Below, one piece after another: positions 1-64,000 of a DNA stretch of 64,000 nucleotides. The translations under genes and the position numbers were made by a program. Numbering within the stretch: position 1 is the stretch's first letter; each line of letters opens with the position of its first letter. Below the pieces are notes generated by a model, which saw only the letters and a list, made by a program, of their open reading frames with translations, ran no database searches and was not told the DNA's origin. This DNA is from Ghiorsea bivora (lineage in GTDB: Bacteria; Pseudomonadota; Zetaproteobacteria; Mariprofundales; Mariprofundaceae), in the NCBI RefSeq assembly GCF_000744415.1, contig NZ_JQLW01000008.1:124001-188000 (forward strand), written 5' to 3'.

Positions 1-1
1 T

Positions 2-1381
2 ACTCCAAATTTAAACAGCGTGTATCAGATTTTAACCCGCATGCGCGCAGAAGCACCGCAAAGTATGTATGAGGAAGTTTCACAAATTCCTGCGGGCTGT
101 TATGCGATTGCAAGAGCTGGGCAACCGTTGCAAATTCGCCGCTATTTCTTTTTGCCTGAACCCGATCAACCCCAAGATTTGACTGCCGATGAAATCAAAC
201 CCGAAGTAAAATCTATGTTGGTTCAATCTATCACCGCCAAAACGGTATCGGATAAACCTTTGGGTGTGTTTTTATCAGGTGGTGTGGACTCATCTTTGAT
301 TGCAGGCGTGCTCAAACAAGATGCAGGGCAGGATGTGCATAGTTTTTGTGTGCGGTTTATGGATGCCCCCAAGGATTATGATGAAAGTGTGTATGCGCAA
401 CAAGTGGCAGACCATTTGGGTACGACGCATCAAACATTGGAAGTGAATGCTACGGCGCACCAAGCCTTGGACGATTTGGCAAGCGCATTTGATATGCCTG
501 TCACCAATTCCGCAGCTTTGCCCACCTATTTGATTAGCCGAGAAGCCAAGAAACATGTGGATGTGGCATTATCGGGTGTGGGTGGTGATGAATTGTTTGG
601 TGGTTACCCCCGCTATTTGGGCTTAAAGTGGCATGAGAAATTGCAGGGTTTACCAGCGCGGAGCATGGCACTAAAACTATTGGAAAGCTTGGGTGATAGC
701 GCGTCTAGTCGTAATTTGAGAGGGCGTTTGCGTAGGTTCTTAAAAGGTTTGAATGATAATCCTGCCGATGCCTATCGCCGTTGGACATCCACCACTGATG
801 CAGCGTGGTCGGATATGTTTGTCGGTATGCAATTATCACAACCAAAACATGCTTGGCAGAATATGTCGCAAATATCAAGCGGTTTACAGGGTTTGATGCA
901 ACAGTATGGCGTGGTGAATGGTGCGATGATTGATGATGTGATTCATTATGTAGGTGATGATTTATTGGCAGTGGGCGACCGCATGAGTATGGCAAATGGG
1001 TTGGAGCTGCGCGCACCATTATTGGATGCTGGGCTATTCTCATTTATGGCAACTTTGGATGATAGTTGGAAGGTGGAAGGTTTGCCGTGGCAAGAAAAGC
1101 TGAAAGTGTTGCTTAAAGAAATCACATGCGATTATTTGCCAAGAGAAATGGTGTATCGCCCCAAACAAGGCTTTATGGCACCCATCAAACATTGGATGAA
1201 AGCTGATTTTAAGGATGACATTCATGCTATGATTGCCGATAAACCTTTGGGCGGTTTGGTGCGGGAATCGTTTGTGCAAGAGCAGTGGGATAGGCATCAG
1301 AAGGGTGAAGATAAATCGGATATTTTGTGGGGTTTGTTGCTGATGAACCGTTGGATGCAGCAGCATGGGTGGAGGTTCTAA
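2..1381 (+). CDS. Asparagine synthase-like amidotransferase, 5'-truncated by window edge
   Basis: The frame is open to the first base of the window, so the N-terminal glutaminase domain with its catalytic Cys lies outside. The visible part starts in the tail of that domain and continues into a complete synthetase domain. The ATP-pyrophosphatase loop SGGVDSS lies near residues 86-92 counted from the GTG at 20, followed by the GVGGDELFGGYPRY stretch typical of AsnB-type enzymes. The family uses glutamine-derived ammonia and ATP to amidate a carboxylate. Two glycosyltransferases follow on the same strand, so modification of a surface polysaccharide is more likely than bulk asparagine synthesis, but this is inference. 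The fold call is secure; the substrate is unknown. Confidence 0.88.
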   Translation, partial: TPNLNSVYQILTRMRAEAPQSMYEEVSQIPAGCYAIARAGQPLQIRRYFFLPEPDQPQDLTADEIKPEVKSMLVQSITAKTVSDKPLGVFLSGGVDSSLIAGVLKQDAGQDVHSFCVRFMDAPKDYDESVYAQQVADHLGTTHQTLEVNATAHQALDDLASAFDMPVTNSAALPTYLISREAKKHVDVALSGVGGDELFGGYPRYLGLKWHEKLQGLPARSMALKLLESLGDSASSRNLRGRLRRFLKGLNDNPADAYRRWTSTTDAAWSDMFVGMQLSQPKHAWQNMSQISSGLQGLMQQYGVVNGAMIDDVIHYVGDDLLAVGDRMSMANGLELRAPLLDAGLFSFMATLDDSWKVEGLPWQEKLKVLLKEITCDYLPREMVYRPKQGFMAPIKHWMKADFKDDIHAMIADKPLGGLVRESFVQEQWDRHQKGEDKSDILWGLLLMNRWMQQHGWRF

Positions 1382-1487
1382 ATGTTCAGCTTATTGGAGG
1401 AAGTTCAGATCCTTTTAAATTACCCTGTTTGCTATTAAGAGGCAGATACTTTCTTGATTCGCGGATTCACCTGTTCAGGGCCCTTTT

Positions 1488-2171
1488 TCATTTTTGAAGA
1501 TTTTCGAGTTTGCGTACAAATACCAATATCTTTTTTGCTGTAGCGATTATGTTCGCAACGTTATCTGTATTCTTCATGTGAAGCATTAAGGCATCTCCTT
1601 TTAAAACCAAAGGTTTATTGCGGAAATTGATGATAAGCTCGTTGCTGATGCGGTGCCATGTGCTTTGTAAATCGGTATATCGAGCGCGTAATAATTCTCT
1701 ATTCTCCTTGGGTCCTTCCATATTGAGTAATAAAATTTCTCTAGCCAAATAATCCATCCACTCTATATCTCGTTTTTGTAGGTTAGGGTAGTTGGTAACG
1801 CGTATCATCGAGGCGGTTAGCTGATTGGCAGCTATAGCCACACCAATCCATGCTTGCTGTTTAATATCTATGGAAATAATACGCGTCCATGAATATGCCA
1901 TTAGCAACTCTCTTGAACGCCTTTCATCAAAAGCTTGTGCACTTAATTTATTATGTAAAACATCAATACTTTGTTGAATGTTTTTATTGATACTCTCCAG
2001 AGCCTGTCCATCTTTCTTCAGGGCTGCATCCACCATTTTTTCAGCATAGATTTCTATAGTTGAAAGGGTATTTTTTATACCAAGAGCATCTGCATAAGCG
2101 TGATTTGGCACCATAGTGATACATATCAAACCAGCCGTAACAAGCAGTGAATAGCAAAAGCGAATGAACAT
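1488..2171 (-). CDS. Exported protein of unknown function
   Basis: This 227-residue protein starts with a clear Sec signal peptide: a basic start, a hydrophobic core around residues 5-20, and an AYA-type cleavage site near residue 27. The mature part is predicted by eye to be almost entirely helical, with many Lys, Glu, Asn and Leu, and has no cysteines or recognisable motif. It is probably periplasmic. It lies on the opposite strand between the amidotransferase and the glycosyltransferases and so is not part of their operon. I do not recognise the family. Confidence 0.7.
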   Translation of the reverse strand: MFIRFCYSLLVTAGLICITMVPNHAYADALGIKNTLSTIEIYAEKMVDAALKKDGQALESINKNIQQSIDVLHNKLSAQAFDERRSRELLMAYSWTRIISIDIKQQAWIGVAIAANQLTASMIRVTNYPNLQKRDIEWMDYLAREILLLNMEGPKENRELLRARYTDLQSTWHRISNELIINFRNKPLVLKGDALMLHMKNTDNVANIIATAKKILVFVRKLENLQK

Positions 2172-2271
2172 AAAATAGCCCCTAAGTGTGAATAATATTG
2201 CAACACGGTATCACCATTGTATTACGGAAACTTGATGTCTGCATGACAACTTTATCATAATTGAGAGGTAA

Positions 2272-2436
2272 ATGAGCAGCCTAATTGATACGGATATTGT
2301 TGATATTCGTGCTTCTTGGCATACGGGAACACCGTTTGGTAATGATAGATTTAAGCAAGAAATTGAAGCAGTGTTAGGCAAAAAAGTTGGGCAAAGCAAA
2401 CGAGGGAGACCTGCGAAACGTGAAAAAAGTGAGTAA
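2272..2436 (+). pseudogene. C-terminal relic of a REP-associated (IS200/Y1-type) transposase
   Basis: A 54-codon frame encodes only the tail of a Y1/RAYT-type transposase. It shows the pattern G-N-D-R-F-K-x-E-I-E-x-x-L-G followed by a basic K-R-G-R-P end, which closes many REP-associated tyrosine transposases. The HUH and catalytic Tyr motifs are absent, so it cannot be active. Its 3' end overlaps the start region of the next glycosyltransferase. The relic is worth noting because palindromic repeats of the kind such enzymes mobilise occur in the suf operon (22657 and 25936). Confidence 0.6.
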
Positions 2437-3628
2437 AAGGGCTCTGCCCCCTTTTAGGGTATTGATGGTTGCGGATGTGTCGGCGGAGACGGTATTTGGT
2501 GGTGCGGAACGGATGTTATCGCATCATTTGCGGGCGCTGGTGGATGCAGGATATGAGGTGACTATGTTGACGCGGCAGCCTTCACCTGATGCTGAGGTGT
2601 GCATTGAATTGTCGCAGTTTGGTATTCAGGAATTTCGTTTTCCTTTTTCTGGGGATAAGGGTTATCAAGGACTTAAAGAGTTGAAATTGGCTGCCAAACA
2701 ATGGTGGAAACATCACCATGATGAATTTGATGTGGTGGTTTCTGAGCAGCCGTTTGTGATGTGGGCATTGCTTGAGGCGGGGTGTAAGTTGCCGCGTTTG
2801 CAGGTGTGTCATTCTTTGGCATGTGAAGAATATGAAACACGCCATGCACTCGATATGAATATGAAACATCGCGTGGCGATTGCGGCGATGCGAAAACTGG
2901 AAACCAAGGTGTATCGCTCTGCTCAGCAGGTGATGGTGTTAAGCCAATATACGCAACATAAATTGCAGCGCTTTTTTGGCTTGGATGCACGGCGTTTCGT
3001 GGTGAATGCGGGGGCTGCTGAGCCGTATCAAGGTTTGGACATTGCTCAGCGTGATGTGCTGCGTGCCGAATTGGGCTGGGATACACCTGTGGTGAGCACA
3101 TTGCGTAACCTTGTGCCGCGTACAGGTGTGGATTTGATGATTCAAGCGGCTGCGATTGTGAAAAACAGACGTCAAGACATACGTTTTGTTGTTATGGGTG
3201 ATGGTGTGTTGCGTGGATCCATGCAAAAGCTTGCTGATGATTTGGGTGTGGCTGACATGGTTGAATTTACGGGTTTTTTATCTGAAGAAGCTGTGCAAAA
3301 AAGGTTGTTGGCTTCTGATGTGTTTATGGTGCCGACGCGGGGGCTGGAAGGTTTTGGGTTGGTAACCTTGGAGGCCAATGCTTGGGGCACACCTGTGCTT
3401 GCGACACCGATTGCAGCCAATAAAGAATTGGTGCCGACCATTATGCATAATCAGTTGGCGGACAATGCTTCACCTTTGGCTTTGGCTGAGAAATTGCTGT
3501 GGATGTTGGACAATGATTTGAATGACAAGCAGCGCATGCGTACGCGTGAAGATGTTTTGCATCAATACAATTGGCAAAAACATGATGCGCAACTGCTTCA
3601 TAGCATTGAAGCTTTGGGAAAAGTATAA
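2420..3628 (+). CDS. GT4-family glycosyltransferase
   Basis: This is a GT-B fold glycosyltransferase of about 400 residues. The N-terminal half has the acceptor-side glycine-rich loop VFGGAERM. The C-terminal half carries the donor-binding region, ending in the E-G-F-G-L-V-T-L-E-A motif near residue 310 with the conserved E-x7-E glutamates. It would transfer a sugar from a nucleotide-sugar donor to a growing polysaccharide or lipid-linked glycan in the cytoplasm. I chose the GTG at 2420 because GAGGGAGA sits about 10 nt upstream; ATG at 2465 is the alternative but would remove the first beta strand. It is followed after 1 nt by a second glycosyltransferase, so the two are surely co-expressed. 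The start overlaps a transposase relic. Confidence 0.85.
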   Translation: MKKVSKRALPPFRVLMVADVSAETVFGGAERMLSHHLRALVDAGYEVTMLTRQPSPDAEVCIELSQFGIQEFRFPFSGDKGYQGLKELKLAAKQWWKHHHDEFDVVVSEQPFVMWALLEAGCKLPRLQVCHSLACEEYETRHALDMNMKHRVAIAAMRKLETKVYRSAQQVMVLSQYTQHKLQRFFGLDARRFVVNAGAAEPYQGLDIAQRDVLRAELGWDTPVVSTLRNLVPRTGVDLMIQAAAIVKNRRQDIRFVVMGDGVLRGSMQKLADDLGVADMVEFTGFLSEEAVQKRLLASDVFMVPTRGLEGFGLVTLEANAWGTPVLATPIAANKELVPTIMHNQLADNASPLALAEKLLWMLDNDLNDKQRMRTREDVLHQYNWQKHDAQLLHSIEALGKV

Positions 3629-3629
3629 T

Positions 3630-4757
3630 ATGAAAATTTTGCATTTGATTACACGTATGGATGGTGGTGGTTCAGCGGTGAATACGCTGATTACATCGCA
3701 GGAACAAGCCAAAGCTGGGCATGATGTAATGTTGGTGTTTGGCGCAAGTTTGGAATCGGATATGTCTGCCATAGAGCAACAAAAAGTGGATGAAGGTATC
3801 GCTTTGTTTGAAGAGCTTGGTGGGCATGTGCAAGTGATGGATAGCTTAAAACGCGAATTGGGCATGCGGGATAAACAAGCCATCAAAGATATTCGCGCTT
3901 TGGGGCTGGATGACTTTGATATTATTCATACGCATACATCCAAAGCAGGCGCATTGGGCAGAATGGCTGCCAAAGGAAGCAAAGCAAAAGTCGTGCATAC
4001 GCCGCATGGGCATATCTTTCATGGCTATTTTGGTGCTTTTAAAACCAAAGTGTTTCTAAAAGTAGAGCGTTATTTGGCAAAGAAAACGGATGTATTGGTG
4101 GCATTGACCCAAGCCGAGCGGGATGACCATTTGCAGCTTGGTGTGGGGAAACCTGAGCAATGGCGGGTGGTGCCTAGCGGTGTGGATGTGGGGCGTATCA
4201 AGGAATATATGTGGGAAAACCCTGTGTCTATGGAACGTAAGATTTGGGATGTGGTCTCGGTGGGGCGTTTGGTGCCGATTAAAGGTATGGAGCGGTTGAT
4301 TCGGGCGTGGGCGATTGTGGTGAAAACATACCCTGATGCCAAATTGGCATTGGTGGGTGATGGTGAAGAAAAAAGAAATTTGGAGCGTTTGGCTTCAAGC
4401 CTAAATTTGGTGTCACACATTGAGTTTCTTGGTTGGACAGACCCTTTAATACACCTTGCCAAAGCCAAAGTGTTTGCTTTATTGTCACACAATGAAGGCA
4501 TGGGTCGTGTGGTGGTGGAAGCCATGGCGGCGGGTTTGCCTTGTGTGGTATCGGATGTGTGTGGTTTAAAAGAGTTGGTGGATGATAGCGTGGGGCAAGT
4601 GGTGGATGCGGAAAACGCGCAAGAGGTTGCCAATGCCTTGATGATGGATTGGTCTCGCAGTACACGCAATGCAGCGCGTGAGCGGGCAGAGGCGTACTCT
4701 ATTGCTGCCATGATGCAGGGCTTGGATGATATTTATACGGAACTTATGATAAAATAG
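3630..4757 (+). CDS. GT4-family glycosyltransferase
   Basis: This 375-residue protein starts MKILHLITRMDGGGSA, the usual beta1-loop of GT4 enzymes. A central GRLVPIKGMERLI segment and a C-terminal H-N-E-G-M-G-R-V-V-V-E-A-M-A-A-G-L-P motif bind the nucleotide sugar. The H-T-H-T-S-K-A-G motif near residue 100 resembles WbnK/PglA-type enzymes that build O-antigen or capsule repeats. The start at 3630 follows the stop of the previous gene by 1 nt, with GGGAA as ribosome site. Together with the amidotransferase it forms the end of an exopolysaccharide or glycan locus whose upstream part is outside the window. Confidence 0.87.
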   Translation: MKILHLITRMDGGGSAVNTLITSQEQAKAGHDVMLVFGASLESDMSAIEQQKVDEGIALFEELGGHVQVMDSLKRELGMRDKQAIKDIRALGLDDFDIIHTHTSKAGALGRMAAKGSKAKVVHTPHGHIFHGYFGAFKTKVFLKVERYLAKKTDVLVALTQAERDDHLQLGVGKPEQWRVVPSGVDVGRIKEYMWENPVSMERKIWDVVSVGRLVPIKGMERLIRAWAIVVKTYPDAKLALVGDGEEKRNLERLASSLNLVSHIEFLGWTDPLIHLAKAKVFALLSHNEGMGRVVVEAMAAGLPCVVSDVCGLKELVDDSVGQVVDAENAQEVANALMMDWSRSTRNAARERAEAYSIAAMMQGLDDIYTELMIK

Positions 4758-4830
4758 TGCTAGTCTTGCTCGGTAGAAAAGATTGAATAGCTGAGTATGG
4801 CTTCTTTTCTAGTAATATTGGAGTATTTTA

Positions 4831-7101
4831 GTGGTAAGAAAGAAAGAAAAACGCGGTCATTCCGCAAAACGTCGTTCAAGTAGAACAAAGCAGGAAAGAA
4901 GCGAAGCACCAAGCTCTTCGCCATGGCCATCGCAGCCACCTGCACAAGCTAAGGAACGCAGCACAGTTGAGCGTAAAACAACTGAGCGTGAAACAGTTAA
5001 GAGTGAAACAGAAGGTAGGAAACCTTCAAGACGTAAAACAAAAGAACATCAAGAAAGTGAAACCTACGCTGGTCAACGCAGTGGTAAGCAAGCCAAATCA
5101 ACACCACCATCATCGGTTTGGGGTGAAACACCTGCCGTTCGCAAGCGTAAGTTTCGTGATGATAGTCGTGAGCGAAAAGTTGGCCGCAGGACATCTGTCG
5201 ACCATAAAACATGGGTAGGTACCGTATCTGCGCATCCAGATGGTTTTGGTTTTGTGGATGTGCAAGGGCGCGATGAAGATGTGTTTTTATCTATCGATGA
5301 AATGCGCGATGTGATGCATGGTGATAAGGTGGAAGTTCGCACGATTATGCGCCGCGGACGCGAAGCGGGCGTGTTGATTCGCATTGTGGAAGAAGCCGCC
5401 AGTGAAATTACTGCAGAATTTAAGATTGAACATGATATGGGTTTTGCATACCCGAGAAGTAAACGGATGCAGCAAGCGATTTTGATTAAACGCAATGATG
5501 CAGCAGGTGCGAAACATGGAGATTGGGTACGTGTTGAAATTCAACGGGGAACCAACCCTTTAAGAGGCAAGATTATCGAAGTGTTGGGTGATGATTTAAC
5601 ACCTAAAAAATTGGTGGATTTGATTGTCGCAGAGCAAGCTCTGTCGGAAACATTCCCTGCTGAAGTATTGGCAGAATCCGATGCGATTCCTGAGCGGATT
5701 CGTGTTAAAGATAAAAAAGACCGTTTGGATTTGACGCATTTACCATTTGTTACCATTGATGGTGCAGATGCACGTGACTTTGATGATGCCATTTGTGTAA
5801 CACCGCGTGGTGATGGCTTTGAGGCATGGGTTGCCATTGCTGATGTGGCGCACTATGTGAAAGAAGGCTCATCGTTGGATGTGGAAGCATTGGCACGAGG
5901 AAATTCTTTTTATTTCCCTGATCGCGTGATTCCTATGTTACCCGAGAAATTATCCAATGGTTTGTGTTCACTTAATCCGCATGTAAATCGTTTGGCAATG
6001 GCAGTACGTATGCGTTTTGATGCTGGCGGAAAACGTCGTACATCCAAAGTGTATAATGTGGTGATTCATTCCCAAGCACGGTTGACCTATGAGCAAGCCG
6101 CAGCTTGGCTTGAAGAGGGTTCTAAAAAAGCAGTTCGCAAAGAAAATATACGTGAAATGTTGGATTCCGCTATGGGCTTGTATCGTATGTTGGAGCGTAA
6201 TAGGGCAAAACGTGGGGCATTGGAGCTAGATCTTCCTGAAACACGTGTTGTGCTGAAAGATGATAAAATCCAAGGTATTGATGCCAGTGTACGTAATGTG
6301 GCACACAAGTTGATTGAAGAAATGATGTTGGCAGCCAATACTGCTGTAAGTGAATTTTTAGAAAGCAAACGTGTGGAGCAATTGTTTCGTATTCATCCTG
6401 CGCCAGAGCGTGAAGCCATTGAAAAATTAAATGCTTTTCTTGGTGCGTTTGGCATGAAAATTAGACATCTTGAAGGGCAAGATGTGCGTCCTAAAGATGT
6501 GCAACAAGCTTTGCATGCAGCAGAAGATAAACCTTTTGCTGCGGTATTGCATAAGTTGGTACTGCGCTCTATGCAGCAGGCTAAATATACTACGGATAAT
6601 CAAGGTCACTTTGGTTTGGCATATGATTGCTACGGACATTTTACCAGCCCGATTCGCCGTTATGCCGACCTAACAACACATAGAAGACTTAAAGCAGTGT
6701 TGGCTGGTGTAAAACCGAAAAATATTGATTTGGAGGCCGTGGGTAACCATGTGTCTATCCAAGAGCGTAAACAGCAGCGCGCTGAGTGGGATACCCAAGC
6801 TATGCTTGCTGCATTGTATCACAAAAAAGATGTGGGTAAGGTGATGGGTACAACGGTATCTGGTGTAAGTAAACGCCGTATTTTCCTTGCGCTGCAAGAT
6901 ACTTTTGCTGAAGCATCATTGAATGTGGATGATTTGGGTAAGATGCTTACTTTGGATGAAGTACATCATAGGTTGGCATCCAAAGATGGTACATTTAGTC
7001 TAGGTTTGGGTGATCAAATTCAAGTTGAAATTTTATCTACAGACCCTGTGCGCGGTCAAATTAATGTAGTGATGGTGCCTGAATCGAAAGTGGATGTTTG
7101 A
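4831..7101 (+). CDS. rnr: Ribonuclease R (3'-5' exoribonuclease)
   Basis: RNase R degrades structured RNA from the 3' end. In order the protein has a long basic, low-complexity N-terminal extension (about residues 1-125), a cold-shock RNA-binding domain (VGTVSAHPDGFGFVDV), a second OB segment, the RNB catalytic domain with the metal-binding D-A-R-D-F-D-D-A cluster near residue 315, and a C-terminal S1-like domain. At 756 residues it is within the family range, but it has the disordered basic region at the N-terminus instead of the usual helical domain. The GTG start at 4831 is supported by TTGGAG 7 nt upstream. The gene stands alone, 73 nt after the glycosyltransferases. Confidence 0.94.
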   Translation: MVRKKEKRGHSAKRRSSRTKQERSEAPSSSPWPSQPPAQAKERSTVERKTTERETVKSETEGRKPSRRKTKEHQESETYAGQRSGKQAKSTPPSSVWGETPAVRKRKFRDDSRERKVGRRTSVDHKTWVGTVSAHPDGFGFVDVQGRDEDVFLSIDEMRDVMHGDKVEVRTIMRRGREAGVLIRIVEEAASEITAEFKIEHDMGFAYPRSKRMQQAILIKRNDAAGAKHGDWVRVEIQRGTNPLRGKIIEVLGDDLTPKKLVDLIVAEQALSETFPAEVLAESDAIPERIRVKDKKDRLDLTHLPFVTIDGADARDFDDAICVTPRGDGFEAWVAIADVAHYVKEGSSLDVEALARGNSFYFPDRVIPMLPEKLSNGLCSLNPHVNRLAMAVRMRFDAGGKRRTSKVYNVVIHSQARLTYEQAAAWLEEGSKKAVRKENIREMLDSAMGLYRMLERNRAKRGALELDLPETRVVLKDDKIQGIDASVRNVAHKLIEEMMLAANTAVSEFLESKRVEQLFRIHPAPEREAIEKLNAFLGAFGMKIRHLEGQDVRPKDVQQALHAAEDKPFAAVLHKLVLRSMQQAKYTTDNQGHFGLAYDCYGHFTSPIRRYADLTTHRRLKAVLAGVKPKNIDLEAVGNHVSIQERKQQRAEWDTQAMLAALYHKKDVGKVMGTTVSGVSKRRIFLALQDTFAEASLNVDDLGKMLTLDEVHHRLASKDGTFSLGLGDQIQVEILSTDPVRGQINVVMVPESKVDV
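4966..5010 (+). repeat. Three imperfect 15-bp tandem repeats inside rnr
   Basis: Three consecutive 15-bp units begin at 4966, 4981 and 4996 and share the core GAGNGTNAAACA. They encode pentapeptides of the type (V/T)(E/K)(R/S)(K/E)T in the disordered N-terminal extension of RNase R. Their length is a multiple of 3, so copy-number change keeps the frame and would only alter the length of the charged tail. Confidence 0.7.
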
Positions 7102-7165
7102 TGGCGTGACAATGGCTTATGAATATGGCTATATTCGGGCTTTGTAGAGCAGTGTTGGAGGCAAT

Positions 7166-8056
7166 ATGTTTCACGGTGTAATGACAGCGTTAGTGACACC
7201 ATTTAAAGATGGTAAAGTGGATGAAGAAGCCTTTCGCGCGCATTTGGAGCGTCAGATTGAAGGCGGCGTTGATGGTGTTGTGCCTGCGGGTTCCACGGGT
7301 GAAGCGGCGACATTAAGTGTAGCTGAACACAAAGAAGTGATTCGTATTGCCGTGGAGCAAGTGAATGGTCGTGTACCAGTTATTGCAGGCACGGGCAGCA
7401 ATAATACGGCGGAATCCATTGAGCTCACCAAAGCTGCAAAAAGCCTTGGCGCAGATGCCTCATTATTGATTTCGCCGTATTATGTGAAACCAACCCAAGA
7501 AGGCATTTATCAGCATTATAAAGCCATTGCTGATGCCGTGCATATACCACAAATTTTGTACAATGTACCAGGGCGCACAGCTTCAAATATGGAGCCTGAA
7601 ACCGTGGCGCGTTTGTCGCATATTACCAATATTGTTGCCATCAAAGATGCCACCGCAGACATGGCGCAACTTACGCGCACCATGATGGCATGTGATGGGC
7701 GTATTTTGTTCTATTCAGGTGATGATGCCAGCGTATTACCCTTTATGACATTGGGTGGTTCAGGTGTGATTTCAGTGGTATCGAATATCGCACCCAAAAC
7801 CATGAAAGCCATGGTGGATGCGGTAGTCACCAAAGATTTTGAAACAGCCAAAGCTATGCACTTTGCATTGCAATATTTAACCGATGCGATGTTTGTCGAA
7901 AGCAACCCGATTCCTGTGAAAAAAGCATGTGAATTACTGGGTTGGATGAGCGGAGAGCTACGCTTACCGTTGACTGAACAAGCTGCAGAGAACACCGCAT
8001 CATTGAAGAAAGTCATGCGAGACTTCCAATCGGATGTTGAAACCTTAAAGGTTTGA
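7166..8056 (+). CDS. dapA: 4-hydroxy-tetrahydrodipicolinate synthase
   Basis: DapA condenses pyruvate with aspartate semialdehyde, the first committed step to diaminopimelate and lysine. The 296-residue protein is full length. It shows the GSTGEAATL pyruvate-binding motif (about residues 42-50), the ILYNVPGRT segment with the proton-relay Tyr near 133, and IKDAT with the Schiff-base Lys near 161. The start follows a strong TTGGAGG site. Only 64 nt separate it from rnr, so read-through is possible. The downstream region up to fliQ carries palindromes and no gene. Confidence 0.96.
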   Translation: MFHGVMTALVTPFKDGKVDEEAFRAHLERQIEGGVDGVVPAGSTGEAATLSVAEHKEVIRIAVEQVNGRVPVIAGTGSNNTAESIELTKAAKSLGADASLLISPYYVKPTQEGIYQHYKAIADAVHIPQILYNVPGRTASNMEPETVARLSHITNIVAIKDATADMAQLTRTMMACDGRILFYSGDDASVLPFMTLGGSGVISVVSNIAPKTMKAMVDAVVTKDFETAKAMHFALQYLTDAMFVESNPIPVKKACELLGWMSGELRLPLTEQAAENTASLKKVMRDFQSDVETLKV

Positions 8057-8078
8057 GCGTTGTAAAAGGGTAAGGCTT

Positions 8079-8153
8079 GTTCATTTCTTTGCTGTCATCC
8101 CCCAGGGGAGTATCTCTTGTGCCTGTGGCACAATTCACCTTCAAGAAATGAAC
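8079..8153. repeat. Nested palindromic intergenic structure between dapA and fliQ
   Basis: The 281-nt gap after dapA holds no credible gene. Its first third is a nest of inverted repeats: 11-bp arms GTTCATTTCTT (8079-8089) and AAGAAATGAAC (8143-8153) enclose the perfect hairpin TTGTGCC-TGT-GGCACAA (8117-8133) and the short palindrome CCCCAGGGG (8100-8108). No T-run follows, so it is not a standard terminator. A REP-like element or an RNA 3'-end structure is possible. The rest of the gap (8154-8309) is AT-rich without visible signals. Confidence 0.5.
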
Positions 8154-8309
8154 CAAAGAAAACACCTTTTGCAACCTGCTTCTTCCTGCGCTTTATCCTT
8201 TTGATAGCAAACACTTCGGCACAGTTTGAAAAAAGGAATTGGAACCACCACTTAAACTTACTTTTTTATTGCTTCAAAGAATATTCATATTACCTAGATT
8301 TTAAATATC

Positions 8310-8326
8310 TTGGCATCAGCTTTGCT
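8310..8326 (+). promoter_or_regulatory. Candidate sigma-54 promoter before fliQ
   Basis: TTGGCATCAGCTTTGCT has the GG-N10-GC spacing and flanking bases of a -24/-12 promoter. Sigma-54 with a FleQ/FlrA-type activator drives such operons in many polar flagellates. The GC doublet lies only 13 nt before the fliQ ATG, so transcription would start at or next to the start codon, giving a leaderless or nearly leaderless message. This makes the call tentative. Confidence 0.3.
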
Positions 8327-8337
8327 CATCATGGGGT

Positions 8338-8607
8338 ATGAACCCTGATTTAGTGATTAATTACGGCAAAGAAGCCCTTGAAATGATATTGATGTTATCC
8401 ATGCCCATGCTGGTGGTAGCATTGGTGGTGGGGGTGGCGATTTCATTGTTTCAAGCTGTGACTCAAATTCAAGAGATGACGCTAACATTTGTGCCCAAAA
8501 TCATTGCTGTATTTGTTGTGATGGTGATTGCAGCGCCTTGGATGGTGGAAACACTGGTGAGTTATACTCGCCGTATTTTTGAATCCATCCCCACACTGTT
8601 GAGTTAA
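8338..8607 (+). CDS. fliQ: Flagellar export gate protein FliQ
   Basis: FliQ is an 89-residue inner-membrane component of the flagellar type III export gate, forming a helical assembly with FliP and FliR. Two hydrophobic helices (about residues 12-40 and 52-75) flank the conserved FQAVTQIQEMTLTFVPK segment. Length and sequence match the family. The start has almost no Shine-Dalgarno spacing (GGGG directly upstream). fliR begins 1 nt after the stop. fliP is not in the window, so the operon here begins at fliQ or continues elsewhere. Confidence 0.94.
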   Translation: MNPDLVINYGKEALEMILMLSMPMLVVALVVGVAISLFQAVTQIQEMTLTFVPKIIAVFVVMVIAAPWMVETLVSYTRRIFESIPTLLS

Positions 8608-8608
8608 G

Positions 8609-9388
8609 ATGTTTCCACTTCCAGCTGAACAAGACATTTTGGTTGGTATTTTAGTCTTTTTACGTATTAGTTTGCTGATGATGTTATTGCCCGTGATTGG
8701 ACATAAGCTGGTGCCTGCTCCGATTAAAACAGGTTTTGTCGGAATTTTGACGGTTTTACTTTACCCTGTGGTTTCCCAGCATGTACCAGTGATTGAGCCT
8801 GATGTGGTTGTATTTTCTATGTTGGCCATTCAAGAAATGTTGCTTGCCGCAGCCCTAGCTATGATTGCGCAACTTATTTTTACCGCGGCACACTTTGCTG
8901 GGCAAGTGATGAGTTTGCAGATGGGTATGGCAATGGCAAATATGTTTGACCCTGTCACCTCGACACAATCAGCAGTGGTTGCACAATTTATTGGTATTTT
9001 TGCCATGCTTATGTGGTTGGCGAGTGGGGCGCACCATATGTTTATTATGACTTTGGTGGAGTCGTTCAACATCATGCCCGTAGGCACGACATGGTCGTTT
9101 AATGGTTGGGATGTGATTACACAAGCTGCGGCTGATATGTTTGTGTTAGCGATTCAGTTGATGGCGCCTATATTAACATTACTTTTCTTCGTTTATGTCG
9201 CATTGGGTTTGATTGCACGAGCTGTACCACAAATTCAGGTGTTTTTCGTAAGTTTCCCATTATCTGTTGGTTTGGGTTTATTGATATTAGCGCTTTCTTT
9301 TCCTGCCATGATGTCATTGATGTATGATGGTTTTACAGGGCTAGGGCAAGATTTACCCATGTTTTTACATAGGTTGTCAGGGCATTAG
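8609..9388 (+). CDS. fliR: Flagellar export gate protein FliR
   Basis: This 259-residue polytopic membrane protein has about six hydrophobic helices and the family segment AGQVMSLQMGMAMANMFDP near residues 96-114. FliR packs against FliP and FliQ to form the substrate channel of the export apparatus. It is directly followed by flhB with no gap, the order fliQ-fliR-flhB-flhA being widely conserved. Confidence 0.94.
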   Translation: MFPLPAEQDILVGILVFLRISLLMMLLPVIGHKLVPAPIKTGFVGILTVLLYPVVSQHVPVIEPDVVVFSMLAIQEMLLAAALAMIAQLIFTAAHFAGQVMSLQMGMAMANMFDPVTSTQSAVVAQFIGIFAMLMWLASGAHHMFIMTLVESFNIMPVGTTWSFNGWDVITQAAADMFVLAIQLMAPILTLLFFVYVALGLIARAVPQIQVFFVSFPLSVGLGLLILALSFPAMMSLMYDGFTGLGQDLPMFLHRLSGH

Positions 9389-10450
9389 ATGTCAGACGAT
9401 CAAGATAAGTCGCAGCAGACCGAAGATGCCAGTGATAAGCGGCTGGAGGATGCCCGAAATAAGGGGCAAGTAGCCACCAGCCGCGAACCATCAACCGCAA
9501 TTTCTTTTTTGATTTTAGCTTCATTATCTGTGACAGGTATTGGTGGATGGATGGCATTACGTGCAGAAGATTTATTGAAATCTTTTCTTGGTGGCAAGGT
9601 CGTGGTGGATATGACCGCAGAGGGTATGCAAAACTTGCTCATTGATTTGTCTATAGAAGTTGCATTGTTTGTATTGCCGATTGCTATTCCCATGGTATTG
9701 CTGGGTATGTTGATGGTTTTTTTGGTGACAGGTCCTGTGTTTACCTTTGAAACCATACAACCAAAAATGGAAAAGATAAGCCCAATGAAAGGTTTGGGGC
9801 GTTTGTTTTCCAGTAAGTCGGTAGCTGAGTTTATTAAATCGATTACCAAACTGACAGTGATTAGTTTCATTTGTTGGATTGTGGTTTTAGACCTCTTTGA
9901 CCCTGCGATTCATAGCTCTCGTAAAAGTGTGGGTGATATTGCATCACTACTTGTGCAAGGAAGTTTGTCGATTGTAGGTTTGGTGGCTGCTTTTTTCTTT
10001 GTGATTGCCTTGGCTGATGTGATTTATCAACGTTGGGAACATGCCAAATCCATGAAAATGTCGATGAAAGAAGTACGTGATGAACATAAAGAGAGTGAAG
10101 GTGACCCACAACTCAAAGCCAAGATTCGTCAAATCCAAATGGAACAAGCACAAAACCGCATGATGTCGGATGTACCCAAAGCTGATGTGGTGATTACCAA
10201 CCCAACGCATTTTGCAGTGGCATTAAAATATGACACTCAGGGTGGTGGAGCGCCCAAGGTCATTGCCAAGGGTAAAGATAATATTGCTTTAAAAATCAAA
10301 GCATTAGCTAAAGAAAGTGGTGTGCCTGTGCGTGAAAACAGACTTTTGGCGCGTTCCTTGTTTAAGCAAGTAGAGATTGGTTATGAAATCCCTGAAGAAC
10401 TGTTTGAAGCAGTGGCGGTGATTTTGGCTGAAGTCTTTAAAATGAAATGA
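9389..10450 (+). CDS. flhB: Flagellar export switch protein FlhB
   Basis: FlhB has four transmembrane helices and a cytoplasmic C-terminal domain that cleaves itself at NPTH to switch export from rod/hook to filament substrates. The NPTHFAVAL motif is intact near residue 270, so autocleavage should occur. The hydrophilic N-terminus carries the usual S-Q-Q-T-E-D-A-S-D-K-R-L-E-D-A-R-x-K-G-Q start. It is 353 residues, normal length. It abuts fliR, and flhA follows after 14 nt with GAGGAG overlapping the stop region. Confidence 0.96.
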   Translation: MSDDQDKSQQTEDASDKRLEDARNKGQVATSREPSTAISFLILASLSVTGIGGWMALRAEDLLKSFLGGKVVVDMTAEGMQNLLIDLSIEVALFVLPIAIPMVLLGMLMVFLVTGPVFTFETIQPKMEKISPMKGLGRLFSSKSVAEFIKSITKLTVISFICWIVVLDLFDPAIHSSRKSVGDIASLLVQGSLSIVGLVAAFFFVIALADVIYQRWEHAKSMKMSMKEVRDEHKESEGDPQLKAKIRQIQMEQAQNRMMSDVPKADVVITNPTHFAVALKYDTQGGGAPKVIAKGKDNIALKIKALAKESGVPVRENRLLARSLFKQVEIGYEIPEELFEAVAVILAEVFKMK

Positions 10451-10464
10451 GGAGCACATGATAT

Positions 10465-12558
10465 ATGTTGGCTAGCGCAACCCTAACATTACAACGCATG
10501 AGCAAACATACCGATGTAATGTTGGCAGTGGGTGTATTGGCAGTCATCATGATTATGATGGTGCCATTGCCGACTTGGATTATGGATTTCTTGTTGGCAA
10601 TTAATATTGCCATTGGTGTTTTGATTCTTTTAACCGCAATTTATGTGCTCAAACCACTGGAATTTTCGATTTTTCCATCTTTATTACTCTTAACCACATT
10701 GTTTCGCCTTTCGCTGAATGTTGCCACTACACGTCTTATTTTATTGCATGGTCAAGAAGGCACGGCAGCAGCCGGACATGTGATTGAAGGGTTTGGTCAG
10801 TTTGTGGTCGGTGGTAATACTGTTGTTGGTTTAATCATCTTTATTGTACTGGTATTGATTAACTTTATCGTGATTACCAAGGGTTCGACCCGTATTGCAG
10901 AGGTTGCGGCACGTTTTACCTTGGATGCGATGCCGGGTAAACAAATGGCCATCGATGCTGATTTAAACGCAGGCATGATTAGTGAGGAACAAGCACGCCA
11001 ACGTCGTGAAGATGTGGCAAGAGAAGCTGAGTTTTATGGTTCTATGGATGGTGCGGCAAAATTTGTGCGGGGTGATGCTGTCGCAGGTTTGATTATCACA
11101 GCCATTAACTTGATTGCAGGTGTTATTATTGGCACAGCGCAGCAAGGTATGTCCATGAGTGACGCGATTAACGTGTACAGTATTTTGACGGTGGGTGATG
11201 GGTTGGTATCCCAAATCCCTGCACTGATTATTTCGACTGCAGCAGGTATTGTGATTACACGTGCAGGCAGTGGTGCAACCATGTCGATTGAAATATCAGA
11301 TCAGTTCACGGCGCATCCTAGGGTACATTATGTGGCAGCAGGTGCGATGTTATTCATGAGTTTTGTACCAGGTCTGCCTTTTATTCCTTTTATTATGTTG
11401 TCGATAGGACTTGGTTTTACAGGTTGGTACTTACAAACTGCAGTGGATAACAAAGCGGCAAAAGCTGATGTTGATGCTGAAGCAATTGAAGCCCCTAAAA
11501 AAGAAGAAGAGCAACCCATGTCGGACTTATTGGTGGTTGACCCCGTTCGTCTGGAAGTGGGTTATGGTTTGATTGATTTGGTGGAAGGTTCTGGTGATGG
11601 AAACCTTCTCGAGCGTTTACAAACTGTACGCCGTCAAATTGCTCAAGAAATTGGTTTTGTACTACCACCTGTACATATCAAAGATAACTTGCAGTTGGGC
11701 GTGGGTGATTACCGTGTATTGGTGCGTGGGGCAGAAGTTGGGCGCAGTGAAATACGTCCGCGTAATTTACTTGCACTTGAAGGTCAGGTGGCTGGCATGC
11801 GGGTGGAAGGTGTGCCTACCCAAGAACCTGCATTTGGCTTGCCTGCACTTTGGATTACCCAAGATAAACGTCAGCAAGCAGAGCTTTCTGGTTATACCGT
11901 GGTAGAGCCTGTCACTGTAGTAGTTACGCATATCACTGAGATTCTTCGCGTACATGCTGCTGAGATGTTGGATAGGGCACAAACTCGTGAGTTAGTGGAA
12001 ATGTTAAGTGAGCGTTACCCCAAAGTGGTGGATGATATTGTGCCTGCTCAGGTGTCGTATGGTTTGTTACAAAATGTATTGCAACGTTTGTTGTCAGAGT
12101 GGGTGCCTATTCGTGATTTGTTATTGATTATTGAAACCATTGCTGATGGCTTGAATGAGCAAAAAGATATGTTGGCGCTAGTTGAAAAGGTAAGGTTAAA
12201 ACTTGGTCGTAGCATAGTGCAGCGCTATTTGGATGAACAAAATGAATTGGCTGTGTTCACCATAGACCCTGCTGTAGAGCAAACCATGTCTGAACGATTG
12301 GCACAAGCACCAGCGGGCACCATGAACTTGCCTTTAGATTTCAATCAATGGCAACGTTTTATCACACGATTCACCGAAATTTCAGCGCAGCAACAAGTTG
12401 ATATTCCCGTGTTGTTAACCACACCTGTATTACGTCCACATTTGGCGCTGTCCCTAAGCAAAGTGATGTCACGCATAGCTGTAATCTCAGTTGCTGAAAT
12501 TCCATCGAGAATCAGTGTGCGTACATTGAGTAAGTTGAGTTTGAACGATGCAAATTAA
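10465..12558 (+). CDS. flhA: Flagellar export protein FlhA
   Basis: FlhA (697 residues) is the nonameric export-gate ring protein. The first 330 residues contain about eight transmembrane helices with the FHIPEP-family region, including the conserved cytoplasmic loop KGSTRIAEVAARFTLDAMPG. A linker with acidic residues (about 345-370) leads to the cytoplasmic docking domain for chaperone-substrate complexes. The ATG at 10465 is preceded by GAGGAG. The 3' end overlaps flhF by 11 nt, indicating coupled translation. Confidence 0.96.
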   Translation: MLASATLTLQRMSKHTDVMLAVGVLAVIMIMMVPLPTWIMDFLLAINIAIGVLILLTAIYVLKPLEFSIFPSLLLLTTLFRLSLNVATTRLILLHGQEGTAAAGHVIEGFGQFVVGGNTVVGLIIFIVLVLINFIVITKGSTRIAEVAARFTLDAMPGKQMAIDADLNAGMISEEQARQRREDVAREAEFYGSMDGAAKFVRGDAVAGLIITAINLIAGVIIGTAQQGMSMSDAINVYSILTVGDGLVSQIPALIISTAAGIVITRAGSGATMSIEISDQFTAHPRVHYVAAGAMLFMSFVPGLPFIPFIMLSIGLGFTGWYLQTAVDNKAAKADVDAEAIEAPKKEEEQPMSDLLVVDPVRLEVGYGLIDLVEGSGDGNLLERLQTVRRQIAQEIGFVLPPVHIKDNLQLGVGDYRVLVRGAEVGRSEIRPRNLLALEGQVAGMRVEGVPTQEPAFGLPALWITQDKRQQAELSGYTVVEPVTVVVTHITEILRVHAAEMLDRAQTRELVEMLSERYPKVVDDIVPAQVSYGLLQNVLQRLLSEWVPIRDLLLIIETIADGLNEQKDMLALVEKVRLKLGRSIVQRYLDEQNELAVFTIDPAVEQTMSERLAQAPAGTMNLPLDFNQWQRFITRFTEISAQQQVDIPVLLTTPVLRPHLALSLSKVMSRIAVISVAEIPSRISVRTLSKLSLNDAN

Positions 12559-13624
12559 AGTTTTTTCAGCCCCTAAAATGCACGAAGCACTTGCTTTAGT
12601 CAGAGAAGATTTTGGCTCTGATGCTGTGATTCTTGATAGAATTGAAGCGGTGAATGCCAAAGGTGAAAAAGAATGGCGTGTGCATGCAGCATTGGATACG
12701 GAGCTTGAGGATGCTGTAAAAAGTACGGCGGCTGTTAGCAAACCTGTGGTGGATGAAGCTGTACAAGCCAATTTAGAAGCATCCATGCAACGGTTAGAAA
12801 AAATTGCAGCAAGCTTGGGTAATCGGGATGCGGAGCAATATCGGCAGGCGATTAGCAAAACGCATGTGCAAACTGCTTTTGACCATTTATTAGCCATGGG
12901 CGTATCACCTATCAATGCTTTTGAAATGGCAGATGCCTATGCCAAACATCAGCCTGTAACACTGGGTACATTACGTTGGGCAAAAGCATTCTCAGCCAAA
13001 CAAGAACGTAGGGTTGTTTTATTATCAGGTCCCAATGGTGCAGGCAAAACGTTACTTGCTGCCAAACTTGCCACCCATTACAGCCTTAAAGGTATATCCG
13101 TTGTTTTGATGACCACGGATACCCAACGCATTGGTGGCAGCGAAGTGTTAAGTGCTTATGCGGAAGTGCTGGGTATTCCATTATTTATCATTAGAAATCA
13201 AGAAGATGCAGTACAGGCACATCAAGCAACAAAAACGGCACAGCTTGTGCTTATTGATAGCGAAGGTTGGAACAATAGGCATGCATCAGTATTGCGCTCG
13301 CAAATGGCACTTTGGGATCATTTGGCTTGTACGCACCGTACGATTGTGATGCCAGCAAGTTTGGATGAGGCAGATGGTTTAATGATGTTAAAACGGGCGC
13401 AAGCGATGGAAATGACACAAATAGCCTTTACCAAGCTCGATGAAACAACCCGCCCAGGTAAAATAGTCAACTGGGCAGAGGCATCACGAATGCCAATGTC
13501 TTATTGCAGCTTTGGGGCTGAAGTACCTGGGCAAATGGGCTGGTTAAGTCCAAAAGCATTAACTGCAATTTTGGTAAAACATCATAAGCAGCAAGAAGAA
13601 TTTGAAGAGGAGAGCATCACATGA
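12548..13624 (+). CDS. flhF: Flagellar biosynthesis GTPase FlhF
   Basis: FlhF is an SRP-type GTPase that marks the pole for flagellum assembly. The protein starts with the conserved MQIKVFSAPKMHEAL segment. A basic/acidic linker, a helical N domain and the G domain follow, with P-loop GPNGAGKT near residue 162, the TTDTQRIGGSEVL region, and the TKLDE guanine-specificity motif near residue 296. The G3 motif, usually DTxG, reads DSEG here (near residue 237). It is 358 residues, at the short end of the family. It overlaps flhA by 11 nt and flhG by 4 nt. Confidence 0.92.
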   Translation: MQIKVFSAPKMHEALALVREDFGSDAVILDRIEAVNAKGEKEWRVHAALDTELEDAVKSTAAVSKPVVDEAVQANLEASMQRLEKIAASLGNRDAEQYRQAISKTHVQTAFDHLLAMGVSPINAFEMADAYAKHQPVTLGTLRWAKAFSAKQERRVVLLSGPNGAGKTLLAAKLATHYSLKGISVVLMTTDTQRIGGSEVLSAYAEVLGIPLFIIRNQEDAVQAHQATKTAQLVLIDSEGWNNRHASVLRSQMALWDHLACTHRTIVMPASLDEADGLMMLKRAQAMEMTQIAFTKLDETTRPGKIVNWAEASRMPMSYCSFGAEVPGQMGWLSPKALTAILVKHHKQQEEFEEESIT

Positions 13625-14469
13625 GTGTTGGAAAAGAAGTACCACGTGTGATTGCCATTTGTAGCGGTAAAGGCGGTGTGGGCAAAACATTTTTTTCGGT
13701 TCACCTAGCCGAATATGCAGCGAAAAGAGGGCAGCGCGTTTTGCTGTTGGATGCAGATTTGGGTTTGGCGAATGTGGATGTGATGTTAGGTATTTCCCCC
13801 AAAGGTTCTTTACTGGAATTGGTGCGTGGTGAAAAAGGATTAAGTGATTTGATTGTACCTGCGCGTGCTGGTTTTGATGTATTACCTGGCGGCAGTGGTT
13901 TGTATGAGCTTACGGCTTTAGATGCCGAGCAACAGCAAGTGATGATGGATGAAATGCGTCGTATTTCCTCAGATTATGATTTGGTCTTGATTGATGCCGC
14001 CGCTGGTATTGGTGATAATGTGTTGTATTTTGTTTCAGCATCTGAATCAGCATTGGTGGTGCTAACCCCAGACCCAACCTCATTAACCGATGCTTATGCA
14101 TTGATTAAAGTATTATCGCGACAAAGAAATATGCGGAGGTTTATGGTAGTAGTAAATCAAGCTGAAGTTTTTGATGCACAGGTTGCTTTTAAGCGTTTGT
14201 TATCGGTTGCTGATCGTTATTTGGATGTGCATTTGGATTATGTGGGCAACTTGCCGCATTCACCTGATGTGCGCGAAGCTGTGCAAGGGCAAAAGCTTTT
14301 GAGTGCGCAAGATGCACCTGTGATGCGTCAGACCTTGGATATGGTGTTAACCAATATCTTAGCCCGAGAGCGGGACATGACGCGCAATGGCGGATTACAG
14401 TTTTTTTGGGAACATAGCTTAAATGAAGGTATGAATGTTGATGCTAATGTACAGGAGAAATCATCATGA
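13621..14469 (+). CDS. flhG: Flagellar number regulator FlhG/FleN (MinD-like ATPase)
   Basis: FlhG is a MinD/ParA-type ATPase that limits flagellar number by stimulating FlhF GTPase. The deviant Walker A motif GKGGVGKT lies near residue 17, followed by the LLLDADLGLANVDVMLG switch I region and the LVLIDAAAGIG Walker B region. It is 282 residues, full length. Start and stop overlap their neighbours by 4 nt (ATGA). Together with FlhF this suggests a polar, probably single, flagellum. Confidence 0.94.
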   Translation: MSVGKEVPRVIAICSGKGGVGKTFFSVHLAEYAAKRGQRVLLLDADLGLANVDVMLGISPKGSLLELVRGEKGLSDLIVPARAGFDVLPGGSGLYELTALDAEQQQVMMDEMRRISSDYDLVLIDAAAGIGDNVLYFVSASESALVVLTPDPTSLTDAYALIKVLSRQRNMRRFMVVVNQAEVFDAQVAFKRLLSVADRYLDVHLDYVGNLPHSPDVREAVQGQKLLSAQDAPVMRQTLDMVLTNILARERDMTRNGGLQFFWEHSLNEGMNVDANVQEKSS

Positions 14470-14672
14470 CGTTATCACAATCAACGATTTCAGGCGCTTT
14501 GGCAGGTGCTGGTTTAGCATTTGCAGTATGTATGTTTAATGATATTGGTTTTAGTGATTGTTTATACCGCATGGGTGTACTTGCTATTGGTGGTGGCTGG
14601 GTTGGTTTTCTTTTGGCATGGTTGAATGATATTTTACCAAGAGAAAATCAACATAAAGGACATACCCGGTGA
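14466..14672 (+). CDS. Small membrane protein between flhG and fliA
   Basis: A 68-residue protein with two hydrophobic stretches (about residues 8-24 and 35-52) separated by a short polar turn containing two cysteines, and a charged C-terminus. It overlaps both flhG and fliA by 4 nt, so it is certainly translated with them. I do not recognise a family. Its position suggests a role in membrane attachment or control of FlhG/FliA, which is inference only. Confidence 0.75.
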   Translation: MTLSQSTISGALAGAGLAFAVCMFNDIGFSDCLYRMGVLAIGGGWVGFLLAWLNDILPRENQHKGHTR

Positions 14673-15424
14673 CAACAGCTTCAACATACGAAGCCAATAG
14701 CAATCTGGGTAACCCTGAAGCATTATTACAGGAATATTTACCCATGATTCGTTATCACGCTGATCAATTGATGCGCCGTACACCAGCATCGATTGAGTTG
14801 GATGATATGATTGATGCGGGCGTTTTAGGGCTGTTGGATGGTGCACAGCGTTTTGATGCTAGTAAAGAGGTGTTGTTTAAAACATTTGCAGCCTACCGCG
14901 TGCGCGGAGCAATGATTGATTACCTGCGTACTTTTGACTGGATGCCCCGAGGTTTACGTGATACATCCAAGTCGTTGCAAGGCGCATTTCAAGAATTGGA
15001 GCAGCGTTATGGTCGTCCTGCGGAAGAAAAGGAAATTGCAGATTTCCTTGAAATGGATATTGAAACCTACAGGCAGAAACTTGACCAAGTGCGCTCTATG
15101 TCAGTGGTGTATTTTGATGACTTACCATCGGTTCGTGGTGACGATGATGATTTGCATATATTGGACATTATTGCAGGTGATAGTGGGCAAAGCCCTGAAC
15201 ATCAAACGGCAATTGGCCAATTTGTAGATAAACTTGCCGATGCGATTGCGTTGTTACCCAAGCGTGAGGCTATTTTACTCAGTTTATATTATTATGAAGA
15301 GCTTACCATGAAAGAAGTTGCTTTGGTTTTGGGCTTAACTGAGTCAAGAGTATCGCAAGTGCACAGTCAAATGGTGATGCGCTTAAGAGGGCATTTAAAC
15401 TTGAACGCCGAAGGCGGTGTATAA
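14669..15424 (+). CDS. fliA: RNA polymerase sigma-28 factor FliA
   Basis: FliA directs late flagellar gene transcription. The 251-residue protein has sigma region 2 (LDDMIDAGVLGLLDGAQRFD, followed by the FKTFAAYRVRGAMIDYLR helix) and region 4 with the helix-turn-helix MKEVALVLGLTESRVSQVHS near the C-terminus. The start is a GTG overlapping the previous stop. The next gene begins 1 nt inside its stop (TAATG), so it is embedded in the operon. Confidence 0.95.
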   Translation: MTTASTYEANSNLGNPEALLQEYLPMIRYHADQLMRRTPASIELDDMIDAGVLGLLDGAQRFDASKEVLFKTFAAYRVRGAMIDYLRTFDWMPRGLRDTSKSLQGAFQELEQRYGRPAEEKEIADFLEMDIETYRQKLDQVRSMSVVYFDDLPSVRGDDDDLHILDIIAGDSGQSPEHQTAIGQFVDKLADAIALLPKREAILLSLYYYEELTMKEVALVLGLTESRVSQVHSQMVMRLRGHLNLNAEGGV

Positions 15425-15906
15425 TGGGTAGTGATGTGTTTAACCTTGCTTTGGATGCCTTGATGATCATGGCAATTACTGGGTTGTGGGTGATGTGGTT
15501 TCAGCAATCAGCACAACGTAAAAAAGTTGAGAGCATGCTTAAAGATGCTTCTGAAGATTTAAAAGCTGCGACACAGCTACTTGATCAAGTGATGCAAAGC
15601 TTGGATGCGCAAGGTTCAAAGCCTAAAAATACTGCCCAAACACCTGCAGAAATATTGCAGCAGCGTCAGATGAAAAAAGATAAGGTGCAAGTACGTAAGT
15701 CGCCAGTTGTAAAAAAAGAAGGGCAGCCTAAAGCCGAGCAGATGATGGTAGATATGGGACAAAAACCAAAAGGTAAAACTGTAGATACAGCTCAAATTAT
15801 GCGCTTTAGCCGTGAGGGTTTGGATGAACAAAGCATTGCAGACCAATTAAAGGTTCCTGTTGCACAAGTGCGTTTGATTTTGTTGCTACAAAAACCAAAA
15901 AAATAA
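15424..15906 (+). CDS. Membrane-anchored protein with C-terminal helix-turn-helix (DUF2802-like)
   Basis: This 160-residue protein has one N-terminal transmembrane helix (about residues 7-25). A coiled-coil stretch (30-60) and a long Lys/Gln-rich linker follow. The C-terminal unit R-E-G-L-D-E-Q-S-I-A-D-Q-L-x-V-P-x-A-Q-V-R-L-I-L resembles the short DUF2802 helix-turn-helix found beside flagellar and chemotaxis genes of gammaproteobacteria. Function is unknown. Tight linkage to fliA supports a flagellar role. Confidence 0.7.
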   Translation: MGSDVFNLALDALMIMAITGLWVMWFQQSAQRKKVESMLKDASEDLKAATQLLDQVMQSLDAQGSKPKNTAQTPAEILQQRQMKKDKVQVRKSPVVKKEGQPKAEQMMVDMGQKPKGKTVDTAQIMRFSREGLDEQSIADQLKVPVAQVRLILLLQKPKK

Positions 15907-15907
15907 T

Positions 15908-16633
15908 ATGGTAAGCCTGATGAATGTGCATTTGCCATCATTGATGCAACTGCAGCGTGCGGAAGGCGGGCAAGTATTGCCTTGGCCCAACGGAAGTATT
16001 TTATCAGGTAAGCTCATGCAACCAACAGAAGGCGCGGGCATGATGTTGCTATTGGGCAATTACCGTGTTCGTGTGGAAGTGCCCCCGACTACACCAGCAG
16101 GGCATGTTTGGTTGCAATTGTTGCAAAAAGCGATGCCAGGTCAGTTTCGGTTGCTTACGCAGGCACAAGCTGAAAATCTTATCGCAGAGATGTTGCAGCG
16201 CAAAGGTGAACCTTCAGAGCATGAACAAACCACAACATCAAAACCTAAGCAAACAGAGCAAACATCTTGGTCAAAATTAAACACAGAACATTTACCCTTT
16301 GCTTTTGAAACGAATGGGCAACACTTAACATTATTGGATAAAGACAATGGTCATACGCAAGGTTTGCTCAAAGAGGAATGTTTGGCTCATGACAGATTTA
16401 AATTAAGTGGGCGTTTGGATTTGGCGCATATGGGTGGTTTGGCTTTTTCTTTGGAAGGTAAAAAAGATACATGGCAGTTGGACATACACATTGCCAACCC
16501 TGTGTTTAAACAAGCACTTACTAAAGCATTACAAGTTTGGCTGGCAGAGCCACATCATATACCTGCTGAGTTGGAAGCAAGTGTGGTTGAAATGCCAAGT
16601 GATTTTGGACAGATGCTCAATCGCGAGGCTTGA
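15908..16633 (+). CDS. Flagellar operon protein, possibly FliK-like
   Basis: This 241-residue protein has an N-terminal region rich in Gln and Pro, a Thr/Gln/Lys linker around residues 95-120, and a C-terminal domain. The pattern GGLAFSLEGK...WQLDIHI...LTKALQVWL recalls the Flg_hook domain of hook-length control proteins, with a beta hairpin followed by amphipathic helices. It is shorter than typical FliK, so the assignment is tentative. It is the last gene of the flagellar operon, starting 1 nt after the previous stop, and converges on waaA. Confidence 0.6.
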   Translation: MVSLMNVHLPSLMQLQRAEGGQVLPWPNGSILSGKLMQPTEGAGMMLLLGNYRVRVEVPPTTPAGHVWLQLLQKAMPGQFRLLTQAQAENLIAEMLQRKGEPSEHEQTTTSKPKQTEQTSWSKLNTEHLPFAFETNGQHLTLLDKDNGHTQGLLKEECLAHDRFKLSGRLDLAHMGGLAFSLEGKKDTWQLDIHIANPVFKQALTKALQVWLAEPHHIPAELEASVVEMPSDFGQMLNREA

Positions 16634-16665
16634 CTGTGTGCATGACGAAAAATGAGTCGTGGAAA

Positions 16666-17868
16666 TTAACCGCGAGGATGAAGGTAAGGTGAGATTTCAT
16701 GCCACATATCATCCAAAACCTGATTCTGATTTTGCATAAATAAAGCGGCTTGGGCATGCAGCTGTGTTAATTCATCTGTTTTTGCCAATAAACGAGAGAT
16801 AGCAGCACCAAGCTCTTCTTTATCTTGCACAATGATGGCAGCACCTTGGTGTTGCATATCATCAAAGACAGCACGAAAGTTCTGAATATATTTACCCGTT
16901 ATTACCCCACGACCACAAATGGCAGGCTCAAGCGGGTTATGCCCACCAATATTAACCAAACTTCCACCGATAAACACAAGGTCGGCTATGGTATAAAGCT
17001 GGGTTAACACACCCATGGCATCAATGAGTACAACTTGTTCATGACCTGTACGTGTTTGCGTGTAACGTGTGTAGGACACGGCATGCTGTTGTAATAAATT
17101 TTCTACATCATCAAATCTTTCTGGATGCCTTGGTACAATCAAGCTGAGTAGGTTGGGTTGTATGTGTTGCCATTGGTGTAGTAATAAGCTTAATATCTGG
17201 GCTTCTTCATCAGCATGGGTGCTAGCAATAATAAGTATGGGGCGTTGTGCAGAAGGGTCTACCATCTGCCGTATGTGGTTGGCATCCACATTAGGGGCTT
17301 GTATGGCAAACTTTAAGTTGCCCACTGTTTTTATCTTGGCTGTAGGCACACCAATTTGCTGCAATCGTTGGGCGTCAATCTGACTCTGTGCTAAGAATAA
17401 TGTGACAGCACTTAACCATCGCCGCCATAACTTTCGTGTTTTATAATATTTGGGAAAGGAACGGTCAGAAATACGTGTGTTGATGCCAATGATAGGAATA
17501 TGCCGTTTTTTACATGTCTTGAGCATACCAGGCCAAAATTCTGTTTCGCATAAAATCAGTAATGATGGTTGCAGGTGTTGGATAAACCTGCGCATCAAAA
17601 AAGGTAAGTCCCAAGGTAACCAGCTTACAGTGATAGTATCACCAAATAAACGTTTGGCATGGGCAAAACCTGTGCGTGTCACTACTGTTAAATGAATGCG
17701 ATGCTGATGATTTATCATGCGGTTTATCAGTGGTGCAACAGAAGCGACTTCACCCATGGAGCAAGCATGGACCCAAATAGGGTTAGCTTCGACTTGGGGT
17801 AATTGAAGCGTGAGGTGTTGTTTCCATTTTGATGGTGTATGCAATGGTTTCATCCTTGGTTGAGGCAT
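16666..17868 (-). CDS. waaA: 3-deoxy-D-manno-octulosonic acid (Kdo) transferase
   Basis: WaaA adds Kdo from CMP-Kdo to lipid A precursor at the cytoplasmic face of the inner membrane. The sequence shows WVHACSMGEV with the catalytic Glu near residue 40, LILCETEFWPG, and the C-terminal FIGGSLVNIGGHNPLEPA motif. At 400 residues it lacks the N-terminal transmembrane anchor (about 30-40 residues) that most homologues carry. The frame is closed by a stop about 30 nt upstream, just before the MITE-like element at 17905. Aquifex WaaA also lacks the anchor, so it may still work. ATG at 17853 is a second possible start. Confidence 0.92.
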   Translation of the reverse strand: MPQPRMKPLHTPSKWKQHLTLQLPQVEANPIWVHACSMGEVASVAPLINRMINHQHRIHLTVVTRTGFAHAKRLFGDTITVSWLPWDLPFLMRRFIQHLQPSLLILCETEFWPGMLKTCKKRHIPIIGINTRISDRSFPKYYKTRKLWRRWLSAVTLFLAQSQIDAQRLQQIGVPTAKIKTVGNLKFAIQAPNVDANHIRQMVDPSAQRPILIIASTHADEEAQILSLLLHQWQHIQPNLLSLIVPRHPERFDDVENLLQQHAVSYTRYTQTRTGHEQVVLIDAMGVLTQLYTIADLVFIGGSLVNIGGHNPLEPAICGRGVITGKYIQNFRAVFDDMQHQGAAIIVQDKEELGAAISRLLAKTDELTQLHAQAALFMQNQNQVLDDMWHEISPYLHPRG

Positions 17869-17904
17869 GGTCTGGGCAGTGAAATTATAACATCATTATG
17901 CCAA

Positions 17905-18066
17905 GGAAGCTCTGAATAAGTCATGAATTTACAAGTTGTGTCCAGACACCCAAATACTGTGTTGTGAGTTTGAGCAATAGATAGCTAGGCTATTTCATTA
18001 ACTCACGCCTTGATTTTGAGTGCTCTGAATCACAACCTACTTCATCCAGACTTACTCAGAACTTCT
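17905..18066. mobile_element. MITE-like palindromic element, 162 bp
   Basis: The segment begins GGAAGCTCTGAATAAGTC and ends with the imperfect inverse of it (right end read inward AGAAGTTCTGAGTAAGTC, 14 of 18 matching). Complementarity continues inward (ATGAA...GTTGTG, then GTGAGTT...AATAG), so nearly the whole element could fold into one long hairpin. The flanking tetranucleotides are CCAA and CTAA, close to the YTAR targets of IS5-family elements, whose ends it also resembles. It encodes nothing. It sits between the 5' ends of waaA and rpfF. Confidence 0.6.
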
Positions 18067-18191
18067 CTAATGAATTGAAACTTGTATAGAAAAAGTCAAT
18101 ACACTTCAAGTATCAAAAAATTGACACCCTGTGTTTTCTAAGCAACCCTCATGTATGACGAAAGTCAAAAATGAAAGGAAAGGGGTTTGTG

Positions 18192-19031
18192 ATGTACAAT
18201 AATTTACAACAAGAAAAGTCTTTAAATACGGTTGACCAGTCTTTAAATATTATGTACGAGCAAGATAAAGCATTGGCTTGGTATTATATGGAGGGAAATC
18301 CACGACCATGTTTTACACCTGAACTACTTGATAATATTTTAGCCTGGTATGATGAAATTAGAGTATCTCAGGGGATTGAATATATTGTGGCGGCATCAAA
18401 GTTTGATGGTGCATTTAATTTGGGTGGAGACTTAAGTCTTTTTACACAATTGATTCAAGCCCAAGATAAAGCAGGTCTCCTAAAGTATGCCACAGCATGT
18501 ATTGATGTGTTATATCATACGTATACATCTTTAGAACATAAGGTGACAACTATTTCATTGGTTCAAGGTGATGCGCTAGGTGGGGGATTTGAAGGGGCAA
18601 TGTCTAGTGATGTACTGATTGCTGAATGCAGTGCTAAGATGGGTATGCCTGAAATCCTGTTTAATTTATTTCCAGGTATGGGTGCATTTAGTTTATTATC
18701 GCGAAAAGTAGGTGAAGTGAAAGCTAAGCAGATGATACTAAGTGGTAAGTTATATTCTGCAGAGGAGATGTACCACTTGGGTATTGTTGATGTGCTTGTA
18801 GAGGATGGACAAGGTGTACAAGCCGTATATGATTATATCAAAAAAGAGAATAGGGTTAGCAATGGTATTCGCAGTTTTCGCCAAGCCACACACTGCTGTA
18901 ATCCGGTTACTTATGATGAGTTGAAGAAGATTACAACCATATGGGTGGATGCGGCATTGAAACTCACACCCAAAGACTTACGCATGATGGAACGGCTTGT
19001 CAAAAGGCAGTCGGCAAAGGCAAATTATTAG
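18192..19031 (+). CDS. rpfF: RpfF-like DSF synthase (crotonase family)
   Basis: RpfF makes cis-2-unsaturated fatty acid signals (DSF) from acyl-ACP by combined thioesterase and dehydratase activity. The 279-residue protein matches Xanthomonas RpfF along its length: RPCF near the N-terminus, FNLGGDL, VQGDALGGGFEGAMS with the first catalytic Glu, GMPEILFNLFPGMGAFS with the second, and the C-terminal IWVDAALKL...MMERLVKRQ. I chose ATG 18192 over 18171 because GGAAAGGGG is well spaced before it. It converges on an rpfC homologue, overlapping by 4 nt, the same arrangement as in Xanthomonas. Confidence 0.88.
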   Translation: MYNNLQQEKSLNTVDQSLNIMYEQDKALAWYYMEGNPRPCFTPELLDNILAWYDEIRVSQGIEYIVAASKFDGAFNLGGDLSLFTQLIQAQDKAGLLKYATACIDVLYHTYTSLEHKVTTISLVQGDALGGGFEGAMSSDVLIAECSAKMGMPEILFNLFPGMGAFSLLSRKVGEVKAKQMILSGKLYSAEEMYHLGIVDVLVEDGQGVQAVYDYIKKENRVSNGIRSFRQATHCCNPVTYDELKKITTIWVDAALKLTPKDLRMMERLVKRQSAKANY

Positions 19032-21562
19032 GGTATATCTGTATGAGCTTTTGCATGACTGTTTTGGATGTAATGTGAAAGCTCATGACTACTTTTCGCA
19101 AAATATTTTTTGAGTTGCTCTAGGTGCTGTTGCATAATGTTATTCGGTGGCTGTTTATATTGTTCAATACTTACACATATTTCATGAATACGGGTTGCAC
19201 CAACAATACCTGAACTTCCTTTAAGTGCATGAAAAGTATCAAGATATGTTTGCGTATCATGATTGATTAAGGCATGTTCCAAGCTCGATATTTTTTCTGT
19301 GGTTCCAGCAATGAATTTTTCTACGAGACTATCGATAAAATGTTCACGTTTAGTCATTGACGCTAACTTGTCCAATAGTGAAGGGTCAATGTATTTCCAT
19401 TCATGATTCGCAGTCAAAGGTTTTTGAGCGGGTATCATTGCATGGGTATTTTTGGCTTGTGTTAGTTTATCAATGCTTATTGCAAGTTTATGATATTCGA
19501 TAGGTTTGGTTAAATAGTCATCTGCACCCATATCCAAACTGCCTTGAATATGAGAGGAAATGGCATCTGCAGAAAGGATAATCATGGGTAAATGTTTGTC
19601 TGTTTCGATGAATCGGTAGGCTTTAATCACATCCAAACCAGACATATGTGGCATGTTGATATCCAATAAGGCCAAGTGAAATTGTAATGTGTCATCGGTA
19701 AGTGCATCCAGTGCTTTGTCACCATCATCAACCATGTATACTTGATGCCCCATAAGTTCTAAGAACTCTTGAATAACATCTTGGTTTACTTCATTATCTT
19801 CGGCAACAAGAATATGAAGTTTTCGTTGTGTTTTACGTTTGTGGTAATCAGTGATGGAAGGGATATTATGGTTGATTTGTTTACCAATACATACTTCATG
19901 GATAGCGTTAAATAATAAGGATTCAATCAATGGGTATGTTAATACAGCAGTGAACCCCATTTCTACCAATAATGTACTTTCTATGGGAGAAAAGTGCTCT
20001 CCCACCAAAATAAAGGATACTTCGGATAAAATGGCTTTATCCCGAACTGTTTTAATCAGTTGTTCAGGTGACATGCCTAATAAATGTTGCTCAACAATGG
20101 CAATATGAAATGGTTTAGCTTGTTCATGTGCCTTGTTTAAAGTGGTAACCATATCAATCACATTATGAGAAGAGTGTACGTTTTGCCCCCAGCGCTGCAT
20201 GGGTGAAACAAACTGCGGTAAAAGTTGTGGGCTTATTAAAGTAAGGATACGAGCATCTGAAAAGGAGGTGGATATTGCAATTTCTTCTTTGTTGATAGAT
20301 TTTTGGTGTTGAAAAGGAATTTCACACCAAAATTCAGAGCCTTTGCCCTCTTGACTATGTAAACCAATATCACCATGCATCAAGTTCACAAGTTCCTTGG
20401 AAATGGTTGTGCCTAACCCAGTACCGCCATACTTCCGAGTGACTGAGGAGTCTGCTTGAACAAAGCTATCAAAGATATTTTGTTGTGCTTCTTGAGGTAT
20501 ACCTATACCTGTGTCAATCACACGAAAACGGATACGCGTAGGGGAGGTTGGTGTATTGGATGCTGTTTGGACAAGCACTTTAATACTTCCATGTTCTGTA
20601 AACTTGATGGCATTGCTTAAAAAATTTGTCAGTACTTGTTTCAGATGAAGCTCATCACCCAGCAAACGGAAAGGAACATCAGGTTCAATATGTGATGTTA
20701 AGCTGACACCTTTTTCTTCTGCTTTGGGTAAAAAGGGTTGTAAGGTTTCATAAATAAGTTCATGTAAATCAAAAGGTTTAATTTCACTGGTTTGTTTGCC
20801 AGCCTCGATTTTAGAGATATCTAAAACATCTTCAATTAAGCTAAGTAGAGTGTGCCCAGAAGACTTAATCATATTGGCATATTTTTTTTGCTTGTCATCA
20901 AGCTCGCTAAGATAAAGAAGTTCGCTTGCACCAATAATACCATTTAAAGGTGTACGTAATTCATGACTCATATTGGCTAGAAATTGAGATTTTGCATTGT
21001 TGGCTTGCTCGGCTTTGGAAATGGCTTCATGTAATTGTTTAATCAAGCTGGACATATATAAGGGGACTGCAGTGAGTGTTATTAATAAAACAAAGCTAAC
21101 CCAGTAGTGGTGGGACCAGTAGCTATCCATACTAAGAGCTATAGATGCACCGATAATTGCACAAAGTGCTGAAATACGTAGGTAGGTGGGTCCAAAACGA
21201 AAGCCGTTACCAATAATCACCCACAGATAAACAGGTAGCGCGAGAATACCAGCCTCATTTGCAAAATATAAAACAAATGATGTCATGCTCATATCACCGA
21301 TAATGCCTAAAGTTTTACGTGTATGAGAAGGTTTAGGGGAAAAGATAATCCATGCTAGAATCGATACGGAGACAGCCAAATAAACAATAATTAGAGCAAG
21401 AACGTTGGGTTCTTTAAAATAAACAACAAAAAAGATGCTGGTTAATATTATGCGAATAATAGCCTGTACGTGTTCAGTATCAGAACGATTGGATAAACGT
21501 TGTTTTATGTGTTGAGAGACCTTAGTGAGCAAGGATATGTGGATATTTTTTGATGAAGACAT
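19028..21562 (-). CDS. rpfC: RpfC-like hybrid sensor kinase for DSF
   Basis: RpfC senses DSF and passes phosphate to a response regulator. This 844-residue protein has five or six N-terminal transmembrane helices (residues 33-172). The input region resembles RpfC, including the motifs VIIGNGFRFG and AVPLYMSSL. Then come HisKA with NMSHELRTPLNG (His near 200), the ATPase domain (FLSNAIKFTEHG, DTGIGIP, GGTGLGTTISK), a degenerate receiver-like domain (about 415-540), and a true receiver with VAEDNEVNQ and LLDINMP. A C-terminal HPt domain carries FHALKGSSGIVGA. The extra receiver explains why it is longer than Xanthomonas RpfC. No rpfG is in the window. Confidence 0.87.
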   Translation of the reverse strand: MSSSKNIHISLLTKVSQHIKQRLSNRSDTEHVQAIIRIILTSIFFVVYFKEPNVLALIIVYLAVSVSILAWIIFSPKPSHTRKTLGIIGDMSMTSFVLYFANEAGILALPVYLWVIIGNGFRFGPTYLRISALCAIIGASIALSMDSYWSHHYWVSFVLLITLTAVPLYMSSLIKQLHEAISKAEQANNAKSQFLANMSHELRTPLNGIIGASELLYLSELDDKQKKYANMIKSSGHTLLSLIEDVLDISKIEAGKQTSEIKPFDLHELIYETLQPFLPKAEEKGVSLTSHIEPDVPFRLLGDELHLKQVLTNFLSNAIKFTEHGSIKVLVQTASNTPTSPTRIRFRVIDTGIGIPQEAQQNIFDSFVQADSSVTRKYGGTGLGTTISKELVNLMHGDIGLHSQEGKGSEFWCEIPFQHQKSINKEEIAISTSFSDARILTLISPQLLPQFVSPMQRWGQNVHSSHNVIDMVTTLNKAHEQAKPFHIAIVEQHLLGMSPEQLIKTVRDKAILSEVSFILVGEHFSPIESTLLVEMGFTAVLTYPLIESLLFNAIHEVCIGKQINHNIPSITDYHKRKTQRKLHILVAEDNEVNQDVIQEFLELMGHQVYMVDDGDKALDALTDDTLQFHLALLDINMPHMSGLDVIKAYRFIETDKHLPMIILSADAISSHIQGSLDMGADDYLTKPIEYHKLAISIDKLTQAKNTHAMIPAQKPLTANHEWKYIDPSLLDKLASMTKREHFIDSLVEKFIAGTTEKISSLEHALINHDTQTYLDTFHALKGSSGIVGATRIHEICVSIEQYKQPPNNIMQQHLEQLKKYFAKSSHELSHYIQNSHAKAHTDIP

Positions 21563-21623
21563 GTTGACACTTTAGCACAACTTTCTTAAATATTCATAGC
21601 ATGAAACAAGAAACAAGTATTTT

Positions 21624-22178
21624 TTAGAACATACCCAGCTGCAATTTAGCCTCATCTGACATCATTGACCTATCCCATGGTGGTTCAAATACGAGGTCAA
21701 CATGAACATCAGTAACATTCTCAACATCCAAAGTTTTGGCGCGCACATCGTCCACGATGAATGGACCCATACCGCAGCCAGGTGCGGTTAAAGTCATCGT
21801 AATATCAACGTTGTTTCCACCTTCGTCGGTATCAACAATATGCACATCATAAACCAAACCTAAGTTGACAATATCTACGGGAATTTCAGGGTCATACACT
21901 GTTTTTAGTGCATCCCACACAGCGGATTCTTCAACAGGACCATCGGCTTTTTTCGGTGCTTCTTCGATGTTAGTTTTGGTTTCATCGCCAAAACCAAGTG
22001 CATCAGCATCTTTACCTTCAACGCGTGCTAAGTTGCCATTCACACTAACTGTATAAGTGCCCCCAAGCTCTTGGGTAATCGCAACTTGTGCGCCTTCAGG
22101 GATAATGACAGGCGTGCCTAGCGGAATGAGGATTGCATCAATATCACGGGTGGTGGTAATCATTTGTCCTGTTGCCAT
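21624..22178 (-). CDS. sufT: Fe-S assembly factor SufT
   Basis: SufT (184 residues) aids maturation of Fe-S proteins. The N-terminal 60 residues are the SufT-specific domain; the C-terminal 100 residues are a MIP18/DUF59 domain with VWDALKTVYDPEIPVDIVNLGLVY and the Cys-bearing loop TAPGCGMGPFIVDDV. It is the last gene of the suf operon, 3 nt after sufU. Confidence 0.93.
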   Translation of the reverse strand: MATGQMITTTRDIDAILIPLGTPVIIPEGAQVAITQELGGTYTVSVNGNLARVEGKDADALGFGDETKTNIEEAPKKADGPVEESAVWDALKTVYDPEIPVDIVNLGLVYDVHIVDTDEGGNNVDITMTLTAPGCGMGPFIVDDVRAKTLDVENVTDVHVDLVFEPPWDRSMMSDEAKLQLGMF

Positions 22179-22181
22179 GCC

Positions 22182-22637
22182 TTACTCCGTTTTGGCTGGT
22201 TCACCAGCATCTTCAATTGCAGATTTGACTGTATGCCAGCATAAAGTGGCACACTTGATACGAGAAGGAAACTCTTTAACCCCTGCAAGCACAGCCAATT
22301 TACCCAATACTTCTTCATCGGGTTCATCATTCATATCTGCTGTTGCCATATCATGAAATGCACCAAATAAAGCATTAAATTCATCCACACTTTTGCCTTT
22401 AAGCACTTGGGTCATCAAGGATGCCGAAGCGGTAGAAATCGAGCAGCCTTGTCCTTCAAATTTTACGTCTTCAATGATGTTGTCTTTATTGATTTCTAAA
22501 TACACATGCAACTGGTCGCCACAGAGTGGGTTAAAACCCTCTGCATCATGGCTACATGGCTCAAGCTTACCGAAGTTACGCGGTGCTTTGGTGTGGTCGA
22601 TGATGACCTCTTTGTATAAATCGCCTAAACTAAACAT
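22182..22637 (-). CDS. sufU: Fe-S scaffold / sulfur acceptor SufU
   Basis: SufU belongs to the IscU fold and in SUF systems accepts sulfur from SufS. The 151-residue protein keeps three cysteine ligands in NPLCGDQ, GQGCSIS and KCATLCWHT, and starts FSLGDLYKEVIIDHTKAPRNFG as usual. A 16-20 residue insertion around 85-105, relative to IscU, is the mark of the SufU clade. It lies between sufS and sufT, separated from sufS by a palindromic repeat. Confidence 0.93.
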   Translation of the reverse strand: MFSLGDLYKEVIIDHTKAPRNFGKLEPCSHDAEGFNPLCGDQLHVYLEINKDNIIEDVKFEGQGCSISTASASLMTQVLKGKSVDEFNALFGAFHDMATADMNDEPDEEVLGKLAVLAGVKEFPSRIKCATLCWHTVKSAIEDAGEPAKTE

Positions 22638-22656
22638 TTTTAAGTCTCTCTTTTAT

Positions 22657-22716
22657 TCACCACGAAGCGCACGAAGAAATAATAAGTCTTCGTGAACTTC
22701 ATGTGCTTCGTGGTTC
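22657..22716. repeat. CACGAAG-type palindromic repeat between sufS and sufU
   Basis: The left arm CACCACGAAGCGCACGAAG and the right arm CTTCGTG...GTGCTTCGTGGT form an imperfect hairpin about 60 nt long. A second copy with the same arms lies between sufB and sufC (25936-26003). The motif resembles REP-type palindromes. Within a polycistronic message it could stabilise 3' ends or lower downstream expression. Confidence 0.65.
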
Positions 22717-22720
22717 AAAA

Positions 22721-23935
22721 TCATGCGAACATATCTCGTGCTTTTGCCAAAGCTTCAAACAATGCATCGACTTCGGCTTCCGTATTGTAAATCGAAAATG
22801 AAGCGCGAGCAGTGGCAGGCACTTTATAAAACTGCATCACAGGCATAGCGCAATGATGACCTGCGCGAATGGCTACACCTTCACGATCTAAAATTGTGCC
22901 CAAATCATGGGGGTGAACGCCATCCAAGACAAATGAAAGCACACATGCTTTATGTTTGGCTGTGCCTATTTGACGTAGACCTTCAAAAGCTTGTGCTTTT
23001 TTAGTGGCATAATCGAGTAATTTTTTTTCGCGTTTTTTAATGGCAGTAAAACCAATATCTTGAATATATTTTAATGCGGCTCCAAAACCAATCACACCTG
23101 CGATATTGGGTGTGCCTGCTTCAAATTTATGCGGTAGTTCATTGTATTGGGTTTTCTCGAAGGTCACCATCAAAATCATATCACCACCACCTTGATAAGG
23201 TGGCATGACATTGAGTAATTCTTCTTTGGCAATCAACACACCTACACCCGTTGGACCATACATTTTATGGGCAGATGTGGCATAAAAATCAATATTCAAA
23301 GCTTGGATATCCGTTTCGATATGTGCGGCTGCTTGTGCGCCATCAATCAATACTTTTGCACCAACTTCATGGGCTTGTTTTATCATGCCTTCAATAGGGT
23401 TGATGGTACCCAATGCGTTAGACATATGCACGATACCAACAAGCTTGGTACGCACTGATAAAAGAGCAGTATACGCATTCAAATCAAGCTCGCCAGCTTC
23501 ATTCATAGGAATAATTTTAAGCTTTGCACCTGTGCGTTCGCACAACATTTGCCAAGGCACGATATTAGAATGATGTTCCATATGGCTAATCAGGATTTCA
23601 TCATCTTTACCAATGTTTTGATTGCCCCAAGATGATGCAACAAGGTTAATACTTTCAGTTGTGCCTCGAGTAAATATCACCTCTTTGGTTGATTTGGCAT
23701 TAAAGAAACTACGGATGGTTTCACGTGCTGCTTCATAATTTTTGGTAGCGCGCTCTGACAAAGAATGCACACCACGGTGTATATTGGAGTTATCTTTTTC
23801 ATAATAATGTTTAATGGTATCAATCACACACTGTGGCTTTTGCGTGGTTGCTGCATTATCCAAATAAACCAATGGATGCCCAAATACTTCTTGGTGCAGG
23901 GTTGGAAAATCATTGCGAATATTGTCTATGTTCAT
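22721..23935 (-). CDS. sufS: Cysteine desulfurase SufS
   Basis: SufS is a PLP enzyme that removes sulfur from cysteine for Fe-S assembly. The 404-residue protein has the TRGTTESINLVA PLP loop, VLIDGAQAAAH, and YATSAHKMYGPTGVG with the PLP-binding Lys near residue 225. The active-site loop RAGHHCAMPVM carries the catalytic Cys. Group II features are present. It overlaps sufD by 4 nt. Confidence 0.96.
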   Translation of the reverse strand: MNIDNIRNDFPTLHQEVFGHPLVYLDNAATTQKPQCVIDTIKHYYEKDNSNIHRGVHSLSERATKNYEAARETIRSFFNAKSTKEVIFTRGTTESINLVASSWGNQNIGKDDEILISHMEHHSNIVPWQMLCERTGAKLKIIPMNEAGELDLNAYTALLSVRTKLVGIVHMSNALGTINPIEGMIKQAHEVGAKVLIDGAQAAAHIETDIQALNIDFYATSAHKMYGPTGVGVLIAKEELLNVMPPYQGGGDMILMVTFEKTQYNELPHKFEAGTPNIAGVIGFGAALKYIQDIGFTAIKKREKKLLDYATKKAQAFEGLRQIGTAKHKACVLSFVLDGVHPHDLGTILDREGVAIRAGHHCAMPVMQFYKVPATARASFSIYNTEAEVDALFEALAKARDMFA

Positions 23936-25176
23936 GAGCCTAACATTTCCTCTAAATCAGCGCCGTGTGGCAATTTGGCAAAAGCAGCTTTTTCTACATA
24001 ACGGCGTACTGTTTGATTACTCATCGCGACCAACACTTCATCGGCAAAAGCAAAAGTGAGAAGCTCTTGTGCCGCTTCTGCCGAAATGCCACGTGAGCGA
24101 AGATAAAACAATTGTTTGTCATCAAGCTGGCCAATGGTTGCACCATGGGCACATTTGACATCATCATTGTAAATTTCTAGTTCTGGTTTGGTATCAATTT
24201 CAGCATTTTTAGACAATAAAATATTGCCATTACTCATATTGGAGTCGGTTTTGATAGCGCCTTCATGCACCATTACTTTACCATTAAACACTCCATGCGA
24301 GCGACCATCCAATACTGTACGGTACAATTCGCGGCTGGTGCAGTGGGGCGCTGTGTGGTCGATGCGTGTATGGTGGTCAGCATGTTGTCTGCCACCCAAT
24401 ACGAACAAACCATTCAAGTCGCAAGATGCGCCTTTGCCACTTAGATTCACGATTAAATCCGTGCGCGACAATATGCCACCAATTTCTATACCGTGAAACT
24501 GATACGATGAGTTTGCCATTTGCTTCACATCAACGCGTGCAACATGCGATTGGTTTTTACCTTCTTGCTGGATGCGGCTGTGTTCTAAACGCGCACCATC
24601 TTTTAAAATAATGGCTGTGGTTGCATTGCTTAATGCTTTGTCTTCGCTCAAGCTGATAAAGTGCTCAATAACTTGCGCTTCTGCATGTTTTCCCAACATC
24701 AAACCATGGCGAATCGTATGACTTTGATTGCTGACATGTAAGATATAAAGTGGCTTATCTAGTTTACTGTTATCTGCCAAACAAACTGCAGCACCATCTT
24801 TAGCCGTTGCGGCATTGTATGCTGCAAAACCATTCATCAGTGGGTCAGCTGAGGACACTTGAAAAAGTTCAGCCAAGGCTTTTGCATTATTATCGGTTGA
24901 TGTTTCAAGGGCGTTAAGTGATTGAATATCAACACCCTGCGGCAAATTGGATTCATTCGCAGCGAATGCACCATTAATAAATACCATGTGGTAAGCATCC
25001 AATTCGTTGATGCCTAAGTTTTTAACATCAATGGATGCATCAGAGCCTTTACTTTTAAGCAAGTTTTTTAAGCGTGAAGCATCGGTATATTTCCAGTCTT
25101 CATCCCGCTGACTAGGTAGCCCCATACTTTCAAACAGTGATAAAGCATTTTGTCTTGTTTGGGTAAGCATACTCAT
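23932..25176 (-). CDS. sufD: Fe-S scaffold complex subunit SufD
   Basis: SufD (414 residues) forms the SufBC2D scaffold with SufB and the ATPase SufC. The C-terminal beta-helix carries [20 protein letters not shown] and the end [24 protein letters not shown], which are SufBD family hallmarks. The start overlaps the sufC stop by ATGA. The N-terminal part is variable as usual. Confidence 0.95.
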
Positions 25177-25919
25177 TTGTTTTCTTTAACCCAGTCGTAA
25201 CCGTGTTCTTCTAATTCAAGTGCTAAAGATTTATCGCCTGTTTTCTGAATTACACCATCAGCCAGCACATGTACAAAATCTGGCTCAATGTAGTCGAGTA
25301 GGCGTTGGTAATGGGTAATCATGACAATAGCTTTATCGGCAGAACGCAATTTGTTCACGCCGCCTGCCACAATACGCAATGCGTCAATATCCAAACCTGA
25401 GTCGGTCTCATCAAGTAGCGCAAGCGATGGTTCAAGCACTGCCATTTGAAAAATTTCATTACGTTTTTTCTCACCGCCAGAAAAACCTTCATTCACAGAG
25501 CGGCTAAGGAAAGATGGGTCTAGCTCAACCAACGCAGCTTTTTCTTTGACCGTTTTCATAAAATCAAAAGCATCCAACTCTTCTAAACCTTGATGTTTAC
25601 GTTTGGCATTCACACCTGCTTTGAGCAAATATGTGTTGTTTACTCCTGGGATTTCAACAGGGTATTGAAAGGCAAGAAATACACCTGCCCAAGCACGTTC
25701 TTCAGGACTCATTTCTAGCAAATTATCACCCTTATAAGTGATTGAACCACTTGTGATTTCATAACCATCGCGCCCTGCAATCACATTGGATAATGTGGAC
25801 TTTCCCGCACCATTGGGACCCATGATGGCATGAACCTCACCTGCATTGATGGTCAAATTCAAACCTTTAAGAATCTCTTTGCCTTCAACTGAAACGTGTA
25901 AATCTTTAACTTCTAACAT
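25173..25919 (-). CDS. sufC: SUF ATPase SufC
   Basis: SufC is an ABC-type ATPase that drives cluster assembly on SufBCD. This 248-residue product has Walker A GPNGAGKS near residue 34, the Q-loop [10 protein letters not shown], the signature FSGGEKKR, and Walker [14 protein letters not shown] chose the ATG at 25919 because AGGTGA precedes it; a longer frame to 25958 would read into the palindromic repeat and is not conserved. It is 90 nt after sufB. Confidence 0.96.
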
Positions 25920-25935
25920 TTGTTCACCTTTTTTA

Positions 25936-26003
25936 ACCACGAAGGGCACGAAAGGCACGAAGTATTTTATGTTCTTCGTGTGCTCTGTGTGCTTCGTGGT
26001 GAA
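25936..26003. repeat. CACGAAG-type palindromic repeat between sufB and sufC
   Basis: This is a second copy of the imperfect palindrome seen at 22657. Its outer arms are ACCACGAAG and CTTCGTGGT, with further CACGAA / TTCGTG units inside. It fills most of the 90-nt sufB-sufC gap, while other neighbours in the operon overlap or abut. Confidence 0.65.
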
Positions 26004-26009
26004 TTCTTT

Positions 26010-27467
26010 TTATCCTACTGAGCCTTCAAGGCTAACTTCCATCAAACGGTTGGCTTCTACAGCAAACTCCATAGGCAGCTCATCAAATACATCTTTACAG
26101 AATCCATTCACAATCATATTGACCGCATCTTCTTCAGAAAGTCCACGTTGCTGGCAATAAAAAAGTTGGTCTTCACCGATTTTTGAGGTGGTGGCTTCAT
26201 GCTCAAGTGTTGCCGTTGGATTCTTTACTTCCACATAAGGGAAGGTATGCGCACCACATTTATCACCAAGTAACAAGGAGTCGCATTGGGTATAGTTGCG
26301 TGCATTCTCAGCATTTTTCCCCATCCGCACTAAACCGCGATAGGACTGCTGGGCTCTGCCTGCGGAAATACCTTTAGAGATGATAGTAGATTTGGTGATT
26401 TTACCAATGTGAATCATCTTGGTGCCTGTATCTGCTTGTTGGCAGTTGGTGGTCACAGCAACGGAGAAAAACTTACCCACAGAATCATCACCACGTAATA
26501 TACAGCTTGGGTATTTCCAAGTAATAGCTGAACCTGTTTCGACTTGTGTCCAGCTTACTTTGGAGCGGTCACCGCGACAGTCTGCGCGTTTGGTTACAAA
26601 ATTATAAATACCACCCACACCGTTTTCATCACCAGGATACCAGTTTTGTACGGTGGCATATTTGATTTCTGCATCGTCTAATGCAATTAGCTCTACGACG
26701 GCCGCATGCAGTTGGTTTTCATCGCGCATAGGTGCGGTGCAACCTTCTAGGTAAGAGACATGCGAAGCTTCATCAGCGATAATTAATGTGCGTTCAAATT
26801 GACCTGTGTTGAGTGCGTTGATACGGAAATATGTACTTAATTCCATAGGGCAGCGCACACCTTTAGGGATATAAACAAAAGAACCGTCGGTGAATACCGC
26901 AGAGTTTAAAGCTGCAAAGAAGTTGTCACCTTGGGGTACAACACTTCCTAGGTATTTTTGCACCAACTCAGGGTAATCATGTACAGCTTCAGAAATAGGG
27001 CAGAAAATCACGCCAGCATCTTTGAGTTTACCTTTAAATGTGGTGGCAACAGACACAGAATCAAATACGGCATCAACTGCAATGTTTTTAACACCTGCCA
27101 AAAACTCTTGCTCACGCAAAGGAATGCCTAGCTTTTCATATGTTTCCAAAAGTTTTGGGTCTACTTCATCCAAACTATCAGGGCCAGAATCGGCAGGTTT
27201 GGGGGCAGAATAATAGGAAATGGATTGATAATCCGTAGGTGTGTAATCCACGGCTGCCCATGTTGGTTCTTCCATGGTTAACCAATGGCGATAAGCCTCT
27301 AAACGCCAATCAAGCAACCATTGAGGCTCATTTTTTTTTGCTGAGATATGACGAATCGTATCTTCATTCAAGCCGGGTGGTAGGGTATCAGACTCAATGT
27401 CGGTGGTGAAACCTGCATCATATTCACGCTTTTCTAAGTCTTTCTGAATTTGTTTGTTTGTTGCCAT
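26010..27467 (-). CDS. sufB: Fe-S scaffold protein SufB
   Basis: SufB is the main cluster-bearing subunit of SufBC2D. The 485-residue protein is standard length. It starts with the short helical N-domain ([17 protein letters not shown]) and continues through [28 protein letters not shown] and the conserved [25 protein letters not shown] region. The C-terminal part reads [20 protein letters not shown]. It is the first structural gene after the Rrf2 regulator, 3 nt downstream. Confidence 0.97.
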
Positions 27468-27470
27468 GTT

Positions 27471-27950
27471 TTATATAGCTCCAGTATCCATGCCATTATT
27501 CACACGGATGGGTACAACTTTTTTTATACTAAAGATAGGGGTAAACTCTTCATCTACCATATCTTTTAAACTGATGTTTTGCAGTGCATCACACACAGCT
27601 TGGTTAATCTTCAGCCAATTGGTGCGTGTGCCACAAACATGTGCCTGTTCGCATGCTTTATCGCCAGCTTCTTCACAGCCCGTAAGCGCAATATCGCCTT
27701 CCAAACTACGGATAAGTTCGCGTACATTAATGTCTTGGGGAGTACGTTGTAGCTTGTAACCGCCGTTGATGCCGCGCACAGATTCTACGAGGTTATTTTG
27801 GATTAAAGTGGTCATGATTTTTCGTACAGTGGGCTGGGGTATAAATGTCGCTTCGGCTAAGTCTGGTGCACGCTGTGTTGCATCGCCGCTTTTGGCAAGC
27901 TCAGACATTAGAAGGATGCCGTAATCTGTCATTTTTGATAAGCGAAGCAT
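27471..27950 (-). CDS. Rrf2-family regulator of the SUF operon
   Basis: This 159-residue winged-helix protein matches the SUF-linked Rrf2 group. It begins MLRLSKMTDYGILLMSELA and has a wing region around QPTVRKIMTTLIQNNLVESVRGINGGY (split here over two helices). Three cysteines near residues 92-107 (C-x8-C-x5-C) could ligate an Fe-S cluster. I chose ATG 27950 over the longer frame from 28019 because the family starts here and AAAGGTC precedes it. It leads the suf operon and probably senses Fe-S status. A palindrome at 27966 is a likely binding site. Confidence 0.92.
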   Translation of the reverse strand: MLRLSKMTDYGILLMSELAKSGDATQRAPDLAEATFIPQPTVRKIMTTLIQNNLVESVRGINGGYKLQRTPQDINVRELIRSLEGDIALTGCEEAGDKACEQAHVCGTRTNWLKINQAVCDALQNISLKDMVDEEFTPIFSIKKVVPIRVNNGMDTGAI

Positions 27951-27965
27951 TTTATAGACCTTTAA

Positions 27966-27987
27966 CCACCTTAAAATTTGAAAGTGG
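27966..27987 (-). promoter_or_regulatory. 22-bp palindrome, probable Rrf2 operator
   Basis: CCACCTTAAAATTTGAAAGTGG matches its own reverse complement at 18 of 22 positions. It lies just before the regulator's ribosome site, overlapping the expected transcription start of the promoter at 27991-28019. Binding there would block initiation, giving autorepression of the whole suf operon. Confidence 0.55.
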
Positions 27988-27990
27988 AGC

Positions 27991-28019
27991 ATTTTAGTCA
28001 TGTTTAGAAAGTAGAGCAA
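27991..28019 (-). promoter_or_regulatory. Sigma-70 promoter of the suf operon
   Basis: Read on the minus strand, TTGCTC and TAAAAT are separated by exactly 17 nt, about 40 nt before the regulator's start codon. The spacing and both hexamers fit a housekeeping promoter. Confidence 0.6.
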
Positions 28020-28123
28020 GTAAAAAATGGCATGTTTAGAGTAAGGGAATAGTTTGACGCATAAATTTGGCAGTTGCTAAGGGCTGGTATAAGCTATTGC
28101 ATATTCATGAAGCGGAGGCTGAT

Positions 28124-29302
28124 ATGTTGAAAGGTAAAATGGTGATTGGCCAGTCTGGTGGACCGACAGCAGTGATTAACCAATCGTTGGTAGGTGCAGT
28201 GTTAGCAGCACGCGCGCAAGATAACATTACGGGAATTTTGGGTGCGAAACATGGTCTCAAAGGTATCATGGAAGAAGATTTTATCGATTTAACAACGCAA
28301 TCGGTTGCCCAACTTGAAGAAGTAGCCAATACACCTGCCGCAGCACTTGGCTCAGTGCGCCTTAAACCCGGCAAAGCAGAATGTGAAAAAGTATTTGAAG
28401 TGTTCAAAAAGAATGATGTGCGTTTTTTCTTTTATATTGGTGGTAATGATTCGGCAGAAACGGCGCACATCATTGCTGAAATGGCAAAAGAGGAAAACTA
28501 TGATTTTTGTACCATACATATTCCTAAAACCATTGATAATGACTTAAGAGTTACTGATCACTGTCCTGGCTTTGCCTCAGCCGCACGTTTTGTGGCATTA
28601 GCATTTATGGGTGATGACAGAGATAATAAAGCATTGTCTGGCGTGAAGATTAATGTGGTGATGGGGCGTGATGCAGGTTTTTTAACCGCAGCTTCAGCAT
28701 TGGCGCGGCAGGAAGAAGGCGATGGCCCGCATTTGATTTATTTACCAGAGCGCACATTTGATGTGGCACAGTTTAAAGCAGATGTGGTAGCCATGGTTGA
28801 GAAGCATGGTCGCTGCGTGATTGCGGTGTCTGAAGGCATTGTGGATGCACAAGGGAATCCTATTGCCACCACAGGTGAAAAAGATTCGCATGGTAACCTT
28901 CAGCTTTCAGGTACTGGGGCTTTAGGCGACACACTTTCAGCAATCGTTAAAGAAGCTTTACCGCAAGGCGCTAGAGTTCGTGCAGACACTTTTGGTTATT
29001 TGCAACGCAGCTTCCCTAGCATTGTCTCAGATGTTGATGTCAAAGAAGCGCGTGATGTGGGGGTATTTGCTGTGAATCATGGAGCTTCATCTGTAGAGAA
29101 TGGTTCTGTAGCGATTAAGCGAGAAAGTAGTGTTCCCTATGCGAGCAGTTATTTTGTTACACCACTTTCAACTGTGGCGCGTGAAGCCACATCGATGAAA
29201 GATGAATACATCAATGATGCAGGTAATGATGTGACGCAAGCGTGGTTGGATTATGTAGCACCGCTTGTGGGTCAATTGCCGAAGATGGGCCATTTAATAT
29301 GA
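28124..29302 (+). CDS. 6-phosphofructokinase, probably PPi-dependent
   Basis: This 392-residue enzyme phosphorylates fructose 6-phosphate. It has the IGQSGGPTAVINQSL start, the phosphoryl-donor loop GGNDSAETA near residue 105, IPKTIDNDL with the catalytic Asp, and MGRDAGFLTAASALA. The GG-N-D form of the donor loop, instead of GGDGS, points to pyrophosphate rather than ATP. This follows the general pattern in the family and is not proof. ATG 28124 has GGAGG 7 nt upstream. It shares ATGA with the next gene. Confidence 0.9.
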   Translation: MLKGKMVIGQSGGPTAVINQSLVGAVLAARAQDNITGILGAKHGLKGIMEEDFIDLTTQSVAQLEEVANTPAAALGSVRLKPGKAECEKVFEVFKKNDVRFFFYIGGNDSAETAHIIAEMAKEENYDFCTIHIPKTIDNDLRVTDHCPGFASAARFVALAFMGDDRDNKALSGVKINVVMGRDAGFLTAASALARQEEGDGPHLIYLPERTFDVAQFKADVVAMVEKHGRCVIAVSEGIVDAQGNPIATTGEKDSHGNLQLSGTGALGDTLSAIVKEALPQGARVRADTFGYLQRSFPSIVSDVDVKEARDVGVFAVNHGASSVENGSVAIKRESSVPYASSYFVTPLSTVAREATSMKDEYINDAGNDVTQAWLDYVAPLVGQLPKMGHLI

Positions 29303-29748
29303 ACAAAAAACACTTATCCATAAGTGTTTCCATATTATTGATGATACTAGGTATTTCATCAAAGAGTTATGCTGAATTGGTGCCAAGAATTGCCTATGTC
29401 ATTCCTTCAACAGATGGAACCACAGACCAACCCAATTATATGGGTAAATACTGGTATTTAGGTGTTGGTTTCTTGAATACGTCAGGTGGTGGTTTGATTG
29501 GACCATCCATTCGTTATGGTTTTGGTGATACGGGGAAAAAAATAAATATTAGTTACTTAGCAGGCGGTCAAGGTTTGAGTTTAGAGGGTGGTATTTCATA
29601 CTTTAAACAAGATAGCAATGCTGTATTACTTGTTGACTCTAGCTATAAGGGTTTTGCTTTTGAAGCCTCGATACGGTATGGCATTTCCAGTGCTATCTTT
29701 ACCACCACAGGCTCGTCTAGTACTGTAGAGTTTGCATTAGGCTTTTAA
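29299..29748 (+). CDS. Small outer-membrane or periplasmic beta-rich protein
   Basis: This 149-residue protein has a Sec signal peptide ending near SKSYA (residue 26). The mature part alternates hydrophobic and polar residues with many Gly, Tyr and aromatic residues and ends in a Phe (ALGF), typical of a small beta-barrel. There is no family match I can name. It overlaps the phosphofructokinase stop by 4 nt, a surprising pairing for a surface protein. Confidence 0.75.
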   Translation: MNKKHLSISVSILLMILGISSKSYAELVPRIAYVIPSTDGTTDQPNYMGKYWYLGVGFLNTSGGGLIGPSIRYGFGDTGKKINISYLAGGQGLSLEGGISYFKQDSNAVLLVDSSYKGFAFEASIRYGISSAIFTTTGSSSTVEFALGF

Positions 29749-29815
29749 TATTGACTTTAGTAAGTGTGTAGGTTGATGTGCAATATATGTTGATAAGAAA
29801 ATAGGGTGGGGAAAA

Positions 29816-31615
29816 ATGGGGCAAGCACTATCGGTTTTACGAGATACATTTGGCTATGCTGACTTCCGACCTAATCAGCAAGCCATTGTTGATGGCTTGA
29901 TTGCAGGCAAAGATAGCTTTGTATTAATGCCAACAGGTGGCGGTAAATCACTTTGTTATCAAATACCTGCCATGGTCAGAGATGGTGTGGCTATTGTGGT
30001 ATCGCCACTAATTGCTTTGATGAAAGACCAAGTGGATGCATTGCAAGCCAATGGTGTGAAAGCGGCATATTATAATTCTTCATTATCTTCTGAAAGTGCT
30101 AAGCAGGTTCTGACAAAGCTGCATAACCATGATATTGATTTGTTGTATATTGCGCCTGAGCGTCTGTTGTCTCAGGATTTTCTTATGCGTTTAAATGATA
30201 TTAATATTGGGCTGTTTGCCATTGATGAAGCGCATTGTGTGTCCCAATGGGGGCACGATTTCAGACCGGAATACCAACGTTTATCTATGCTTAGAGAACA
30301 TTTTCCGCAAACACCTTTCATTGCACTAACTGCCACCGCAGATGAACAAACACGTGATGATATTGTGCAAGTCTTGGCTTTGCAGCGCGCTGAACATTAT
30401 ATCAGCAGCTTTGATCGCCCCAATATTCGTTACACCGTATTGGAAAAACACAAACCATTTGAACAACTGACTCAGTTTATGGGCAAACATCAAGGCGTAG
30501 CGGGCATTGTGTATGCACTTAGCCGTAAACGTGTGCAAGAAGTGGCGGATAAGTTGCAACAGCAGGGTATTCGAGCGGCGGCATACCATGCAGGGCTCAA
30601 TGCTGACATGCGCGCAAATGTTCAGGAATCTTTTTTGCGTGATGAGCTGGATGTGGTGGTGGCAACGGTTGCTTTTGGTATGGGCATTGATAAACCCAAT
30701 ATTCGTTTTGTGGTGCATTATGATTTGCCGAAAAATATTGAGGGTTATTATCAAGAAACAGGCAGGGCAGGGCGTGATGGGTTGCCTGCCGAAGCACTAC
30801 TGCTTTCAGGCGCACAAGATATGGTCACATCGCGCAGATTTATTGAGCAGGGTAATAATGAAGCACAAAAGCGTATCGAGAATTATAAACTTAATGCCAT
30901 GATTGGTTTTTCCGAAGCAACGGTTTGTCGGCGTAAGGTTTTGTTACAATACTTTGGTGAAGAACGCCAAGATGACTGTGGTAACTGTGATGTTTGCCTA
31001 AACCCACCCGAAGTGTTTGAAGCCACTAAAGATGCACAAAAAGCACTGTCTTGTGTGTACCGTTTAGAACAAAGTTTTGGTATGAAGTATGTGATTGATG
31101 TGTTGCGAGGTGCTAGTCATGAACGTATTTTAAGCAGGCAGCATGATAAACTTTCTACTTATGGTATTGGTGCAGAATATAGCCAAGAGCAATGGTCGGC
31201 AATTTTTAGGCAATTGCTGCATCGTGGGCTATTGATTCAAGATATATCCAATTATTCAGTATTAAAATTAACGCCAGCGGCAACGCCAGTTTTGCGCGGT
31301 GAACAATCATTAGAGTTAGCCAAGCCGAGATTACGCAGCAAAAGCAAAGAGAAAATTAAGAAAAGTGCAAAATATGCAGACATCAAATATGATGAAGTTT
31401 TGTTTGAAAAGTTGCGCGAACTGCGGAAAAAACTGGCAGTTGAACTGGATGTGCCACCCTATATTGTGTTTGGTGATGCAACCTTGGTGGGTATGGCGCA
31501 ACATAAACCGCTCACAGAAGAAGCCATGCTTGAAGTGAGCGGTGTTGGTCAAGTGAAATTAGAACGATTTGGTAAAGATTTTTTAGCGGTGATTCAAGCT
31601 TGTTCCGTGACATGA
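29816..31615 (+). CDS. recQ: ATP-dependent DNA helicase RecQ
   Basis: RecQ unwinds DNA 3'-5' in recombination and fork repair. The 599-residue protein has helicase motif I TGGGKSLCYQIPA near residue 42, DEAHCVSQWGHDFRPEY (motif II with the aromatic loop), TATAD, and motif VI QETGRAGRDG. A zinc-binding segment carries cysteines in CRRKVLLQYFGE...CGNCDVC. The RQC winged helix and a C-terminal HRDC domain follow. It is complete, and converges on accC with a shared hairpin between them. Confidence 0.96.
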   Translation: MGQALSVLRDTFGYADFRPNQQAIVDGLIAGKDSFVLMPTGGGKSLCYQIPAMVRDGVAIVVSPLIALMKDQVDALQANGVKAAYYNSSLSSESAKQVLTKLHNHDIDLLYIAPERLLSQDFLMRLNDINIGLFAIDEAHCVSQWGHDFRPEYQRLSMLREHFPQTPFIALTATADEQTRDDIVQVLALQRAEHYISSFDRPNIRYTVLEKHKPFEQLTQFMGKHQGVAGIVYALSRKRVQEVADKLQQQGIRAAAYHAGLNADMRANVQESFLRDELDVVVATVAFGMGIDKPNIRFVVHYDLPKNIEGYYQETGRAGRDGLPAEALLLSGAQDMVTSRRFIEQGNNEAQKRIENYKLNAMIGFSEATVCRRKVLLQYFGEERQDDCGNCDVCLNPPEVFEATKDAQKALSCVYRLEQSFGMKYVIDVLRGASHERILSRQHDKLSTYGIGAEYSQEQWSAIFRQLLHRGLLIQDISNYSVLKLTPAATPVLRGEQSLELAKPRLRSKSKEKIKKSAKYADIKYDEVLFEKLRELRKKLAVELDVPPYIVFGDATLVGMAQHKPLTEEAMLEVSGVGQVKLERFGKDFLAVIQACSVT

Positions 31616-31626
31616 ATGGGCATAAA

Positions 31627-31659
31627 AAAGGTCGCACTTGCAAATACAAGGCGACCTTT
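31627..31659 (-). terminator. Rho-independent terminator after accC
   Basis: The arms AAAGGTCGC(A)CTTG and CAAGGCGACCTTT form a strong hairpin with loop CAAATA. Read on the minus strand it is followed by TTTTTT, so it terminates the accB-accC transcript. On the plus strand the T-run is weak, but the stem may also end the recQ message. Confidence 0.8.
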
Positions 31660-31682
31660 AAAGAGATTATCAAAGCATAAGT

Positions 31683-33032
31683 TTAATCAATCATTTGCTT
31701 GAGCCAGCGCTCTAAGAAGTGAATGTTAAAGTCGGCAGCTTGGAAACCAGGGTTGGCAAGCAAACGTTTATGCAACTCTTGATTCGTGGTAATACCAATG
31801 ATGGCAAGCTCATCAATTGCCCTTTGCATGCGGCGAATACATTTTTGACGGTCTCGTGCATGGGTAATCACTTTCGCAATCATAGAATCATAATAGGGCG
31901 GGATGCTGTAACCTGTATAAACAGCAGAATCCACACGTACACTGCGACCACCAGGGGCATGATAAAGCTCAATTTTACCCGGAGAAGGGGTAAACTTAAA
32001 TGGATGCTCAGCATTGATGCGGCATTCAATCGCATGTCCCTTCATTTTGATGTCTTTTTGTGTAAAAGCGAGTTTTTCACCGTTGGCGACACGCAGTTGC
32101 CATTCAATCAAATCCACACCTGTAATCCATTCAGTCACAGGGTGTTCCACTTGAATACGCGTATTCATCTCCATGAAGTAAAAGGATTGGTCAGGGTTGA
32201 GTAAAAATTCAATCGTGCCAGCACCTTCATAATTCACAGCTTTAGCAGCAGCAACACCTGCAGCACAAATGGCTTCACGTGTTTCTTGGCTGATGGACGG
32301 GCTTGGTGCTTCTTCGAGCACTTTTTGATTGTTACGTTGAATGGAGCATTCGCGTTCAAATAAGTGGACAATGTTACCATGTCCATCACCAAGAACCTGC
32401 ACTTCAATATGGCGCGGCTCTTCCAAGAACTGTTCAATAAATACGGTGTCATCACCAAAAACAGTACCTGCCTCAGATTGGCAAATACTAAAAGCAGAAG
32501 GTAGCGAAGGTTCGGAGTGAACGATTTTCATGCCTCGACCACCACCGCCCGATGCTGCTTTGATAATGAGCGGGAAACCGCAGTCTTTCGCGACTGCTTT
32601 GGCTTCTTCAACCGTGCGTACTGCACCAGGAGAGCCATATACCAAGGGCACACCAGCTTCAGCCATGCGTTGTTTGGCTTTCACTTTGTCACCCATGATA
32701 CGCATGGATTCAGGTGTGGGACCAATCCATGTGTAACCTGATTCAATCACAATTTCGGCAAATTCAGCATTTTCTGCTAGAAAACCATAACCTGGGTGAA
32801 TAGCAGCGGCATCTGTTAGGGATGCAGCAGCCATAATGGCGGGAATATTGAGGTAGGAGTGCGTGCTGACGGCAGGACCAATGCAAACAGACTCATCTGC
32901 CAAACGCGTATGCATAGCATCTTTATCTGCCTCAGAGTAAACGGCAACCGTCTCAATGCCTAGCTCTTTACAAGCACGAATAATACGTACAGCAATTTCG
33001 CCACGGTTGGCGACCAATACTTTATGAAACAT
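31683..33032 (-). CDS. accC: Biotin carboxylase subunit of acetyl-CoA carboxylase
   Basis: AccC carboxylates the biotin on AccB for malonyl-CoA formation. The 449-residue ATP-grasp enzyme is complete: MFHKVLVANRGEIAVRIIRAC start, IKAASGGGGRGMKIV glycine loop, EAPSPSIS, and FLEMNTRIQVEHPVTE with the catalytic residues (here FMEMNTRIQVEHPVTE). It lies 12 nt after accB and ends at the terminator at 31627. Confidence 0.97.
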   Translation of the reverse strand: MFHKVLVANRGEIAVRIIRACKELGIETVAVYSEADKDAMHTRLADESVCIGPAVSTHSYLNIPAIMAAASLTDAAAIHPGYGFLAENAEFAEIVIESGYTWIGPTPESMRIMGDKVKAKQRMAEAGVPLVYGSPGAVRTVEEAKAVAKDCGFPLIIKAASGGGGRGMKIVHSEPSLPSAFSICQSEAGTVFGDDTVFIEQFLEEPRHIEVQVLGDGHGNIVHLFERECSIQRNNQKVLEEAPSPSISQETREAICAAGVAAAKAVNYEGAGTIEFLLNPDQSFYFMEMNTRIQVEHPVTEWITGVDLIEWQLRVANGEKLAFTQKDIKMKGHAIECRINAEHPFKFTPSPGKIELYHAPGGRSVRVDSAVYTGYSIPPYYDSMIAKVITHARDRQKCIRRMQRAIDELAIIGITTNQELHKRLLANPGFQAADFNIHFLERWLKQMID

Positions 33033-33044
33033 GTGAATAACCCC

Positions 33045-33506
33045 TTACGCTGGTGTAATCACAAAAATAGGCTGACCATATTCAAGTGGCTGTGCGTTTT
33101 TGGCGAGAACTTTTTTTACAACACCATCATACTCTGCTTCAATTTCATTCATGAGTTTCATGGCTTCAACAATACAAAGTACATCACCTTTTTTCACGAT
33201 GCTACCTTCGCTAACAAACGGGTCATCATCGGGTGATGATGCAGCGTAAAATGTTCCAACCATGGGTGATTTGACCACATGTTCTTCATCTTCTGAAGGT
33301 TCTTCTGCAATAGCAGCTGGTGCAGGGGCAGCGGTTGCTGCTGTGGCTAAAGGTGCTGCTGCAACAGCTTGTGGTGCTGCAACAGCGGCTGCGACCATAC
33401 CTTGTCGTGAGATACGTACTGTGCTTTCCCCTTCTGTAACTTCAATTTCTGTGACATCGCTTTGTTGTACCAAGCGAATAAGTTTGCGAATTTCTGCAAT
33501 GTCCAT
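33045..33506 (-). CDS. accB: Biotin carboxyl carrier protein
   Basis: AccB carries the biotin of acetyl-CoA carboxylase. The 153-residue protein has an N-terminal oligomerisation part, an Ala/Pro-rich flexible linker (about residues 38-70) and the biotinyl domain, with the biotin-accepting Lys in EAMKLMNEI near residue 118. The cognate ligase gene birA is also in the window (42898). The order aroQ-accB-accC is common. Confidence 0.96.
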   Translation of the reverse strand: MDIAEIRKLIRLVQQSDVTEIEVTEGESTVRISRQGMVAAAVAAPQAVAAAPLATAATAAPAPAAIAEEPSEDEEHVVKSPMVGTFYAASSPDDDPFVSEGSIVKKGDVLCIVEAMKLMNEIEAEYDGVVKKVLAKNAQPLEYGQPIFVITPA

Positions 33507-33518
33507 GTTCTTAATCTC

Positions 33519-33974
33519 CTAGATGTTATTTGGTGTTGTTTGACTTAACTGATGATGCAGACCACGTAAGGCAAGGCTGTATGAATGCGCTCCAAAACCT
33601 GCAATCACACCTGTGGCGACATCAACCAGCATGGATTGGTGTCGAAATGTTTCTCTGCGGTGAATATTTGATAAGTGTACCTCAATAAAGGGTACCTTAA
33701 TTGCTAAAAGGGCATCACGAATAGCAATGCTGGTATGGGTGTAAGCAGCGGGATTAATAATTAAACCATCCACATGTAACTGTTGAATTTTATCAACAAT
33801 TTCACCTTCATGGTTACTTTGGAAAGAAGTAATGCGTACACCTAATGTGTCACCCAATGTAATAAGTTCTTCATCAATGTCGGTTAAGGTTTGGTTGCCA
33901 TAATGCCCTGGCTCACGCGTACCTAACATGTTTAGGTTAGGGCCATGAATCACTTGGATATGTAGATTGCTCAT
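33519..33974 (-). CDS. aroQ: 3-dehydroquinate dehydratase, type II
   Basis: AroQ dehydrates 3-dehydroquinate in the shikimate pathway. The 151-residue protein has [18 protein letters not shown] with the catalytic Tyr, [16 protein letters not shown], and [17 protein letters not shown] with the active-site His and Arg. I chose ATG 33974, which overlaps the stop of the upstream TPR gene by ATGA; a longer start adds only five unconserved residues. Confidence 0.95.
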
Positions 33975-34480
33975 GATGATGCCGTCCATGTTTGTTGTAG
34001 TGCTAACAGTTCTCTGTCATCTGAGGCATCGAGCAGTAATTGGGCTAACATGGCCAGTGCTGCAGCTTGTTCATCTTGTGCCCATAATAATTTTGCCATG
34101 CGTTTAGAAACGGGCAAATCCGTTTGTAACTCAATATTGGTTTCTTTAAGTTTAATGACACGGCGTAAACAAACCTTTGCTTCGTCAACTTGCCCTTGTC
34201 GATTCAATATTGCGGCTAAAATATGCCAAGTTTCAGGCTCAGCAGGGGCAAATTCGATCACTTCGCGTAATAATTCTTCAGCAAGTGTTAAATCTTTGTT
34301 TTCAATTGCATCTTTAGCTGCTTGTAAACCCTTTTTAACACCCAACCAAATACGTGGTTTTACAGGGCTGTTCTCTTGGGTTTGCGATGAAGATGCATCC
34401 AAACCTTCCATATTGTCTGTAGAAGCTGCTAACATGCGGCTTATATTAGGCATGAATTGAAGAGCGGTCAAATCAAACAT
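33971..34480 (-). CDS. TPR-like protein of unknown function
   Basis: This 169-residue protein is helical, with at least two tetratricopeptide-like pairs between residues 50 and 115 (ending in [30 protein letters not shown]). There is no signal peptide or transmembrane segment. It heads the aroQ-accB-accC unit, coupled by ATGA to aroQ. Its role is unknown. Confidence 0.75.
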
Positions 34481-34552
34481 TAAAGATAATGCCGTTGTTT
34501 CAAGTGGTTTTTAAGTAAAAGTTAGTTAAAATTGATAAAAAAAGGCTTTTTT

Positions 34553-34750
34553 ATGAAAATTATACTCAATGGAGAAGCTCGGGATATGTCCGCGGTTAAT
34601 ATTGCTGGCTTGATTGCTGAGTTGGGTTTGGAAACACGTATGTTGGCTGTTGAGCGCAATTTAGAAGTGGTTTCTAAAAGTGCCTATACAGAAACGAAAC
34701 TGCAAGAAAATGATAGGATAGAAATTGTCCACATGATTGGTGGCGGCTGA
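34553..34750 (+). CDS. thiS: Thiamine sulfur carrier ThiS
   Basis: ThiS is a ubiquitin-fold carrier whose C-terminal Gly is thiocarboxylated to donate sulfur for the thiazole ring. The 65-residue protein begins [12 protein letters not shown] and ends HMIGGG with the required Gly-Gly. ATG 34553 is preferred over the upstream TTG. It is immediately followed by thiG, and the two are divergent from the TPR gene. No TPP riboswitch is visible in the 72-nt upstream gap. Confidence 0.93.
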
Positions 34751-34754
34751 GGAT

Positions 34755-35537
34755 ATGATGAAAAAAGATACGTTTAAAGTAGGCACATACGAATTTACAT
34801 CACGTTTAATCGTGGGTTCAGGCAAATATAAAGATTTTGAAACCACCAAGTTGGCAACAGAGGCATCAGAAGCGGAAATGATTACCGTAGCCGTGCGCCG
34901 TGTGAATATTACCGACGCAGGTAAAGAAAACTTACTCGATTATATTGACCCCAAAAAATATACAATTTTACCCAATACTGCAGGTTGTTTTAATGCGGAG
35001 GATGCTGTGCGCACCCTAAGACTAGCTAGGGAAGCTGGTGGCTGGGATTTGGTAAAACTTGAAGTGTTGGGTGATACACAAACGCTTTATCCGAACGTAG
35101 TGGAAACCATCAAAGCAGCTGAGATTCTGGTGGAAGAAGGTTTTCAGGTCATGGTGTATACCAATGATGACCCGATTGTTGCAACCAAACTTGAAGAAGT
35201 AGGTTGTGTTGCCGTGATGCCATTGGGCAATCCGATTGGTTCAGGTCGTGGGCTTGCCAATCCATTTAATATTCGTGTGATTAAAGAACGAGCGAGTGTA
35301 CCTATCGTGGTGGATGCAGGTATTGGCACAGCTTCAGATGCAGCCAAAGCTTTGGAGCTTGGCGCAGATGCAGCATTGATTAACACAGCGATTGCTGAAG
35401 CCAAAGATGAATGTTTGATGGCAGAAGCTATGCGTGATGCAGTGCGTGCAGGGCGCAAAGCTTTTCTTGCTGGGCGTATGCCAAAACGGGCGTTTGCTAG
35501 TGCATCTTCACCGACAGAAGGCTATATCTGGGATTAA
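34755..35537 (+). CDS. thiG: Thiazole synthase ThiG
   Basis: ThiG forms thiazole phosphate from DXP, ThiS-thiocarboxylate and a glycine-derived imine. The 260-residue barrel has [28 protein letters not shown] with the Schiff-base Lys near residue 100, and the phosphate-binding GLANPFNI and [11 protein letters not shown] segments. Two adjacent ATG codons (34755 and 34758) are possible starts after GAGGA. It is complete and paired with thiS. Confidence 0.95.
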
Positions 35538-35562
35538 TATTACCTTAGATTTCGTTAGCTGG

Positions 35563-36078
35563 TTAGCGTGGTTTACGTAATAAAATATGGGTTGCACCAC
35601 CACCGCTTTGTTTGGAGGGGGTGGCAATGAGGATGTGGCTAGATAAGCTACCGTGCTCTAACCATTGGTAGGTGAAATCTTTGAGTATGGGTTTGCTGTC
35701 TTTGGAATGTCTGCCTTGTCCGTGAATAATGCTTAAGTAGCGCTCACCATGGTGGATGGCTTGATTGAAGAAGTTTTGCATGGCTTGTTCAGCTTTGGCT
35801 TGGGTCAATCCGTGCAAATCCAATTCAAGTTGAATATTCATTTGTGCGAGTTTTTTCACATCTTTTGCTGGCACACTATCGGCTTTTAGCTCGTAGGTGT
35901 TCAAGCGTTGTACACTTAATCTTGCATGATGTTGTTTTTGAGAGATGAGCAATTCTTTTTCTTCGATGTTTCGTAAAATATCATGTTTGTTTTTTGTTGT
36001 CTTTGCTTGTACTTTCCCTTCTTTGGCTAAGGGCGTGACAACACCCATTGCTTGGGTAAACAAATCATCTTCACTCAT
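35563..36078 (-). CDS. Smr-domain protein
   Basis: This 171-residue protein has a helical, charged N-terminus and a C-terminal Smr domain with LDLHGLTQAKAEQAM, LSIIHGQGRHSKDSKPILKD and the end SGGGATHILLRKPR, as in E. coli SmrA/SmrB-type endonucleases. SmrB cleaves mRNA between collided ribosomes. Whether this one does is not shown. ATG 36078 overlaps the gpsA stop by 8 nt; the longer frame lies inside gpsA. Confidence 0.88.
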   Translation of the reverse strand: MSEDDLFTQAMGVVTPLAKEGKVQAKTTKNKHDILRNIEEKELLISQKQHHARLSVQRLNTYELKADSVPAKDVKKLAQMNIQLELDLHGLTQAKAEQAMQNFFNQAIHHGERYLSIIHGQGRHSKDSKPILKDFTYQWLEHGSLSSHILIATPSKQSGGGATHILLRKPR

Positions 36079-37069
36079 GTTTTTCGGGTCGTTCAAGCAG
36101 TGTTTGCAGTGCTTTTTTTGGTGAAGCATTGCCTTGCAATACATCGTACACACTTTGGGTGATGGGCATATCGATTTGATGTTTTTCGGCAAGTTTAACG
36201 GCAGCCGTTGCGGTCTTTTCACCTTCCACCACTTGCCCTACATATTCACGGGCTTTTTCAACGCTTAAACCCGATGCCAATGCCATGCCCATTTTACGAT
36301 TGCGCGACAAACTGCCTGTGCAAGTTAAAAGTAAATCGCCTAAACCCGATAAGCCTGACATGGTCTCTGCTTTGCCACCACATGCTTCGGTGATTCTGGA
36401 TATTTCGGCAATGCCACGGGTGACCAAAGCAGCCATGGCGTTGTGTCCCAAGTGCATGCCTTCAGCAATGCCTGCGGCAATGGCAATAACATTTTTCAGC
36501 GCACCGCCCAGAGCCACACCCACCACATCATTGCTGGTGTAAATCCTGAAATTACTATCTTCAAAAAGGGCTGAAACTTGTTTAGCAGTTTCGACATGGA
36601 TGGCAGCCAAGGTGATGGCGGTGGGTTTGCCAGCAGCAACTTCGGCGGCAAAGGATGGCCCTGAAAGAAGCAAGGTTCGCTCCTTACCCACAAAGCGAAT
36701 CAATAATTCATCCACACGCTCTAATGTGTCAGGATTGATGCCTTTATTGGCTGCAATGATGGGGTGCTCATATTCACGCAAACGAATCAGTGCTGTTTCG
36801 GCAACAGCGCAAGGTAAGGCAAGCACAGTGGCGTAAGTTTGCTGTAGAATTTGCGGTAAATCAGGGTGCTCTTGCCCTATGGCTTGTAAGGACGGCGGAA
36901 AAGGTAAACCATTGAGATAACGTTTGTTTTCACCATCTTGGTTTAAGGTGTCAGCCGTGTTTTGGTTGCGTGTAATCAGGTAAACTTTTCGCCCATGTTT
37001 GGCTAATACCATGGCTAAAGCCGTGCCCCATGAGCCTGCGCCCCAAACGGTGACCATGTGCTGACTCAT
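36071..37069 (-). CDS. gpsA: Glycerol-3-phosphate dehydrogenase, NAD(P)+
   Basis: GpsA reduces dihydroxyacetone phosphate to sn-glycerol 3-phosphate for phospholipid synthesis. The 332-residue protein has the Rossmann loop VWGAGSWGTALAMVLA, LSGPSFAAEVA, and GGALKNVIAIAAGIAEG with the catalytic Lys near 190. It overlaps lnt by ATGA upstream, so a lipid/envelope unit lnt-gpsA-smr is likely. Confidence 0.96.
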   Translation of the reverse strand: MSQHMVTVWGAGSWGTALAMVLAKHGRKVYLITRNQNTADTLNQDGENKRYLNGLPFPPSLQAIGQEHPDLPQILQQTYATVLALPCAVAETALIRLREYEHPIIAANKGINPDTLERVDELLIRFVGKERTLLLSGPSFAAEVAAGKPTAITLAAIHVETAKQVSALFEDSNFRIYTSNDVVGVALGGALKNVIAIAAGIAEGMHLGHNAMAALVTRGIAEISRITEACGGKAETMSGLSGLGDLLLTCTGSLSRNRKMGMALASGLSVEKAREYVGQVVEGEKTATAAVKLAEKHQIDMPITQSVYDVLQGNASPKKALQTLLERPEKHE

Positions 37070-38538
37070 ATAAACCTCTCCTTACGCCGACTTTGATAAA
37101 CCCCTAGTATTAACAAGAACAAGACCAAGGTCAAAATAGGCGTGTCTCCCCATTGCTGATAAATGGTGATATGCGAAAGCGGCTGATAATGCCCAATCAC
37201 TACACCTTCTTGCCACCATGGCATGGTGTTTTGTATCGAACCATCGGGAGCAATAATAGCGGAAATACCTGTGTTGGTGGCGCGAAGAATATAACGCCCT
37301 GATTCAATGGCGCGAATTTGTGAAGCTTGCAAATGTTGCCATGCCGCAGGGCTTGTATCATACCAAGCATCGTTGGTGACTACGACCAATACATTGGCAC
37401 CAAGTTGTATACGTTGGCGCACTTCATCGGAAAAGATGGATTCATAACAAATAATCGAGCCTACTTTTTGTGTGCCAAGATTAAGAATACCTAGGTCGGT
37501 GGCGGGTTCAAAATCACCAATATCAGGCACGAGTTTACTCAACCATGGCAGCCAAGATGGTACATATTCACCAAAGGGCACAAGGTGATGTTTGCCGACA
37601 AACTGACGTGTTGATTCACCATTTTCTAAGAATAAACCATTCTGTGATTTACCTGAATCCAAGTGTTTGATGCCACCAAAAATGACGGGTGTTTGCCAGC
37701 TTTGCATCTGTGTGGTCAGCCAATTGTTCCATGATGGTGAACGCGATAAATAAAAGGGTACGGCGGCTTCAGGCCAGATAATCAGGTCGAGTTTCTGTGC
37801 GTTTGCGGCTTGGGCAGAGAGTGAGGTTAAGGTTTGCATGGTATGGTTGAGAAAGTTTGCATCCCATTTTTTATCTTGCGGGATATTGGGTTGAATCAAG
37901 GCGGCTGTATGGGTGGGTTGTTCGGGTAGTGGGATGTTGGGGCTGAACAACCATAACAAGATACAAATACTGGATGCGATGAGTGCATACCTGCGTGTGT
38001 TAGCATAAAAAAGTAGGGTAAGAGAGGCTGCAGTAAATAAAATGATAAAGGTTGCACCATAACTGCCAATCATGCTTATCCATGATGCGAGGGGGGTGTT
38101 GATGGATAGGTTGGCGAGCGCGGTCCAAGGTAGCCCTGTGAATAAAAAACTGCGTATCCATTCTTCCAAGACACCAAGAGCAGGAAACAACCAAAGTGCT
38201 TGAACTTTGTGTTGCAATAACTTCTGCAATAACCAAGCCCATGCGACAAAAAACAGGCTCATGATTAACCCTAAAATAGTGATGGCGAGAAGACCAAGGG
38301 CATAGGGTAAATGCCCATAAATTTGTAGGGTATCGGCAAGCCACCAAGCACCCAAGCCAAACCAAGCCAAACCAAAAGCTATGCCAAGTTTGAGCCACTG
38401 TTCAGGGTGTTTCATTAGCAAATAAAGCCAACCAGATAAAGCGATAAAAGCCAACCACCAGATATTGTATGGGGCAAAAGCATAAGGCATGGCAGCGCCA
38501 AAAATGAATGCGAATATCATGGGTGTTTTAGAATTCAT
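37066..38538 (-). CDS. lnt: Apolipoprotein N-acyltransferase
   Basis: Lnt adds the third acyl chain to lipoproteins in the inner membrane. The 490-residue protein has about eight transmembrane helices (first 200 residues and the last 25). Its periplasmic nitrilase domain has the catalytic Glu in IIWPEAAVPF, Lys in VGKHHLVPFGEYVP and Cys in GSIICYESIF. Length is slightly below E. coli Lnt. It is the first gene of the lnt-gpsA-smr unit. Confidence 0.94.
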   Translation of the reverse strand: MNSKTPMIFAFIFGAAMPYAFAPYNIWWLAFIALSGWLYLLMKHPEQWLKLGIAFGLAWFGLGAWWLADTLQIYGHLPYALGLLAITILGLIMSLFFVAWAWLLQKLLQHKVQALWLFPALGVLEEWIRSFLFTGLPWTALANLSINTPLASWISMIGSYGATFIILFTAASLTLLFYANTRRYALIASSICILLWLFSPNIPLPEQPTHTAALIQPNIPQDKKWDANFLNHTMQTLTSLSAQAANAQKLDLIIWPEAAVPFYLSRSPSWNNWLTTQMQSWQTPVIFGGIKHLDSGKSQNGLFLENGESTRQFVGKHHLVPFGEYVPSWLPWLSKLVPDIGDFEPATDLGILNLGTQKVGSIICYESIFSDEVRQRIQLGANVLVVVTNDAWYDTSPAAWQHLQASQIRAIESGRYILRATNTGISAIIAPDGSIQNTMPWWQEGVVIGHYQPLSHITIYQQWGDTPILTLVLFLLILGVYQSRRKERFI

Positions 38539-38616
38539 GGGCGTAACGTAGCATTAAACAAGTAATGTTTCATGACTTGTCGTGCAGATGTCTTGCTTGT
38601 GTTGTAGGTTGCGCCT

Positions 38617-39420
38617 ATGGATATGTTGTATTGGATGTTTCCTTATCTCGGATTGGGATTGGTTGTTGGATTTCTTGCGGGCTTATTGGGTATTGGTGGT
38701 GGTGGAATTATGGTACCCGTACTTATGATGATTTTTTCCTACCAAGGTTTTGATAGTTCGCAAGTTGTACATTTGGCTTTGGGCACTTCGATGGCTGCTA
38801 TTGTATTTACAGCGATTTCTTCTGCTTACCATCATCATCGACATGGTGTTGTGCGTTGGGATGTTTGGCAGAGTATGGCTATAGGGTTATTGTTGGGTAC
38901 ATTTAGCTTATCTTTTGCTGCTTCTTATATGCCGCGTACCTTCTTGGCTGTTTTTTTTAGTGTGTTTATGACTTATGTGGCGGCACAAATGTTTCTCAAC
39001 ATCAAACCCAAACCCAGCAGAACGCTACCCAACAGCTTGGGGCTTGGTTTAACAGGTTTTGCCATTGGTGGTATTTCAGCCTTGGTTGCTATTGGCGGGG
39101 GTATGCTGAGTGTGCCTTTCCTGACATGGTGTAATGTGAAAGTACAACATGCTATTGCCACGTCTGCAGCGCTTGGTGTGCCTATTGCTTTGGCGGGGGG
39201 CATTGGTTATGCAATCAGTGGTAGTGGCGAACAAGGTCTGCCTGAATATGCCTTGGGTTATGTGTATATGCCAGCCGTGTTATTGATTGCAAGTATCAGT
39301 GTTCTCACAGTTCCTTTGGGTGTAAGACTTTCTCATCGTTTGCCTGTGAAGTTGTTAAAAAAAGTATTTGCTGTGGTTTTATTGATGCTTGCTTTTAAAA
39401 TGTTGGATATTGTTTTCTAA
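38617..39420 (+). CDS. TSUP-family transporter (TauE/SafE type)
   Basis: This 267-residue protein has seven to eight transmembrane helices. It shows the repeated family motif G-I-G-G-G-x-x-x-V-P near residue 25 and again IGGGMLSVPFL near residue 160. TSUP proteins move sulfite, sulfoacetate or related anions; the substrate cannot be told from sequence. ATG 38617 is preceded by an AGGTTG-like site. It is monocistronic, divergent from lnt. Confidence 0.9.
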   Translation: MDMLYWMFPYLGLGLVVGFLAGLLGIGGGGIMVPVLMMIFSYQGFDSSQVVHLALGTSMAAIVFTAISSAYHHHRHGVVRWDVWQSMAIGLLLGTFSLSFAASYMPRTFLAVFFSVFMTYVAAQMFLNIKPKPSRTLPNSLGLGLTGFAIGGISALVAIGGGMLSVPFLTWCNVKVQHAIATSAALGVPIALAGGIGYAISGSGEQGLPEYALGYVYMPAVLLIASISVLTVPLGVRLSHRLPVKLLKKVFAVVLLMLAFKMLDIVF

Positions 39421-39576
39421 ACATTAAATATTACTCATGTTTCTTTGGTTGTGCTTTGCGGGTAAAGGCTTCATAGTACAGCATCCTTAAAAGGTAGGGC
39501 TTAAACAAAAGTCTGCTTTTTGTACTGTTGGGTTATCACTGAAACCTAGCTTCTTTTGGAAAATAAATCGGAACAT

Positions 39577-39617
39577 ATTGTAAACCGCTAGTCAGTGACT
39601 TGTAGCTTGTTTACAAT
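39577..39617 (+). promoter_or_regulatory. Inverted repeat in the 5' region of rhlE
   Basis: ATTGTAAAC (39577-39585) and GTTTACAAT (39609-39617) are perfect complements, with CTA/TAG and GTCA/TGAC as further pairing options inside. The stem ends 11 nt before the helicase start codon, so it could cover the ribosome site. The remainder of the 208-nt gap after the TSUP gene (39421-39576) shows no gene. Confidence 0.5.
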
Positions 39618-39628
39618 CACAATATAAC

Positions 39629-40885
39629 ATGACATTTCAAGAACTTGGGCTCTCTAAAGAGCTTCTTCAAGCTGTATCCAACTCTGGGTACACCACACCA
39701 ACACCTGTGCAGGCGAATGCTATCCCTGCTGTTTTAAATGGTGACGATGTGTTGGCTGGTGCACAAACGGGCACAGGCAAAACAGCAGGTTTCACCTTAC
39801 CCATGCTGCATTTATTGCAAGCCAAAGCAGGTAAAACAAAACATATTCGTGCCTTGGTCTTAACACCTACACGTGAATTGGCAGCGCAAATTGGTGAAAG
39901 CGTAGAAACCTATGGTAAATATTTGCCCATTCGCAGCACAGTAGTATTTGGCGGGGTGGGTATTAATCCGCAAATTGCACAATTAAGACGTGGTGTAGAT
40001 ATTCTTGTGGCAACACCTGGACGTTTATTGGATTTGGTGAATCAAGGTAAAGCAGATTTATCCAAGATAGAATTTTTTGTGCTCGATGAGGCAGATAGAA
40101 TGTTGGACATGGGTTTTATCCATGATATTCGTAAAGTGCTTAAACTCTTACCTAAGAAACGTCAAAATCTTTTGTTTTCAGCAACATTCTCCAATGAAAT
40201 CAAGAGATTAGCGGGTGGTTTTCTGCATAGCCCGACTTTTATCGAAGTGGCGCGTAATGAAACTTCACATCAGGTGACGCAAGTGGTTTATCCAGTCAAC
40301 AAATCACAAAAACGTGCTGTTTTATCCAAATTGATTTCCGAGGGTAATTGGCAACAAGTCTTGGTGTTTACCAAAACCAAGCATGGTGCCAACCGCTTAA
40401 CCAAACAATTGGAAACCGATGGCATCAATGCTGCCGCCATTCATGGCAACAAAAGCCAAACAGCACGCACCAAGGCCCTCGCAGGTTTTAAAGATGGTAC
40501 AATTCGGGTGCTGGTAGCCACAGATATTGCAGCGCGTGGTTTGGATATTGATCAATTACCGCACGTGGTGAATTATGAGTTACCCAATGTGGCAGAAGAT
40601 TATGTACACCGTATTGGGCGCACAGGTAGGGCGGGTAATACGGGTGAAGCTATGTCTTTGGTAAGTATTGACGAAGATAAATTACTGCGTGGCATTGAAC
40701 GTTTGATTAAGAAAAGTATTCCCAAGGTTACGATTGAAGGATTTGAGGCGACAGAAAAATTGGCAGATGTGGCAAAAGATAAACCGCAACGTAGCCAGCA
40801 GCCTCGTGGGCGCAATCGTAGACCTCAGGGTAACAAAGCGCGTAGACCACAAGCACAGCGCCGAAAACAGACAGTAAGCGCATAA
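39629..40885 (+). CDS. rhlE: DEAD-box RNA helicase, RhlE type
   Basis: This 418-residue helicase has the Q motif ([14 protein letters not shown]...[13 protein letters not shown]), [32 protein letters not shown] and [10 protein letters not shown] in the right order. A short basic C-terminal tail rich in Arg and Gln (about residues 385-418) is typical of RhlE. It remodels ribosomal or messenger RNA. No clear Shine-Dalgarno site is visible; an inverted repeat sits just upstream. Confidence 0.93.
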
Positions 40886-40923
40886 CAAGAAGTGCTTATG
40901 TACGATGTATAGCGTAAAAACAT

Positions 40924-41472
40924 TTACGTGATACTTGGATATAAGTGGCGAATATGTGCTAAAGAGCGATTGAAGTGCCCCCAATCCCATTGTTTTCCGG
41001 GATCCCATTTGCGGGTGGGGGCGATGTCTTGATGTCCGACAATGCGTGTTTTATCGATGGGTTGGTCTTGCATAAGTGTGCGGCAAAGCCTTGCTGTTTC
41101 GGTGTATTGTTTGCGAGTGAACGGTTGACGTTCATCACCAATCATTTCAATGCCTATGCTGAAATCATTACAGTTTTCTTTATCTTGCCAAATGGATGTT
41201 CCTGCATGCCAAGCGCGTTTCTTGATGGGTACAAACTGAGTGATACTACCATCTCTAGCAACCACAAAATGGGCGGATACACGCACCTCACTTAAGTCTT
41301 TAAAACTGGGGTGGGCTGTTTCATCAATATGACCCAAAAAGAAGTTGCTAATGTGTTCAGCTGAAAACTCCCCATCGGGCAATGAAATGGCGTGGAGTAC
41401 AATCAAATCAATAGGTGTATGTTCAGGTCGGTCATTGAAATGTGGCGAGGCTAAAAACCTAATGGCTTGCAT
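40924..41472 (-). CDS. ampD: N-acetylmuramoyl-L-alanine amidase AmpD
   Basis: AmpD cleaves anhydro-muropeptides during cytoplasmic cell-wall recycling. The 182-residue zinc amidase has the first zinc His in LIVLHAISLP, the VSAHFVVARDGSITQFV strand, RAWHAG, and VGHQDIAPTRKWDPG with the second His and the Asp ligand. No signal peptide is present, as expected. It lies 5 nt after the SPOR-like gene. Confidence 0.94.
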   Translation of the reverse strand: MQAIRFLASPHFNDRPEHTPIDLIVLHAISLPDGEFSAEHISNFFLGHIDETAHPSFKDLSEVRVSAHFVVARDGSITQFVPIKKRAWHAGTSIWQDKENCNDFSIGIEMIGDERQPFTRKQYTETARLCRTLMQDQPIDKTRIVGHQDIAPTRKWDPGKQWDWGHFNRSLAHIRHLYPSIT

Positions 41473-41477
41473 AGGCT

Positions 41478-42104
41478 TTATAAGTTGCCAATAAACATGG
41501 CGTTAAATTCATTCTCGGTCATCATGACAGGGTCAACAGCACCCATATCTTGTATGCTTTTCCATAAGATTTCAGCCTCTTGCTCAGGTAGGGGAGGGAA
41601 AATAAAACGGTAAGTTGGAATCTCTTTTCGATGTTGCGCGTAATTGTATGCTTTGCCTGTTTTATTGAGTGCTTTTTCACGTTTTTCAGCATAAGCAGCA
41701 AGGTAAAAGCGCCCCAAACCAAGGTAAAACTTACCATCATCACGTTTTAGAATGTCTACAGAACCAATAGTCCATTCTTTTCGGGCTTTGGCAGCTTGAG
41801 CAAAAGTATCAAAGGTGCGTGGGTCGTCAAACACATGCAACATAACTTCTTCTTTACGCTCCAAAACCAAGGCTTTCATACCTTTTTCTTTTAAACGTTT
41901 TTCAAAGTCATTCACACCCTGTTCCCATACCATTCTGCGGGTGAATACACGCCACTTTTCGGCTTCTTTAACGCCCAAGTCGGGACGCTCGGGTAACCAA
42001 GCTTTCACATCAGCTTGTTGACTGATGGTTGCAGGTGGAAACCAAACACTCCAAGTCAACCAAGCCAAGCTTGCAACCACAATAAAGCCAAGAATATTTT
42101 TCAT
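41478..42104 (-). CDS. Membrane-anchored protein with SPOR-like domain
   Basis: This 208-residue protein has an N-terminal anchor (residues 4-22). Its soluble domain has a beta-alpha pattern similar to SPOR domains (DFEKRLKEKGMKALVLE ... KFYLGLGRFYLAAYAEKREKAL). SPOR domains bind denuded peptidoglycan, which would fit the adjacent ampD. The similarity is by pattern only. It overlaps coaX by ATGA. Confidence 0.65.
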   Translation of the reverse strand: MKNILGFIVVASLAWLTWSVWFPPATISQQADVKAWLPERPDLGVKEAEKWRVFTRRMVWEQGVNDFEKRLKEKGMKALVLERKEEVMLHVFDDPRTFDTFAQAAKARKEWTIGSVDILKRDDGKFYLGLGRFYLAAYAEKREKALNKTGKAYNYAQHRKEIPTYRFIFPPLPEQEAEILWKSIQDMGAVDPVMMTENEFNAMFIGNL

Positions 42105-42901
42105 ATGAAGTGTTTTCTAGCGAGCATAAGAATACCTTTGAGGGTAAGGTGTGGCTCCAAAGCTTTCACTTCTGGCATATCATATTGCAAACGTGCAGCC
42201 AAACCACCCGTGGCAATGATTGTCGCATGTTCATAACCTTTCTCAGCGAGTAAACGGTTGATAATACCATTTAACCCATCTACGGCTGACCAATATACAC
42301 CTGCTTGCATACTGCTGATGGTATCACGCCCAATGAGTGTATCAACAGGCGTGATGGCAACTTCGGGCAATTTGGCAGCCCGTTGCGATAAGGCTTCAAG
42401 GGAGACTTCAATGCCTGGGATAATCAAGCCACCCACATAATGACCTGCGGCTGAAATGACATCGAATGTGGTGGCAGTGCCACAATCCAAAACGATGGCG
42501 GGTGAGCCATAAATTTCACGGGCAGCCAGTGCATTGACGATGCGGTCTGCACCAACTTCTTTGGGGTTTTTATAGTCAATTGCCATGCCTGTTTTTACAT
42601 CAGGTTCACCGACAAATACAGCTTTCTGGGCGCAGGTTTGCAAACATGCCTCACGCAAAACTTCATCCAAATGGGGTACAACCGATGCCACCATAATGCC
42701 GTTTAAAGCTTTGGGGTCGTGACCAAATTGGGAAAACATGCCAAATAATTGCCAGCTTAATTCATCAGATGTGAGCTGTTGGTTGCTAGACAAACGCCAA
42801 TGGGCTTTTAAATCTTCACCATGGTAAAGACCAAATACCATTTGTGTATTGCCCACATCAATGCAGAGAAAACGTTGTTGTTTCGTGTTATTTGGGTTCA
42901 T
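42101..42901 (-). CDS. coaX: Type III pantothenate kinase
   Basis: CoaX phosphorylates pantothenate, the first step to coenzyme A. The 266-residue ASKHA-fold protein has the phosphate loop IDVGNTQMVFGLY, GADRIVNALAA and DCGTATTFDVIS. Coupling by 4-nt overlap with birA upstream is a common arrangement. Confidence 0.95.
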   Translation of the reverse strand: MNPNNTKQQRFLCIDVGNTQMVFGLYHGEDLKAHWRLSSNQQLTSDELSWQLFGMFSQFGHDPKALNGIMVASVVPHLDEVLREACLQTCAQKAVFVGEPDVKTGMAIDYKNPKEVGADRIVNALAAREIYGSPAIVLDCGTATTFDVISAAGHYVGGLIIPGIEVSLEALSQRAAKLPEVAITPVDTLIGRDTISSMQAGVYWSAVDGLNGIINRLLAEKGYEHATIIATGGLAARLQYDMPEVKALEPHLTLKGILMLARKHFI

Positions 42902-43635
42902 GTTTTGGATTCCATAAGTGATACATCGCCAGCAATGATACGCTGTTCTTCGCCATTGACCAACAAACGAAGCGCACCATTGCCTGCCAAGCCCAGCGCA
43001 ATGCCTTGGATATAAGTATTACCATCGTGTACAGACACGGTTTGTCCATTGGCGATATGCGCCATTTCCCAAGCCTTGCGAATGGGGGAGAATCCATCTT
43101 GAATAAAGCGACTGTACCAAGTGTTCAGTGATTCGAGTATAGCTTGCAATACATCATCTTTATGGATGTTGTGTTGGCTGTATGCATTGAGGCTAGTGGG
43201 TGGCGTGCGCATATCTTTTACCCAGCCAGAGGCAGGTTCAGCTACATTGATACCCAAGCCCACCACGACAGCCAGCCCATGCTTACCTTGTTGTATTTCA
43301 GTGAGAATGCCGCACACTTTTTTGCCATCAATTAACAAATCATTGGGCCATTTGATACGTGTTTGGGGCGCAAAGAGTGATAAAGCTTCATGTGCTGCCA
43401 CAGCCGAAACCAAAGATAGCTGTGGCACTTTTGTCGCATCAATTTGCGGGCGTAACAACACACTCATGGCAAGTGCATGGTCAATGGTTTCCCATGTTCT
43501 GCCCAAGCGCCCTTTGCCATCCGTTTGCTGCTCAGCGACAATGGTTAAACCTTCTTTTGCACCGTTCTCAGCTTGGCGCAACACTTCTTTGTTGGTGGAA
43601 TCGATACTTTCAAAATGTTGAATGTGGTAGTTCAT
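42898..43635 (-). CDS. birA: Biotin-[acetyl-CoA carboxylase] ligase
   Basis: BirA activates biotin and attaches it to AccB. The 245-residue protein starts directly with the catalytic domain and lacks the N-terminal helix-turn-helix, so it is a ligase without repressor function. It has STNKEVLRQ, the biotinyl-AMP loop KGRLGRTWE, IKWPNDLLIDGKKVCGILTE and a small C-terminal SH3-like domain. It overlaps coaX by ATGA. The 153-nt gap to parE (43636-43788) holds nothing I can identify. Confidence 0.94.
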   Translation of the reverse strand: MNYHIQHFESIDSTNKEVLRQAENGAKEGLTIVAEQQTDGKGRLGRTWETIDHALAMSVLLRPQIDATKVPQLSLVSAVAAHEALSLFAPQTRIKWPNDLLIDGKKVCGILTEIQQGKHGLAVVVGLGINVAEPASGWVKDMRTPPTSLNAYSQHNIHKDDVLQAILESLNTWYSRFIQDGFSPIRKAWEMAHIANGQTVSVHDGNTYIQGIALGLAGNGALRLLVNGEEQRIIAGDVSLMESKT

Positions 43636-43788
43636 GGTGTTGTTTTACTTTTATCATTCATTTTTTAACACGCTTTTTCTTCTTATCTGTGGGCAACAAG
43701 GGTTTGGTATTTATATTGATGCAAATTAGCAAACTAGTCTCTGGAAATTTAGTGGAATCTTTAATTGCATTCCAACTTAATGCCATGA

Positions 43789-44103
43789 CTAAGAATCCTC
43801 TAGGTGATCAGAAATGTGGTGCATAATGTCTATGCGTTGATGCATTATACGAATAATTTCAATAGTTTGATGGTGAATGCGATAAAATATCACATGTTTG
43901 TGTTGGTTGATGGAAGCATAACCTTGGCGTATTTCGGGGCGCTGTCTGCCTAGGGTTGGTGTTTGTACTAAAGATAAAAAGCATGACTCTAAGTCTTTAA
44001 GGTATTGGTTGGCTTGTGTTTTGCCCCAGTGTTGTGCGCTGTATGTCCAGATATCAACCAAATCTTGGTCGGCAGCGGGTGATAACTGGTAGGTTTGGGG
44101 CAT
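43789..44103 (-). CDS. parE: ParE/RelE-family toxin
   Basis: This 104-residue protein has the ParE fold pattern: Y-x-L-S-P-A-A-D-x-D-L-x-D-I-W at the start, a helical hairpin with YLKDLE, then G-R-x-R-P-E-I-R-x-G-Y and the strand HVIFYRIHHQTIEIIRIMHQRID. ParE toxins usually poison gyrase. It is 2 nt after the antitoxin gene. Confidence 0.88.
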   Translation of the reverse strand: MPQTYQLSPAADQDLVDIWTYSAQHWGKTQANQYLKDLESCFLSLVQTPTLGRQRPEIRQGYASINQHKHVIFYRIHHQTIEIIRIMHQRIDIMHHISDHLEDS

Positions 44104-44105
44104 GA

Positions 44106-44354
44106 TTATGTGTTGTTTAAGTCTGCAATAATATCATCGACTTGACGATTGCTAAATTGCCCTCTTTCTACTTGCTGTGCGCCAGTGGCAACGGCTTGGC
44201 GAAGGTGATTTAATTTTATTTGTTGTATAATTTCTTCGTTTTCTTCCATGAAACGGAGTGCTTCACGAATGACTTCGCTAGCATTATTGTATAAACCTGA
44301 GTTGATTTTTGATTTTATTTTGGATTCAAGTTTGGGCGTTAATGAAATATGCAT
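44106..44354 (-). CDS. parD: ParD-family antitoxin
   Basis: This 82-residue protein has an N-terminal ribbon-helix-helix (ISLTPKLESKIKSKINSGLYNNASEVIREALRFM) and a C-terminal tail that would wrap the toxin. ParD represses its own operon and neutralises ParE. AAGGAGTG precedes the ATG, and a clean promoter lies at 44379-44407. Confidence 0.88.
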   Translation of the reverse strand: MHISLTPKLESKIKSKINSGLYNNASEVIREALRFMEENEEIIQQIKLNHLRQAVATGAQQVERGQFSNRQVDDIIADLNNT

Positions 44355-44378
44355 AAAGTCACTCCTTTAATAAGTGAA

Positions 44379-44407
44379 AAAATAGAGTTAAACCCAAAGA
44401 TTGTCAA
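44379..44407 (-). promoter_or_regulatory. Promoter of parDE
   Basis: On the minus strand TTGACA and TATTTT are separated by 17 nt, about 25 nt before the parD start. The -35 box touches the nadC stop codon. Expected autorepression by ParD would act here; I see no strong palindrome within it. Confidence 0.65.
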
Positions 44408-44408
44408 T

Positions 44409-45248
44409 TTATGATTCAAGGCGTGAAACACGCATAGATAAATCCAATGAAGGTGCAGAATGGGTGATAGCACCGACAGCAATGCGGTTGATACCTGTTT
44501 GTGCATAGTTTCTTGCATTGGTTAAGGTGATATTGCCTGATGCTTCCAAGAGAATGGATGATGGTACAAGTTTTCGTGCTTCTTCCACTGTAGCAATATC
44601 CATATTATCCAAAAGAATAATATCAGGGCACACATGCACTGCCTCTACCACTTCATCCAAGGTTTCGCATTCGACCTCAATCCATGTATTGGGTGAAAGC
44701 TTTTGGCAGGCGGCAACAGCATCGGTGATAGAGCCTGCTGCTTCAATGTGATTTTCTTTAATCAGCATACCTGAAGCCAAGTCCATGCGGTGATTGCGAC
44801 CACCACCATCAACCACTGCTTTTTTCTCAAGCAAACGAAGACCTGGTGTTGTTTTTCGGGTATCGACAATATCACAGTTGGTGCCTTTTAAAACATCTAT
44901 AAATAATGCGGTGGCAGTGGCAATGCCTGATAAATGTTGCATAAAATTAAGGGCTGTGCGCTCGGCAGATAAAAGCATACGCATATTGCCTTCAAGCTGA
45001 CAAATGATATCACCAGCTTGAACTTGGTCTTGGTCTGTTTTGTGCCAAGCTTGGTGAATAGATGTGTCCATGGTGTTAAATACTTGTTGCGCAATAGCAC
45101 AACCTGATAATACACCATCAGCTTTGGCGATAATCGTAGCCTTACCCTGTTGTGTTTGGCTGATTGTGGCTTGGGCGGTTAAATCTGTGAACGCCATGTC
45201 TTCGGCGAGTGCACTATCAATAAAACTTTGTAATAATAGGGTATCCAT
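44409..45248 (-). CDS. nadC: Nicotinate-nucleotide pyrophosphorylase (carboxylating)
   Basis: NadC converts quinolinate and PRPP to nicotinate mononucleotide in NAD synthesis. The 279-residue enzyme has LSGIATAT, DTRKTTPGLRLLEKKAVVDGGGRNHRMDL, LIKENHI, and the C-terminal LEASGNITLTNARNYAQTGINRIAVGAITHS. ATG 45248 has GAGGAC upstream; the longer frame is unconserved. Confidence 0.95.
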   Translation of the reverse strand: MDTLLLQSFIDSALAEDMAFTDLTAQATISQTQQGKATIIAKADGVLSGCAIAQQVFNTMDTSIHQAWHKTDQDQVQAGDIICQLEGNMRMLLSAERTALNFMQHLSGIATATALFIDVLKGTNCDIVDTRKTTPGLRLLEKKAVVDGGGRNHRMDLASGMLIKENHIEAAGSITDAVAACQKLSPNTWIEVECETLDEVVEAVHVCPDIILLDNMDIATVEEARKLVPSSILLEASGNITLTNARNYAQTGINRIAVGAITHSAPSLDLSMRVSRLES

Positions 45249-45295
45249 GTTTATTGTCCTCTGTTTTTTTGCATATGTGGCGGCTTTGGGGTGAG

Positions 45296-45988
45296 TTAGA
45301 GTAGCCACAATGCAAAACCCATGCCCAAGAAAGTAAGTGGCATATTCCAGCCTGTGGCAACCAAGGCACGAATAATAGAACCCAATAAACTAACGATAAA
45401 TGTGGCAATAAAAAACTGATGCCAAGGGATGCCATGATATAGTTGCAATGCCCATGCGCAAATCAAACTTGTGGTCAAAACAAAAACAAGGTGGGCGGTC
45501 AGTGTTTGTTTCGGGTGTTTTGCCAATCCAAGCTGTGAACCTTTGCCCAAACTATCGATAAAATTTGCGATGTGCCAAGCAAGTGTAAAGCTTAAAGTCA
45601 GCCCAAAACCAAGTTCGGGAGCCAAGGCAAAAAGTTGGGCACAAATACCAAGGGTGATGATAAGCATAAGCCAAGGATACGGCTGTTGGGTTTTCGGTGG
45701 TAAGGTATGCCAGCAAAGTTTGAGGTGGCGAGCAAAAGGTCGGGCGCTTGCTTTTGCAAAGATGATGGGCATAAAAAATAGGGTTAAGGTGTAGAGTGGC
45801 ATGTAAGTGTTGTCATATGCAGGCCAGATAAGCACCCAAACAGATAATAAGGGGAGCATGGCTAAACGTATGGTAGATGGGGCAAAACCTTTGCGTACAA
45901 AAACAACAGACAGCCACAAGTACTGGAAGAAACCAATGGTAAATAAGGCTGTTAACAAGGTGTCACCGCTAGAAATAAACATGGTCAA
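45296..45988 (-). CDS. Polytopic membrane protein of unknown function
   Basis: This 230-residue protein has about seven hydrophobic helices. The short loop DSLGKGSQLGLAKHPKQTLTAH in the second half is loosely reminiscent of CTP-dependent lipid cytidylyltransferases and kinases, where a conserved loop of this kind binds CTP. The key acidic and Lys pattern is not complete, so I do not assign it. It lies 47 nt before nadC on the same strand and divergent from pntA. The gap to pntA (45989-46126) is AT-rich, with no further gene. Confidence 0.6.
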   Translation of the reverse strand: MTMFISSGDTLLTALFTIGFFQYLWLSVVFVRKGFAPSTIRLAMLPLLSVWVLIWPAYDNTYMPLYTLTLFFMPIIFAKASARPFARHLKLCWHTLPPKTQQPYPWLMLIITLGICAQLFALAPELGFGLTLSFTLAWHIANFIDSLGKGSQLGLAKHPKQTLTAHLVFVLTTSLICAWALQLYHGIPWHQFFIATFIVSLLGSIIRALVATGWNMPLTFLGMGFALWLL

Positions 45989-46126
45989 ATTATTGGATGA
46001 TTTTAAAGGATGTCACTTTATATTTTTTTTATGGGTATATTGTGGAGTGTTTTGCTATTAATATTTGTAAAATCAGGCACATGCTCTAAAGTTTCGCAGC
46101 TTGGATTTTGAAGGGAGATACAAACA

Positions 46127-47260
46127 ATGGCTCGCATAGCAATTCCTGCTGAAACGGCTGCAAATGAAACCCGTGTTGCAGCAACACCAGAAACGGTTAA
46201 AAAATACATCAATTTGGGTTGTGATGTGGTCGTGCAACGTGGCGCGGGTACGGCTGCATATTTTAATGATGCTGCCTATGAAGAAGCTGGCGCAAGTTTG
46301 GCGGATGACTTTGCGGCAACGGTATCAGGTGCGAATATTGTATTAAAAGTTCAACCCTTAAATAAAGATGAAACAAAAGCAGTGGCTAAAGGCGTTGTTG
46401 TTGCATCTTTACATGCGCCATTCACCAACCCATTGCTTGCGGATTATAACCAACAAGGTTTAATATCCTTTTGCATGGAAATGATTCCGCGTACTTCGCG
46501 TGCACAGAGCATGGATGTGCTCTCATCACAGGCCAATATTGCAGGTTATAAAGCCGTACTCTTAGCCTTGGAACATTATCAAAAGTTTATGCCAATGTTG
46601 ATGACAGCAGCCGGTACTGTGCAATCGGCTAAAGTGCTTATCATGGGTGCAGGTGTTGCAGGTTTACAAGCCATTGCCACAGCACGTCGTTTGGGCGCCA
46701 TGGTAGAAGCGTTTGATGTTCGGTCGGCAGCCAAAGAACAAGTGGAAAGCTTGGGTGCAAAGTTTGTGGAAGTACCGCAAGATGAAGATGCCGAGGATGA
46801 AGGCGGATATGCCAAAGAAATGTCGGATGAATACAAACAAAAACAAGCTAAACTCATTGCTGAACATGCGGCAAAGGCAGATATCATTATCACTACAGCT
46901 TTGATTCCAGGGCGGCCAGCTCCTGTGTTGGTCACTGAAGAAACCGTAACCAAGATGAAACAAGGAGCGGTGATTGTAGATATGGCAGTGGAAGCAGGTG
47001 GCAACTGCCCATTATCTAAAAAAGATGAAGTTTATACTAAAGATGGCATTACTTTTGTGGGTGTGAGTAATATTGCTGCAACTTTGGCCACTGATGCCAG
47101 TACATTATACGCTAAGAATATGTTGAATTTTATGGGCTTGATGTTGGATAAAGAAAGTGGTGTTTTAAATATCGACCGTGAAGATGATATTATCCAAGGC
47201 GCATTATTGTGTATGGATGGTGAATTTCTTAAACCTGATTTATTAAAAGGGGATGCATAG
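46127..47260 (+). CDS. pntA: Proton-translocating transhydrogenase, alpha-1 subunit
   Basis: This soluble NAD(H)-binding subunit (domain I) of the membrane transhydrogenase couples hydride transfer between NADH and NADP+ to proton movement. The 377-residue protein has IPAETAANETRVAATPETV, FCMEMIPRTSRAQSMDVLSSQANIAGYKAVL, the Rossmann loop IMGAGVAGLQAIATARRLGA, and TALIPGRPAPVL. The gene stops where the alpha-2 gene begins, the three-gene arrangement also known in Rhodospirillum. A GAAGGGAGA site precedes the ATG. Confidence 0.95.
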   Translation: MARIAIPAETAANETRVAATPETVKKYINLGCDVVVQRGAGTAAYFNDAAYEEAGASLADDFAATVSGANIVLKVQPLNKDETKAVAKGVVVASLHAPFTNPLLADYNQQGLISFCMEMIPRTSRAQSMDVLSSQANIAGYKAVLLALEHYQKFMPMLMTAAGTVQSAKVLIMGAGVAGLQAIATARRLGAMVEAFDVRSAAKEQVESLGAKFVEVPQDEDAEDEGGYAKEMSDEYKQKQAKLIAEHAAKADIIITTALIPGRPAPVLVTEETVTKMKQGAVIVDMAVEAGGNCPLSKKDEVYTKDGITFVGVSNIAATLATDASTLYAKNMLNFMGLMLDKESGVLNIDREDDIIQGALLCMDGEFLKPDLLKGDA

Positions 47261-47620
47261 ATGTGTAGTTCTGGAAATTGTGATTTAGCAGCACATGCTG
47301 CGATGATGAATGATGCCACGGCAGCGGGAAGTGCAACGGCTGACCCAATTGTGATGTCGTTCACGGTATTTATTTTGGCGATTTTTGTGGGTTATCATGT
47401 GGTGTGGAATGTAACACCTGCTTTGCATACGCCGTTAATGAGTGTGACCAATTCATTATCCAGCATTGTGATTGTGGGTGCAATTATTGCTTCAGGACCT
47501 GTTGAAATGAACTTGGCGACCGTGCTTGGTTTGATTGCTGTGGGTTTGGCATCGGTGAATATTTTTGGTGGTTTTATGGTGACGCAACGTATGCTCGCTA
47601 TGTTTAAGAAGCGAGGTTAA
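47261..47620 (+). CDS. pntAB: Proton-translocating transhydrogenase, alpha-2 subunit
   Basis: This 119-residue protein corresponds to the membrane part of PntA, with three transmembrane helices. It includes the conserved [28 protein letters not shown] segment. It starts directly after the pntA stop and is followed by pntB after 9 nt with AAGGGGA as ribosome site. Confidence 0.94.
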
Positions 47621-47629
47621 GGGGATAAT

Positions 47630-49033
47630 ATGTTATCAGCAAATATGACTGAACTGGCTTACTTGGTTGCTTCAATCTTAGTGATTTTAGCACTCAAAGG
47701 TCTATCTTCTCCTGAATCAGCACGCCGTGGTAATATGTTTGGTATGCTGGGTATGGGTATTGCGGTGTTTGTGACATTGCAGTTGGATGGTATTGAAAAT
47801 TATACTTGGATTGCTGTAGCAATTGGCATTGGCGCTATCATTGGTGGCACGGCTGCTAGAAAAGTGCCTATGACAGGTATGCCTGAAACGGTTGCTTTCA
47901 TGCATGCGCTGGTTGGTCTTGCGGCGGTATTGATTGCCGTATCTGCGTTTTTAAATCCTGTGGCTTATGGCATTGCCGATAGTATGGGGGCGATGCATAC
48001 AGCTAGCCGCATAGAGTTATTTTTAGGTACATTTATTGGAGCGATTACTTTCACTGCATCATTGGTTGCTTTTGGTAAACTCAAAGGTTTTGTGTCAGGC
48101 AACCCCGTCACTTTTTCAGGGCAACATTTATTGAACTTGATTTTAGGCATTATCATGATTGGTGCAGGCATTGTTTTTTGCATGAATGAATCAGCTACAG
48201 CATTTTTATTGATGTTGGGTATTGCTTTGGTTTTGGGTGTGTTACTAATTATCCCAATTGGCGGTGCAGATATGCCTGTGATTGTGTCTATGTTGAACTC
48301 GTATTCAGGTTGGGCAGCGGCAGGTATTGGTTTTACGCTTGGTAATAATATGTTGATTGTGGCTGGTGCTTTGGTGGGTTCATCAGGTGCGATTCTTTCT
48401 TATATTATGTGTAAAGCGATGAATCGTTCATTATTTAATGTGTTATTGGGTGGCTTTGGCTCGGATACCAGTGCTGCATCAGCTGGAGGGGCCGTTGTGG
48501 GTGAGCGACCTGTGAAATCTGGTTCGGCAGAAGATGCCGCTTTCCTACTTAAAAACGCGCGCAGTATTGTGATTATCCCTGGTTACGGGCTGGCTGTCGC
48601 TAGAGCACAACATGCACTTAAAGAACTTGTGGAAGTATTACAGGCACAGGGCGTAAAAGTACGTTTTGCGATTCATCCTGTGGCTGGTCGTATGCCTGGT
48701 CATATGAATGTATTGTTGGCAGAAGCGGATGTGCCTTATGATATCGTAGAAGAAATGGATGAAATTAACCCTGAGTTTTCGGATACAGATGTTGCCTTAG
48801 TGATTGGTGCTAATGATGTGGTTAATCCAGCGGCAAAAACAGACACATCTAGCCCTATTTATGGCATGCCGATTTTAGAAGTAACCAAAGCAGAACATGT
48901 TTTGGTTGTAAAACGTTCATTATCAGTCGGTTATGCAGGTTTGGATAATGATTTATTTTACATGGATAAAACCATGATGATTTTTGATGATGCAAAAAAA
49001 GCGTGTGAAGCTATGCTGCACGCCATTGAATAA
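47630..49033 (+). CDS. pntB: Proton-translocating transhydrogenase, beta subunit
   Basis: PntB (467 residues) holds the rest of the membrane channel (eight or nine helices, residues 5-260) and the NADP(H)-binding domain III. The latter has [57 protein letters not shown] and [18 protein letters not shown]. All family motifs are intact. Confidence 0.96.
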
Positions 49034-49050
49034 AAAAGTTGGAGTCATAT

Positions 49051-49425
49051 ATGAAAACATTAAAAGTATTGTTGGTGGCTGCTGCACTAGCATTTGTACC
49101 TGTCAAAGCATCGGCAGGTGATTATGAAGTTGCCAATGTGATGGATGATGCACTTTATGGTGCAGGTGTTGGTGGAATGGTTGGTTTGGGTTTAATGCTT
49201 TTATCCACTAGCCCGACAAGCAATTGGAATTATTTAACACAAGGTGTTGGTGTTGGCATTATTGCAGGGGCTGCTTATGGTGTATACCGCTCTTCACGAG
49301 CTTTTGCTCAGGTAGAAGATGGCCAAATAAACTTGGGCATGCCTTCACCAAAATTTGCTGTGCAAGATACACCTGTAGGTTTGATATTAGTAGCAAAAAC
49401 AGATTTGATAGCAGGTCAATTTTAA
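49051..49425 (+). CDS. Exported small glycine-rich protein
   Basis: This 124-residue protein has a signal peptide ending near KASA (residue 22). The mature part contains two hydrophobic, Gly-rich stretches (around residues 37-53 and 65-80). It could sit in the outer membrane or as a hairpin in the inner membrane. TTGGAG precedes ATG 49051. It follows pntB closely and ends at a terminator, so it is probably the last gene of the pnt transcript. Function is unknown. Confidence 0.7.
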   Translation: MKTLKVLLVAAALAFVPVKASAGDYEVANVMDDALYGAGVGGMVGLGLMLLSTSPTSNWNYLTQGVGVGIIAGAAYGVYRSSRAFAQVEDGQINLGMPSPKFAVQDTPVGLILVAKTDLIAGQF

Positions 49426-49449
49426 GTCTGACTATATAAATGTTTTAAT

Positions 49450-49479
49450 AAAAAAGGCGCCTTCATAGGCGTCTTTTTT
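49450..49479 (+). terminator. Rho-independent terminator
   Basis: AAAAAAGGCGCCT and AGGCGTCTTTTTT pair almost perfectly (one G-T pair) around loop TCAT and end in a T-run. The A-run on the other side makes it bidirectional, so it can also end the minus-strand cytochrome gene that stops at 49502. Confidence 0.88.
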
Positions 49480-49501
49480 ATGTCTGGAAAATACGAAATG
49501 T

Positions 49502-49921
49502 TTATTGAAGTGTTTTGAGATATTCAATGATATCTGCGCGGTTATGGTCATCTTGCATGGTGGGCAAGGTAGGCATTGCCAAACCAAATTTATTGGATTC
49601 AATTAGAGCCTGTGCTGTTTCATCTGTTTTTGCAAATGTTTCAGGGCTTTTTATCCAGTGGTTTAACCAGTTTACATCATGGCGTTCAAGTACTCCCCGT
49701 AAACCCGGCGCACCAATTCTGCTTTCTTCATACGTTGTATTGTGACAATGCGTACAAACTGTATCAAAGGTTATCTTGCCTCGCGCTGCAGAAGCTGTGA
49801 AGGGTTTAGACTCTGCTATAGCTTGCGTATCAGGGCCCTCTTCAGCCGCACTTTGGGTGACGATTGGAAAAAGCGAAAGCATGATGGTCATTGTTGCCAT
49901 GATGTGAAATGCTTTGTTCAT
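49502..49921 (-). CDS. Periplasmic monohaem cytochrome c
   Basis: This 139-residue protein has a Sec signal peptide (residues 1-24) and a class I cytochrome c domain with one CTHCH haem site near residue 55. A Met-containing stretch (LAMPTLPTMQDD) near the end probably gives the axial ligand. Such carriers shuttle electrons between periplasmic or outer-membrane donors and terminal oxidases. ATG 49921 is preceded by AAGGAGA. It is monocistronic. Confidence 0.9.
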   Translation of the reverse strand: MNKAFHIMATMTIMLSLFPIVTQSAAEEGPDTQAIAESKPFTASAARGKITFDTVCTHCHNTTYEESRIGAPGLRGVLERHDVNWLNHWIKSPETFAKTDETAQALIESNKFGLAMPTLPTMQDDHNRADIIEYLKTLQ

Positions 49922-50007
49922 TTTGTCTCCTTGGCTAATAGATATGCCCGCGAAAAAACGCTGTTGCATATCTTTATGTGATTACAGTGAAAAAGCAATA
50001 TTAAATT

Positions 50008-51129
50008 TTATGCTCGTACGACCAAGAATACCTCTTTGGTGAAAGACCATAGGGCTTTGGATATTTGTTTGATGCGTGTACGAATAAAGTTGCATTTCAC
50101 ACAGCCACCACCAGCCACTTGTGCGCGTACTTCTTCGCGTGGGTAGATGGTTTCACGCCAAAATTCGATGCGGTGTGAAAAGCTAGGTAACATGCGAGAA
50201 AATAACCGTTCGGCTAGATATGGAATAAGTTCGTGATTCATGAAACGTTTGAATAATTTTGTTTCGATAAAACCCATACCAGGTTTTATTTGCTGTAAAA
50301 CATAGTCGGGCACAGGTGCTTGTAAATGTTCTTTGGCATAAGATAAAGCATAATAACAAGGTCGCTCTAACTTATATTCTGCAATACCTTCTAAAACTTC
50401 GCTCCATTGTTGATTCTGCTCCACTTGTTTGGCAAGCAATGCGATATCATAAATCCAAATCAAACGTTCGAATGAGTGTTTGAGTGCATGGAAACAAAGG
50501 TAAGGTAACATCACACGAGGGCGTACCAGCAACGCTTTCTCACCTGCTAGTTTCCCTTCTTCTGCATATTTAAAAAAGTCTTTGGCTTGAAGCGGAGTGA
50601 TGTGTTGCCAAGCTTTGATGCGTTCAGAGCCAATGGCTTCGATGTGTAGATCAAGAGGGATATCACCTTGTTTAAACAGCATGGGGTAGGCAGGTAATGG
50701 GCGATAATGCAGCTGGTTGCCAACAATTTGTTTTGCCATGAGTAAGTGTTTTTGATCAAATAGAATATCAATATCCGTATGTGGTCGCAGGTATGGCTGA
50801 GGGTATAAGGTTTCGCTAACGGCAAGACCACGCATGCAAATGATAGGAATATTGTTTTCATTGAATGCACGCAATATACGTGCGGTTGCATTTTTCATGC
50901 GCAGAAAGTCTGCCATGAAAACACGTTCATTCATGGGATTGATGAGTAAGGGCTGTACGATATCCTTTTGGTTTTGTTCTAATTGAGACCAAAGCAGCGG
51001 GAAAATGGCTTCACCTTGTGCATAAGTCCAAAAATCGGTGTTTTTTAAAATAGTTTCTGGAATATGCTGTTGCAATGCAAGGCATACATTTTTTCTATAA
51101 TATTTGAATGATAAACTAGCCATGAGCAT
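50008..51129 (-). CDS. Nucleotidyltransferase-fold protein (PF14907-like)
   Basis: This 373-residue protein matches the uncharacterised nucleotidyltransferase group found in peptide-modification and polysaccharide loci. It has a helical N-terminus, then C-M-R-G-L-A-V-S-E-T-L-Y-P...L-R-P-H-T-D-I-D-I-L-F with the metal-binding Asp pair near residues 119-121, and a long helical C-terminus. The family's common Lys-Gly is Arg-Gly here. It is divergent from the cysteine-rich gene, sharing its 133-nt upstream region. It may attach a nucleotide or nucleotide-like group to the peptide or to a partner, but the substrate is unknown. Confidence 0.75.
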   Translation of the reverse strand: MLMASLSFKYYRKNVCLALQQHIPETILKNTDFWTYAQGEAIFPLLWSQLEQNQKDIVQPLLINPMNERVFMADFLRMKNATARILRAFNENNIPIICMRGLAVSETLYPQPYLRPHTDIDILFDQKHLLMAKQIVGNQLHYRPLPAYPMLFKQGDIPLDLHIEAIGSERIKAWQHITPLQAKDFFKYAEEGKLAGEKALLVRPRVMLPYLCFHALKHSFERLIWIYDIALLAKQVEQNQQWSEVLEGIAEYKLERPCYYALSYAKEHLQAPVPDYVLQQIKPGMGFIETKLFKRFMNHELIPYLAERLFSRMLPSFSHRIEFWRETIYPREEVRAQVAGGGCVKCNFIRTRIKQISKALWSFTKEVFLVVRA

Positions 51130-51169
51130 ATCTTAGAACTGAAGTTCGATAAAAGCTAGCCGATAGTAT

Positions 51170-51178
51170 TGGTATACT
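51170..51178 (+). promoter_or_regulatory. Candidate extended -10 promoter of the cysteine-rich gene
   Basis: TGGTATACT fits an extended -10 element (TGnTATAAT with one change) about 85 nt upstream of the start codon. No good -35 is visible, which extended -10 promoters can tolerate. The divergent nucleotidyltransferase gene begins 41 nt to the left. Confidence 0.35.
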
Positions 51179-51262
51179 AAATTGTGATGTAGGTATTGGA
51201 CAATGGCTTATTAAGACTTTAGTGTTGTTCTAAATGTTTTTTAGCTGGGGTAGGAGTACGTG

Positions 51263-51682
51263 ATGAATGAACAAAAAGAAGTGACCAATGATATTCGCCG
51301 AAAGCTTTTAAAAGCGGTTGTTTATGCACCACCTGTGATTCTCGGCTCTATGGTGGCAACACCACGTACGGTGATGGGTGCTATTGGGCAAACAAAAGTC
51401 TGCAAGTTGGCTGCTGGTGGTGTAGTTAGTATTGTCATCTCTTCAGGTACAAATGCATGTTGTCCTTGTGTGCCAGGTTCAAAAAAATTTAACCCTGTGA
51501 AATGTGCAAGAGACCAATGTATTAAATCTTGTGGTAGTAATTGTACACCAGCGGCAATTGCAGACATCGTGGCTAATAATAAGTGTGATAAGTTCTGTAA
51601 AACCTGTGGTGGCATTCCTGCGAGTTTGGCAGGTGCATGTACGTGCAACTGCATTAAAGGCAGTCCGAATAAGTGTAATTAA
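51263..51682 (+). CDS. Cysteine-rich protein with Tat-like leader, probable substrate of the adjacent radical SAM enzyme
   Basis: This 139-residue protein has 15 cysteines, all after residue 46 (C47, 66, 67, 69, 81, 86, 90, 94, 108, 112, 115, 126, 128, 130, 138). The leader contains IRRKLLKAVVYAPPVILGS, an Arg-Arg start and hydrophobic core as in Tat or leader peptides. The rest is rich in Cys, Lys, Asn, Gly and Ala. ATG 51263 has TAGGAG 6 nt upstream; GTG 51260 is the alternative. It directly precedes radical SAM, PqqD-like and HPr-kinase-like genes, so a modified, exported peptide or metal-binding protein is likely. The function is not known to me. Confidence 0.82.
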   Translation: MNEQKEVTNDIRRKLLKAVVYAPPVILGSMVATPRTVMGAIGQTKVCKLAAGGVVSIVISSGTNACCPCVPGSKKFNPVKCARDQCIKSCGSNCTPAAIADIVANNKCDKFCKTCGGIPASLAGACTCNCIKGSPNKCN

Positions 51683-51690
51683 TTCATATA

Positions 51691-52896
51691 GTGCTCCCGC
51701 ATTATATATTCCTTGTTGAAGGTCAATTTGTACGTTGTATTTCAGATGTTGAAAGCAAGTCTGTTACACTGATTCATGCTTTTGATGAAGCGAAACAACT
51801 GGTTTTAAATGGTAGTTTTGCAGAAGCTTTAATACAGCAGTTGAACACGCCTAATCCTGCAACTTCAAACATACTTCAAGTCATTGAGAAACAGCATGGC
51901 TGGCTTACAGGTTTATCAAAGGCAAGTTTGATGCCTGCAGATTTTCAACAGTTGGTGATTGGTGATGAATTGGGTTTGTTGTTTCTGGAAATCACCGACC
52001 AATGTAATGAGCAATGTATTCATTGTTATGCATCATCATCACCCGCATGTTCTGATTTTTTATCGTTGCATGAAATCAAAAGTATTCTTGAACAAGCCCG
52101 TTGTTTAGGAACACCTTTTGTGCAATTTACAGGTGGCGACCCACTGATTCATCGGAATTTGGTCGAAGTTGTGGCTTATGCTCATGAATTAGGTTTTGAG
52201 GGTATGGAAATTTATACCAATGGTTTGTTGTTAAATGAGAAACTACTGGAGCAGCTTTTACCTTATCAGCCCAAAATCGCATTTTCTTTGTATTCCCCAG
52301 ATGAAGCTGTGCATGATGGCATTACACAGGTCAAAGGTAGCTTTAAAAAGACTGTAGCTGCTATTCATAGGGCGCAGGATATGGCATTTCAGGTGCGTAT
52401 TGGCATGGCGGTGATGCAGCAAAATGCAGGTCATGAACAAGCCATGTTAGATTTTGTACAAGAAACATTCTATTTGGATAAGTCACATGTGCGTTTTGAC
52501 CCTGTGCATGAAACAGGGCGTGGTGCGAGTTTAAGCACCAAAAATATTTCATTGATGCCCTCGCAGAACTCACACATGCCTGAATCAACCAAGAAACCTG
52601 CACACCACCAAGTGGTACAAACAGATAAAATTGAAAGCGGTTTTGTATCTCAACATATAGGACGCAGAGGTAAACTTGCGGTGTGTGCCAATGGTGATGT
52701 GAGCCCATGTATTTTTAATCGTGAACACGTGCTTGGTAACATTCGCCAACAGACATTTCAAGAGATGTTTGCTGTAAAAAATAAGGGTTTAGGTAATAAG
52801 AATCCAAACATCGAACGGTGGAATAACTGCCAACATCAATTAAGCTGTGGCGATTGTCAGATGGTGGCGTACACCCTTGGAGCACATGATGAATGA
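51691..52896 (+). CDS. Radical SAM/SPASM peptide-modifying enzyme
   Basis: This 401-residue protein has a 90-residue N-terminal region without motif, possibly a peptide-recognition domain. The radical SAM core has C-N-E-Q-C-I-H-C (C105, C109, C112), FTGGDPL and YTNGLLL. A C-terminal SPASM-type region has cysteines C332, C340, C380, C386 and C389 for auxiliary clusters. The family includes PqqE, sactipeptide and ranthipeptide maturases that form thioether or C-C links on peptides. The start is a GTG 8 nt after the cysteine-rich gene with no visible ribosome site, suggesting low or coupled expression. It overlaps the PqqD-like gene. Confidence 0.88.
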   Translation: MLPHYIFLVEGQFVRCISDVESKSVTLIHAFDEAKQLVLNGSFAEALIQQLNTPNPATSNILQVIEKQHGWLTGLSKASLMPADFQQLVIGDELGLLFLEITDQCNEQCIHCYASSSPACSDFLSLHEIKSILEQARCLGTPFVQFTGGDPLIHRNLVEVVAYAHELGFEGMEIYTNGLLLNEKLLEQLLPYQPKIAFSLYSPDEAVHDGITQVKGSFKKTVAAIHRAQDMAFQVRIGMAVMQQNAGHEQAMLDFVQETFYLDKSHVRFDPVHETGRGASLSTKNISLMPSQNSHMPESTKKPAHHQVVQTDKIESGFVSQHIGRRGKLAVCANGDVSPCIFNREHVLGNIRQQTFQEMFAVKNKGLGNKNPNIERWNNCQHQLSCGDCQMVAYTLGAHDE

Positions 52897-53182
52897 AGCC
52901 TTTGAAATTACAGTACCCAATATGCCGAAACGTATTGATAAGCTTATTTGCGAAGAGCTTGAAGAGCAGGGTGCTTATGTTTATATCCATGAAGATGATG
53001 GCACTACGATTACGCTAAACCCTACAGCATCAGCTGTGTTTGATATGTGTGATGGTCAAACAACGGCTGAAGACATGGCAAAGCTTTTATCAGAAACTTT
53101 GGGTGTAGATTATACAAACACGCTTAGGGATGTTCATGATATACTTACTGAGCTGTCAGGTTTTGGCTTCTTTCAAACATAA
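52889..53182 (+). CDS. PqqD-like peptide-binding protein
   Basis: This 97-residue protein shows the PqqD pattern: PKRIDKLICEELEEQGAYVYI, then TLNPTASAVFDMCDGQTTAEDMAKLL and a C-terminal helix-strand ending GFGFF. PqqD proteins bind leader peptides and hand them to radical SAM partners. ATG 52889 (GGAG 6 nt upstream) overlaps the radical SAM stop by 8 nt. The HPr-kinase-like gene begins 3 nt after it. Confidence 0.88.
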   Translation: MNEAFEITVPNMPKRIDKLICEELEEQGAYVYIHEDDGTTITLNPTASAVFDMCDGQTTAEDMAKLLSETLGVDYTNTLRDVHDILTELSGFGFFQT

Positions 53183-53185
53183 CTG

Positions 53186-54058
53186 ATGAAACAATGGTGT
53201 GTGCAATGCCGTATTGCTGGTGTTGTGATACAGGTAGATGCGAATACGACTGCCTGTCAGCAAGATATGTGGAAGTTTCTTAAGCTGTATGAACATGTTG
53301 AACATCAACAGCCAAACTTATATTTTTCGGTGATCTATGAGCAAGGTGTATATCATTTTTCTTGCATCATTGGTGATCAACCAAGCTTGCAATTATGGTC
53401 AAGTTCAGATGATAGAGAAGTGAGTGCGGCTTTAGAAATTCATTTTTATAGCCAACTTGTGCAATATTTATATCGAGAAAAACATATTTTATCTATACAT
53501 GCCGCAGTACTTGGTGTGGCAAACCAAGCGGTCATGTTTGCGGGTGAATCGGGCGCTGGAAAGAGTAGTATTTGTACGGCGGGGCTGTTATCCGAAGCCA
53601 GTTATTTGTCTGATGAGTTTACCTTGCTGGCAGATGATGGGTATGTGCATCCATTTCCAAGACCTATGCAGTGGGAACATAAAGAACACCCAGCTTTTGA
53701 TAGAGAGAAAATAGAGCGTACAGGTTTGATTGCAGCGGACTACTTTGATTTCCCTGATACTGAGGGTGAAATTGTGCGTTGCCATTTATGGCATCCTACA
53801 CATGTGCAGCGCCAGCCACTAAAGCTGAAAACCATGGTGTTGCACCAATACAATGCTGGGTTGGAGAAACCTGTGTTGGCACCAATTCCACGCCATGAAG
53901 CTTTAATGGAACTGCCGCAACATCTGCATATTCAAGCGGGCATGGCAAAAGATTTCCCTATGCTTAACCAACGTATTGACCAAGATTGTATTTTTTATCG
54001 CTTACATTTCCCCAATGTGTTTGCTGCTTGGGCATTGTTGGAAGCTAAAGTCTTTTAG
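53186..54058 (+). CDS. HPr-kinase-like ATPase
   Basis: This 290-residue protein has a variable N-terminal half and an HprK/PckA-type core: LSIHAAVLG, P-loop AGESGAGKSS at residues 119-128, and YLSDEFTLL as the second metal-binding strand. Related kinases sit beside PqqD genes in peptide clusters; in paeninodin-type lasso clusters such an enzyme phosphorylates the precursor. There is no partner HPr system in the window. It is the last gene of the cluster and overlaps the convergent ATP-grasp gene by 4 nt. Confidence 0.85.
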   Translation: MKQWCVQCRIAGVVIQVDANTTACQQDMWKFLKLYEHVEHQQPNLYFSVIYEQGVYHFSCIIGDQPSLQLWSSSDDREVSAALEIHFYSQLVQYLYREKHILSIHAAVLGVANQAVMFAGESGAGKSSICTAGLLSEASYLSDEFTLLADDGYVHPFPRPMQWEHKEHPAFDREKIERTGLIAADYFDFPDTEGEIVRCHLWHPTHVQRQPLKLKTMVLHQYNAGLEKPVLAPIPRHEALMELPQHLHIQAGMAKDFPMLNQRIDQDCIFYRLHFPNVFAAWALLEAKVF

Positions 54059-55203
54059 TTTTTTGTGATGAAGCGTTTACACATAAGTTTAAGCCAAGCG
54101 CGGTTGGCTGCTTTATCATGTTTATCCCATGCGCCAAAGCAGGTGTTGGCTTGATGTTTGTACATTGCTTTGATGGTTGACCATGAAAGGTTATGCCAAT
54201 CGGGTTGGTGCATGGTGGAAGCAATCATGCGTGAGTATGTGGTTTTCGAGCGTTGCAAACAGGTAGGCTCAAGCTGTGTGTCTTCAGTGCAAAGATGGTG
54301 ATAAGCTTGCAAGAAACCTGCACCATCAGCTTCAGCAAAACATGCCCAGCCTGATAATCGAGGGTTGATTTCTAAAAGTTGCCATCGCCCTGAAGCATCT
54401 TGTTTACATTCCACTTCGGCAAACCCTTGCCAGTTGAGTTCAGATAGCAGCGCAATGGCAGCATGGTATAATTCAGGTATCCACTCTGCTTTGGCAGCAA
54501 TAGTTTCACCAAAAGGACCATACATGGTTTGAGATACACGAATACGGCGAGTCGTAAAGCCACGGACAGGTCGGCTGTTTTCATCAAACAATAGTTGTAC
54601 GGATGCCATACGATTGGTTTCACCAGAAATATACTGTTGCACACGCTGCACAAGATGGAAAGGGTAGTTTGGATTGTTGTTGAACCAGTTTTGCATGGTG
54701 TTCGCATCATCAAATGTGATAAAACCATGACGAAAAGACTTGATGATGACAGGAAAACCAATGTTTTTTGCAGTTTCAAGCAGTTGGGTGCCATCGCAAT
54801 ACGCCGTTTGTGGAATGCCAAGTTTGCCTTGCCATTGTTGCAGATAATAGGTATTGCTTTGCTCGATTTGGCTGGGGTGTACGCTTAAAAACCGCATGCC
54901 ATATTTACGCAGCAAAGGTGTATATTCAGCCATAAGCTCAGCAATATCATCCACCAAGGGCACAAACACCCCGTGCATATTGGCTTTTTTGATGTTTAGT
55001 GCATATACACCCTTGTTGACTGCGCCAAGGTTAGGCATTTCAGCATATTGGCTGATATAGGTACTTTTTTTTACCCAAGGCGTACTTTTTATATCTTCAA
55101 TAAAACCTTGAACATCATAATTGGCTCGTCCTGCAGCTTGGGCTAAGGCAAAGACTTGAGAGTCTTGTAAATTATGAAAAATGAAGGGTAGTTTTTGACT
55201 CAT
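54055..55203 (-). CDS. ATP-grasp family protein
   Basis: This 382-residue protein has a central ATP-grasp fold: LGIPQTAYCDGTQLLETAKNIGFPVIIKS (first Lys strand), a lid region, EVECKQD, and LLEINPRLSGWACFAEADG with the metal-binding Glu and Asn. ATP-grasp enzymes ligate carboxylates to amines or thiols, often on peptides. It overlaps the nth start by 4 nt and ends against the HPr-kinase-like gene, so it is transcribed with nth. Its membership of the peptide cluster rests on adjacency only. Confidence 0.82.
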   Translation of the reverse strand: MSQKLPFIFHNLQDSQVFALAQAAGRANYDVQGFIEDIKSTPWVKKSTYISQYAEMPNLGAVNKGVYALNIKKANMHGVFVPLVDDIAELMAEYTPLLRKYGMRFLSVHPSQIEQSNTYYLQQWQGKLGIPQTAYCDGTQLLETAKNIGFPVIIKSFRHGFITFDDANTMQNWFNNNPNYPFHLVQRVQQYISGETNRMASVQLLFDENSRPVRGFTTRRIRVSQTMYGPFGETIAAKAEWIPELYHAAIALLSELNWQGFAEVECKQDASGRWQLLEINPRLSGWACFAEADGAGFLQAYHHLCTEDTQLEPTCLQRSKTTYSRMIASTMHQPDWHNLSWSTIKAMYKHQANTCFGAWDKHDKAANRAWLKLMCKRFITKN

Positions 55204-55835
55204 GCAATTGTTTTTTCAGCCCATTGGCACTCTTGGTTGATGGGGCAGGCATGGCATTTTGGTTTGCGCGCTGTGCAGGTGTAGCGACCGTGTAAAATTA
55301 ACCAATGGTGAGCGTACTGCATATATTTTTTTGGGATAACTTGCAGTAGCTTTTTCTCAACTTCTAATGGATTTTTGCCAGGCGCTAAGCCAGTACGGTT
55401 CGAAACTCTGAAAATATGGGTGTCTACCGCCATGGTGGGCTCACCCCAGAGTACATTCAATACAACATTGGCAGTTTTACGACCAACGCCCGGTAAAGAC
55501 TCAAGTTCTTTACGGGTGCGGGGTACTTCACCATGAAATTTATCCACCAAAATACGCGCAGTTTGAATCGCATGTTTAGCTTTGCTGTTGTATAAACCTA
55601 TGGTGTTAATATATTTTTTTAAGCCTTCTTCACCGAGCTCTAAAAAGGCTTGGGGTGTATTGGCTATGGGATAAAGTTTCGCTGTGGCTTTATTTACACC
55701 GACATCGGTGGCTTGGGCGGATAAAAGCACTGCGATTAACAGTTCAAAAGGGGTGTTGTAGTTAAGCTCGGTTTTAGGTTCGGGGTCAATGGATTGTAGT
55801 GTTGAAAAAAGGTGTTCAACTGCTTTTTTGTTCAT
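55200..55835 (-). CDS. nth: Endonuclease III
   Basis: Nth removes oxidised pyrimidines and cuts abasic sites. The 211-residue protein has the helix-hairpin-helix LESLPGVGRKTANVVLNVL with the catalytic Lys, the catalytic Asp in AVDTHIFRVSNRTGL, and a C-terminal 4Fe-4S motif C-x6-C-x2-C-x5-C. It begins 2 nt before the pilP-like stop and overlaps the ATP-grasp gene by 4 nt. Confidence 0.96.
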   Translation of the reverse strand: MNKKAVEHLFSTLQSIDPEPKTELNYNTPFELLIAVLLSAQATDVGVNKATAKLYPIANTPQAFLELGEEGLKKYINTIGLYNSKAKHAIQTARILVDKFHGEVPRTRKELESLPGVGRKTANVVLNVLWGEPTMAVDTHIFRVSNRTGLAPGKNPLEVEKKLLQVIPKKYMQYAHHWLILHGRYTCTARKPKCHACPINQECQWAEKTIA

Positions 55836-55836
55836 T

Positions 55837-56364
55837 TTAGAGGTTGTCGTTGACCTCTGCCATGGTTAGGGTGACTTGACGATCAACAATTTCACCTGCG
55901 GGATTGATGGTTTGTTCAACCAAATAAATAGTTTGCCCATCAATTTTCTCAATGCGCCCACCACGTTTACCAATATAATTGCCTCGGCGAACAGTGTAGG
56001 CTTTACCTGTAGAGTCTTGGACACTTGCTACCCACTCGCCACCAGCTTTTTTGTATGTAGCAACGAGTTTAAGTGTGCTTAGGTCAAAAAATTCTAAAAC
56101 TTCACGTTTTCTTTTGTTTTCAGGAAGCTGACGGCGGTTTTTGAAACGTTTGGCTTCTTCAATACGGTTTTTCTCAAATGAGGATAAGAAAGGGTCACGG
56201 ATATTTTGAATATCAATATTGGGGGCTACCATGATGTGCGACATCGCATTTGGCATGGCTTCGTTTCCTTGGTCAGTAGGCTCTCCAACGGCAGCCTGAG
56301 CAGCAAGCGGTTGCGTCAAAACCATGAATGATAACAAGGGCATAAAGAGATATGAAATACGCAT
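55837..56364 (-). CDS. pilP: PilP-like type IV pilus assembly protein
   Basis: This 175-residue protein matches PilP in its second half: RDPF at the start of the mature region, FDLSTLKLVATY, WVASVQDSTGKAYTVRRGNYIGKRGGRIEKI, and TIYLVEQTINPAGEIVDRQVTLTM. PilP is a periplasmic protein that links PilMNO to the PilQ secretin. The signal peptide here ends AAQA without a lipobox Cys, whereas most PilP are lipoproteins. ATG 56364 has GAGGTG upstream. No pilM, N, O or Q gene is next to it. Confidence 0.82.
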   Translation of the reverse strand: MRISYLFMPLLSFMVLTQPLAAQAAVGEPTDQGNEAMPNAMSHIMVAPNIDIQNIRDPFLSSFEKNRIEEAKRFKNRRQLPENKRKREVLEFFDLSTLKLVATYKKAGGEWVASVQDSTGKAYTVRRGNYIGKRGGRIEKIDGQTIYLVEQTINPAGEIVDRQVTLTMAEVNDNL

Positions 56365-56502
56365 GTTAAACACCTCAAAACGAAAGCAAAGCACCACTTA
56401 GCCGCGATTCTTTCATGTAGTTACTGAGCAAGTGTAGCCCAACACCTTGAAATATCAAGATAACTACTTTCTATGGTGTGTCTTTTTTCGGTAAGCGGTA
56501 AA

Positions 56503-57537
56503 TTATATCGCATGAAATCTCAAAAGCCCTTGAACAATCATATACCCACCCATGATTAGCCAAATAAATAGGATGAAGCCCAAAATGAAAGGTTTGATGC
56601 CCACTTGTTTGAGTTTTTTCATTTGTGTTTCAAGCCCCAAGGCTGTCATTGCCATAATGAGTAGAAAATGATCGGTTGTTTGAATATGTGAGACCCATAC
56701 AGGTGGCACGACTTGCATGGAATTGAGCAACACCATACCGAGGAAACCAAAGGCAAACCAAGGGATAGTTAAGGTTTTTTTGGCATGTTGCGCATGGTTG
56801 GCTTGCTGCCTTGCCCACCACCAGCTTGTGATAAGTAGCGCGGGAACAAGCAGCATAACACGGGTCATTTTAACAATCACAGCATCATGGATGACATGGG
56901 GTTGAATGGCGCTTGCTGCGCCAACCACTTGTGCAACCTCATGCACTGTTGCTCCAATATAAATCCCCCATGCATGGGATGACATATCAAAAAAATGGGT
57001 GTGGTATAATAAAGGGTAAAGAAACATAGCGCTTGTGCCAAATACGATAACCGTTGCAACGGAGGCTGCGGTTTGATGCCCTTTGCCCTGCACAATAGGC
57101 TCAAAAGCCAAAATGGCGGCAGCCCCGCAAATAGCGCTGCCTGCACCCGTAAGCATGACGGTTTGTTTATCCATATGAAAGATATGTATCCCCACTATAT
57201 ATGCGATAAACAGTGTAGAGCCTACAATGCTTGCCGCAGCCAGAAAACCAACCCAGCCAATGGCTAACACCTCTTGCAAGCTGACATGAAAACCATACAA
57301 AATGATAGCAAGCCGCAATACACGGCGGGTAACGATATGAATCCCCAACAACCACGGCTGTGGTAAATGATGGTGTATGGTATTTCCAAACAAGATACCT
57401 AAAAGAATGCCTATCATGAGTGGGCTTACATACATGGCTTGTAACCAAGGTATATGGCTTAGTTGCAAGGCTAAAGCTGCCAGTATAGTCACCAGCATAA
57501 CCCCTTTGAACATACCGAAATTCCATTCTTTTATCAT
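56503..57537 (-). CDS. yeiH: YeiH-family membrane protein (putative sulfate exporter family)
   Basis: This 344-residue protein has about ten transmembrane helices. It shows the family motifs GILLGILFGN, LRLAIILYGFHVSLQEV, LTGAGSAICGAAAILA and IYIGATVHEVAQVVGAA. The molecular function in bacteria is not settled. ATG 57537 is preceded by GGGAGGAC. It is divergent from a LysR gene, as yeiH and yeiE are in E. coli. Confidence 0.92.
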   Translation of the reverse strand: MIKEWNFGMFKGVMLVTILAALALQLSHIPWLQAMYVSPLMIGILLGILFGNTIHHHLPQPWLLGIHIVTRRVLRLAIILYGFHVSLQEVLAIGWVGFLAAASIVGSTLFIAYIVGIHIFHMDKQTVMLTGAGSAICGAAAILAFEPIVQGKGHQTAASVATVIVFGTSAMFLYPLLYHTHFFDMSSHAWGIYIGATVHEVAQVVGAASAIQPHVIHDAVIVKMTRVMLLVPALLITSWWWARQQANHAQHAKKTLTIPWFAFGFLGMVLLNSMQVVPPVWVSHIQTTDHFLLIMAMTALGLETQMKKLKQVGIKPFILGFILFIWLIMGGYMIVQGLLRFHAI

Positions 57538-57636
57538 GGTTTGTCCTCCCTGTGTGGGCAAGCGTATCGGCATGTATGATTATTAAAATTGATAAATAGT
57601 GATATAATTCATCATGATTTATGATATGTTTGTGCG

Positions 57637-58545
57637 ATGTCTTTGAATACAGAGCAATTACTAAGTTTTGTTGCCCTTGTGCAAACGGGGAGTATTCATG
57701 CTGCGGCAAAGTTAAGACATTTGACACAACCTGCGATATCCAACCAACTCAAATATTTACAGCAAGATACAGGGTTACAATTGTATCAGCGAGATGGGCG
57801 TGGGGTTAAGGTGACACCAACGGGAGAAGCATTTTATCAATATGCACTTGGTGTGCAGCAAGCCTTGCAAGATACCGCCTCATTTATACAACAGGCACAA
57901 GGCTTGGATGCGGGGAAAGTTTATATTGCAGCTAGTCAAACCATTGCCAATGCATTGTTACCGCGTGTATTACCTGCTTTTCGTAAGCTTGTACCTCATG
58001 TGGAGCTTTCGGTAGGCAGTTATAATAGCCAATATGTATTTGAGCATATGGATGCTTATGACTTTGGTTTGGTGGAGCAACCATTACCCACAGGGCTTGG
58101 TTCCAGTTGTCATGTTCAGCATCTTGGGCAAGACCATATTGTGGTGGTGATGCGTCATGACCATCCGCTGGCACAGTATCAAGCCCTTGATGTATCGCAT
58201 TTAAGGGAACATCGTATGGTATGGCGAGAGCAAGGCTCAGGTACACGCGCGGTGTTGGAGCAAGTGTTTTTCACGCGAAACCAAACCTTACCTCATATTG
58301 ATTTGTGTTTGGGTGGCGTTTCAGCTGTGCTGGAAGCTGTGCGTCAAGGCTTGGGCATTGGTGTGGTCTCGCAATATTGTTTACCAACAGGAGAGCACGT
58401 GTTAACCACGCGGCCACTCAACCCAACATTATCTCGCCCAATGAGTTTGCTTCTGCCTCACCATGCTACACCACTGGCAAGGAAATGTGCTACTTACCTT
58501 GCCAGTGCTTTACAAGCTGAATTGCAACATGAGACCAAAGCTTGA
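57637..58545 (+). CDS. LysR-family regulator, divergent from yeiH
   Basis: This 302-residue protein has an N-terminal winged helix (LLSFVALVQTGSIHAAAKLRHLTQPAISNQLKYLQQDTGLQLYQR) and a periplasmic-binding-like effector domain. It is very probably the regulator of yeiH through the 99-nt AT-rich region between them, and may be the counterpart of YeiE. The effector is unknown. It ends 12 nt from the convergent purB. Confidence 0.92.
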   Translation: MSLNTEQLLSFVALVQTGSIHAAAKLRHLTQPAISNQLKYLQQDTGLQLYQRDGRGVKVTPTGEAFYQYALGVQQALQDTASFIQQAQGLDAGKVYIAASQTIANALLPRVLPAFRKLVPHVELSVGSYNSQYVFEHMDAYDFGLVEQPLPTGLGSSCHVQHLGQDHIVVVMRHDHPLAQYQALDVSHLREHRMVWREQGSGTRAVLEQVFFTRNQTLPHIDLCLGGVSAVLEAVRQGLGIGVVSQYCLPTGEHVLTTRPLNPTLSRPMSLLLPHHATPLARKCATYLASALQAELQHETKA

Positions 58546-58557
58546 GGTGTATAGCTT

Positions 58558-59976
<1,419 letters not shown>

Positions 59977-60097
59977 CTATCGTGATGCCTTGGATATGCA
60001 ATGTGAGGGCTTTTGAACCTTAGTTTTGACAACTATGGAAATGCGCGAAGCAAAGCCGAACCTATTTTCCGCCAAGCCTGATTCAGATACTATAGGT

Positions 60098-60469
60098 TTA
60101 TATCAGCTTGCAGCCGTATGCTTTGAACTTGGTTTCATCTGACATCAAATGAAACTTGCGAGCTACACTTTGTGCAATCAGCATGCGATCAAACGGGTCT
60201 TTATGGTGAAAGGGCATATCTTTCAGTGGCATGGCATCTTTCGCGCTAAAATCGAGAAGTTCAAAGCCACTTTGTTGCGCCGCATCTACAGGATCAAACT
60301 TGATATTTAATATACCAACCGATGTTTTAAGCATCAGTTCAACCATAGTAATAGAGCTCACATAAATGGTATTTGCAGGTGTTTTGAGTTCGGCTTGCTT
60401 CTTTTCTGAAATTTTATGTGGCTCAGATAATGCCCAAAGGAAGATATGGGTGTCGATGATAATGTTCAT
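60098..60469 (-). CDS. PIN-domain toxin (VapC-like)
   Basis: This 123-residue PIN ribonuclease has the acidic residues in place: IIIDTHIFLWAL (Asp 5), the Glu of SITMVELM near residue 44, and HKDPFDRMLIAQS with Asp near 91 and 94. Such toxins cut RNA until neutralised. It overlaps the antitoxin gene by 4 nt. Confidence 0.9.
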   Translation of the reverse strand: MNIIIDTHIFLWALSEPHKISEKKQAELKTPANTIYVSSITMVELMLKTSVGILNIKFDPVDAAQQSGFELLDFSAKDAMPLKDMPFHHKDPFDRMLIAQSVARKFHLMSDETKFKAYGCKLI

Positions 60470-60699
60470 TTGATGGCATCATCAAACATGGCTGTGATGC
60501 TTTCATCTTCATCTAAAATATCATCAGGCGTGGTAAATTGACCAGCTAATAACCCAAGCTTTCGAGGGGCATCTGGCTTATGCACCACCAAATCCACAAG
60601 TGGTGTATTATTCTTTGCAATCACGATTTTTTCACCGTGATATGCCATATTTACGAGTTTAGATAAGTTTGCCTTGGCTTCTGATAGGTTTACAATCAT
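60466..60699 (-). CDS. Phd/YefM-family antitoxin
   Basis: This 77-residue protein starts MIVNLSEAKANLSKLVNMAYHGEKIVIAKNN in a pattern typical of Phd/YefM DNA-binding domains. The C-terminal acidic tail (DEDESITAMFDDAI) would cover the toxin. It is preceded by AGAGGTG and a clear promoter, and pairs with the PIN gene. Confidence 0.9.
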   Translation of the reverse strand: MIVNLSEAKANLSKLVNMAYHGEKIVIAKNNTPLVDLVVHKPDAPRKLGLLAGQFTTPDDILDEDESITAMFDDAIK

Positions 60700-60721
60700 A
60701 GAAACACCTCTTTTTAGGTCT

Positions 60722-60750
60722 AATTTATCAATATTGGTCTAGTTGGTCAA
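60722..60750 (-). promoter_or_regulatory. Promoter/operator region of the PIN-Phd module
   Basis: On the minus strand TTGACC and TAAATT are 17 nt apart. Two direct copies of TAGACC lie over and just after the -10 region, and GACC occurs again in the -35 box. These are candidate sites for autorepression by the Phd-type antitoxin. Confidence 0.55.
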
Positions 60751-60886
60751 CATTTCAATACGTTCTTGTAGTGAAAGGCTATCGCTCCCTTATTACAATA
60801 GGCTAAGCTTGGTGCACTTGAATGAATAGTCAGACGAAGGAAATACGCGAGGCAAGACCTGACCCTAATGCTCTAAAAATAAATGT

Positions 60887-60915
60887 TTGACGCATTGTGT
60901 ATATTATGGTAATAT
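60887..60915 (+). promoter_or_regulatory. Promoter of the brnTA unit
   Basis: TTGACG and TAATAT are separated by 17 nt, followed by GGGAAAGGAGAAAATG. The perfect palindrome GTATATTA-TGG-TAATATAC (60899-60917) covers the -10 box and is the likely binding site of the BrnA antitoxin, which represses its own operon in known systems. Confidence 0.7.
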
Positions 60916-60947
60916 ACTCTAAACAAGGGAAAGGAGAAAATGAATAA

Positions 60948-61085
60948 ATGTTTTTTACAGACTGCAAGAAAGAAGTGAACGATCGTGATAAGTTCTGCAA
61001 ATACCACGACCAAAAAGAACGTGCTGATGTTGCCGCAGTTTTCTTATCGGCTGGGCAGAAAAAAACACATGATTTCACTTTCTGA
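60948..61085 (+). CDS. Degenerate zinc-ribbon mini-protein before brnT
   Basis: A 45-codon frame encodes a start like TDCKKEVNDRDKFCKYH, close to the small zinc-ribbon pattern C-x2-C...F-C-x2-C but with the second and fourth cysteines replaced (Lys and His). It follows the brn promoter and a GGAG site, and its 3' end overlaps the brnT start. A competing ATG at 60940 in another frame hints at a frameshift after TTTTTT. It may be a relic or a short leader ORF that couples translation to brnT. Confidence 0.4.
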   Translation: MFFTDCKKEVNDRDKFCKYHDQKERADVAAVFLSAGQKKTHDFTF

Positions 61086-61365
61086 AATTACAGGGTTCGA
61101 GTGGGATGCAGGCAATGAGCGTAAAAGCCAGGACAAGCACAGCATAAGCGAAAGCGAAGCGAAGCAAGTGTTTTTTAATATGCCGTTGCTGTTGCTCGAT
61201 GATGTAAAACACAGTCAAAACGAGCTACGATTTCACGCCTATGGAAAAACAGATTATGCAAAATTGTTGCATATCACTTTCACTATACGGAATGATCAAA
61301 TCCGTGTTATTTCAGCAAGAAAAATGCACAAAAAGGAGAAAGAACACTATGAAAACAATACCTGA
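61069..61365 (+). CDS. brnT: BrnT-family ribonuclease toxin
   Basis: This 98-residue toxin has the BrnT signs: F-E-W-D-A-G-N-E-x-K-S near the N-terminus, a central strand pair, and the C-terminal IRVISARKMHKKEKEHYEN with the catalytic-site Arg and Lys/His cluster. BrnT is a RelE-fold ribonuclease. I chose ATG 61069. It overlaps brnA by 17 nt. Confidence 0.88.
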   Translation: MISLSEITGFEWDAGNERKSQDKHSISESEAKQVFFNMPLLLLDDVKHSQNELRFHAYGKTDYAKLLHITFTIRNDQIRVISARKMHKKEKEHYENNT

Positions 61366-61597
61366 TTTCAAAAACGAACAAGAAGAACGTGAGTTTTGGG
61401 AAACTCATGATAGCACCGACTATGTGGATATGAGCAAAACCCAGCTTGCCGTGTTTCCCAGTCTCAAACCGACAACTAAAGCAATCAGCCTGCGATTGCC
61501 TGAAGATTTACTTGCTAAAATTAAGGTAAAAGCAAACAAAATGGACGTGCCGTATCAAAGTCTAATCAAGACTTGGCTCAATGAAAAAGTCACTTAA
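61349..61597 (+). CDS. brnA: BrnA-family antitoxin
   Basis: This 82-residue protein begins with an acidic toxin-binding segment (EQEEREFWETHDSTDY) and ends in a ribbon-helix-helix with ISLRLPEDLLAKIKVKANKMDVPYQSLIKTWL, as in BrnA. Toxin-first order is standard for this family. AAAAGGAG lies upstream. The 290-nt stretch from its stop to the next gene holds only the terminator at 61816. Confidence 0.88.
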   Translation: MKTIPDFKNEQEEREFWETHDSTDYVDMSKTQLAVFPSLKPTTKAISLRLPEDLLAKIKVKANKMDVPYQSLIKTWLNEKVT

Positions 61598-61815
61598 AAA
61601 GGTGGTTTTTTCTCACAAGAAGTGCAAGCTGATTAGTAGGGTGAAAGCTTATGCAGCCCCATAGAGCAAGTGTGAAGTTCTCTTTCTTCAATCATTGATT
61701 TTTACCAACTCAAGTTGTTTAAATCTACGCTTCACTTTAGTTTGCACTTGTTCATCTTACTCGTATTAGCCCTAAAGGGTGATGATTCCTTGAGCTGTTA
61801 GGCTACATTACAACC

Positions 61816-61844
61816 AAAAAAAGCCCCTAACAACGGCTAGGGGT
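61816..61844 (-). terminator. Rho-independent terminator of the minus-strand unit
   Basis: CCCCTA (61824-61829) pairs with TAGGGG (61838-61843). Read on the minus strand, the stem is followed by TTTTTTT, 44 nt after the stop of the gene at 61888. Confidence 0.7.
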
Positions 61845-61887
61845 ATAAACAACAATGAAGCTAAGTCTTTGAAATCATTTGCAACCA

Positions 61888-62553
61888 CTATTTCTGCTGT
61901 TTTTTCATTTCAGCTTCGTATTCAGCGCGAATACTATCAAACCAAGCAACTGTGTCAGGGTCAAACCACGAACGCCAACCATCATCCATTGGGCGGGCAA
62001 AATATTCAGTGGTGCTTAGTCTATAGCGGTCAAACAAAAAGTGTTTCAACTCATGCATAGACGCTTCCGTATCAGGCAACCAATCACGCAAACATGCGCC
62101 CCACGCAAAGTTATTACCATAGTTCGCCCAAATAGGCGGGATATACCTATCTTGACCAATACCCACGGTGTATGCACCAAGGCTGTCACATGCAATAATA
62201 TCAATATCACTCACACATAAAAAGCCATTGTCCATCATATCTTCACACAAGCGTTTTACAGACCGCTCCAAGTCCACCCAATCAAGGTTCAAACCTTCTT
62301 CGGGGATGCGTACCGTATCAGGTGGCATAAGAATTTGGCGCAGTTGCGCAGGACGCTTAAATAAATCTAGCATTTCGTAAAAATCTTCTGCGTTACCTAC
62401 ATTCACACTCTGTTGAGCATGGTTACGAAACTTGTGCAGACTATCAATTTCCATTTGCCGTTCTTCTGCATTTTTCGCACCTTTAATATCACGGTCATAC
62501 ATACGAATAGTATCGTGATAATTCAACCTGCGCTCATTAATATAAAATAACAT
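61888..62553 (-). CDS. Protein of unknown function, possibly 5'-truncated
   Basis: This 221-residue protein (from ATG 62553) opens with LFYINERRLNYHDTIRMYDRD and is mostly helical, charged, and rich in Trp and Tyr in its second half. It has no motif I can assign. The open frame continues upstream as a hydrophobic stretch (W-A-G-L-L-N-G-Y-T-L-A-F-C) until a TAA inside the left arm of the inverted repeat at 62585. The original protein was therefore probably longer, with a membrane helix now cut. No ribosome site is visible. It ends at a good terminator. Confidence 0.5.
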   Translation of the reverse strand: MLFYINERRLNYHDTIRMYDRDIKGAKNAEERQMEIDSLHKFRNHAQQSVNVGNAEDFYEMLDLFKRPAQLRQILMPPDTVRIPEEGLNLDWVDLERSVKRLCEDMMDNGFLCVSDIDIIACDSLGAYTVGIGQDRYIPPIWANYGNNFAWGACLRDWLPDTEASMHELKHFLFDRYRLSTTEYFARPMDDGWRSWFDPDTVAWFDSIRAEYEAEMKKQQK

Positions 62554-62584
62554 GCAAAAAGCCAACGTATAACCATTGAGTAGA

Positions 62585-62775
62585 CCAGCCCATAATTATT
62601 CAAAAAGCCACCTTGGTATTATTCATGTTGAAAGGTTATGAAGTCAAACGTCTTCACCATCAGGTTGAGTGGTTTACTGGGTACAGGACTGGAGGACACA
62701 GGAAAGATGTGCATTGCTATACCCTATTCCGTGTAAAAAAATACTGGGTGGTTTTTTTGAATAATTATGGGCTGG
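62585..62775. repeat. 28/29-bp inverted repeat flanking 134 bp
   Basis: The left arm 62585-62612 (CCAGCCCATAATTATTCAAA...) is the reverse complement of the right arm 62747-62775 except for one substitution and one extra T in a T-run. The space between encodes no convincing protein. Next to the right arm, the unit GGNTGG followed by a T-run recurs at about 22-nt steps (62746, 62769, 62790). The arms touch the 5' end of the gene at 61888 and the 3' end of the broken gene at 62724. Confidence 0.6.
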
Positions 62776-63267
62776 TTTTTTATGCCAATGGGATGGCTTT
62801 TTGATGGTAATCTATAATTAAAGCCAAGGCAATAATTAAGGTGCAATACAGCGAACGTATGCACTTCGGGCAAGAACTCATGGGTCATGCCGATACTATG
62901 CACATCCATCACAATATCTTTCCATTGCGGCAATCGACCATCAAGGCTGTATTTACCCCAATTCCGATTATCTTTTAACCGCAACCCACGCAATAGAATG
63001 AGATACCCCCCCAAGACGGCGACCTTTACCCTCAAATTGCTGTCGTAATTTTGCAATACCAAGATACGGGTCAACCACCTTATCCTGTAATGTACCAGGT
63101 GAAAATGCCGAGATAGATTCAGGCACACCTTGAGGCAATGGCACATTGATAGGCGCTAATTGTGGTGTGTAATCATGGTTAAAAGTAGAAAACTTAGCAG
63201 CTCACGCACCGTGAATATCAAAGTGATACCATTCTGCATCATCCCGTGCTTCTCTTTGCTGTGTCAT
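62724..63267 (-). pseudogene. Broken gene of unknown function
   Basis: A strong ribosome site AAGGAGGTGATG precedes ATG 63267 and a coding-like frame of 21 codons, which ends in TGA at 63202-63204. The same frame then continues with a credible protein segment (PINVPLPQGVPES..., DPYLGIAKLRQQFEGKGRRLGG) up to a run of seven C at 63006-63012. After that the coding pattern shifts into another frame (KDNRNWGKYSLDGRLPQW, HEFLPEVHTF). One nonsense codon plus one homopolymer frameshift indicate decay. I do not recognise the family. The 97-nt gap to the next gene is empty. Confidence 0.5.
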
Positions 63268-63363
63268 ATCATCACCTCCTTACCTTTCCCCAAAGGTCGG
63301 CAGAGCCATTTATGCATAAGTTGTTGTATCATAAAGGTAAAATAATTGATTGTTTATTGGTTT

Positions 63364-63981
63364 CTAAACTTCCCACTCACCAAGACCTTGACGTAAAACT
63401 TGTGGGCTGTCATCACATAAGTCGATAATCGTGGTGGGGGTCATGTCACCCCAACCTGCATCGAGTAGTACGGCATTCAGGTGTTTGATGCGGGGTTCGA
63501 TAGCATCAGGGTCGGTGGCGATGAAATCTTCATCGGGGAATTGCATGGATGTAGCCAATAGTGGTTCGCCAAGTTCTTCTAAAAGCATGGAACACACGGC
63601 ATGGTCGGGCATACGAATGCCGACATCTTTGCGTTTGCCAAAAATGCGTTTGGGAAGCTTGGAGTTGGCGGGTAAAATGAAGGTGTACGGCCCTGGTAAA
63701 TGATGTTTTAGGATTCGATGCGAAGGATTGTCTATGCTTACAAACTGGGAAGCTTGTTTTAAATCTTTGCATACCAATGACCATAAATGATGTTCATCCA
63801 AACCGCGAAGCTGGCGAATGTTTTCTTGGGCTTTGAGTGCGGTGGGTAGTACCATGATGGCATAGGTGGTTTCCGTGGGCACGACGGCAAAACAGCCATC
63901 GTTGAGCAGCTTGGCGGCATGTTTGATTTGTCTGATTTGGGGGCGTTCTGGGTGCAAACGCATGTGTTCAAAGATATGCAT
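63364..63981 (-). CDS. YciO/Sua5-family (YrdC-fold) protein
   Basis: This 205-residue protein has the YrdC fold: LNDGCFAVVPTETTYAIMVL, the KxR-type R-Q-L-R-G-L-D-E-H-H-L-W-S-L segment, H-H-L-P-G-P-Y-T-F-I-L-P-A, VGIRMPDH and a TSMQFPDEDF segment. Sua5/YrdC members make threonylcarbamoyl-AMP for tRNA t6A; the YciO clade, which this resembles in length and motifs, has a less certain role. It lies at the window's right edge and is complete. Confidence 0.88.
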   Translation of the reverse strand: MHIFEHMRLHPERPQIRQIKHAAKLLNDGCFAVVPTETTYAIMVLPTALKAQENIRQLRGLDEHHLWSLVCKDLKQASQFVSIDNPSHRILKHHLPGPYTFILPANSKLPKRIFGKRKDVGIRMPDHAVCSMLLEELGEPLLATSMQFPDEDFIATDPDAIEPRIKHLNAVLLDAGWGDMTPTTIIDLCDDSPQVLRQGLGEWEV

Positions 63982-64000
63982 GTTTTAAAAACCAAAACCT

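Follow-up and report, generated by a model that had tools for sequence, protein, structure and literature searches.

The window, a 64,000-nucleotide stretch of the 2.15 Mb Ghiorsea bivora genome, carries a cysteine-rich gene at 51263..51682 (+) whose product, here called the precursor, has 139 aa and 15 Cys. The open reading frame was confirmed, beginning with an ATG at 51263 that has GGAG upstream and an in-frame GTG as the preceding codon. Its translation bears out the preliminary description, in which all 15 cysteines lay beyond residue 46: they occupy positions 47, 66, 67, 69, 81, 86, 90, 94, 108, 112, 115, 126, 128, 130 and 138. Against the 0.99% Cys content of the long ORFs in the window, a count of at least 15 in 139 aa has P ~1e-11, and, given 15, their complete absence from the first 46 residues has P ~0.0016. 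The N-terminal elements named in that description were also recovered, namely RRKLLK (residues 12-17), APP (22-24) and a hydrophobic core in the leader (Kyte-Doolittle peak of 1.68 over 17 residues). Differences from two close relatives are mostly synonymous (dN/dS ~0.11), thus this is a real gene under purifying selection; an antisense ORF at 51322-51654 was taken as spurious. The precursor matched no Pfam, NCBIfam or PDB family, metallothionein and other known Cys-rich families included, and its AlphaFold2 model, made with 21 homologues, was set aside at a pLDDT of 48.

Three closely spaced or overlapping genes follow in the same direction, nearly abutting. The first (51691..52896, +) encodes a radical-SAM/SPASM protein (PF04055, E 2e-20; SPASM, 1e-5), a candidate maturase; the second (52889..53182, +), overlapping it, a PqqD-family peptide chaperone, i.e. 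a stand-alone RiPP recognition element (PF05402, E 1.3e-11); and the third (53186..54058, +) an HprK-like kinase (TIGR04352, E 7.5e-13, 48.2 bits against a cut-off of 200). Divergent from these is a nucleotidyltransferase gene of the NTP_transf_5 family (50008..51129, -; PF14907, E 4.7e-34), and the intergenic sequence at 51130..51259 that separates it from the precursor gene should hold the putative promoters of both. Catalytic residues are preserved in the two tailoring candidates: those of the kinase Walker A motif are invariant in 17 orthologues, and the nucleotidyltransferase has an invariant RG / DxD / D set (R100-G101, D119, D121, D160) in 19. Profile searches of the PDB with the kinase, the nucleotidyltransferase and the precursor gave no matches. 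The cassette contains no transporter, leader peptidase or other protease, or immunity gene, and none of the eight proteins scanned at the locus matched the MNIO (DUF692) enzymes. On the kinase side, an ATP-grasp gene (54055-55203, -) is convergent with the kinase gene and lies beside the cassette in many lineages; it may be an accessory enzyme, and was rejected as a core member for being frequent but inconstant. On the other side, a cytochrome c gene (49502-49969, -) adjoins the nucleotidyltransferase gene; neither it nor an ORF at 49039 was counted as core, both being conserved neighbours only in Ghiorsea-like loci.

The radical-SAM protein conserves the CxxxCxxC motif and the SPASM cysteines, and among solved structures its profile best matches the sactipeptide maturase SkfB (E 3e-18). 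Its AlphaFold2 model (pLDDT 83) places four strands and three helices ahead of the radical-SAM core, an order of elements that one would expect in a RiPP recognition element. Foldseek ranked SkfB and SuiB at the top, with CteB and ChlB lower, at TM-scores of ~0.5, so that the domains of the model are arranged differently from those of its matches. The protein also falls below the cut-offs for named maturases (StsB, 87 bits vs 625; AlbA, 77 vs 850), and the best NCBIfam model of any kind scored 108 bits vs a cut-off of 500.

Patterns derived from the precursor were run against 84,980 species of bacteria and archaea, one genome for each, an approach that detects close relatives only, and all matches were in Zetaproteobacteria. 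Profile searches found the precursor in about half of 78 Zetaproteobacteria and no convincing homologue outside that class in a 398-genome phylum sample. Fifteen non-Zetaproteobacterial profile matches (E 0.003-0.1) were inspected and look like chance; several belong to one transposase-like family and a few are leader-only matches to Tat-like N-termini. A match in genome G028 was likewise dismissed, the cassette being absent at its locus. The 42 distinct homologues gathered are all from Zetaproteobacteria. Some genomes have the precursor in two tandem copies, and in five loci (L006, L009, L010, L011 and L101) tandem, diverged precursor paralogues precede the radical-SAM gene.

The precursor and an orthologue of the radical-SAM protein (E <1e-90) occur in the same 37 Zetaproteobacteria, and no other sampled genome has the orthologue; a genome of another family gave a weaker, partial match (2e-48). 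As a separate observation, the nearest non-Zetaproteobacterial relatives that we saw are a pair of radical-SAM proteins from neighbouring genes, both with additional sequence at the N-terminus, encoded at L209:1070-3956 in a member of another Pseudomonadota family (G085), in what looks like a different RiPP locus. Gene order (one or more precursors, radical-SAM, PqqD and HprK, with NTP_transf_5 divergent) is held down to <35% precursor identity. This arrangement recurs at homologous loci on long enough contigs, with the NTP_transf_5 gene adjacent in nearly all of them, and the exceptions are two loci of a single genome, G006. One (L008) has no NTP_transf_5 match alongside, while the other (L063:7189-9305) has NTP_transf_5, precursor and PqqD genes with the radical-SAM and kinase genes absent; therefore the full enzyme set is not always in cis. 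The reduced locus may borrow the enzymes of the fuller one ~22 kb away.

These patterns bear on the account in which a disulfide-rich protein of an ordinary secreted type, using Sec or Tat, neighbours an unrelated radical-SAM cassette by chance. Such secreted proteins are common, and the oxidising periplasm suits many cysteines, yet the presence and adjacency of the precursor match those of the radical-SAM gene over 37 genomes, the genes are co-directional and nearly abutting, and the number of cysteines is odd, which together make this account highly improbable. That the precursor is the substrate of the cassette is, by comparison, very likely.

Within the precursor the leader is the best-conserved part, with a mean majority frequency of 0.78 vs 0.46 for the mature non-Cys residues in a 21-member alignment. 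Its motif RRKLLKAVVYAPPVILG (residues 12-28; 51296..51346, +) joins a twin arginine to the hydrophobic core. The pattern RRxL[LI]xxxxYxPPxxxG occurs with identical spacing in 42/42 homologues, never with a Cys inside it (0/42), and the mean maximum KD17 of the core is 1.54 over the 42 members. The twin Arg and the core, on which the preliminary description had based a Tat-like leader, are thus kept in every homologue. A predicted signal-peptidase site, V37-M38-G39 (51371..51379, +), fits a pattern, [ASVT]-x-[AG], that is found 9-13 residues beyond the leader Gly in 42/42 and takes the form A-x-A in many distant members; in the precursor, cleavage would follow G39. The textbook Tat consensus is S/T-R-R-x-F-L-K, from which these leaders depart twice: the residue before RR is V in 12, I in 9, A in 9 and S in 1 (n=31), and Leu stands after x where Phe is expected. 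The genome encodes the Tat translocase (TatC, E 1.7e-65, plus TatA/B). Judged by the leader and these genes, the precursor is probably exported by Tat, with Sec as a possible alternative.

The leader is more conserved than Tat requires, and is therefore probably also an enzyme-recognition leader; its conserved Tyr, Pro-Pro and Gly, lying within the hydrophobic core, likewise suggest a second role of this kind. Indeed, enzyme recognition alone could account for the conservation. The protein might then be a classical RiPP with a merely Tat-like leader, in which RR and YxPPxxxG do no more than bind PqqD and the radical-SAM enzyme, and whose product either is cleaved and released by enzymes from elsewhere or stays inside the cell, e.g. 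as a bacteriocin or cofactor. The invariant Tyr and two Pro in a hydrophobic stretch, beyond the needs of Tat, speak for this explanation. It is nevertheless decidedly unlikely, given a signal-peptidase-type site at near-constant distance in all members, the Tat genes of the genome and a cassette devoid of transporter, leader peptidase and immunity gene.

Turning to the mature region, 14 of the 15 cysteine positions hold Cys in at least 71% of the 21-member alignment, and three (C66, C69 and C81) do so in all members, which agrees with the earlier proposal of a Cys-dense domain. The preliminary description had named two results that would refute it, homologues devoid of the twin Arg and core and a lack of conservation at the Cys positions, and neither was obtained. 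The cysteines are spaced as CxC, CxxC and CxxxC, 15 of them in ~100 mature residues. The motif CCPC (residues 66-69; 51458..51469, +) is conserved in the alignments. As a Cys/Pro motif it is the only Cys motif kept family-wide, in variant form, with SCxPSACxPC or SCAPCFCAPC in its place in distant members; CCPC is the likely site at which the radical-SAM enzyme would act. A tail as dense in Cys as this one is not family-wide: the most distant members contain only 4-8 Cys, and their tails are quite unlike it, with much Gly, His, Asp or Lys. Ser60 (51440..51442, +), invariant in alignments A1 and A2, is a candidate acceptor for the HprK-like kinase and nucleotidyltransferase.

So many cysteines at these spacings could also mean that the precursor is a Tat-exported periplasmic metal binder, with simple Cys thiolates as ligands for Cu, Zn or an Fe-S cluster, and that the neighbouring enzymes modify it only slightly. 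Bufferins provide a parallel, being periplasmic Cys-rich copper chelators (PMC12452194). Distant members, however, keep the leader and the enzymes but so few cysteines that the conserved function does not lie in a high density of thiols, and no metal transport or resistance gene was seen among the neighbours scanned. We regard metal binding through plain thiolates as rather unlikely; a metal-buffering role is possible for the mature protein, but is likewise rather unlikely to be its main function.

The reading that we prefer is of a RiPP-like precursor that the radical-SAM enzyme, with PqqD, modifies while it is still in the cytoplasm, that is perhaps tailored at a Ser, and that Tat then exports; taken as a whole this reading is probably correct. 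It accords with the preliminary description, which had envisaged a domain modified in the cytoplasm and then carried across by Tat: the radical-SAM/SPASM protein, PqqD, HprK-like kinase and nucleotidyltransferase supply the modifying enzymes that such a reading needs, and the leader and the Tat genes lend it further support. Gene linkage, sequence conservation, family assignments and the Tat genes are what we observed; from them we infer the modifications, their sites and the export route as follows. RiPP precursors normally have a dedicated leader; here, residues 1-~39 would serve two purposes, as a Tat-type signal and as the recognition sequence for PqqD and the radical-SAM enzyme. The radical-SAM/SPASM enzyme would modify the Cys-bearing region in the cytoplasm, most likely by forming thioether crosslinks at CCPC / CxPSACxPC, although the case for thioether chemistry in particular is only slightly better than even. 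The HprK-like kinase and the NTP_transf_5 protein may phosphorylate and then cap a Ser, most plausibly Ser60. Once folded and modified, the protein would leave via TatABC, and signal peptidase would remove the leader, giving a mature protein with a presumed periplasmic or surface role. The general Tat route and signal peptidase would serve in place of a dedicated transporter and protease, and the absence of both from the cassette would then be accounted for. Tat signals direct the export of already folded proteins; a radical-SAM family that uses Tat would, if real, be a natural answer to the problem of moving a crosslinked, folded product across the inner membrane, and RRxLLxxxxYxPPxxxG would give a testable recognition code for genome mining.

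No description of the cassette was found in open-licence literature on HprK-related kinase A, Tat-signal RiPPs or Zetaproteobacteria RiPPs, and the finding suggests that the iron-oxidising Zetaproteobacteria have a family of modified and exported peptides that has yet to be described. Among known systems, the annotated HPr-rel-A cassettes (TIGR04352, TIGR04353), widespread in other Pseudomonadota, resemble it in bringing together an HprK-like kinase, PqqD and NTP_transf_5, and in many cases a small protein whose leader is of Tat type stands at the front. A small RRRxLLKG-type Tat-leader protein lies just upstream of the kinase in 12-13 of 25 HPr-rel-A loci vs 1/25 in an antisense control, and one of the 13 looks spurious. 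In the loci concerned (L126-L150, e.g. L151:4828-5361), the small protein, with a leader of the type RRRxLLKGxxAGVPAIVTLxSGAALA, often comes first; four such proteins were scanned and had no NCBIfam match. The association of NTP_transf_5 and the Tat-leader small protein with HPr-rel-A is one observed at these loci, outside the formal HPr-rel-A model. These small proteins are likely the undescribed substrates of the HPr-rel-A system, and set beside the Ghiorsea precursor they suggest what these widespread and unexplained cassettes act on. The differences are that HPr-rel-A substrates are not Cys-dense and their leader lacks YxPPxxxG; none of 14 HPr-rel-A loci examined has a radical-SAM gene resembling the Ghiorsea one; and the Ghiorsea kinase stays under its cut-off (48.2 bits vs 200) and its PqqD has no TIGR04353 match, whereas a control HPr-rel-A locus passes both TIGR04352 and TIGR04353. 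Because the gene set is common to both, the radical-SAM gene is absent from the 14 loci and the scores are below cut-off, the Zetaproteobacterial cassette is most aptly seen as a relative of the HPr-rel-A kind that bears a radical-SAM gene and falls outside the formal cut-offs. More broadly, and with about even chances of being right, much of the Zetaproteobacteria may possess a Tat-exported RiPP-like class in which a single sequence acts both as Tat signal and as the leader that PqqD and a radical-SAM maturase recognise, with kinase/nucleotidyltransferase tailoring, and which together with the HPr-rel-A cassettes would form a broader superfamily, as yet undescribed, whose proteins undergo modification in the cytoplasm before Tat exports them in folded form.

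Sactipeptide and ranthipeptide systems (SkfB, SuiB, CteB, AlbA, StsB) combine, like the Ghiorsea locus, a SPASM radical-SAM enzyme, an RRE/PqqD element and a neighbouring Cys-bearing precursor that has a leader. The Ghiorsea precursor is larger and has a Tat-type signal, the kinase and nucleotidyltransferase are additional, an ABC transporter is absent, the radical-SAM protein is below every maturase cut-off, and the thioether is putative. The tailoring pair has its counterpart in lasso peptides of the paeninodin/pseudomycoidin type, in which an HprK homologue and a nucleotidyltransferase tailor a Ser; in some lasso peptides the HprK homologue phosphorylates the Ser and the nucleotidyltransferase then adds hexose to the phosphate (PMC8498205). 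The Ghiorsea cassette differs in having no lasso cyclase or B protease, and in its Cys-rich precursor and radical-SAM enzyme. RiPP precursors with signal peptides have been called highly unusual, and experimental proof of export by a general pathway in the natural host exists only for Sec-exported bufferins, whose signal peptides have been proposed to double as recognition leaders (PMC12452194). Bufferins and oxazolins (MNIO/DUF692) resemble our proposal in that their Cys-containing precursors bear a signal peptide in place of a classical leader and are exported after cytoplasmic modification (PMC12452194), but they use Sec signals, an MNIO enzyme and a partner protein other than PqqD.
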